This document shows, one piece after another, positions 1-32,225 of a stretch of DNA of 32,225 bases. Both the position numbers and the translations under genes were made by a program. Position 1 is the first letter of the stretch; each line of letters begins with the position of its first letter. The notes below the pieces were generated by a model that made no database searches, was not told the origin of the DNA, and worked only from the letters and a program-made list of their open reading frames with translations. Source of the DNA: Opitutales bacterium (lineage in GTDB: Bacteria > Verrucomicrobiota > Verrucomicrobiia > Opitutales > UBA953); the NCBI GenBank assembly GCA_017546455.1, contig JAFYWY010000053.1, forward strand, positions 1 through 32,225, read 5' to 3'.

Positions 1-128
1 GACGTAGTCGGAACCCGCGGATAATCCATAAAAACAAGCGCCGCAAAATGACAGGCAAAGCTCTGTTTGCGTACCTGCGGCGTAATGGAATGAGTTGCGT
101 GTTTTCGCAAAAGCGAATTTCCGGAGAT
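1..128 (+). repeat. MITE-like structured repeat, copy 1 (cut by window start)
   Basis: This is the right-hand part of the repeat family defined by the full copy at 24685-24924, in the same orientation. Bases 1-9 are the inner stem-loop of hairpin 3 (GAC-gta-GTC) and 13-20 are the 3' arm of its outer stem (ACCCGCGG); the 5' arm lies outside the window. Bases 73-119 match the family's right end: a CCTGCGGCG-AATGGA block, then GAGTTGCGTG, then a GCGAATTT terminal motif. The stretch in between (about 30-70) is not closely conserved. No gene is supported here; short reading frames across it are repeat sequence. Confidence 0.75.
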
Positions 129-130
129 TT

Positions 131-331
131 ATCTACGAAAAGAGCGCGTAGCTCGTTCCATTGCGCCGCAGGAATCTCGGGGACAAATCCGAGTCGCTTA
201 GCGACGCCTGGGTTCGGAGGCCTGTCCGCGGGTTTCGGCTCCGCCTACACCCGCGGTTATCCAATGTAGTTCACCTCCGGTGCACATGGCCTAATCTTGA
301 GACAGCTCCTAAAACGAATTTATAGGGCTTG
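131..331 (-). repeat. MITE-like structured repeat, copy 2 (inverted)
   Basis: An inverted copy that abuts copy 1. Reading the + strand: the TTCCATTGCGCCGCAGG block (155-171); a small hairpin CTCGG/CCGAG (176-180 with 189-193); GTCGC-tta-GCGAC (193-205); hairpin 3 with outer stem CCGCGGGT (226-233) and ACCCGCGG (249-256) around inner stem GGC-tcc-GCC (237-245); hairpin 2 near 269-285; and an AAAACGAATTTATAGGG terminal motif (311-327). Hairpin 1 is replaced by a different end type (CCTAATCTTGAGACAGC) that is shared with the copy at 7650-7785. Confidence 0.8.
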
Positions 332-355
332 TCTTTGCGATAGTTCCCTGAATGC

Positions 356-394
356 AAAGAGACGTTCCCGCGAATTTTGCAGGAACGTCTCTTT
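356..394 (-). terminator. Terminator-like perfect inverted repeat 3' of PEP-CTERM gene 1
   Basis: A perfect 13-bp inverted repeat (AAAGAGACGTTCC, 356-368, with its complement at 382-394) around a 13-nt loop, 18 bp beyond the stop codon of the leftward PEP-CTERM gene. The T run on the minus strand is short (TCTCTTT), so it may be a weak terminator. The GTTCC-GCG core recurs in the terminators at 15024, 16137 and 23441. Confidence 0.65.
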
Positions 395-411
395 AGACTT
401 TAAGCCGTTAA

Positions 412-1164
412 TTATTTACGGCGGCGGCGTGTGCCGACGAGCGCAATTGCGCCCAAGCCCGCGAGCAAGCCGAAGGCCGACGGTTCCGGAATCGGTGAGG
501 CGGAGGCGATGAAGCCGATTCCTTTCACCGATGCACCTTGCGTTCCATGGATTTCTGCAAGAGAATAGCACATGCCTTTCTCAAGCTGGATTGCATTTGC
601 ATTCGGATTAATGGTTACATAACCACCTCCGCTGATTGTCGTAGACTCTTTGCTATAATAGGTCCACGAACCGCTATTGTTGTATCCGAATATCCATCCG
701 CCTTCGGAGATGTTGAGATCCTGAATATTGTCGATGGACAAGGATACTCGTTCCGGGGAGAAGGAAGCAATGTAGTCTGTCGTTAACACGGTTCGGTTAA
801 TGCTCTCTCCGTCTGTAAGATCGCTAAGCTCTGTAGTATTGAGTAGGGTTTTAATTATGGTTGAAGATGTTGTTGCCGTAGGTAGCTTAGTCGTTCCTGT
901 TATGTTCAGCTGGTACTGAATATTGAACGTGAGCGTTGCGTTGGCAGTGTTTAAACCGTAGCCGTCGGTTCCCAAGATCGTAACGGTATCGGAGTTCGTT
1001 GTGACGCTTTGGTTTCTGTTTGTGCTATATTTGAAATCGAGGCGGGTGTCCGCATTGACGGTGTCATCAATTGTGGTGTCTCTTTCGACTGGGGTTGCGA
1101 CCGGGGCGGCAAACAACGAGCTTCCTGCGGCGAGCAGGGCGGTGAGGGTGATATATTTTTTCAT
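412..1164 (-). CDS. PEP-CTERM sorting domain protein 1
   Basis: A 250-residue secreted protein of unknown function. Residues 1-20 form a signal peptide (MKKYITLTALLAAGSSLFAA). The last ~26 residues are a PEP-CTERM tail: Pro-Glu-Pro, a hydrophobic helix with GLLAGLG, and an Arg-rich end. By family knowledge this tail is processed by an exosortase and the protein goes to the cell surface or exopolysaccharide; no exosortase gene is in this window. The middle is Thr/Ser/Asn-rich, probably beta-strand, with no recognised domain. Both ends closely resemble those of the protein at 15333-16097 at the DNA level too, while the middles are unrelated. It is divergent from the hexosaminidase gene; upstream, a TTGACA on the minus strand (1240-1235) may be a -35 box, with no clear -10. 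No Shine-Dalgarno precedes the start. Confidence 0.88.
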   Translation of the reverse strand: MKKYITLTALLAAGSSLFAAPVATPVERDTTIDDTVNADTRLDFKYSTNRNQSVTTNSDTVTILGTDGYGLNTANATLTFNIQYQLNITGTTKLPTATTSSTIIKTLLNTTELSDLTDGESINRTVLTTDYIASFSPERVSLSIDNIQDLNISEGGWIFGYNNSGSWTYYSKESTTISGGGYVTINPNANAIQLEKGMCYSLAEIHGTQGASVKGIGFIASASPIPEPSAFGLLAGLGAIALVGTRRRRK

Positions 1165-1338
1165 GTTTTTTGTATTTTAGGGTTATAGGGAAATGTTGTT
1201 TTGTTTTGCGCAATCGTGTTTATTGTTTAAAACTTGTCAATAGTGAAATAGTAGAAATTGTGTTTAGGTTTGAATTGTGCGTTTTGAGCGAGAAAAACAC
1301 TTTGGACAAGGAGGCGCGGGAGGGGTTTAATTTCCGCT

Positions 1339-2958
1339 ATGGCAAAGTTTTTTTTCTCGCTGTTTATTTTCTTTCTCGGCTCGATTTTCGGTCTTGCGGC
1401 GGATGTTGCCGCGGAGAATTTGGCTTTGGTTCCGGCGCCCAAGCAGATTGAGCTTGCGGGGAAGGGCTGTTTTGAGGTGCCCGATGCGGTGACGATTGCG
1501 ACGCCGAAAGCACTTTCTCGCGAGGCGAACCTGCTGAAGAAGTTGCTGAAGACCCGTTTGAACGTGACGGCGACACCGGCGACGGGCGCTCAGGGGACGA
1601 TTACGCTTTCCGTCTCTCCCCGCATCAAAAACCGCGAAGGCTACGCGCTGAAAATTTCCCGCAACGGGATTGTCGTGGCGGGCGGTTCGCCGGCGGGGGT
1701 CTATTACGGAATTCGTACTCTGGAGCAGCTTTTTATCACGCAGAAAAAGCGTTTGCCCGAGCTGAAAATTCTCGATGAGCCGCGTTTTGCCTACCGCGGA
1801 CTGATGCTCGACCCGGCACGCAATTTTCTCCCGCTGAAAGACGTTAAGCGTTTTGTCGAAACGATGGCGGCCTGCAAATTCAACGTGCTGCACTTCCACC
1901 TGAGCGACGACCAGGGCTGGCGCGTCGAAATCAAAAATCCGAAGTACAAAAAGCTGATGAACCTCGGTGCGCAGGAGAACAAGCCGGCGGGCACGCGCGG
2001 CTATTACACGCAAAAGGAAATCCGCGAACTCGTCGCTTTTGCCGCGGCTCACCACGTCGAAATCATTCCCGAAATCGATATGCCCGGTCACAATATGGGC
2101 GCAATTTTCTCCTATCCGGAGTTGACCTGCGAATACGTGCGCCGCGTCAACAACGATCCCGCGCTTCTGGCGAAAAACAACAAAATGAAAATCGAGATTT
2201 GGAGCAAGGCGGGTGTTTCCGAAGCCCTGCTGTGCGCGGGCAAAAAATCAACCTATGCGTTTTTCGACGACGTTTTGGGCGAGCTCTGCAGCCTGTTCCC
2301 CTCGAAGCGTTTCCACCTCGGCGGCGATGAGGCGCCCGCGAAATGCTGGGACCACTGCAAGGACTGTCAGGCGTTTATGAAAAAGCAGGGCTTGAAAAAC
2401 ACGCAGGAACTCATGGCTTATTTCTTCCAACGCAATTTCGACTCGCTCGCCAAGGCCGGAAAGACCGCGCTTTACTGGTATGAATTGGACGTGCCGAAGT
2501 ATCCGAAAAACGCTGTCATGTACGCTTGGCGCATGGGCCTGACGGCGCAGACCATCGACCGTGCGCTGCGGGAAGGCTACAAAGTCATTTGCTGTCCCGG
2601 CGAATACGCGTACTTGGATTATCCGCAGGCTCCGGGCGAGTCGAACCACGGCTGGATGCCGATGACGACGCTCCGCCGCTCGTACGAATTCGATCCCGGT
2701 TACGGACGCCCGAAAAACGAAGAAGCCTCGATTCTCGGTTGCGAAGGCACGCTTTGGGCGGAACACCTGCCGACGCTCGAACATATTTACGACAAGGCTT
2801 TCCCGCGAGCTTTGGCGCTCGTCGAAGCCGGATGGACGCCGATGGCGCGCCGCAATTGGGACAGCTTCAAGCTCCGCGCGGCGCCGATTGTGCGCGATAT
2901 GCGTAAAAACGGCGTCAACGCGCATTGGCCGAGCGATGTATTCGGCGAAGAAAACTAA
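1339..2958 (+). CDS. Secreted beta-N-acetylhexosaminidase (GH20)
   Basis: A 539-residue glycoside hydrolase that removes terminal beta-linked GlcNAc or GalNAc from glycans. Residues 1-21 are a signal peptide. Residues ~25-140 form the N-terminal GH20b-like domain, then the TIM barrel follows. Visible GH20 signatures are HFHLSDDQGW, EIIPEIDMPGH and HLGGDEAP. The last holds the catalytic pair Asp330-Glu331, where Asp orients the substrate N-acetyl group and Glu is the acid/base. Length is normal for the family. A GGGAGGGG run lies 13 nt before the ATG. uvrC starts 17 bp after the stop, so the two may be co-transcribed. With the sulfatase, galactosidase and NahK-like kinase elsewhere in the window it suggests amino-sugar glycan use. 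Substrate preference cannot be read from sequence. Confidence 0.93.
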   Translation: MAKFFFSLFIFFLGSIFGLAADVAAENLALVPAPKQIELAGKGCFEVPDAVTIATPKALSREANLLKKLLKTRLNVTATPATGAQGTITLSVSPRIKNREGYALKISRNGIVVAGGSPAGVYYGIRTLEQLFITQKKRLPELKILDEPRFAYRGLMLDPARNFLPLKDVKRFVETMAACKFNVLHFHLSDDQGWRVEIKNPKYKKLMNLGAQENKPAGTRGYYTQKEIRELVAFAAAHHVEIIPEIDMPGHNMGAIFSYPELTCEYVRRVNNDPALLAKNNKMKIEIWSKAGVSEALLCAGKKSTYAFFDDVLGELCSLFPSKRFHLGGDEAPAKCWDHCKDCQAFMKKQGLKNTQELMAYFFQRNFDSLAKAGKTALYWYELDVPKYPKNAVMYAWRMGLTAQTIDRALREGYKVICCPGEYAYLDYPQAPGESNHGWMPMTTLRRSYEFDPGYGRPKNEEASILGCEGTLWAEHLPTLEHIYDKAFPRALALVEAGWTPMARRNWDSFKLRAAPIVRDMRKNGVNAHWPSDVFGEEN

Positions 2959-2975
2959 GATAGCCCGCGAATCGG

Positions 2976-4451
2976 ATGCTTGAAAAATACGAGGAATCGC
3001 TGAAGGCAAAGGTGCGCGCCCTCCCGCGCAAACCGGGCGTGTACCTGATGAAGGACCGGCTCGGTTCGATTATCTACGTCGGGAAGGCGAAAAACCTCAA
3101 AAACCGCGTTTCCACGTATTTCCAGCCGGGACGCCGCCCGTTGCTCGGACCGAAAATCCGCATGCTTGTCGAGCTCATTGCCGATTTCGAATACCACGTC
3201 GTGCGCTCGGAAACGGAGGCCCTTCTGCTCGAAGGCCGCCTCATCAAAGAGCTGAAACCGAAGTACAATACCCTGTTTACCGACGACAAGCAGTTTATTC
3301 AGATTCGCGTCGATTTAAATGCCGAGCTCCCCGTATTCCGCCTCGTACGCGTGCGCACGACCGACAAGGCGCGCTACTTCGGGCCGTTCCCGCATTCCAC
3401 CGGCGTGCGCCGTACGCTTGCCCAACTTCGCAAGAAATTCGGCATCATTCTCGGCGATACGCATCCGCAGCCATTGCCCGACGGTCGCTGGCGGCTCTAC
3501 AACGACGTACGTGCCGAAATTTACGGCCATGCCAACGAAGTGAGCGCCGAGGAATACCGCTCCCGCGTCGAGGCTGCCTGCGATTTTCTCGAAGGCCGCG
3601 ACCGCGAGGAAGTCGAACGTCTCCGCGCAGCGATGGCGGATGCCGCCGAAATCCGTGACTACGAGCGTGCGGCGATGTTGCGCGACCAAATTGCCGCGAT
3701 TGAAGCAACCTTGGAAAAGTCCCGCCGTTTTGCCCGCGGGAACCCGCTTCCGGACCCGACGACACCGCTTGCCGCCGTCGAGCAGCTCGGCGAAATTCTC
3801 GCCATGGAAACGCCGCCGCGCACAATGGAATGCTTCGACATTTCGCATATTTCCGGCACCTTCGTCGTCTCCTCCTGCGTGCATTTCCGCGACGGCCTTC
3901 CCGATAAAAACGAATACCGCCGCTTCCGCATCAAAGGCTATGTCGGCAACGACGACTTCCGTTCCATGCGGGAAACGATTTTCCGCCGTTACTCGCGCCT
4001 GCACCGCGAAAACCGCCCCTTCCCGGATCTGATCGTCATTGACGGCGGTATCGGCCAAGTCCACGCCGCCCTCGATGCCTTCGACGAAATCGGCGTCGCT
4101 CCGCCGATGATGGTCGGCATGGCCAAGCGCGAAGAATACATCATTTTTCACGACGGCCGTGATCCGCTCAAAATGCCGGACGATTGCCCGGCGCTCCGCT
4201 TGGTCCAACGCTTGCGCGACGAAGCTCACCGCTTTGCCAATTCTTACAATGCCGATCTGCGCTCGAAAAAAATCCGCGAATCCGTGCTCGACGAAATGCC
4301 CGGTTTGGGCGAACGCCGCAAAGAAGTATTGCTCGCGCGCTTCCGTACGATTCCGCGTCTCAAGGCGGCGACTCTTGACGAGTTGCGTGCCGTCGAAGGC
4401 ATCGGCGAAAAATTCGCGGAAGAGCTCTTCGTTTTCTTAAAGAATATCTGA
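2976..4451 (+). CDS. uvrC: UvrABC excinuclease subunit C, Cys-cluster-less form
   Basis: A 491-residue dual-incision nuclease subunit of nucleotide excision repair. The N-terminal GIY-YIG nuclease is clear: G21-V-Y23, Y34-V-G36 and R44. A UVR motif that binds UvrB lies near residues 210-245 (ERAAMLRDQIAAIE). The C-terminal RNase H-like nuclease keeps Asp288 (CFDISH), Asp356 (VIDGG) and His418 (DEAHRF). The last ~50 residues are a helix-hairpin-helix pair (MPGLGERR, VEGIGEKFAEE). It is much shorter than E. coli UvrC (about 610 residues). The region that normally carries four conserved cysteines reads LPDGRWRLYNDVRAEIYGH and has none. All recognised catalytic residues are present, so it is probably active. 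It ends 9 bp from the 3' end of convergent recQ. Confidence 0.93.
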   Translation: MLEKYEESLKAKVRALPRKPGVYLMKDRLGSIIYVGKAKNLKNRVSTYFQPGRRPLLGPKIRMLVELIADFEYHVVRSETEALLLEGRLIKELKPKYNTLFTDDKQFIQIRVDLNAELPVFRLVRVRTTDKARYFGPFPHSTGVRRTLAQLRKKFGIILGDTHPQPLPDGRWRLYNDVRAEIYGHANEVSAEEYRSRVEAACDFLEGRDREEVERLRAAMADAAEIRDYERAAMLRDQIAAIEATLEKSRRFARGNPLPDPTTPLAAVEQLGEILAMETPPRTMECFDISHISGTFVVSSCVHFRDGLPDKNEYRRFRIKGYVGNDDFRSMRETIFRRYSRLHRENRPFPDLIVIDGGIGQVHAALDAFDEIGVAPPMMVGMAKREEYIIFHDGRDPLKMPDDCPALRLVQRLRDEAHRFANSYNADLRSKKIRESVLDEMPGLGERRKEVLLARFRTIPRLKAATLDELRAVEGIGEKFAEELFVFLKNI

Positions 4452-4460
4452 GGCGGCGAC

Positions 4461-6587
4461 TCAGGCCTTTTTCTTTTTCCCGGCAAAAATTTTCCGGGCG
4501 AGCCAGGGCGGGAGCTTGCGCTTGGCGTTACCCGTGCCGGAAGACGTTTTCGACTTGGGCCGCGGAGCACGAATCAGATCCATGAAATCTTCTTCTTCCC
4601 GCGTGAGGACGTCGGGATCGCGCGGGACGGAGATGCCCGCAAATGCCGAGGGCTTGCGCGGCGGGCGATCGGGAGCCGGGCTCGGCTTCTCCGCCGGAGG
4701 TGTCGGCCATTCCATCTCAAAATTTTCGCAACCGCGCATGACGCGCGAGCCGAAAGCCGTCAGCTTGCAGAGCGGATAGTCATTCGCCTGTTCGATGGCG
4801 AGCAGGCCTTCCCGCGTCAGCGCATCCATGAGCGTGGCGATGAATTCCCGCTTCTCCGAACGCAAAATGCCGTAGGTCGAAAGTTTGTCGTGCCCCAAGC
4901 GGAGCGTTTCGGCGTTGCGGGAACCGACGAGGCAGTCGATGACGCGCTGTTTGCCGAAAATCGCCTGCCAGTCGTCCTGGCCGTTTTTGCGGGAAAGGCG
5001 GGCGACGGCGCTGAGAATTTTTTTGACGACGACGAGCTCTTCCGCGTCCGGGCGTCGGCGCGTTCCCGTCGAACGGGCACGGCAGACGTCGCATTGCCCG
5101 CAGGGGACGGCGGCTTCGTAGTCTCCGAAGTACTTCAAAATGGCTTCCTGGCGGCAAGTGTTGCTGTAGGCGAGGGTGACGACGGCGTCGAGTTTCTTTT
5201 CGTCGCGGTGCTGTTTTTCCAGAAGCCCTTCCCAGGGAATTTTGAGTTGGCGTGCGGGGATGTCCGGCTGGAGCAGGCGGGTGCCGCGGATGCGCAGCCC
5301 GGGAATGTCAAAGCGCTCGATAATGCCGTAGCGGGCGAGCATGCCGACGGCGGTGGAGACGGCCATCGGGTTGATTTTTTCTCCGGAGTAGCGGAGGATT
5401 TCTTCGCAGAGTGCGTCCATCGAAATCCGGACTTCGTTGCCGTTGTCGGCGAGCTTGCGGAGCATTTCGTAAACGGCGCAGATGATGGTTCGGCCGGGAT
5501 TGGCGCCTTCGATGAAGAAGTCCTGCACGCGTTTATCCGAAAAATTGAAAAGCATTTCGCAGTAGCCGGGGGCGCCGTCACGTCCCGCGCGTCCGGCTTC
5601 CTGGTAATAGGCTTCGACGCTGCCGGGCATTTCGTAGTGGACGACGAAGCGAATGTCGGCACGGTCGATACCCATCCCGAAGGCGTTGGTGGCGACGGCG
5701 ATGTCGCAGCCTTTGGTCATAAATTTTTCCTGCGCGGCGGAGCGTTCGTCGTCACTCATCCCGCCGTGGTACATAATGAGATTGATGCCCTCGGAGCTTA
5801 GGTCGTCGGCGACGCGTTCGACGCTTTTTCGGGTGGCGCAGTAAACGATTCCCGTGCGGTGAGCGGCGATGATTTTGAGGATTTCGCGCAGCTTGTTGAG
5901 GTGGAGCGTGGCACGACCTTCGTTGCCGCGGCGGGCCGTTACGCCGGTTTCGACATGACGGATGTTGAACGAAAGATTCGGGCGCGCGAAGCCGGCAATA
6001 AATTCGGCGGGCGAGTGCAGGCGGAGCGATTTCTGGATGTCTTCGCGTACGTCGGGCGTTGCCGTTGCCGTAAACGCGGCAACGATCGGGCGCTTTTTGA
6101 AGAGCTTTAACGCGGTGTCGAGGCGGAGGTAGTCCGGGCGGAAATCGTGTCCCCATTGGGAAAGGCAGTGGGCTTCGTCCACGGCGAAAAGCGAGACATC
6201 TATTTCCGAAATCGTGCGGATAAAGCGTTCGGCGCGGAAGCGTTCCGGGGCGATATAAACGAGCTTGAGTTCGCCCGAGCGCATGGCGTCGAAAACGGCG
6301 TTTTGCTCGCCGAGCGTTTGCATGCCGTTGAGGCTGGCGGCGGCGATTCCGCGGGCACGCAGGGCATCGACCTGGTCTTTCATCAGGGCGATGAGCGGAG
6401 AAACCACGATGGTCAGGTGCGGTAGCATGAGCGCGGGAAGCTGATAACAGAGCGACTTTCCGCCGCCCGTCGGCATGATGACGAGTGTGTCCCGACCCTG
6501 CAGGATGGCGGAGACAATACGATCCTGCGGGTCGCGAAAGCGGTCGAACCCGAAGTAACGCTTAAGTACTGTTTCCGGCAAATCCAT
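4461..6587 (-). CDS. recQ: ATP-dependent DNA helicase RecQ
   Basis: A 708-residue 3'-5' DNA helicase acting in recombination and repair. The Walker A motif is PTGGGKS (Lys44-Ser45) and the DEAH box is Asp137-His140, followed by the RecQ-typical aromatic loop start CLSQWGHDFRPDY. The second RecA lobe ends with HYEMPGSVEAYYQEAGRAGRDG. A zinc-binding Cys set (CRQEAILKYFGDYE then CGQCDVC) and an RQC winged helix follow. The usual C-terminal HRDC domain is not evident. Instead the last ~90 residues are Pro-rich then Lys/Arg-rich, ending GKKKKA. It is convergent with uvrC and divergent from PEP-CTERM gene 2. Confidence 0.94.
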   Translation of the reverse strand: MDLPETVLKRYFGFDRFRDPQDRIVSAILQGRDTLVIMPTGGGKSLCYQLPALMLPHLTIVVSPLIALMKDQVDALRARGIAAASLNGMQTLGEQNAVFDAMRSGELKLVYIAPERFRAERFIRTISEIDVSLFAVDEAHCLSQWGHDFRPDYLRLDTALKLFKKRPIVAAFTATATPDVREDIQKSLRLHSPAEFIAGFARPNLSFNIRHVETGVTARRGNEGRATLHLNKLREILKIIAAHRTGIVYCATRKSVERVADDLSSEGINLIMYHGGMSDDERSAAQEKFMTKGCDIAVATNAFGMGIDRADIRFVVHYEMPGSVEAYYQEAGRAGRDGAPGYCEMLFNFSDKRVQDFFIEGANPGRTIICAVYEMLRKLADNGNEVRISMDALCEEILRYSGEKINPMAVSTAVGMLARYGIIERFDIPGLRIRGTRLLQPDIPARQLKIPWEGLLEKQHRDEKKLDAVVTLAYSNTCRQEAILKYFGDYEAAVPCGQCDVCRARSTGTRRRPDAEELVVVKKILSAVARLSRKNGQDDWQAIFGKQRVIDCLVGSRNAETLRLGHDKLSTYGILRSEKREFIATLMDALTREGLLAIEQANDYPLCKLTAFGSRVMRGCENFEMEWPTPPAEKPSPAPDRPPRKPSAFAGISVPRDPDVLTREEEDFMDLIRAPRPKSKTSSGTGNAKRKLPPWLARKIFAGKKKKA

Positions 6588-6681
6588 AAAGCGGCAAAGA
6601 TTAGCGGCGTTTTTCCGTGCCTTAAAGAAAAATTGCGCGGCGGAAACCCTCCGGAGAAAGCGGAAGCGTTCAATCCGCGAA

Positions 6682-6709
6682 TTGACTCGGAATGCTTAAA
6701 GTATATTTT
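6682..6709 (+). promoter_or_regulatory. Candidate sigma-70-type promoter for PEP-CTERM gene 2
   Basis: TTGACT (6682-6687), a 16-bp spacer, then TATTTT (6704-6709). The start codon at 6721 lies only 11 nt past the -10 box, so the transcript would be leaderless or nearly so. Identified by eye only. Confidence 0.4.
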
Positions 6710-6720
6710 ATCGCTTAAAT

Positions 6721-7647
6721 ATGAAATGCGCTCGCTTGCTACTCTCTTTGAATCTCGCTTTGTCTTGTGCCGCAGGAGCGATTCCCGCCTTTGCGGATAT
6801 TGTTTTGGACGGTCGTTACGTACGGACGACGGACACGACTTTCGGCGGGGATGTTTTGAAAATCGGCTACGGCGGCCCCTGCATGGCAACGGTTGCGGCG
6901 GGTACGACGTGGACCGAAGCCTCCAACGTGCTCATCGGCTGTTGTCCGGACGACACGGTGCATGCAGTCATGAATGTTTACGGAACAGCGAATACTGAGA
7001 AAAATGTTTATGTTTCCGGAAAAATCCGCACGGGCGATTGCCACGTGGACGGCGGAACTTGGAATTGTGCCGGATTGTTTTACCTCGGCGTCGCTTCCAT
7101 GGGGACGCTCAGCATCAAAAACGGCGGAAGTCTCGTCGTCGGCGATACCTTTAATATCAATTGGGGATCGACGATCACGATTGAGGGTGATTCGAATTTG
7201 ACCCTGACTCTCAATTCTGCCGGGAGCTTCGGCCAAAACGGCGGCATTTATGTCTTCAATAATGTCGCGGACTCCGTGACGCTCGAGAAGGCCTCCAATC
7301 TCGTTATCGATGCTTCGGCTTATACGTCGTCGGCGGATAAGATTGTCTTCGAACGTTTCTTTTCGGCGAACACGCAGCATTCCGTTTTGTCGAATTTGAA
7401 GTTCTCGGTCGGCGGGGAAAGTTTCACGGCGGCGGATCAGGACAAGCTGAATCGTTACCTCAGCGGAATTCGTATCGACGGTTTTGAGGGATACGCGAAA
7501 AGCTTTGTCGTCGATGCCACGACCCAAAGCGTCGCGCTGCACCTGTCCAAAATCCCGGAGCCTTCGGCCTTTGCGCTCATGAGCGGCTTGGCGGGATTGG
7601 CTTTGTTGGCGGGCCGGCGGAGGAAGTGTCGGTTGATCAAAGCTTAA
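6721..7647 (+). CDS. PEP-CTERM sorting domain protein 2
   Basis: A 308-residue secreted protein. Residues 1-25 are a signal peptide ending AIPAFA. Residues ~95-200 are a run of short beta strands with Gly/Asn turns (MGTLSIKNGGSLVVGDTF, STITIEGDSNLTLTL). This resembles the beta-helix passenger of autotransporter-like or PEP-CTERM surface proteins. The C-terminus is a PEP-CTERM tail (IPEPSAFALMSGLAGLALLAG, then RRRKCR) followed by a slightly longer end (LIKA) than in the other three. Function is unknown. A copy of the interspersed repeat begins 3 bp after the stop codon. It is divergent from recQ with 133 bp between the starts. Confidence 0.87.
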   Translation: MKCARLLLSLNLALSCAAGAIPAFADIVLDGRYVRTTDTTFGGDVLKIGYGGPCMATVAAGTTWTEASNVLIGCCPDDTVHAVMNVYGTANTEKNVYVSGKIRTGDCHVDGGTWNCAGLFYLGVASMGTLSIKNGGSLVVGDTFNINWGSTITIEGDSNLTLTLNSAGSFGQNGGIYVFNNVADSVTLEKASNLVIDASAYTSSADKIVFERFFSANTQHSVLSNLKFSVGGESFTAADQDKLNRYLSGIRIDGFEGYAKSFVVDATTQSVALHLSKIPEPSAFALMSGLAGLALLAGRRRKCRLIKA

Positions 7648-7649
7648 GG

Positions 7650-7785
7650 AAACCTCTAGAAATTCCTTTTTTAGATTTGGTTTCAAGCTTTCTTCCATTC
7701 TGTTCGTCAGAATGTGTGCGTCGGAGGTGCACATGCCTAATCTTGAGACAGCTTTTAAAAAGCGAATTTCTGGGGGGATTCTTAA
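7650..7785. repeat. MITE-like structured repeat, copy 3 (two left ends joined)
   Basis: It starts with the family's left end (ACCTCTAGAAATTCC, near 7652). Hairpin 1 is CATTCTG-ttcgt-CAGAATG (7696-7714) and hairpin 2 is GTGC...GCAC (7716-7732). Instead of hairpin 3 and the right end, it continues directly into an inverted left end of the copy-2 type (CATGCCTAATCTTGAGACAGC) and finishes with GCGAATTTCTGG. It is therefore a head-to-head joint of two left ends at the palindromic hairpin 2, about 136 bp long. Confidence 0.72.
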
Positions 7786-7802
7786 AGAGTAAGGGTTGAA
7801 TA

Positions 7803-7838
7803 AGTGTTTCCGGTGATTGTCGGAACACTCGGATTTTT
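7803..7838 (+). terminator. Probable intrinsic terminator after PEP-CTERM gene 2
   Basis: AGTGTTtCCG (7803-7812) pairs with CGGAACACT (7821-7829) with one bulged base, followed by cggaTTTTT. It lies beyond repeat copy 3 and 74 bp before nadB. Confidence 0.5.
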
Positions 7839-7911
7839 ATTCCTGCAGGATCGTGTTTTTTGCGTTCCCGCGCTTGCAATTCGATGTGAAAAGTTTTGAA
7901 ATTCGTGTTCA

Positions 7912-9549
7912 ATGAAATTCGATATCATCGTCATCGGAAGCGGAATTGCAGGCTTGAGCTTTGCAATCAAGGCGGCGGCAAACGGCCAACGTGTCGCGAT
8001 TGTCACCAAGCGAGCTTCGTCGGAATCGAACACTAACCATGCGCAGGGCGGCATCGCCTGCGTTTACGACCAGGCGGACGATTTTGAAAACCATGTGCGC
8101 GATACGCTGATTGCCGGCGACGGCTTATGCGACGAGGCTGCGACGCGGGCCATCGTGCGTGCGGCACCGGAACGCATCCGCGAGCTAATCGAGGTCGGCG
8201 TGAAGTTTTCCCGCGGTGATGACGGCGGATATGATTTGACGCAAGAGGGCGGCCACTCGTTCCGCCGCATTCTCCACGCGGACGATTTGACGGGGAAAGC
8301 CATCGAAGACGCTTTGCTCGCCGTTGCCGGAAAGCATTCCGGAATCGAAGTTTTTGAGTACCACATGGCGATTGACCTCATCACGGCGGCACGTCTCCCG
8401 GGCTCGAAAATTGCGACGAGTTCTCCCGAAAACCGCGTGCTCGGTGCCTATGTGCTCGAAACTGCAAGCGGGAAGGTGAAGACTTTCCGCGCGGATGTCG
8501 TTGTCTTGGCTTCCGGCGGGATCGGACAGGTTTATCAGTACACGACGAATCCGGACATTGCGACCGGTGACGGCATTGCGATGGCGTACCGCGCGGGCGC
8601 GCTTGTGCGAAACATGGAATTCGTCCAATTCCACCCGACGGCCCTTTACGCGCCGGACGGTTCCCGTGAGTTGGTTTCGGAATCCGTGCGCGGCGAAGGA
8701 GCGATTTTGCGCGACATTTCCGGCCGCGCGTTTATGAAGGATTACGACGAACGCGGCGATTTGGCTCCGCGCGATATCGTGGCGCGGGCGATTGACTCCG
8801 AGATGAAAAAATCCGGCGCCCCGCACGTTTGGCTCGACATCACGCACGAGCCGGCGGAATACCTGCGCGAACGTTTTCCGCATATTTACAAGACCTGCCT
8901 CGCGCACGGGCTCGACATGGCGAAGGATTGGATTCCGGTCGTTCCCGCGGCCCACTATCTCTGCGGCGGCGTGAAAACCAATATGCGCGCGGAAACGAAT
9001 TTGCGCGGCCTTTACGCTTGCGGCGAAACGGCGGGTACGGGCCTGCACGGCGCCAACCGCCTGGCATCCAATTCGCTTTTGGAAGCCGTGGTTCTGGCAC
9101 ACAACGGCGCTCAAGCCGCCTGCGAATACCTGCGCGGGGGCGAAAAGGGAGTGACGATTGAAGTCCCCGAATGGCAGGACGGAAGCGTTTCGGACTCCGA
9201 TGAACGCGTTATCCTTTCTCACAACTGGAACGAATTGCGCACCACGATGTGGGACTATGTCGGCATCGTCCGCACGACCAAACGCCTTCACCGCGCATTG
9301 CGCCGTGTCCAAATGCTCAAAAAGGAAATCAACGAGTATTACTGGGATTTTAAGGTCGAGGCACGCCTGCTCGAGCTGCGCAATTTGGTTCAAGTCGCCG
9401 AAATTATCATTCTCTGCGCGCTGCAACGCCATGAATCCCGCGGCTTGCACTGCACGCGCGACTATCCGAACAAGTCCGACGAAATCTACGATTCGACGGC
9501 CTGGCACCCGGATATTCGCCCCGGCGAGCGTGCGGGAAACAAATTGTAA
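7912..9549 (+). CDS. nadB: L-aspartate oxidase
   Basis: A 545-residue FAD enzyme that oxidises L-aspartate to iminoaspartate, the first step of de novo NAD synthesis (partner NadA, not in this window). The N-terminal Rossmann FAD motif is GSGIAG (residues 9-14). Family signatures include NTNHAQGG, the HADDLTG segment, EFVQFHPTALY, ESVRGEGAILR and the FAD-binding GETAGTGLHGANRLASNS. The C-terminal helical domain is complete. Length is normal. Bacterial NadB is soluble, and there is no signal peptide. The preceding intergenic region holds repeat copy 3 and a probable terminator, so nadB probably has its own promoter. No clear Shine-Dalgarno is seen. Confidence 0.95.
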   Translation: MKFDIIVIGSGIAGLSFAIKAAANGQRVAIVTKRASSESNTNHAQGGIACVYDQADDFENHVRDTLIAGDGLCDEAATRAIVRAAPERIRELIEVGVKFSRGDDGGYDLTQEGGHSFRRILHADDLTGKAIEDALLAVAGKHSGIEVFEYHMAIDLITAARLPGSKIATSSPENRVLGAYVLETASGKVKTFRADVVVLASGGIGQVYQYTTNPDIATGDGIAMAYRAGALVRNMEFVQFHPTALYAPDGSRELVSESVRGEGAILRDISGRAFMKDYDERGDLAPRDIVARAIDSEMKKSGAPHVWLDITHEPAEYLRERFPHIYKTCLAHGLDMAKDWIPVVPAAHYLCGGVKTNMRAETNLRGLYACGETAGTGLHGANRLASNSLLEAVVLAHNGAQAACEYLRGGEKGVTIEVPEWQDGSVSDSDERVILSHNWNELRTTMWDYVGIVRTTKRLHRALRRVQMLKKEINEYYWDFKVEARLLELRNLVQVAEIIILCALQRHESRGLHCTRDYPNKSDEIYDSTAWHPDIRPGERAGNKL

Positions 9550-9590
9550 GCTCTTTCCCCTCGGGTACGGAGTTTGTCTGCGCTTTTAAA

Positions 9591-9619
9591 TTGTCCGCCG
9601 CATAAATTTCGGCTACAAA
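9591..9619 (+). promoter_or_regulatory. Candidate promoter upstream of the NahK-like kinase
   Basis: TTGTCC (9591-9596), a 17-bp spacer and TACAAA (9614-9619), each matching the sigma-70 consensus at four of six positions. It lies 55 bp before the ATG at 9675. Confidence 0.33.
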
Positions 9620-9674
9620 ATAATTCGAGCGGACAACTCCGCAGCTTATCATCCCTTTATAAAACTACCTAAAT

Positions 9675-10775
9675 ATGAATGCTTCCTTAATTGCCAAGCA
9701 GTTTGATGTCTCCGGACGTCTTGTCGCCGTCGAACCCTTCGGTTCCGGCAATATTAACGACACCTACCGTGTCACCTTCCGAACCACCTTCTCCGAGGAA
9801 CGCTTTATCCTCCAGCGCGTTCGCCGCAATGTCTTCCCGCATCCGGAATACATCATGGAAAATATGCGTAAAATCACGGACGTTTGCCATCGGAAGCTCG
9901 AAGACATCAACGAGTCGTCCGACCGCATTTGGCAGATGCCGAAGATTATCCCGACGCGCGACGGAAAGGATTTTTACCTCGACGCTTCCGGCGACCTCTG
10001 GCGCGCGATTTCGAACATCGCTTCGGCCGTTTCCTATGAAAAGGTGCAGAGCCCCGACCACGCTTACGAAGCCGGAACCGTGCTCGGCTGCTTCCAGAAT
10101 CTCATCAGCGATATTCCCTGCGATGGTCTCAAATACGTCATCGAAAACTTCCACATTACGCCGAGTTACCTCGACCAGCTCGATGCCGCGCTGAAGACGC
10201 CGCTCGCTCAGGAATTGCTCGAACACTCCCGCGAAGCCCGCAACTGCCTTGCCCTCATCGAAGAACGCCGCGATTTCTGCTACACCTTCGAAAACGCGAA
10301 AAAGTCCGGAGAACTCAAGCTGCGCCCGACACACGGGGACCCGAAAGTTGCGAACATCCTCATCGATACCGCGACGGGGAAGGGCACCTGTATCGTTGAC
10401 TTGGACACGATCCAGCCCGGACTCGTCCACGCCGACATCGGTGACGCCGTGCGCTCCGCCTGTAATCCCGCCGGGGAAGACGCGATCGACCTGCACTCCG
10501 TCTTCTTCGATACCGACCTCTTCTCGGCGTTCTACCGCGGCTACATGCGCCACGCGAAAAAGTTCTTCACGGACGCGGATTATAAATACCTCTTTGACGC
10601 CGTGCGCATTCTGCCGCTCGAGCTCGGTCTGCGTTTCTTTGCCGACTACCTCGCGGGCGACGTTTACTTCAAGACGCGCTACAAGGAACACAATTTGAAG
10701 CGCGCGCTTGTCCAGTTGCGCCTCATGGAAAGCATCGAATCCCGCGAATCGCAGATTCGCAAGGTCATCGGATAA
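9675..10775 (+). CDS. APH-fold sugar kinase, N-acetylhexosamine 1-kinase (NahK)-like
   Basis: A 366-residue protein of the aminoglycoside-phosphotransferase/choline kinase fold. The Gly-rich loop is FGSGNINDTYRV near residue 22. The catalytic loop is THGDPKVANIL, with Asp222 as likely base, and the metal site is DLDT (Asp242, Asp244). HGDxKxxN followed by VDLDTIxPG is the pattern of NahK-like kinases, which make GlcNAc-1-P or GalNAc-1-P in mucin-sugar salvage. Proteins of this family are sometimes mislabelled mucin desulfatase. A role in N-acetylhexosamine use fits the GH20 enzyme and sulfatase here, but another small-molecule kinase cannot be excluded. The CvpA-like gene begins 3 nt after its stop. 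Confidence 0.72.
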   Translation: MNASLIAKQFDVSGRLVAVEPFGSGNINDTYRVTFRTTFSEERFILQRVRRNVFPHPEYIMENMRKITDVCHRKLEDINESSDRIWQMPKIIPTRDGKDFYLDASGDLWRAISNIASAVSYEKVQSPDHAYEAGTVLGCFQNLISDIPCDGLKYVIENFHITPSYLDQLDAALKTPLAQELLEHSREARNCLALIEERRDFCYTFENAKKSGELKLRPTHGDPKVANILIDTATGKGTCIVDLDTIQPGLVHADIGDAVRSACNPAGEDAIDLHSVFFDTDLFSAFYRGYMRHAKKFFTDADYKYLFDAVRILPLELGLRFFADYLAGDVYFKTRYKEHNLKRALVQLRLMESIESRESQIRKVIG

Positions 10776-10778
10776 GCG

Positions 10779-11639
10779 ATGCTCCTCTTCGCCGAAAGCG
10801 CTTCACAAAATTCACCCGCGAGCCATTTGCTTGCGGGTGTTTTTGCTCTCGTGTTTTTGGCGATTTTGTTCGTCAACAGCTGGCGCGGTTACTGGCGCGG
10901 CCCGATTCGCAGCGTTGCGCCGCTCGTCGCGTTTATCTTCGCGGGCGCGGCAGCCTGGCTTTTCGGCTCGGATTTAGGTTTTGCGTTTCTCGGCGATTTC
11001 GGGATTCCGTGGATTTTGCGCGGTCTCTTCGGGATTTTGCTGACGGGCATCCTTGTCTGGCTGCCGGTTTTCGGCCTGTTGTGGATGTGGGGACGCAAGC
11101 AGATTTCCGAAAAAACGGGCGAGCCGGAATCTCCGATTTTCGGTGCGCTCGTCGGCTGCTGGACCGGCTTTTTCTGGATCGGTCTTTGCGTTTTGGCGCT
11201 GACTTCCGTCGGCGCGCTCGGCGAATCCCTGAGTAGCGGACCTCGAAAAAATGCGGGCGGATTTTGGGCGCAGGTCTGCCGTGGCGCCGTTACCGTACGG
11301 CATTCCGTCGCGCTGGTCCCCGGATTTCGTTTTGCGGGCACGTGGAATCCCTTGCCGGAAAGCACGGTGAGAAAAATCGACAAACTCGTTGCCGTTTTGT
11401 CCGACACTTCCAAGGCCCGGAAATTTATTTTTACCGCGGAAGTCCAGTCCGTCGTTTCGCTTCCCGCCGTTTATCCGGTCGTCTATTCTCCGAGAATTCA
11501 GGCCATGGCGGCGGCGCGGGACATCGACGGCATTTTGGCGGATCCGGCGGTCAATCGTATGCTCGACGACGAAGATTTCCAGCGCGCTTTGGCGGAAATC
11601 GATTTCGAGCGGCTTCTTGATCAAACTCTCGCGCAGTAA
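10779..11639 (+). CDS. CvpA-family-like membrane protein
   Basis: A 286-residue protein. Four hydrophobic helices lie within residues ~17-150 (LLAGVFALVFLAILF; VAPLVAFIFAGAAAWLF; GLFGILLTGILVWLPVFGL; FGALVGCWTGFFWIGLCVL). The NSWRGYWRG after helix 1 matches the CvpA pattern, where a short first helix is followed by a Gly/Arg-rich turn. The C-terminal ~135 residues are soluble and unrecognised. The exact role is unknown; CvpA homologues affect envelope stress tolerance and biofilm formation. The start is uncertain: a strong terminator-like hairpin sits 34 nt after the ATG at 10779, and a TTG at 10827 would give a more family-typical N-terminus. No clear Shine-Dalgarno is seen for either. Confidence 0.7.
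   Translation: MLLFAESASQNSPASHLLAGVFALVFLAILFVNSWRGYWRGPIRSVAPLVAFIFAGAAAWLFGSDLGFAFLGDFGIPWILRGLFGILLTGILVWLPVFGLLWMWGRKQISEKTGEPESPIFGALVGCWTGFFWIGLCVLALTSVGALGESLSSGPRKNAGGFWAQVCRGAVTVRHSVALVPGFRFAGTWNPLPESTVRKIDKLVAVLSDTSKARKFIFTAEVQSVVSLPAVYPVVYSPRIQAMAAARDIDGILADPAVNRMLDDEDFQRALAEIDFERLLDQTLAQ
10813..10844 (+). terminator. Intrinsic-terminator-like hairpin inside the CvpA-like N-terminus
   Basis: CACCCGCGAGC (10813-10823) pairs with GCTTGCGGGTG (10829-10839), an 11-bp stem including one G-T pair and a 5-nt loop, followed at once by TTTTT. It has the form of the terminator of the upstream kinase gene but lies within the downstream reading frame. Confidence 0.6.
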
Positions 11640-11646
11640 AAGCGAG

Positions 11647-12288
11647 CTACTTGCACTTGACCCAGCCGCGGCTCGGGGTCACCAAGTATTGTAGCGGAAC
11701 ATCCGTCGCTTCCGAGGGAATGGCGTCGATCACCTGGCTGTCGAAAGCCAGCCCGACGGTGATAGCCTGCGGCGGGAGTTTCGCCAGATAGCGGTCGTAA
11801 TACCCCTTGCCGTAGCCGATACGGTTGCCGTGCCAGTCAAAGACGACGCCGGGAATGACGTGAAGCGTCGGCACGTCGAGCGGGATTTCTTCGCAATGCG
11901 GGAGCGGTTCGAGGACGCCGAAGGTGCCCGGAGCGAGGTCTTCCGCCATGTTGTGAATGCGGAAAAGCCGGATATCGTTGCCGAAAACCTTGGGCACGCA
12001 GACGGTTTTCCCGGATTCGATTACGCGGAGAATGCCGCCGTGATTGCTGACTTCGCTGCGTACGGAAATGTAGGTCGAAATGCAGTCCGCCTGCAGGTAG
12101 AGCGGGTGTGCGCGCAATTCGTTGCGGATAATCGAAGAAAGTTGAAGCGCTTCCGGACCATTGATGCGGTCGCGGCTCGCAAGGTGGGCAATCCTCAGTT
12201 TTTTCTTGGCGTTTTGAATTTCGGATAGGCGCGGGTCAGGGACAAAACTGGGATATTGGACTTCTCTCGGTTCGCGGGGAAAGCTCAT
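11647..12288 (-). CDS. 5-formyltetrahydrofolate cyclo-ligase
   Basis: A 213-residue enzyme converting 5-formyl-THF to 5,10-methenyl-THF with ATP, in one-carbon metabolism. The family signature is GYGKGYYDRYL (near residues 158-168), preceded by the conserved VIPGVVFD. An AKKKLR segment near residue 30 fits the N-terminal phosphate-binding lysines. There is a ~25-residue N-terminal extension before the usual start. Its ATG overlaps the stop of the upstream thioesterase gene (ATGA, 12285-12288), which indicates translational coupling. Its 3' end lies 7 bp from the convergent CvpA-like gene. Confidence 0.9.
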   Translation of the reverse strand: MSFPREPREVQYPSFVPDPRLSEIQNAKKKLRIAHLASRDRINGPEALQLSSIIRNELRAHPLYLQADCISTYISVRSEVSNHGGILRVIESGKTVCVPKVFGNDIRLFRIHNMAEDLAPGTFGVLEPLPHCEEIPLDVPTLHVIPGVVFDWHGNRIGYGKGYYDRYLAKLPPQAITVGLAFDSQVIDAIPSEATDVPLQYLVTPSRGWVKCK

Positions 12289-12710
12289 CGTGTCTGCGCC
12301 TCGGATGCTTTTGTAAACGCCGCCTGGAGCTTTTCCGTGAAAAACGCCGGGGGTTTGATGGCTTGCCCTTCGCGGTTCATAAATGCGTGCTGCGTATAGC
12401 CCGTCACCAGCAACTCGTTCCCGCGGGAAATTTCGTAGTCGATGCGGATGCGAACGCGCGGCATTTCTTTCATGACCGCATGAACGGAGATAAGGTCGTC
12501 GTAACGCGCGGGGGAGCGGTATTTCAGATTTGCTTCCAAAACCGGAAGCAGGAAGCCGCTTGCCTGCAATTCAACGTAGGGAAGGCCGACTTCCGCCAGC
12601 AACTGCGTGCGCGCCACTTCGCACCAGGGCAAATAATTGGCGTGGTAAACGACCCCCATGGCGTCGGTTTCCGAAAAACGGACTCGAATCTGTGCAGTTG
12701 TCTGAAGCAT
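12285..12710 (-). CDS. YbgC/4HBT-type hotdog acyl-CoA thioesterase
   Basis: A 141-residue single hotdog-fold protein. The active-site segment SETDAMGVVYHANYLPWCE near the N-terminus matches the YbgC/4-hydroxybenzoyl-CoA thioesterase family (Asp, then Gly-hydrophobic-hydrophobic-Tyr/Phe-His). The reading frame stays open upstream to 12794, but those codons are antisense-free tRNA sequence, so the ATG at 12710, 14 nt past the tRNA's CCA end, is chosen. The stop overlaps the next gene by 4 nt. Family members hydrolyse short-chain or other acyl-CoAs and can associate with the Tol-Pal locus; no Tol genes are present here, so the substrate is unknown. Confidence 0.85.
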   Translation of the reverse strand: MLQTTAQIRVRFSETDAMGVVYHANYLPWCEVARTQLLAEVGLPYVELQASGFLLPVLEANLKYRSPARYDDLISVHAVMKEMPRVRIRIDYEISRGNELLVTGYTQHAFMNREGQAIKPPAFFTEKLQAAFTKASEAQTR

Positions 12711-12724
12711 TATTGTTAGTTTAA

Positions 12725-12808
12725 TGGTGCCGAAGGCGGGGCTCGAACCCGCACGCCCGAAGGCAACGGATTTTAAGTCCGCAGCGTCTACCATTCCGCC
12801 ACTTCGGC
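12725..12808 (-). tRNA. tRNA-Leu (anticodon UAA)
   Basis: An 84-nt gene including an encoded CCA (12725-12727). The acceptor stem GCCGAAG pairs with CTTCGGC, with A as discriminator. The anticodon loop is CTTAAAA with anticodon TAA. A long variable arm (GTTGCCTTCGGGCGT) marks a class II tRNA. The T loop is TTCGAGC. It is read in the same direction as the thioesterase gene 14 nt downstream, suggesting co-transcription followed by processing. Confidence 0.96.
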
Positions 12809-13032
12809 AACATTAGTGGCACATCATGACAGTTTTGCGGAATTACTCAAACGGATTCGCTGTTTTTCGGATAATTTTTTTTCTTCGGCGCGCTTCCGCG
12901 AAGATTCACGATCGCATCGAGGCTCCGCGAGCAGCATTCCTGCCGGCTTCGCACACAAAAGTATTGCGCGGGATTTCCCGCATCCGTAATTTTTCCCGCA
13001 TGCTCAATCCCCGTTTTTTGGATAAATTATCG

Positions 13033-14985
13033 ATGAAAAAACAAATCTCGTTGCTCGCCGTGGGGCTCTCCGCATTTTGTGCGGGAACTGCCGCTTTGGC
13101 GGCGGCGCCGGAACCGTCCGCATCGCCCGTAAAATTTGAATTTGCGGCGCATCCGCAAAATCCGAATGACGGGATTTTCCTCCTGAACGGAAAGCCCTTC
13201 CAGATTCGCGGCGGTGAAATCCACCCGCAGCGCATTCCGCGCGAATACTGGGATCATCGCATCAAAATGTGCAAGGCGATGGGGCTGAACACCATCGCGT
13301 TTTACACGATGTGGAACGATTTCGAACAGCCTGACGGCTCCTTCGATTTCAAAACGGGCAATCGCGATATTGCGGCGTTTTTGAAGCTCTGCCGGGACAA
13401 CGGCATGTGGGTGCTTTTCCGCCCCGGTCCCTACGTCTGCGGCGAGTGGGACTTCGGCGGTCTCCCCGCGTACCTGCTCAAGGAAAAAGACGCGAAAATC
13501 CGCACCGTCGCGGACAAAAATTTCATGAAGGCTCAGACGCGTTATCTGGAAGCCATCGCGGAAGTCGTTAAACCTTTCCGTGCTCAAAACGGCGGCCCGA
13601 TCATTATGACGCAGATCGAAAACGAGCACGGCAGCTGGCCGCGCAAAGACCCCGAATACCTGCGCTGGCTGAAGGATTTTTGGAAGAAGCGCGGATTTAC
13701 GCCGCTGTACATGTCCGACGGTGCGGGCGACCACTTCCTGCGCGGAATGATTTATCCGGATAAAGACGTTTGCATCGGACTCGACCCGGGGCAAAACGAC
13801 GGCGCATGGAAGGTCGCCAACAAATACAACCCCGGCGTTCCCGTATTTTCCTCGGAAACCTACCCGGGCTGGCTGCGCCGCTGGGGCGAAGGCAATTGGA
13901 CGCCGACGAATCTTTCCGGCAGCATCAAATGGTACATGGAAACGGGGCGCTCGTTCAGCGTATTCCCGGTTCACGGCGGCACGAATTTCGCCTTCACGGC
14001 GGGTGCCAACGATGACCCGCGCACCGGCGGCGACTACCATACCGACCTGACGAGCTACGACTACGGTTCGCCGATTAACGAGCAGGGCAATCCCACGGCA
14101 GAATACCATCAGTACCGCGAAATCATCCAAAACGGACTCAAGGGCAAAGAAAAACTGCCCCCGATCCCGAAGCCGATTCCGTCCATTGAAATCAAGGATT
14201 TCACGCCAACCTTTTTTGCGAACTTGCGCGATAATCGGGAAACATTTCCTTTCAGAAACGGCGGCAAGTTTAAGGACGCACCGTACTTCGAAGTCTTTGA
14301 CCAAAACCAGGGACTCGCGTTTTACCGCACGCGCATTCCCGCCGGAGCAGCCGGAACGCTCGATTTCGACGCCATCAACGACTACGCGCATTTCTACCTC
14401 GACGGCAAACTCATCGCAACCGCCGATCGTCGCATGAAAAAAGCGCCGGTCGCCGTCCCCGCACGTGACAAAGCAGCGACCCTCGAAATCATGGTCGAAG
14501 GTATGGGACACATCAATTACGGACGCAAGATGGAAAGCGACCGCAAGGGCATCGTCGGCGAAGTCCGTCTCGACGGCAAAGCCCTGAAAAACTGGATCGT
14601 CATTCCGAAAACGCTTTCGGCAAGCTTCGTCGTCAACGCCAAGAAATCCGAAAAGCAGGACAAAAGCCTGCCCGGCGGCCATTTCCGCGGTACCTTCAAC
14701 GTCTCGAATCCCGGCGACACCTTCCTCGACATGTCGAAGTGGGGCAAGGGCGTCGTTTACGTCAACGGACACAATCTCGGGCGCTACTGGAGCCAAACGC
14801 TCGACGGAAAGCCGGTCGGACCGCAGCTGCGCCTGTACTGCCCGGCTCCCTTCCTGAAGCGCGGGAAAAACGTCATCGACGTTGTCGAGCTCGAACTCTC
14901 CGAGCCGCGTCCGATTCGCGGTTGCAAAGAACGCAACTACGACATGAACGGCGTGAAGACGAAAAACCTGAACAACCAATGGTAA
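13033..14985 (+). CDS. Secreted beta-galactosidase (GH35)
   Basis: A 650-residue glycoside hydrolase that removes terminal beta-linked galactose. The frame is open from 12826, but the ATG at 13033 gives a clean signal peptide (MKKQISLLAVGLSAFCAG...ALAAAP), so it is chosen. The GH35 TIM barrel shows GGEIHPQRIP, GLNTIAFYTMWNDFEQ and RPGPYVCGEWDFGGLP. The acid/base is Glu198 in QIENEHG, and the nucleophile is Glu275 in SSETYPGW. C-terminal beta-sandwich regions include VVYVNGHNLGRYW, typical of GH35. Length is normal for bacterial members. It ends 38 bp before a strong terminator. It probably acts with the GH20 enzyme and sulfatase on host glycans. Positions 12826-13032 look like untranslated leader; I see no clear promoter in it. 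Confidence 0.93.
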   Translation: MKKQISLLAVGLSAFCAGTAALAAAPEPSASPVKFEFAAHPQNPNDGIFLLNGKPFQIRGGEIHPQRIPREYWDHRIKMCKAMGLNTIAFYTMWNDFEQPDGSFDFKTGNRDIAAFLKLCRDNGMWVLFRPGPYVCGEWDFGGLPAYLLKEKDAKIRTVADKNFMKAQTRYLEAIAEVVKPFRAQNGGPIIMTQIENEHGSWPRKDPEYLRWLKDFWKKRGFTPLYMSDGAGDHFLRGMIYPDKDVCIGLDPGQNDGAWKVANKYNPGVPVFSSETYPGWLRRWGEGNWTPTNLSGSIKWYMETGRSFSVFPVHGGTNFAFTAGANDDPRTGGDYHTDLTSYDYGSPINEQGNPTAEYHQYREIIQNGLKGKEKLPPIPKPIPSIEIKDFTPTFFANLRDNRETFPFRNGGKFKDAPYFEVFDQNQGLAFYRTRIPAGAAGTLDFDAINDYAHFYLDGKLIATADRRMKKAPVAVPARDKAATLEIMVEGMGHINYGRKMESDRKGIVGEVRLDGKALKNWIVIPKTLSASFVVNAKKSEKQDKSLPGGHFRGTFNVSNPGDTFLDMSKWGKGVVYVNGHNLGRYWSQTLDGKPVGPQLRLYCPAPFLKRGKNVIDVVELELSEPRPIRGCKERNYDMNGVKTKNLNNQW

Positions 14986-14990
14986 TCAGA

Positions 14991-15025
14991 GAGCTTAAAG
15001 ATTAGGGCTTAATGCTTAGAGAGGC
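14991..15025 (+). repeat. Heptamer tandem array A1 (AAGNTTA-like)
   Basis: Five consecutive 7-nt units: GAGCTTA, AAGATTA, GGGCTTA, ATGCTTA, GAGAGGC. The same unit order recurs at 16102 and 31894, and inverted at 16575. It lies directly after the beta-galactosidase stop codon. Confidence 0.7.
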
Positions 15026-15081
15026 GTTCCTGCGAATCCGCGGGAACGCTTTTTTGTGGTTTGTTCCATTGCGCCGCAGGC
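14992..15081 (+). repeat. Left copy of ~90-bp direct repeat flanking PEP-CTERM gene 3
   Basis: It comprises heptamer array, terminator hairpin, and the TTCCATTGCGCCGCAGGC block. It is nearly identical to 16103-16194: the first 27 bases, a 36-base terminator section and the last 20 bases all match, with small differences between. The copies lie one on each side of a single PEP-CTERM gene. Confidence 0.85.
15024..15055 (+). terminator. Intrinsic terminator after the beta-galactosidase gene
   Basis: GCGTTCCTGCG (15024-15034), loop AATC, CGCGGGAACGC (15039-15049), then six Ts: an 11-bp stem with one T-G pair. Confidence 0.9.
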
Positions 15082-15228
15082 GGAATAAGCGCCAAGCATC
15101 AAGCATCGAGCATCAAGCGAAAACCCGAATGGGACTTCGTTCCACCCGCAGATGGGCGGTCTCTCGCCCTCATGTGCCGCTCGGCAATAGACTTGTCTGA
15201 CGTGCCTGCGGCACCATGGAACGCGGAT
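15063..15228. repeat. MITE-like repeat fragments, copy 4 (composite)
   Basis: An inverted right-end block (TTCCATTGCGCCGCAGGC, 15064-15081) is followed, after a heptamer array, by right-hand family sequence in the direct orientation. That part has an ACCCGCAGATGGGCGG segment like the end of hairpin 3 and a GACGTGCCTGCGGCACCATGG block (15199-15219). It is decayed and lacks hairpins 1 and 2. The rest of the 347-bp gap between the beta-galactosidase and PEP-CTERM gene 3 holds the terminator, heptamers, a hairpin and a promoter, with no gene. Confidence 0.6.
15094..15118 (+). repeat. Heptamer tandem array A2 (AAGCATC)
   Basis: AAGCATC, AAGCATC, GAGCATC, AAGC: 3.5 copies of a 7-nt unit lying between the two fragments of repeat copy 4. 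Confidence 0.8.
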
Positions 15229-15245
15229 GTCGAAAGCGTCTCAAC

Positions 15246-15276
15246 AGCGGCTTTTATTTCTTTCAGAAATGCCGCT
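15246..15276 (+). promoter_or_regulatory. Hairpin abutting the promoter of PEP-CTERM gene 3
   Basis: AGCGGC (15246-15251) pairs with GCCGCT (15271-15276), and inside it ATTTC (15256-15260) pairs with GAAAT (15266-15270), with four unpaired Ts. Its last base is the first T of the candidate -35 box, so it could be an operator or an old terminator stem. Confidence 0.4.
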
Positions 15277-15302
15277 TGACAACATTTGTGGGGGGGTAGA
15301 AT
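15276..15302 (+). promoter_or_regulatory. Candidate promoter for PEP-CTERM gene 3
   Basis: A consensus TTGACA (15276-15281), a 15-bp spacer containing a run of seven Gs, and TAGAAT (15297-15302, five of six matches). The spacer is short. The ATG is 30 nt downstream. Confidence 0.5.
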
Positions 15303-15332
15303 AAAGCCTTTAAATTCTAACCTTACATAGAC

Positions 15333-16097
15333 ATGAAAAAATATATCGCACTCGCCGCGCTCCTCGCCGCAGGAAGCGCTTTCGCAAATGCCGCTATTAC
15401 GGATGGACTCCAGTGGGCGGAATCCTTTGGTGATGGCTACAGTCAGGAAGCCACGTTCTCTCTCAATAACGCGTTCCATGTTGAGGATGGCGTCGGTGTC
15501 GCCGGAGGTAGCTACACGGATTCTCGCATCTGGACGACGAATACTGACAGTAAATTCTCTAATGCGTTTACGTTCAGCTTTAAATTGGTTGACCTCGATG
15601 CGGCTGCTTGGACCGATGCCCTTGCGTTGTACACAAATGGTACTACTTACGGTACAGACAATTCTATCCAGCTACAGATGGATAACAGCGGAAACCTTAT
15701 GGTTTACACGGATAAGTTTACTGGATCGAATGTCGCCGGTGATGCTTCTAACTTTTCCTTGGGTAAGCTTAGCGCTGTAGAGGGTAAAACTATTACTCTT
15801 GTTTTTAGTGGAACTACGCTTACTGGCTATCTTGATGGTGTTGCTATTGATGACACGGTAGAATTTACGTATGCCGAAGGGGTTTCTCCGAGCACAGCGC
15901 TCACGGGATTTCAGTTCGGTGCAGCTTTCGGCAATCAGCGTGTGTCAAATAGTGTGACCGTCGATAATATTGCCGTTTGGAATCGTGCGTTGAGTGAAAA
16001 GGAAGTCGCTTCTCTCATCCCCGAACCGTCCACGTTTGGTCTTCTCGCGGGCTTGGGTGCTTTGGCGCTCGTCGGCACGCGCCGTCGCCGCAAGTAA
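15333..16097 (+). CDS. PEP-CTERM protein 3 with LamG/concanavalin-like domain
   Basis: A 254-residue secreted protein. The signal peptide (MKKYIALAALLAAGSAFANA) and tail (IPEPSTFGLLAGLGALALVG then TRRRRK) are near-copies of those in the protein at 412-1164, at the DNA level too. The middle (~25-225) looks like a LamG/concanavalin A-like fold: ITLVFSGTTLTGYLDGV, then DNIAVWNRALSEKEVASL, which is the typical closing strand and helix. Such domains often bind carbohydrate, but no specific ligand is evident. The middle uses more A/T-ending codons than the glycosidase genes. The gene is bracketed by ~90-bp direct repeats. No Shine-Dalgarno is evident before the ATG. Confidence 0.9.
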   Translation: MKKYIALAALLAAGSAFANAAITDGLQWAESFGDGYSQEATFSLNNAFHVEDGVGVAGGSYTDSRIWTTNTDSKFSNAFTFSFKLVDLDAAAWTDALALYTNGTTYGTDNSIQLQMDNSGNLMVYTDKFTGSNVAGDASNFSLGKLSAVEGKTITLVFSGTTLTGYLDGVAIDDTVEFTYAEGVSPSTALTGFQFGAAFGNQRVSNSVTVDNIAVWNRALSEKEVASLIPEPSTFGLLAGLGALALVGTRRRRK

Positions 16098-16101
16098 GCG
16101 A

Positions 16102-16136
16102 AAGCTTAAAGATTAGGGCTTAATGCTTAAAGAAGA
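16102..16136 (+). repeat. Heptamer tandem array A3
   Basis: AAGCTTA, AAGATTA, GGGCTTA, ATGCTTA, AAGAAGA. It has the same unit order as 14991-15025 and lies 5 bp after the stop codon of PEP-CTERM gene 3. Confidence 0.7.
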
Positions 16137-16194
16137 GCGTTCCTGCGAATCCGCGGGAACGCTTTTTTGTGGCCTGTTCCATTGCGCCGCAGGC
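16103..16194 (+). repeat. Right copy of ~90-bp direct repeat flanking PEP-CTERM gene 3
   Basis: Near-identical to 14992-15081, including the heptamer array, the full terminator and the TTCCATTGCGCCGCAGGC block. The distance between the starts of the two copies is 1111 bp. Confidence 0.85.
16137..16168 (+). terminator. Intrinsic terminator after PEP-CTERM gene 3
   Basis: The same 11-bp stem and AATC loop as at 15024-15055 (GCGTTCCTGCG / CGCGGGAACGC), followed by six Ts. Confidence 0.9.
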
Positions 16195-16322
16195 ACGTCG
16201 AGGACGAATCGAGGTCGTTTCGCGGCGCTGATTGTGGCAGGGCGGGTCCGCGGGTTTCGGCAGAGCCTACACCCACGGTTATCCCATGTAGTGCACCTCC
16301 GGCGCACATGCTTCGAAGAGGC
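16174..16322 (-). repeat. MITE-like structured repeat, copy 5 (inverted)
   Basis: On the + strand: the TTCCATTGCGCCGCAGG block, then hairpin 3 with outer arms CCGCGGGT (16248-16255) and ACCCACGG (16271-16278, one mismatch) around inner stem GGC-aga-GCC (16259-16267). Hairpin 2 is GTGC...GCAC (16291-16306). The outer end is GCTTCGAAGAGGC (16310-16322), shared with copy 7 rather than with copies 2 and 3. Confidence 0.8.
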
Positions 16323-16374
16323 TCGAGATCCCAATCCCTAATAACTCCGCTCAAGCAGGCTCTTTTCACTGACC

Positions 16375-16528
16375 CCACGGACACCGGAGTCTTTCGCTCC
16401 AACACGGATACGCCTCTGGCGAGGCCGTGCGTAACGCACAGCGTAGGGTAGTCTTTGCTACTCGTTCGCCGCGTTCTGAGCTTTTCCGGAAGCGGTTTTG
16501 TGCCGGAGCGAGAGCTCCGGAGTCCGTG
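16375..16528. repeat. 154-bp segment bounded by imperfect inverted repeats
   Basis: CACGGACACCGGAG...CGCTCC at its left edge (16376-16400) is matched by the complement of GGAGCGAGAGCTCCGGAGTCCGTG's arm at its right edge (16505-16528), about 24 bp with a few differences. No coding sequence is supported inside. It lies in the 575-bp gap between PEP-CTERM gene 3 and the sulfatase. Confidence 0.5.
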
Positions 16529-16574
16529 TTTTGTCGGTGCAGGGAGTTTATTTTCCTCCATGAATCACCTTCTT

Positions 16575-16602
16575 TAAGCATTAAGCTCTAATCTTTAATC
16601 TT
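16575..16602 (-). repeat. Heptamer tandem array A4 (inverted)
   Basis: On the + strand TAAGCAT, TAAGCTC, TAATCTT, TAATCTT: four units, the reverse complement of the AAGNTTA-like units found elsewhere. Confidence 0.7.
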
Positions 16603-16603
16603 T

Positions 16604-16623
16604 CCTTTCCCTCCCGGGAAAGG
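16604..16623 (+). other. Small perfect hairpin upstream of the sulfatase gene
   Basis: CCTTTCCC, loop TCCC, GGGAAAGG: an 8-bp stem about 50 bp before the sulfatase ATG. Only a weak T run follows, so it is more likely in the 5' leader than a terminator. Function unknown. Confidence 0.35.
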
Positions 16624-16672
16624 AAGTAATTTTTCTCGCGAATTCCTCCGAAAAGCGTAGGCTTGTCTCACC

Positions 16673-18382
16673 ATGAAAAATTCGTTGTACCCTCTCTGCA
16701 GTGCCATTGCACTTTCGATTTTTTCCGGAGTCGGACTTTCCGCAGCCGCGGAGCAAGCTTCGCCGTCTTCCCGCCCGAATATTATCTATATTATGAGCGA
16801 CGACCATGCGGTGCAGGCGATCAGTGCTTACGGGCACCCGATTTCTAAATTGGCGCCGACGCCGAATATTGACCGCATTGCCAATGACGGTGCGCTTTTC
16901 ATGCGTAATTACTGCGCGAATTCCATTTCCGGACCGTCCCGCGCCTGTATCATCACGGGGAAGCACTCGCACGCAAACGGTTACATGAGCAATGAATGGG
17001 GCCGTTTCGACAACCGCCAAAACAATGTGGCGAAGGTTTTCCGCGCGAACGGCTACCGCACGGCCATCGTCGGCAAATGGCATATTCCGGCCGATCCGAC
17101 GGGCTTTGATTTCTGGCAGGTCTTCCAAGGCCAGGGCCAATACATCAATCCGGATCTGTATTGCGGAAACGCGCAAGGCCGTCTCCCCGGCAAGGATTAC
17201 CACCAGCGCCCGGAAGGCTATTCGACGGAAATCGTCACGGACCGCGCCATCAACTGGATTGAAAACCAGCGCGAAGACGGCAAGCCGTTCTTCTTCATGG
17301 TTCACTACAAGGCGCCGCACCGCAACTGGATCCCGAAGGAAAAATATTACAACCTTTTCGATAACGTTCAATTTCCGGAACCGACGACGTTCTTTGACGA
17401 CTACGCCGGCCGTGATGCCGCCGCCAAGCAGGACATGTCGATTCTGTGGACTTTCCGTTGGGCGGCCGACCTGAAGCTTTTCCCGTCGCGCGACAACCAC
17501 ACGCTTCCGCGCTGGATGTTCCCGCCGCACATGAGCGACGCGCAGTACAAGCGCTACATCGAAGCGTATGTCGAAAAGAACAACAAGTTCTTTGATTCGG
17601 GCATCATGACGGAAGCCGAGCTCAATGCGCTCAAGAAGGCGCGCCGCGAAGGCAAGACGGAGGTCCTCGAAGCCAACCGCGACAAGCTCCGCAAATTCCA
17701 AAGCTGGGCCTATCAGCGCTACCTGCAGGATTATTTGGCGACGATTCGCGGCGTGGATGAAGGTGTCGGCGAAATCTTGGACTATCTCAAGAAAACCGGT
17801 TTGGACAAGAACACGATTGTCGTTTACGCCGCCGACCAGGGATTCTACCTCGGCGAGCACGGCTGGTTCGACAAGCGCTTCGCTTACGAAGAATCGTTCC
17901 GCATGCCGCTCATGATGTGCGGCCCGGGAATCAAGCCCGGCTCGAAGGTGGAACAGCTGACGCAGAATATCGACTTCGCGCCGACTTTCCTCGATGCCTG
18001 CGGAATCGCGGTACCGGAAGAAATGCAGGGCATTTCCTTCAAGAAACTGCTCGACGGCGAAATGCATCCGGATTGGCGTAATTCGCTTTACTATCAGTAC
18101 TACGAATTCCCGGCGGAACACGCGGTACGCCGCCATTGCGCGGTGAATTTCCGTTCGCATGACGGTAAGGAAGATTGGAAGCTCATCCACTTCTACAAGG
18201 AAGACGTTTGGGAATTGTACAACCTGAACGCTGACCCGACGGAAATTAAAAACGTTTACGGTACGCCCGGAACGGAAGCGGTTACGGCGAAGCTGAAAGC
18301 GGAAATGAAGCGCCTCCAGAAGCAATATGCCGTTCCTGCGGAGTATTTGACTCAGGGCGTCCCCGTCCACGGAAAGGAATAG
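16673..18382 (+). CDS. Secreted Ser-type sulfatase, S1_11 GlcNAc-6-O-sulfatase-like
   Basis: A 569-residue type I sulfatase. Residues 1-25 are a signal peptide. The N-terminal metal site is [12 protein letters not shown]. The active-site motif is NSISGPSRA: Ser86-Gly-Pro-Ser-Arg90. Ser86 would be converted to formylglycine, so this is a Ser-type enzyme needing a radical-SAM maturase of the anSME kind, not present here. GKWH and the C-terminal [13 protein letters not shown] metal and substrate segments are present. NSIS-PSRA with a following GKHSHANG resembles, from memory, the S1_11 family that removes 6-sulfate from GlcNAc in mucin and heparin-type glycans. Subfamily is inferred. hprK starts 4 nt after its stop, so they share an operon. 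Confidence 0.88.
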
Positions 18383-18386
18383 TGCC

Positions 18387-19424
18387 ATGTCCGAAGTCGA
18401 TCTCGGCGATTCGAACGAACTTTGGCCCGACGCAAACGAGTTGCCGGCCGTGAGCCGGGACTCGTTCGTGTGCAAGCCGCACCCGCCGACGAAGGTGCGC
18501 GTGCGCGAGTTTTACGAGTCGTCACGAGATCGGCTGGAGATGGAAATCGTCGCCGGAGACGAGGGGTTGGACAATGTCATCGGCGAAAAATCGCTGAATC
18601 GTCCGGCTCTGGCCCTGACCGGTTATTTCAAGCATTTCGGCAGCCGCCGCCTCCAGCTCTTCGGTGCCGGGGAAATCTCCTATCTCGAGGATCTGCGCCC
18701 GGAAACGCAGCGCGTCATTCTCGAAGAAATTTTCCAGAAAAACATTCCGGGAATCATCGTCTCCCGCGGCCTGTATCCGACGCCGTCGATGGTGTCGCTT
18801 GCGGACCGCTACAAGGTGCCGATTTTGCGTTCCCGCATGAAGTCCAAAGACTTTACGGCGGAGGCCACGCTTTTACTCGAGCAGAAATTTGCACTGAAGA
18901 CGAATCTGCACGGAACTTTGCTCGACGTGCGCGGGGTCGGCGTGCTGTTGCGCGGGGAAAGCGGGGTCGGTAAGAGCGAATGCGCGTTGGCCCTGATTGA
19001 GCGCGGCCATTCTCTCGTCGCCGACGACTATGTTTTGGTACGCTTGGTCGGCGAAGATTCGCTGATCGGTACCGGCAAGGAGATTTCGCGCGGCTTTATG
19101 GAATGTCGCGGGATCGGCATTATCAATGTCGCCAGCATGTTCGGGATTCGTTCCGTGCGCCGGGAAAAGACCATCCATTTGGTCATTTCCTTCGTGCATT
19201 GGGAGGAAGGAATGGAGGAAGACCGCACCGGGCTTGAGTTGCAGGAATTGGACATTCTCGGCCGCAAGGTCCCGCACATCCAATTGGCGGTGCGTTCCGG
19301 ACGCGACATGGCGCGTCTCGTCGAAGTCGCCGTGATGGTGCACTCGTTGCGCCAGATGGGACACGACCCGGCGGAGGAATTTAATCAACGCCTCATCAGC
19401 CTCATGGCTAAACCCGAAAAATAA
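18387..19424 (+). CDS. hprK: HPr kinase/phosphorylase
   Basis: A 345-residue bifunctional enzyme that phosphorylates and dephosphorylates a regulatory Ser of HPr-like proteins in carbon-source control. The C-terminal kinase domain has the Walker A GESGVGKS (Gly190-Ser197), the LVADD segment and the HprK signature [11 protein letters not shown]. The N-terminal domain (~residues 35-160) shows [18 protein letters not shown] and IPGIIVSRG, typical of HprK. There is a ~35-residue Asp/Glu-rich N-terminal extension. A GGAAAGGA Shine-Dalgarno-like run precedes the ATG inside the sulfatase's last codons. queC begins directly after the stop. No hpr or PTS gene is seen in the window. Confidence 0.93.
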
Positions 19425-20099
19425 ATGGAAACGCTCAGCCCTCGAAAAAGCATTGTTCTTCTTTCCGGCGGGATCGATTCGACGGTCTTGCTGGCCAAGC
19501 TCGTGGCGGAAGGGCGGGAAGTGCTCGCCATGGGCATCGACTACGGGCAACGCCACCGCTGCGAAATCGACGCGGCCCGTGCCGTTTGCGCGCGCCTCGG
19601 CGTCGAATACCGCTTGGCGGATTTGCGTTCCCTATCGCCGTTTTTCGGCAATAACAGCCTGACGAATGCGGAGGTTCCGGTTTACGAAGGCGCCTATGAT
19701 GAAGCGGGGATGAAGACGACCGTGGTGCCTGCGCGAAACCTGATTCTGATTTCATTGGCAACCGCCTGGGCCATCGCCGAAAAATGCGATACCATCGCTT
19801 ATGCGGCGCACGGCGGCGACCACACGATTTATCCGGATTGCCGTCCGGAATTCGCGGAAAAGCTCGATGCCGTCGTTCAAATCTCGGATTGGCATCGCGT
19901 TTGTTTGGAACGCCCCTTCGTCGATATGGACAAAACGGAAATCGTGCGTCTCGGCGCCCGCTTGAATGCGCCCTTGGAATTGACCTGGTCGTGCTACAAC
20001 GGCGGGAAAACGCATTGCGGAAAATGCTCGACCTGCGTTGAGCGCCGCGAAGCCTTCCGTGCCGCGGGCGTACCCGATCCGACCGTTTACGCAGAATAA
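19425..20099 (+). CDS. queC: 7-cyano-7-deazaguanine synthase
   Basis: A 224-residue ATP-dependent enzyme converting 7-carboxy-7-deazaguanine to preQ0 in queuosine synthesis. The PP-loop is LLSGGIDST (Ser14-Ser19). The zinc ligands are Cys190, Cys198, Cys201 and Cys204 in SCYNGGKTHCGKCSTC. GIDYGQRH and the PDCRPEF segment are also typical. Length is normal. The ATG follows the hprK stop with no gap, and the next gene starts 15 bp after its stop, so it sits in the sulfatase-hprK-queC operon. Confidence 0.95.
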   Translation: METLSPRKSIVLLSGGIDSTVLLAKLVAEGREVLAMGIDYGQRHRCEIDAARAVCARLGVEYRLADLRSLSPFFGNNSLTNAEVPVYEGAYDEAGMKTTVVPARNLILISLATAWAIAEKCDTIAYAAHGGDHTIYPDCRPEFAEKLDAVVQISDWHRVCLERPFVDMDKTEIVRLGARLNAPLELTWSCYNGGKTHCGKCSTCVERREAFRAAGVPDPTVYAE

Positions 20100-20114
20100 A
20101 AATACTCCGGGGCC

Positions 20115-23100
20115 ATGATGCGTAAACAGGGATTGAAGCCTTTTCTGAAGTTTTCCGTTTGCGTCTTGGGAAGCGCCTTCGGGGCGTTTTGGCCGCTCGG
20201 ATTGAATGCCCAGCAGGCCGTTTTGTATGTCGGTAGCGATTGGTGCGACGCAAGTACGGCAGTGGAGCAGATTTTTACGCAGGCGCAGTTTGCGAGGGAC
20301 GCGGGGATTGAATGCGTCGTCGTTGACGAGCCGGAGTTGCTTACGGATGCGGCTAAAGCGCAGCACGAAAAGCAAAAGGCGATTCGCTTTGAGTTGGAGC
20401 GTTATCCCGGATTGGCGTATTTCGACGCTCAGGGTCGCTGCGTGCTTTTGGAGCAGGGACTGGCTTGGAATACCTCCCGCAAACGCCTTTTGTCCTTGGT
20501 CGAAAAAGGCCGTTCCCGAGCAAAAAAGGTCGAAGGATTTTTGGCGGACAACACGGCGGAATCCGCCGGCAAGGCGATTAAGCTGACGCTCGAGGATTTG
20601 GGGCTGTCGCGCTCAAAGGATGCCCGCGGCATGAAGGCGGCTTGGGACCGGTTGCGCGAGCTCGACCCGCAGGATGCTTCCGGCTGGAGAAATGCCTTTG
20701 AATTTAATCCGTCGGAAACGGTTTACAAGGTTCAGGAATTTGCGAATGCCAAAAATTTTGCGGAGGGCGAAAAATTTATCGCTTCGCTCTCGACGCCGGA
20801 AAAGACGCAACGCCTTTCCGTGAATCAGAAGCAGGGCTTGAAGTTGCTGAGCTTTGTGCTCTACCGCAACGTTCCCGAAAGGAAGGAGGCGAGCCGCACG
20901 CTTTTGCGGGAAATCGCCGAAATGAATCCGAAGACGCATTTCGGTTGGGCGGCGCGCGGGATGCTCGCGATGCTCGACGGAAAATCGCTCGAGGCCGCTC
21001 AGCCGAAAAAGCAGGCACCGGCGCGTCCGGCGGCGAAGGGCGAACGCTTTGTTTTCCCGCCGCCTCCGAAAAAGTACGAGACGGTTTACCATTACGCGCG
21101 GGCGACGATTGCCGAAAGCACGCTGAAAACGATTATCGCGCGCAAGGGCGGGGCTGCGTTTTTGAAGAGATTTTTTGAGGACGGACGCGGGCTGGAGGAT
21201 TTCTTCGGTAGCGGTCCGGCAAAGCCCTCTTACGACGCGGCTTTGCTGTGTCTGGATAATTTGGTTTACCGTTTCCCGGAAATCCTAAGCTCTCGCAATA
21301 CGAAGAAATGGGCGATTGCGGCGGCGCTCAATGCCGGGGAGGCGGATGAAGCCAAACTCAGCGATTACCTCGGCGCGATTTTAGACATCCGCTCCCGCAA
21401 GCTCTTTTATCGCGGTGCGGACAAATTGCCGGTCGCGCTGATGCGTTACGTCGTTACGCCGGCGCAGACGAACGCCGAGGAATTGCTCTACATGGCGAAA
21501 AACCACCACATCCCGCCGCGCCGTTACTACGGGGCCTGCTGGTTTGTGCCGTACCGCACCTACAATTTCTTCGGCGATTCGATTCACGGAAGTGATTATT
21601 TCAAGCCCTGGAACGGGAAATACAATATCCGCGAGGCCACCCGCATTGTCGGCGGAGTCTGCGGGGCGCTTTCGTATTACGGCTCGATCGCGGCGAAGGC
21701 CAACGGCTTGCCTTCCACGCCCGGAGGCCAGCCGCAGCACTGCGCCTATTCGCTTTACCTGCCGGAAACGAAGACCTGGGGCATCGGCAACAATGTCTGG
21801 CCCTATACGGGGACTCACTTCAATCTCTGGAGCTGGGAATTCGCCTTCCTTGATCTGACTTCCGACACTTTTTACGCGAAGGGCCGGAAAAATGCGCTCC
21901 GTGCATTTTGGAAGGTCGAAACCGAGCGGCGGAAAGCGGAACCGCAGCCGCAACGCTCAGCGATGACGCGCCTCGTTTACGAAAGCTGGCACGGGCGGAA
22001 CCTCCCGGAAAAGTGGGACGCCGTTAAAAAGCTCCGCGAAGAGAAAAATTGCGGCGGTTTTGAATTGGACGCCGACGGTAAGGCTGACAAAGTGCTTTTG
22101 GCTTGGAAGGGCGAATACAGCTTTCCGAAGCAAGCCGAAGTGGTCGTTTCGTTGCGCAGCGATGATGGCTCGCGTTTCATCCTCGGCGGCAAAACGATTT
22201 TGGATAACGACGGTTGCCACGGCATGGATTTGAAGCGTAAAACCATTGAAGTGCCTGCCGGGAAGCAGAGTTTCGAACTGCAGTATTTCAATTTCGGCGG
22301 CGCTCGCGGGCTCGAATTGGATTTGCGCGTGCTTTACGATTTTAATCCGAAATTCGCCGCGGCCTATCGCCGGGCGGCGGAGCTGTCCCCGGGCTCCTAC
22401 GACCTCTGGGAGGCCTACGAAAATTATTTGGCAACGGCGCAGCATGTACCCGCGGAAGCCTGGAAGGAATTTTCTGTTGCGGCGGCGCAGGGACTTAAGA
22501 ACCACCCGCTCCCGGCGTGGAAGCTCGTCGAAAGAAATGCACTTCCCGCGATTGAAAAATCCGGCGGCAAGGACGCTTTGCTTCAGCTGTTTATCAGCCT
22601 GCACGGCATCATTCGCCAAGACGATCGCGCGACTGCGGAATTCTGCAATTTCGGCGAAATCCTCGACCGCCACGCCGGGATGCTCGGCAACGATTCCGTG
22701 AAAAACTTTACGCTTTTCAACGCCGCGCTCAACGGACAATACGGCACGAAAGACGCGTTCGGCATCGTCATGCGTTGGGGCGGGGCAAAGTTCCTGAAAG
22801 ACGCTTCGAGCGCTTCCCTCTACGTTTCGGCGATTTCGGATTTGCTCAAGAGCAAGGGCGGAGAAGCGGATATTTCGCGTTTCCTCGCCGGAGCCATCCG
22901 CGAGGCGGCTCAAGCGGAGAACATTGCGGTGTTTCAAAGCCTCTGCGATTTGCGGGAAGCCTTCACCCCGGCGGAGCGTAAACCCGTTAATCTCGGCAAT
23001 TTCACGCCGCTCCCGCTACTCTCCGATAAGGGGCTTCTGAGAATTTCGACGACCTCCAATTGGGACCATCCCGAGTTTTACCGGGAGGTCATCGACGGCA

Positions 23101-23423
23101 AAACCTGCGCGTCCAATTTCCATACGGATTCTGAAAACGCGCCTTGGGCCGAGATCGTTTTGGGCGGAACGGCGGAAATTGCGGCCGTTTACATCGAAAA
23201 TATTCATACCCAAAACAATTGGCGAGCCGTACCGTTCAAGCTTGAAGTTTCCGAAGACGGCAAAGCGTGGACGACCGTTGCGCGCGCCGACAAGTCGGAA
23301 GAGGAGTGGAAGTTTACTTTCCCGCCGGTGAAGGGCCGCTATGTGCGCGTGACGCGTATCGGCGACGGCAATACCTTCCTGCATTTCCGCAAATTCATGG
23401 TCTTCGGCAAGAAGCTCTACTGA
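20115..23423 (+). CDS. Large secreted protein: Trx-like, transglutaminase-like, PA14 and F5/8C domains
   Basis: An 1102-residue protein I do not recognise as a whole. A signal peptide (~1-33) is followed by a thioredoxin-like stretch (AVLYVGSDWCDAS, a single-Cys relic of the Trx motif). Helical, TPR-like sequence follows, including a Pro/Ala/Lys-rich linker near 300. Residues ~450-600 look like a transglutaminase/papain-like fold: GGVCGALS with Cys516, then PQHCAYSLY with His542, then GIGNN, where the usual Asp is Asn559 or Asn560. Residues ~632-742 are a PA14 domain (LRSDDGSRFILGGKTILDNDG, then FNFGGARGLELDL). After more helical repeats, ~975-1102 is an F5/8-type C (discoidin) domain, likely carbohydrate-binding. 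It starts 15 bp after queC and ends at a strong bidirectional terminator. Function is unknown; surface glycan or peptide processing is a guess. Confidence 0.82.
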   Translation: MMRKQGLKPFLKFSVCVLGSAFGAFWPLGLNAQQAVLYVGSDWCDASTAVEQIFTQAQFARDAGIECVVVDEPELLTDAAKAQHEKQKAIRFELERYPGLAYFDAQGRCVLLEQGLAWNTSRKRLLSLVEKGRSRAKKVEGFLADNTAESAGKAIKLTLEDLGLSRSKDARGMKAAWDRLRELDPQDASGWRNAFEFNPSETVYKVQEFANAKNFAEGEKFIASLSTPEKTQRLSVNQKQGLKLLSFVLYRNVPERKEASRTLLREIAEMNPKTHFGWAARGMLAMLDGKSLEAAQPKKQAPARPAAKGERFVFPPPPKKYETVYHYARATIAESTLKTIIARKGGAAFLKRFFEDGRGLEDFFGSGPAKPSYDAALLCLDNLVYRFPEILSSRNTKKWAIAAALNAGEADEAKLSDYLGAILDIRSRKLFYRGADKLPVALMRYVVTPAQTNAEELLYMAKNHHIPPRRYYGACWFVPYRTYNFFGDSIHGSDYFKPWNGKYNIREATRIVGGVCGALSYYGSIAAKANGLPSTPGGQPQHCAYSLYLPETKTWGIGNNVWPYTGTHFNLWSWEFAFLDLTSDTFYAKGRKNALRAFWKVETERRKAEPQPQRSAMTRLVYESWHGRNLPEKWDAVKKLREEKNCGGFELDADGKADKVLLAWKGEYSFPKQAEVVVSLRSDDGSRFILGGKTILDNDGCHGMDLKRKTIEVPAGKQSFELQYFNFGGARGLELDLRVLYDFNPKFAAAYRRAAELSPGSYDLWEAYENYLATAQHVPAEAWKEFSVAAAQGLKNHPLPAWKLVERNALPAIEKSGGKDALLQLFISLHGIIRQDDRATAEFCNFGEILDRHAGMLGNDSVKNFTLFNAALNGQYGTKDAFGIVMRWGGAKFLKDASSASLYVSAISDLLKSKGGEADISRFLAGAIREAAQAENIAVFQSLCDLREAFTPAERKPVNLGNFTPLPLLSDKGLLRISTTSNWDHPEFYREVIDGKTCASNFHTDSENAPWAEIVLGGTAEIAAVYIENIHTQNNWRAVPFKLEVSEDGKAWTTVARADKSEEEWKFTFPPVKGRYVRVTRIGDGNTFLHFRKFMVFGKKLY

Positions 23424-23440
23424 GGCAGGTAATCCTTGCC

Positions 23441-23495
23441 TCCGGATACAAAAAACGTTCCCGCGAAATCACGGGAACGTTTTTTTGTATCCGGA
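23441..23495. terminator. Bidirectional intrinsic terminator
   Basis: A ~23-bp nearly perfect stem: TCCGGATAC, six As, CGTTCCCG, an 8-nt loop, then CGGGAACG, seven Ts and GTATCCGGA. The flanking A and T runs let it stop transcription both ways, between the large + strand gene and argF on the minus strand, 8 bp after the argF stop. Confidence 0.93.
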
Positions 23496-23503
23496 GCTCG
23501 GAA

Positions 23504-24466
23504 TTAAGCCCTCAACTTGGCGTTTTCCTGCGCGAGGAAGGCGAGAATGGCCTTTTGCGTGTGCAGGCGGTTTTCCGCTTCGTCGAAAATGATGCTTTGC
23601 GGGCCCTTGAGCACGCCTTCGGAAACTTCTTCGCCGATGTGCGCCGGGAGGCAGTGCATGAAGTACGCATCCTTCTTCGCGAGCGACATCAGGTGTTCGT
23701 TGACCTGGTAGGGACGGAATTCGCGGAGACGGCGCTCCTTTTCGTCTTCCATGCCCATGCTGACCCAAACGTCGGTGTAGAGCACGTCGGCGCCCTTGGC
23801 TGCCGCTTCGGGGTCGGTCGTGAACGTGAAATTCGGCGCAATGCCGTCTGCTTCAAACTGCTTGTAAAGTTCTGCCGGCGGTTCGTAGCCTGCGGGACCG
23901 CAGAGCACGACTTCCATGCCGAGATGCACGCAACCGAGCGCGAAGGTGTTGCCCATATTGCAGGCCGTGTCGCCGATGAAGACGATTTTGCGACCGCGCA
24001 ACGAAGCGCCCATCTGCTTGGCATCTCCGCCGCTCCAGCGTTCCGCGAGCGTGAACATGTCCGTGTAGAACTGGCAGGGATGGAGGAAATCCGAGAGCGC
24101 GTTAACAACCGGCATCGAGCCTTCGTTGACGAAGGTTTCGAGCAGGGAGTGCTCATGGCAGCGAATCACCATTCCGTGCAGGTAGCGGGAAAGCACTTTC
24201 GCCGTATCTTCCGGCGTTTCCCCGCGAGCCAACTGCATGTCTTCCGCGTTGAGCATGACGGGATTGCCGCCGAGCTCGTGTACGCCGACTTGGAAGGAAA
24301 CACGCGTGCGCGTCGATTTTTTGAAAAAGAGTAGCCCCCAGGATTGGTTGGCGAGCGGCTTCGGCGCGTCCGCACTCCCGCGACCGGCTTTCAGCTTCGC
24401 GGCGAGTTCAAAAACGTAAGCGGCTTCTTCGACGCTCAAATCAGTTTCTTTCAAGAAATGTCTCAT
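23504..24466 (-). CDS. argF: Ornithine carbamoyltransferase
   Basis: A 320-residue enzyme making citrulline from ornithine and carbamoyl phosphate in arginine synthesis. The carbamoyl-phosphate loop is Ser51-Thr-Arg-Thr-Arg55 in FFKKSTRTRVSF. HPCQ, the ornithine-binding DVWVSMGM segment and FMHCLPAH follow the family order. Length is normal. The SMG and HCLP motifs favour the standard OTCase over the N-acetyl- or succinyl-ornithine variants. No other arg gene is nearby. The ~218 bp upstream of the start are AT-rich; I see no convincing ARG box. Confidence 0.93.
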   Translation of the reverse strand: MRHFLKETDLSVEEAAYVFELAAKLKAGRGSADAPKPLANQSWGLLFFKKSTRTRVSFQVGVHELGGNPVMLNAEDMQLARGETPEDTAKVLSRYLHGMVIRCHEHSLLETFVNEGSMPVVNALSDFLHPCQFYTDMFTLAERWSGGDAKQMGASLRGRKIVFIGDTACNMGNTFALGCVHLGMEVVLCGPAGYEPPAELYKQFEADGIAPNFTFTTDPEAAAKGADVLYTDVWVSMGMEDEKERRLREFRPYQVNEHLMSLAKKDAYFMHCLPAHIGEEVSEGVLKGPQSIIFDEAENRLHTQKAILAFLAQENAKLRA

Positions 24467-24616
24467 TGTCTGGCGGGAATAAATTGAAAAAATAAAGAGT
24501 AATTAGAATCCTGATGAAAATTTTATGCAATTCAATTTTGTCGAGGCATCACGGCGGTGTGCTTACTTAAACTGCTCATGCGGCTCAAGCAGCGCTCGGG
24601 AGAGTCTGCTACGCAA

Positions 24617-24651
24617 TTGCGAATTCCGAATGCTTACCGATTAGCGAATTC
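24617..24651 (+). repeat. Heptamer tandem array B1 (TTCCGAA-like)
   Basis: TTGCGAA, TTCCGAA, TGCTTAC, CGATTAG, CGAATTC: five degenerate 7-nt units, related to the array at 25321-25376. Confidence 0.55.
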
Positions 24652-24684
24652 TATAGGCGGCTTTAGCAGAATCATCCTTTGAGC

Positions 24685-24924
24685 GCTACCTATAGAAATT
24701 CGTTTTATCAAAAGCAGTTCACAAGCGTTCTTTCGTTCTGTTCGTCAGAACATGTGCTCCGGAGGTGCACTACATGGGATAACCGCGGGCGCAGGTGAAA
24801 CCGAAACCCGCGGATAGGCGGCCTTGCCACCATGCGCCGATTGAGGACACGCTTACATCCCTGACGTGCCTGCGGCGCAATGGACCGAGTTGCGTGCTTT
24901 CGCAAACGAATTTTTAGAGGTAGC
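24685..24924 (+). repeat. MITE-like structured repeat, full copy (copy 6)
   Basis: A 240-bp element with 21-bp terminal inverted repeats matching at 19 positions (left GCTACCTATAGAAATTCG at 24685-24702; right end AAACGAATTTTTAGAGGTAGC's arm, 24904-24924). Inside, in order: hairpin 1 GTTCTG-ttcgt-CAGAAC (24735-24751); hairpin 2 GTGC-tCCggaGGt-GCAC (24754-24770); hairpin 3 with outer arms CCGCGGG (24783-24789) and CCCGCGG (24807-24813) around inner stem GGT-gaa-ACC (24794-24802); and the CCTGCGGCGCAATGGA block (24864-24879). It encodes no protein. No clear target-site duplication is seen. Confidence 0.85.
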
Positions 24925-24957
24925 CCTAAGATGCGCCGGGAAAGCCGTTTCGGCGGA

Positions 24958-25031
24958 AAGCAAAGGGACCGGGCTAATCGAAGTCTGTTGCCTGTGTCTT
25001 GAGAAAGGACTCCGATCAGCCCGGTTTGCTT
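24958..25031. other. Long interrupted hairpin, possible structured RNA
   Basis: Arms AAGCAA, ACCGGGCT, ATCG, AGTC (24958-24984 region) pair in order with GACT, CGAT, AGCCCGGT, TTGCTT (up to 25031). The helices are separated by two single A/C mismatches and one 4-nt bulge, around a ~22-nt loop. That is 22 base pairs. No T run follows on either strand, so it is not an ordinary terminator. Confidence 0.6.
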
Positions 25032-25080
25032 ACTTATAGTGCAAAAGGATTCGCGATTGACTCTCCGGGGCTCTGCCGTG

Positions 25081-25123
25081 GACGCCCTTCCGGAAGGCAG
25101 GGACATACTTCCCGAAGGGCGTC
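25081..25123. other. Strong hairpin in the argF/PEP-CTERM 4 intergenic region
   Basis: GACGCCCTTC-c-GGAAG (25081-25096) pairs with CTTCC-c-GAAGGGCGTC (25108-25123): 15 base pairs, one C/C mismatch and an 11-nt loop. No T run follows, so it is probably not a terminator. The 956-bp gap 24467-25422 has no credible gene; it holds repeat copies 6 and 7, two heptamer arrays and these two hairpins. Confidence 0.6.
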
Positions 25124-25149
25124 TGTTCGTATTTAGAACATGGCAAAGG

Positions 25150-25318
25150 TTTTTAGAAAAGAGCGTAAAGTTCGTTCCATTGCGCCGCTGGAAGCTCGGG
25201 GATATATCAGCGTCGCTTAGCGGCGCATAAGGCCGGAGGCCTGTCCGTGGGTTTCGGATCTGCCTACACCCGCGGTTATCCCATGTAGTGCCCCTCCGGA
25301 GCACAGCCTCGAAGAGGC
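25150..25318 (-). repeat. MITE-like structured repeat, copy 7 (inverted)
   Basis: On the + strand: TTCCATTGCGCCGCTGG (25175-25191); hairpin GTCGC-tta-GCGGC; hairpin 3 with arms CCGTGGGT and ACCCGCGG (a T-G pair) and a partly mispaired inner stem (GGA/GCC); hairpin 2 GTGCcCC-tcc-GGaGCAC (25288-25304); outer end GCCTCGAAGAGGC (25306-25318). A stray terminal-repeat-like motif (TTCCGGAAATTCGTTTT) follows at 25395-25411, just before the PEP-CTERM gene's stop codon. Confidence 0.78.
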
Positions 25319-25320
25319 AA

Positions 25321-25376
25321 TTGCGAATAGTGAATCTCGAATTCCGAATGCTTGCTGCTTAGCGGATTCGATAAGC
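25321..25376 (+). repeat. Heptamer tandem array B2 (nnnnGAA-like)
   Basis: TTGCGAA, TAGTGAA, TCTCGAA, TTCCGAA, TGCTTGC, TGCTTAG, CGGATTC, GATAAGC: eight degenerate 7-nt units. The first four share a final GAA in register. Confidence 0.6.
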
Positions 25377-25422
25377 TAACTCCGTTTAAGGCTCTTCCGG
25401 AAATTCGTTTTCAGGGACACCT

Positions 25423-26268
25423 TTAGGCGCGCTTTCGGCGGCGGCTTCCCGCCAGACACAGAGCCCCGAGGCCCGCCAAGCAGGAAAATGCCGAAGGCTC
25501 GGGAATGGCGGAGATGGCAATCATGCCGATTGCGGATTCGGGAACTCCAGTCGTTTGACTTGCGTCTACATTGTCAAAATACAATACCAAAGCATTGCTT
25601 GCATTTGTCGGGGTAATATCGAAGCTGACCAAGATTTGGCGATTTGCGGAAAGCGCTACACCGTCCCAAGAAGCCCCACTCGGCGTTCTCCAATCCTGGA
25701 TGCCCATATCGCCGTATTGGCAGGCGATGTCTAAACCGTGGCTGCCGTTGGTTGAGTCATCGTCTGCTCCGCCGTGTGCTCCTCTAGTGCGGATATTGAG
25801 TGTGTCGCCTCTCGATTTGACTAAAAGTACAACTTTGTAGTTTTTCCCGATTTCGAATCCACCGAATTCTATTTTGATGCCGTTTGCAGCTTGTCCGTTT
25901 TTCCCGCCGACAAAAAGTCCTGTTTTCAGTCCATTGAAATCGTCGGAAGAACTCTTTCCGCTCGCAGAGTAAAGCGCTTCCAATGCGGCGTTATTACTCC
26001 AATCTGCATTTGAGAAGCTATTGACAGTGAGTGGAAGTGTGTTGATTCCCGTGACACCGTTTATTGAAAGCTGGATATTTAGTCCTGTTTTGTTGGTTTT
26101 CCAAAACTGGTCAGAGGTGAAGCCCGAAATTTCTAATTTTTGCGCTCCTGAGACGTTCCCGTCTCCCCAAGTGAGAATGTCGTGTACCTCGGCGTAGGCA
26201 GTGTTGGCCGCGATTAGGAGGCCGAGGCCTGTTAATAATATTGTTTTCTGGGTTATGGATTTAGTCAT
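25423..26268 (-). CDS. PEP-CTERM sorting domain protein 4
   Basis: A 281-residue secreted protein. The signal peptide is ~1-26 (TILLTGLGLLIAANTAYA). The tail is IPEPSAFSCLAGLGALCLAG then SRRRKRA. The middle is rich in Gly, Asn, Ser and Asp, probably a beta-sandwich; the strand GKNYKVVLLVKSRGDTLNIR and the late FDITPTNASNALVLYFDNVD resemble the C-terminal part of carbohydrate-binding-like domains of other PEP-CTERM proteins, but I cannot assign a family. Its middle DNA is richer in A/T than neighbouring housekeeping genes. Repeat copy 7 and heptamer array B2 lie directly 3' of it. No Shine-Dalgarno is seen. Confidence 0.87.
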   Translation of the reverse strand: MTKSITQKTILLTGLGLLIAANTAYAEVHDILTWGDGNVSGAQKLEISGFTSDQFWKTNKTGLNIQLSINGVTGINTLPLTVNSFSNADWSNNAALEALYSASGKSSSDDFNGLKTGLFVGGKNGQAANGIKIEFGGFEIGKNYKVVLLVKSRGDTLNIRTRGAHGGADDDSTNGSHGLDIACQYGDMGIQDWRTPSGASWDGVALSANRQILVSFDITPTNASNALVLYFDNVDASQTTGVPESAIGMIAISAIPEPSAFSCLAGLGALCLAGSRRRKRA

Positions 26269-26452
26269 GGTAAGACATTTAATTAAACTATATCAAATTG
26301 ATGGAGATTGTGTTTGGGAGGTGCAAGAAAATTTTCAATAAACGTCCTTGTCGGCGGAGAGCGTGTTTCCGGCGGAAGATTGTCGCAGTGTTTCGCTTGA
26401 AGCCGCCATTCATAATTGAATTTTCGGAACTTCTTTTTATGATTCGTGTTTC

Positions 26453-27097
26453 ATGGAGCTTTACAATTTTCGCGAGGAATATACGCGTGCCGGCTTGGAT
26501 TTGCCGGATTTGGCGGCATCGCCTTTCGACCAATTTCGTCTTTGGTTTGAGCAGGCCTGTGGGGCTAAGATTCCGGAGCCGAACGCGATGACGCTCTGCA
26601 CCGTCGGCGCGGACGGCATGCCCTCTGCGCGCACTGTTCTTCTGAAAGCCTATGACGAGCGCGGCTTCGTTTTTTTCACGAATTACACGGGGCGCAAGGC
26701 GGTCCAGATTCGAGAAAATCCGCGTGCGGCGCTCCTTTTCCCGTGGGTGACGCTCGAGCGGCAGGTGGCGATCGAAGGGCGCGTGGAAAAGATTTCTGCC
26801 GCGGAATCGCTCAAATACTTTATCAGCCGCCCGCACGGCAGTCAGCTCGGCGCCTGGGTCTCGCATCAGTCGAGCGTGATTTCCTCGCGCTCAATTCTTT
26901 TGAAAAAGCTCGACGAAATGAAGCGCAAGTTCAGCGAAGGCAAGGTGCCGCTACCGGATTTTTGGGGCGGATACCGCGTGGTTCCCGCACGCATTGAATT
27001 TTGGCAGGGCCGTCCGAACCGCCTTCACGACCGTTTTGAGTACTCGCGTGAAGACGAAAAATCTTCCGTTTGGGCCATCAACCGTCTCGCACCTTAA
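26453..27097 (+). CDS. pdxH: Pyridoxamine/pyridoxine 5'-phosphate oxidase
   Basis: A 214-residue FMN enzyme that oxidises PNP or PMP to pyridoxal 5'-phosphate. Family signatures are [19 protein letters not shown], the FMN-binding [23 protein letters not shown] and [11 protein letters not shown]. The C-terminal substrate-binding [11 protein letters not shown] is also present. Length is normal and the start gives the usual N-terminal helix. It is the first gene of a run with coaC, hemY, cmk, plsC and rimO. Confidence 0.95.
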
Positions 27098-27118
27098 TTG
27101 CTTGGAGTTCACACACTC

Positions 27119-27664
27119 ATGTTTCTCGAAAATAAAAAAATCGCTCTCGCCGTCACCGGTTCTATCGCTGCTTACAAGGCGGCGGAAATCGTCTCGCTTA
27201 TGGTCAAGGAAGGCGCGCAGGTCCGCGTGCTGATGACGCCGGAAGCGGCGCGTTTCATCTCGCCGCTCACGTTGAAAACGCTTTCCCGAAATCCCGTGAT
27301 TTCCGATCTTTGGTCGGAGGACGAGGGGTGGGTGCCCGGGCATATCGACGTTGCCGGCTGGGCGGATCTTTTCCTCGTGGCGCCCGCGACGGCACACATG
27401 ATTGCCTGTTTCGCAAACGGTCTTGCTCCGGAAGTCATTTCCTGCACTTACCTGGCGACGCGCGCGCCGGTCGTCATTGCGCCCGCGATGAACTGCAATA
27501 TGCTCGACCATCCGGCGACGCAGGAGAATCTCGACAGGCTGCGTTCCCGCGGCAACATCATCGTTGAGCCGGCGGCGGGCATGCTCGCTTGCGGCTACGA
27601 AGGGCGGGGCAAACTCGCGGCTCCGGGCGAGATCCTCGAGCATGTCGTCAATATTATCGGCTAA
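27119..27664 (+). CDS. coaC: Phosphopantothenoylcysteine decarboxylase, CoaC-only
   Basis: A 181-residue flavoprotein that decarboxylates 4'-phosphopantothenoylcysteine in CoA synthesis. The N-terminal VTGSIAAYKA, the HIDVAGWADLFLVAPATAHMI segment with the active His, the PAMNCNM motif and the Cys-containing GMLACGYEGRGKLA all fit. The frame is open from a TTG at 27098, but the ATG at 27119 has a GGAG 11 nt upstream and gives the family N-terminus. In most bacteria CoaC is fused to the ligase CoaB; here the protein stops after the decarboxylase, and no coaB follows. hemY starts 3 nt after the stop. Confidence 0.9.
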   Translation: MFLENKKIALAVTGSIAAYKAAEIVSLMVKEGAQVRVLMTPEAARFISPLTLKTLSRNPVISDLWSEDEGWVPGHIDVAGWADLFLVAPATAHMIACFANGLAPEVISCTYLATRAPVVIAPAMNCNMLDHPATQENLDRLRSRGNIIVEPAAGMLACGYEGRGKLAAPGEILEHVVNIIG

Positions 27665-27667
27665 GCA

Positions 27668-29050
27668 ATGACGGGGAAAAAAGTGCTGGTGCTCGGCGGC
27701 GGTATTGCCGGGCTGACGGCGGCGAACGTGTTGCGTTCCCGCGGGGCGGAAGTGACCCTGCTTGAAGCGTCCAACCGCGTCGGCGGAAATGTGCGGACGA
27801 TCAGCCGCGACGGCTTTTTGGCGGAGTCGGGGCCGAACAGCTTTATTGTCGAAGAAAAGGAACTTTACGATTTTCTGCGTTCGAGCGGCGTTTTGGAAGC
27901 GGCTATCGATGTGGCTCCGGTTGCCAAAAAACGCTTCATCGTACGCGGCGGCAAGCCGCTTGCCGTGCCGTCGTCGCCGCTGAAGGCCGTTACGACGCCG
28001 CTGTTTTCCTTTGCGGGGAAATTGCGTTTGCTCGGCGATATTTTCGTGCGCCGCGGGCATCCCGAGCGCGAGGAGAGCGTCGCCGATTTCGTGCGCCGTC
28101 GCATCGGGAAGGAAATGTACAACTACGCGTTGAATCCTCTGGTGGCGGGCGTTTTTGCCGGCGCGCCGGAGAAGCTTTCCGTGCGTTATGCGTTTCCGAA
28201 GGTCTGGCATCTCGACCAGCAATACGGCTCGCTGATCCTCGGCACTTTCCCGAATGCCAAGGCCAAAAAAGCGTCCGGGCTTTACGAAAAAAAACGCACG
28301 CTTTCTTTCCCGCAGGGCATGGAAACGATGCCGAAGCTGCTTGCGAAAAAACTCGGCCGCAGCTTGCGCCTGAATGCGACGCTGACGGAGCTGGTGCCCG
28401 AGGGGAAGCGCTGGCGCGCACGTTGGTTTACCTGCGGGTCGGTTTGCGACTTTTTTGAGCAGGACGACATTTTTGACGCCGTCGTCTCCGCTGTCCCGCC
28501 TCAGGCCTGGAGTAAAATTTTTGCCGCCGTTCCCGCGCTCGCCGAACCGCTCGGTGCCGCCGCCTCGCTCGTTTATCCGCCGGTGACAACGCTGACGCTC
28601 GGCTACAAGCGCGAAGACGTGGCCCACCCGCTCGACGGCTTCGGCGCGCTCATTCCCGAGCTCGAAAAACGAAAAATCCTCGGCTCGCTGTGGACTTCGT
28701 CGTTTTTCCCGAATCGTGCTCCCGAAAATTGCGTGACGCTGACGACTTACATCGGCGGCGCGCGTCAGCCCGAGCTCGCGAAGCTTTCCCGCGAAGAAAA
28801 AACGGCGCTCGCCCGCGAGGAGCTGGCATCGCTTTTCGGCGTAAAGGGCGAACCGCTTTTTGTCGAAGTTTGCGAACACGAGGCCGCCATCCCGCAGTAC
28901 AATCTGGGCTACGGCACTTTCCTGCAGGCGCTCGACGCGGCGGAAGCGGCTTTCCCGAATCTTTATTTCTGCGGGAATTATCGCGGCGGGATTGCCGTCG
29001 GAGCGACCCTGCTCAACGCCGTCCGTTGCGGCAAGCGCGTGAGCGCGTAA
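27668..29050 (+). CDS. hemY: Protoporphyrinogen oxidase, HemY-type
   Basis: A 460-residue FAD enzyme oxidising protoporphyrinogen IX (or coproporphyrinogen III in some lineages) in heme synthesis. The N-terminal FAD motif is GGGIAG (10-15), followed by LLEASNRVGGNVRT. The C-terminal FAD segment is YFCGNYRGGIAVGATLLNAV. The middle LNPLVAGVFAGAPEKLSV is typical of the HemY family. It lies in the pdxH-rimO run. Whether it acts on proto- or coproporphyrinogen cannot be told from the sequence by eye. Confidence 0.92.
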   Translation: MTGKKVLVLGGGIAGLTAANVLRSRGAEVTLLEASNRVGGNVRTISRDGFLAESGPNSFIVEEKELYDFLRSSGVLEAAIDVAPVAKKRFIVRGGKPLAVPSSPLKAVTTPLFSFAGKLRLLGDIFVRRGHPEREESVADFVRRRIGKEMYNYALNPLVAGVFAGAPEKLSVRYAFPKVWHLDQQYGSLILGTFPNAKAKKASGLYEKKRTLSFPQGMETMPKLLAKKLGRSLRLNATLTELVPEGKRWRARWFTCGSVCDFFEQDDIFDAVVSAVPPQAWSKIFAAVPALAEPLGAAASLVYPPVTTLTLGYKREDVAHPLDGFGALIPELEKRKILGSLWTSSFFPNRAPENCVTLTTYIGGARQPELAKLSREEKTALAREELASLFGVKGEPLFVEVCEHEAAIPQYNLGYGTFLQALDAAEAAFPNLYFCGNYRGGIAVGATLLNAVRCGKRVSA

Positions 29051-29125
29051 AACTGCCGATTCGAGGCTTTGTTTCCCGCGTGCGGCTTACAGATTCCCTT
29101 GATTCCCGGCACTATCTTCTGTTTC

Positions 29126-29815
29126 ATGATGCGTATGGCTCTACCTTTCATCGTTATTGCCGTTGACGGCGGTGCGGCTTCCGGAAAATCTTCCACCTCG
29201 CGTGCCCTCGCGGCGCGTTTTAATTTGCTGCACGTCGATACCGGCGCACATTATCGCACGGTCGCGCTTTCTCTCCTGAAGCGCGGAATTGATTCCCCCG
29301 AAGCCTTCGAGGCCGCCGAAAATGATTTGCTCGCCCATCTCGAACTGGGAACGCAAATCGATGGGCATGAGGCCGCCATGAGCATCAGCGGGGAAGTACC
29401 CGCCAGCGAGGCGATTCGCAACGACGCCGTCAATGCCGTCGTTTCCCGCTTCGCCGCCATTCCCGCCGTGCGCAAATTCCTTTTCGATTATCAGCGCTCG
29501 CAGGCCAAGGTCGCCGAAGAAAACGGATTCGCCGGCCTGATTATGGACGGCCGCGACATCGGTTCCGTGATTTTCCCGGACGCGGATCTGCGCATTTTCC
29601 TGACGGCGGATGTCGCTGCCCGGGAACGCCGCCGCGCCGCCGAAGGCATCGGCGATTCGATTGCCTCGCGCGACAAGCTCGACGCTTCCCGCAAGACGGC
29701 TCCGCTGGCGTGCCCGGAAGGCGCAACCCTGATCGACAGCACATTCTTGAATTTGGAACAGGTTGTCGATAAAATCTCCGATATGATTCGGGAAAAACTC
29801 GGACAAAAGGCTTAA
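29126..29815 (+). CDS. cmk: Cytidylate kinase
   Basis: A 229-residue nucleoside monophosphate kinase that phosphorylates CMP and dCMP. The P-loop is GGAASGKSS (Gly15-Ser22), followed by LLHVDTGAHYRTVAL. The GRDIGSVIFPDADLRIFL segment is a Cmk hallmark. Near the C-terminus SRDKLDASRKTAPL matches the R-x-x-D-x-x-R-x-x-x-P motif. The frame is open to a TTG at 29069, but two adjacent ATGs at 29126 and 29129 lead straight into the family N-terminus. plsC starts 2 nt after the stop, a common cmk neighbour. Confidence 0.9.
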   Translation: MMRMALPFIVIAVDGGAASGKSSTSRALAARFNLLHVDTGAHYRTVALSLLKRGIDSPEAFEAAENDLLAHLELGTQIDGHEAAMSISGEVPASEAIRNDAVNAVVSRFAAIPAVRKFLFDYQRSQAKVAEENGFAGLIMDGRDIGSVIFPDADLRIFLTADVAARERRRAAEGIGDSIASRDKLDASRKTAPLACPEGATLIDSTFLNLEQVVDKISDMIREKLGQKA

Positions 29816-29817
29816 CC

Positions 29818-30462
29818 ATGGAAATGTTTACGGACAAACTGCTTTACTCGTTGGTTTACTACGGCGCGCGTGCATTCATGCACACTTTCGGACGCCTTGA
29901 TGTTTACGGCTTGGAAAATATCCCCAAGTGCGGTTGCCTCATCGCGAGCAACCACGTCAGCTTCATCGACCCGCCGCTGATCGGTTCGTCCATCCCGAAA
30001 GAAATGTTTTTCCTGGCGCGCAAAACGCTCAACGACAATCCGATTCTCGGACGCGTGTTGCCGCATTGTAACGTGATCCCCGTTGACCGCGACGGCGGCT
30101 CGGACGTGGCGGCGTTTAAGAAAATGTTTAAGGTTTTGCGCGACGGCCACTCGATTTTGCTTTTCCCGGAAGGTACGCGAAGCAAGGACGGCAAGTTCGG
30201 CAAGGCCCAGGGCGGCGCCGGCCTGATTGCCTGCAAGGCGCGTGTTCCCGTCGTTCCGGTCCGTCTCTTCGGGACCAATGAAGTCCTCCAGCGCGGCACC
30301 TTCCTGCCGAAACGCGCGGAACTGAAAGTCTGTTTCGGCAAGCCGATGTATCCGGAAGAATTCGACCCGGGCAAGGATTTCCCGGACCGCTTCCGCGAGG
30401 CTTCCCGCCGATTCATGGCACGCATCGCCGAGATGGAGGAACCGGGCGCGCCGAAGTACTAA
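29818..30462 (+). CDS. plsC: 1-acylglycerol-3-phosphate O-acyltransferase
   Basis: A 214-residue acyltransferase that makes phosphatidic acid from lysophosphatidic acid at the inner membrane. The catalytic motif is NHVSFID (His46, Asp51). The substrate-binding motif is FPEGTRS (Phe116-Arg121), and VPVVPVRLFG follows. A short hydrophobic N-terminal stretch (~8-24) may attach it to the membrane. Length is normal. It follows cmk with a 2-nt gap and precedes rimO by 42 bp. Confidence 0.92.
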   Translation: MEMFTDKLLYSLVYYGARAFMHTFGRLDVYGLENIPKCGCLIASNHVSFIDPPLIGSSIPKEMFFLARKTLNDNPILGRVLPHCNVIPVDRDGGSDVAAFKKMFKVLRDGHSILLFPEGTRSKDGKFGKAQGGAGLIACKARVPVVPVRLFGTNEVLQRGTFLPKRAELKVCFGKPMYPEEFDPGKDFPDRFREASRRFMARIAEMEEPGAPKY

Positions 30463-30504
30463 TCGGCCTCCGAAACGTTTTTAGTCTTAAAACAGCGGCT
30501 TATT

Positions 30505-31881
30505 ATGACAACTGTCGGAATCGTCTCCCTGGGATGTCCCAAAAACCAATCGGACTCGGAAGTGCTTATCGGCCGGCTTCTCGAAGCCGGAATGAACCTC
30601 ACGGCGGACCCGCGCGAAGCGGACGCCGTCGTCGTCAACACCTGCTCGTTTATTCTCGATGCGCGGGAAGAAAGCTTGGAGGCGATTTCCGAAATGGCCA
30701 AGGAAGCCAAACGCCGCCGCAAGAGCGCCAAGCCGCTCAAAATCATCGTCGCCGGATGCATGCCGCAGCGCTACGGCGAGAAGATTCGCGAAATGATTCC
30801 GCAGGCCGACGCCTTTATCGGGATCGACGAATTGGGAAAAATCGCACCGCTCGTCGAAAAGCTTTGCGCCGGGAAGCCGCTTTCCAAAGACGGCTTGGTG
30901 CCTGTCGCCGTGACGAAGCGTCCGCGCTACATTCCCGACTACGAGACCCCGCGCGCGCGCCTCACGCTCCCGCATATCGCCAACGTCAAAATCGCCGAAG
31001 GCTGCAACTACGGCTGTGCGTTCTGTGCGATTCCGGGTATTCGCGGAAAGCACCGCTCGCGTCCGATCGACGATATTGTCGCCGAGGTTAAAACCCTCGT
31101 GCAGGTCAACGGCGTCAAGGAAATCAATCTCATTTCCCAGGATACGACCTATTACGGCATGGATACGTGGAAGCAGACGCGTGCCGGTAAGACGACGAAG
31201 GTCAGCTCCGAAGAAGGCGATTCGCTGGCGACGCTGTTGCGGGCACTCAACCGCATTCGCGGGGATTTCTGGATTCGCGTTTTTTACACGCATCCCGCGC
31301 ATTGGAGCGACGAGCTGATTTCCGTTTTTGCGAAATGCAAAAAAGTCGTTCCCTACGTCGATATTCCGCTCCAACACATTTCCGACAACATGCTTTCGGC
31401 GATGAAGCGCGAAACCGACGGAAAGTACATCCGCGATTTGATTAAGAAGATTCGCAAGGGCATTCCGAAAGCCGTCATTCGCTCGACCTTCATCGTCGGC
31501 TTTCCGGGCGAAACGCAGGAAGACTACGAAGAACTTTCGGCTTTCCTCGCCGAAGAAAAATTCGATCGTGTCGGCGTTTTCCAATATTCCAAGGAAGAAA
31601 ACACGCGTGCGGCGCTGATGGACAATCAGGTGGCTCCGGCGGAAAAAGTGCGCCGTTGGAATGCGACTATGGTCCTGCTTCAGAAAATTTCCCGTGAACG
31701 GATGCGCTCCCGTGTCGGAGAAAAAATCCGCGTGCTCGTGGACGAGCCGGGTATCGCCCGTGCGGCCGGCGACGGCTTTGAAGTGGACGGCGTGGTTTAC
31801 GTGCCGAAGAGCTTGCCCGTCGGCGAGTTTGCGGAAGTGACCGTCACCGGCTACAAGGCCTACGACCTGATCGCCAAGTAG
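30505..31881 (+). CDS. rimO: Ribosomal protein uS12 methylthiotransferase
   Basis: A 458-residue radical-SAM enzyme that methylthiolates an Asp of ribosomal protein S12. The N-terminal MTTase domain holds Cys11 (SLGCPKN), Cys47 (NTCSF) and Cys85 (AGCMPQ) for the auxiliary cluster. The radical-SAM cluster is Cys167, Cys171 and Cys174 (GCNYGCAFC, then AIPGIRG). The C-terminus has a TRAM-like beta barrel. SLGCPKN-SDSE and the EGCNYGCAFCAIP pattern favour RimO over MiaB. It is the last gene of the pdxH-rimO run. Confidence 0.93.
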   Translation: MTTVGIVSLGCPKNQSDSEVLIGRLLEAGMNLTADPREADAVVVNTCSFILDAREESLEAISEMAKEAKRRRKSAKPLKIIVAGCMPQRYGEKIREMIPQADAFIGIDELGKIAPLVEKLCAGKPLSKDGLVPVAVTKRPRYIPDYETPRARLTLPHIANVKIAEGCNYGCAFCAIPGIRGKHRSRPIDDIVAEVKTLVQVNGVKEINLISQDTTYYGMDTWKQTRAGKTTKVSSEEGDSLATLLRALNRIRGDFWIRVFYTHPAHWSDELISVFAKCKKVVPYVDIPLQHISDNMLSAMKRETDGKYIRDLIKKIRKGIPKAVIRSTFIVGFPGETQEDYEELSAFLAEEKFDRVGVFQYSKEENTRAALMDNQVAPAEKVRRWNATMVLLQKISRERMRSRVGEKIRVLVDEPGIARAAGDGFEVDGVVYVPKSLPVGEFAEVTVTGYKAYDLIAK

Positions 31882-31893
31882 CGTGCCGTAGGA

Positions 31894-31928
31894 GAGATTA
31901 AAGATTAGGGCTTAAAGCTTAAAGAGGC
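31894..31928 (+). repeat. Heptamer tandem array A5
   Basis: GAGATTA, AAGATTA, GGGCTTA, AAGCTTA, AAGAGGC: five 7-nt units in the same order as at 14991 and 16102. It lies 12 bp after the rimO stop codon. Confidence 0.72.
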
Positions 31929-31938
31929 TTGGTGAACG

Positions 31939-31986
31939 GTGTGCAATGAGCGGAATTCACCGGTCGCTATTCTCCGTTTATTGCAC
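31939..31986 (+). other. Interrupted hairpin downstream of rimO
   Basis: GTGCAAT and AGCG pair with CGCT and ATTGCAC across about 48 bp, with an unpaired 11-nt stretch on the 3' side. No T run follows. It might be a processing or decay-protecting structure. The rest of the 31882-32088 stretch shows nothing recognisable. Confidence 0.35.
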
Positions 31987-32088
31987 AGCTCAATTTCTCT
32001 CACGGAGGCTCGGGGCGTCACAATGCTTACTTCGCCTAATCCTCCCAACGGCAAGATACTCTTCCCGGCAATCTCTTTAAGCTCTAAG

Positions 32089-32225
32089 GCTACCTCTAGA
32101 AATTCCTTTTTTAGATTTGGGTTCAAGCTTTCTTCCATTCTGCTCGCCAGAATGTGTGCGCCGGAGGTGCACCACATTGGATAACCGCGGGTGTAGACGT
32201 AAGTCGGAACCCGCGGATAGGCGGC
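32089..32225 (+). repeat. MITE-like structured repeat, copy 8 (cut by window end)
   Basis: The left end GCTACCTCTAGAAATTCC (32089-32106) matches the terminal repeat of copy 6. Hairpin 1 is CATTCTG-ctcgc-CAGAATG (32136-32154). Hairpin 2 is GTGC...GCAC (32156-32172). Hairpin 3 has outer arms CCGCGGGT (32185-32192) and ACCCGCGG around inner stem GAC-gtaa-GTC (32196-32205). The right end lies beyond the window. Confidence 0.82.

Follow-up and report, generated by a model that had tools for sequence, protein, structure and literature searches.

Bacterial type II MITEs resemble IS elements in their terminal inverted repeats (TIRs) only (PMC10969869). Families such as RUP, Nezha and Chunjie are short, non-coding, base-paired, intergenic and TIR-bounded, with short target duplications and many copies. 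Other intergenic repeats are composites. BOX of pneumococcus is a structured repeat of interchangeable modules with many copies of varied lengths (PMC3049150), Correia elements have inverted ends of ~26 bp and an internal sequence of varied length (PMC3049150), and BIMEs, REP (GTAG) and Correia repeats are mosaics of palindromic units in inverted pairs between genes. In Verrucomicrobia, the only comparable repeats that we found described were GTAG REPs.

The repeat described here shares the listed features of type II MITEs; however, no partner IS was found, its TIRs surround unrelated interiors in sister species, and its core also occurs without them. It resembles BOX in being a composite of modules, but, compared by architecture, it consists of a core with alternative flanks, often in tail-to-tail inverted pairs, whereas BOX has a tandem boxB array. 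It is also a mosaic like the BIMEs, but its core spans ~137 nt with three distinct hairpins, whereas REPs span 20-40 bp, and the Y1 transposase resident in the genome has a different flanking hairpin. No sequence scored above the gathering threshold in Rfam 15 (weak microRNA matches far below it were taken as chance), and no earlier description of the TIR string or of Verrucomicrobia MITEs was found in the literature searched. As far as these searches go, the family is new, as an earlier note on this DNA had supposed, though its kind is known from other bacteria.

The window, i.e., the whole stretch of 32,225 nucleotides that was analysed, is the entire contig C42 of an Opitutales bacterium draft genome (2.15 Mb, 98% complete, 105 contigs; G000, with its congeners labelled G001-G007). 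The earlier note had proposed one MITE-like family of about 240 bp with at least eight full or partial copies in the window, and its main example was the copy at 24685-24924 (Table 1). The 21-bp inverted ends of this copy, with 19 matches, were confirmed, and ~0.003 such pairs are expected by chance in 32 kb. Its several internal hairpins were also confirmed, the copy folding better than its own shuffles (z about -4.3; -4.2 as DNA and -4.4 as RNA). Its flanks, TTTGAG and CCTAAG, make a poor target duplication.

Repetition was found at all places that had been named, but they do not hold eight copies of one 240-bp element. The supposed copies at 1-128 and 131-331 are halves of one ~430-bp tail-to-tail composite cut by the contig end, and that at 15063-15228 is a remnant keeping only part of the third hairpin. 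At 16174-16322 and 25150-25318 the core is present but TIRs are lacking, at 7650-7785 both ends are present but the core is not, and the element at 32089-32225 keeps its left end and is cut by the other contig end.

Table 1 Features of the repeat in the window
Feature	Positions	Strand	Remarks
TIR-bounded element: A-type left end, core, B-type right end	24684-24925	+	ends GCTACC.../...GGTAGC, 19/21 inverted
Left terminal inverted repeat, GCTACCTATAGAAATTCGTTT	24685-24705	+	
Right terminal inverted repeat, GCTACCTCTAAAAATTCGTTT on the - strand	24904-24924	-	
Hairpin H0 of A-type flank, GTTCTGTTCGTCAGAAC	24735-24751	+	
Core hairpin H1, GTGCTCCGGAGGTGCAC	24754-24770	+	covaries across species
Core hairpin H2, CCGCGGG...CCCGCGG with inner GGT/ACC stem	24783-24813	+	
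Core hairpin H3, GCGCCG...CGGCGC, then AATGGA(A/C)C	24834-24878	+	3' arm sequence conserved across congeners
One composite, left end lost at contig end	1-334	.	two cores, + (1-126) and - (125-288), about a common centre; C-type TIR end at about 310-334
Composite with internal deletion: one H1-like hairpin between an A-type and a C-type end; no core	7646-7790	+	
Remnant: TTCCATTGCGCCGCAGG arms of H3 enclosing unrelated sequence	15067-15225	+	covariance model 33 bits
Core copy without recognised TIRs	16173-16309	-	
Core copy, D-type flank ATTCGAATTCG..GCCTCTTCGAGGC, no recognised TIR	25171-25306	-	
A-type end, H1 and H2, cut by contig end	32088-32225	+	

The window also contains a second short repeat, GAGAGCTTAAAGATTAGGGCTTAATGCTTAAAGAGGC, after gene ends (14989-15025, 16100-16136, 31892-31928 and 16571-16606), which at two of these places is followed by a terminator-like hairpin (GCGTTCCTGCG..CGCGGGAACGC and a T run). 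In addition, four proteins with a C-terminal PEP-sorting-like tail (e.g., IPEPSAFGLLAGLGAIALVGTRRRRK) are encoded in this 32-kb contig, at 412-1164, 6721-7647, 15333-16097 and 25423-26268.

The repeat is real and far commoner than the earlier note had it. A covariance model built on the 137-nt core found 118 matches in the 2.15-Mb genome (cut-off E ≤ 0.01), the best reaching E = 3e-43, and a blastn search of the genome gave 60 matches. Pairwise comparison of 85 cores showed a median identity of 74%, and 21 pairs reached at least 95%, which indicates that old and recent copies stand side by side. Copies occur in both orientations and only between genes, as the earlier note had stated; in 295 kb of the genome annotated with a crude gene caller, none of 105 overlapped a called gene. 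No coding capacity was found beyond that of shuffled sequences, the longest open reading frame of each of the 18 TIR-bounded elements lying within the 95th percentile of shuffles, in agreement with the same note.

The core begins with H1 (GTGCGCCGGAGGTGCAC) and a linker ending in GGATAA, continues with H2 (CCGCGGG..CCCGCGG, enclosing a small stem), a linker that varies, and H3 (GCGCCG..CGGCGC), and closes with AATGGAAC. Left flanks of several kinds join this same core. Among 90 near-full copies, 18 have an A-type flank (TIR, GGTTTCAAGCTTTCTTCC and hairpin H0), 17 a C-type flank (TIR and CTGTCTCAAGATTA), 35 a D-type flank (ATTCGAATTCG..GCCTCTTCGAGGC, no clear TIR) and 18 other flanks, while two are cut by a contig end. 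Thus 35 of the 90 carry an A or C left end, and 53 carry neither recognised TIR-type left end. The D-type CTATAGAATTCG is a diverged TIR-like sequence, but its likeness continues further outward and it has no clear duplications, and it was not counted as a TIR.

Neighbouring cores stand in +/- (tail-to-tail) order in 16 of 23 pairs, and in eight of these the cores are 59-63 bp apart; the resulting composites measure ~430-470 bp (e.g., C65:5372-5808 and C67:8309-8777). At the other extreme are elements of 128-133 bp (C39, C76:23826 and C99:16975), with which we grouped window 7646-7790; these look like composites that have lost everything between the two H1 hairpins. TIR-bounded forms span 128 to 469 bp, and the left flanks joined to the same core are of at least three kinds. 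The repeat is a mosaic intergenic repeat in which the hairpin core is conserved and the ends can be exchanged, not one family of 240-bp elements.

The TIR consensus is GNNACCTCTAGAAATTC, and its 20-mer ACCTCTAGAAATTCNTTTTT matched the genome 68 times with at most three mismatches, against one match for a reversed-pattern control. In 25 elements with both ends (18 in this genome and seven in two congeners, two of which, L093 and L099, appear to be one insertion common to G005 and G004), the 6-bp flanks agreed at 94 of 150 positions, compared with 76.6 ± 3.6 after permuting the right flanks (none of 2000 permutations was as high). Windows of 4 and 5 bp in the same register gave z values of 5.1 and 4.6. 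Many offsets and lengths were scanned, and the strongest signals share one register, just outside GNNACC..GGTNNC, where the agreement exceeds the shared consensus. Perfect non-palindromic duplications were CAGAAG (L092), CTTACG (L099), CTAAAG (C79) and CTTAAA (C99:16975); in many single copies, that at 24685-24924 included, the duplication is imperfect. The favoured target is approximately CTTAAG (~6 bp), and because it is palindromic the inverted ends look longer than they are. The short direct repeats next to the TIRs support a transposon-like origin.

The second short repeat of the window, GAGAGCTTAAAGATTAGGGCTTAATGCTTAAAGAGGC, contains a CTTAAAG-like target of these ends. L093 (G005:C29:83000-86000) and L099 (G004:C8:5600-8700) are TIR-bounded elements at what seems to be one and the same site, with another interior and with duplications CTTCCG/CTTACG and CTTACG/CTTACG, respectively, which looks like an old insertion shared by two species.

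The amplification is species-specific. The TIR was present in four of 79 genomes of the family, all of one genus (control, 0), and the elements that it encloses in G005 and G004, of ~150-200 bp, have interiors unrelated to those found here. The further copies that the earlier note had called for were found in the genome itself and, diverged, in three congeners by the core model (G002, 8; G004, 18; G005, 9), while G001, G003, G006 and G007 gave no match to that model. Outside its own genome, the exact core pattern occurred in the GTDB collection in one copy only, in G002, the MAG 'Verrucomicrobia bacterium isolate SIG76'. A genus-wide core model matched 12 times in G010, from another genus of the same family, and once in G198, from another family of the same order. 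In G004, locus L181 (G004:C20:234000-241500) holds six core copies within 5 kb of intergenic-rich sequence, some of them tandem copies separated by a terminator-like hairpin.

Presence and absence differences were seen at the species level. At the rplU locus, the element at C78:1005-1242 lies just upstream of a conserved promoter region that all seven congeners have without the element, a one-sided comparison in that the match does not extend to the left flank. Of the empty sites that the earlier note had hoped for, no clean two-sided case was found, and the genes next to the window's copies are arranged differently in congeners.

TIR scans of the genome itself, the genus, the family and viral contigs revealed no autonomous element bounded by these TIRs, although in a draft genome absence is not proof; the full-length IS that the earlier note had suggested looking for thus did not appear. 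Every TIR match in the genome leads into non-coding element sequence, and the congener matches were read too. The IS4/IS5-type transposase domain PF01609 was absent from eight genomes of the genus, and the viral contigs contained neither TIR nor core. The mobilising enzyme may be lost, divergent at its own ends, or among collapsed contigs.

Taken together, the repeat is probably best explained as a mosaic family of non-coding intergenic repeats, similar to BIMEs, BOX and Correia elements, whose TIR-bounded forms most likely proliferated as non-autonomous DNA transposons. The shared chain of H1, H2 and H3 would have been packaged in many copies between GNNACCTCTAGAAATTC TIRs, and these forms would have inserted with ~6-bp duplications of a CTTAAG-like target. 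A transposase recognising the ends would move them in trans, presumably by a cut-and-paste type of movement, and the hairpins may matter through folding, in single-stranded DNA or in RNA. Since no transposase with these ends was found, mobilisation in trans is something that we infer. Small size without coding capacity, TIRs shared by a subset, target duplications in the 25 elements as a group and presence differences between species all agree with MITEs, while a related autonomous IS with the same ends was not found in the draft genome. The term MITE-like therefore suits the TIR-bounded subset, with its TIR matches, duplications and species-specific burst, but not the 53 near-full copies with neither an A nor a C end; as more than half of the core copies are without these recognised ends, TIR transposition cannot explain all copies.

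Core and ends are separable, since congeners carry the same ends with other interiors and the same three-hairpin core with other flanks. Congener cores lack the TIRs of this genome, and those in G004 and G005 often have a terminator-like GGACAGCCGTCTCGGCTGTCC and T-run on the left. Their sequence is nearly rewritten, and the three-hairpin structure is kept. Among 39 cores from four species, 108 pairing-preserving changes on both sides were counted, compared with 43 ± 6 after shuffling, a test inflated by related sequences, and with at most 37 when the pairing was slid; the slid control and the changes that follow species carry more weight. Such changes affected five of seven pairs in H1 and three of eight in H2, and H1 covaries between species. 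It is conceivable, if rather unlikely, that the core predates the transposon ends and is independent of them, forming a separate unit in which selection maintains the fold of one particular strand, as single-stranded DNA or as RNA. It would then be a structured passenger changing vehicles.

We also consider it unlikely that these are REP/REPIN-like repeats spread as single-stranded hairpin DNA by a Y1 (HUH, RAYT-type) transposase, with TIRs and direct repeats being secondary. GTAG REPs are abundant in Opitutus terrae (PMC3733652). The present genome has a single Y1 transposase (C51:7064-7339), whose best NCBIfam match is the REP-associated tyrosine transposase model, below cut-off. Core copies without TIRs exist, and in many copies H2 resembles a tagged palindrome, GTAG or GCAG followed by a small hairpin, but inside a longer stem. 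However, the hairpin that flanks the Y1 gene is another one, GGGAGAAGCGGTT..AACCGCTTC, and not the three-hairpin repeat; on this ground the resident enzyme was rejected as the mobiliser. The target duplications and long TIRs seen here are unlike Y1 transposition, which is not known to produce target duplications or to require long TIRs. It should be noted that at the Y1 locus (L031 1345-2300, which corresponds to G000:C51 about 6908-7860) the GGGAGAAGCGGTT..AACCGCTTC hairpins also run into the ends of the Y1 reading frame, with MKRLKTASPK at both protein ends.

It is quite improbable that the repeats are host-useful RNA elements, acting in 3' processing, mRNA stability or attenuation, that were kept by selection and duplicated by recombination without transposition. 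Structure kept across species and H1 covariation would agree with such a role, as would the position of the copies, the nearest gene end being a 3' end in 48 of 77 and a 5' end in 29 (p 0.04). However, copies in tandem gene pairs showed no strand preference relative to the genes (15:15), and this split together with the 3' bias fits insertions tolerated away from promoters rather than a strand-bound mRNA element. Departures from pairing were G-U more often than A-C (66 vs 35 using all predicted pairs). This ratio shrank to 50:30 within the three hairpins, was carried by H1 (20 vs 5) with no excess in H2, and was not repeated in congeners (6:10); we therefore do not claim strand-specific folding. 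Furthermore, Rfam gave no match, the core was absent by search from half of the congeners, and TIRs with target duplications would be unexpected of RNA elements. An assembly artefact or chance likeness among GC-rich hairpins, which might be suspected as 22 cores lie within 300 bp of a contig end in the genome part examined and both ends of the window fall within the repeat, is refuted by the genome-wide blastn and covariance-model matches and by copies within long contigs with differing flanks; cores lie at contig ends because a true repeat breaks the assembly, and in practice this repeat breaks metagenome assemblies.

With the transposon reading of the TIR-bounded forms preferred, the findings describe a hairpin-based, mosaic, MITE-like family that has grown to about a hundred copies in a lineage of uncultured Verrucomicrobia. 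Because TIRs and interiors are combined differently in sister species and the hairpins have nevertheless stayed paired, the family offers a natural case for asking whether a transposase or the host uses the fold of the repeat.
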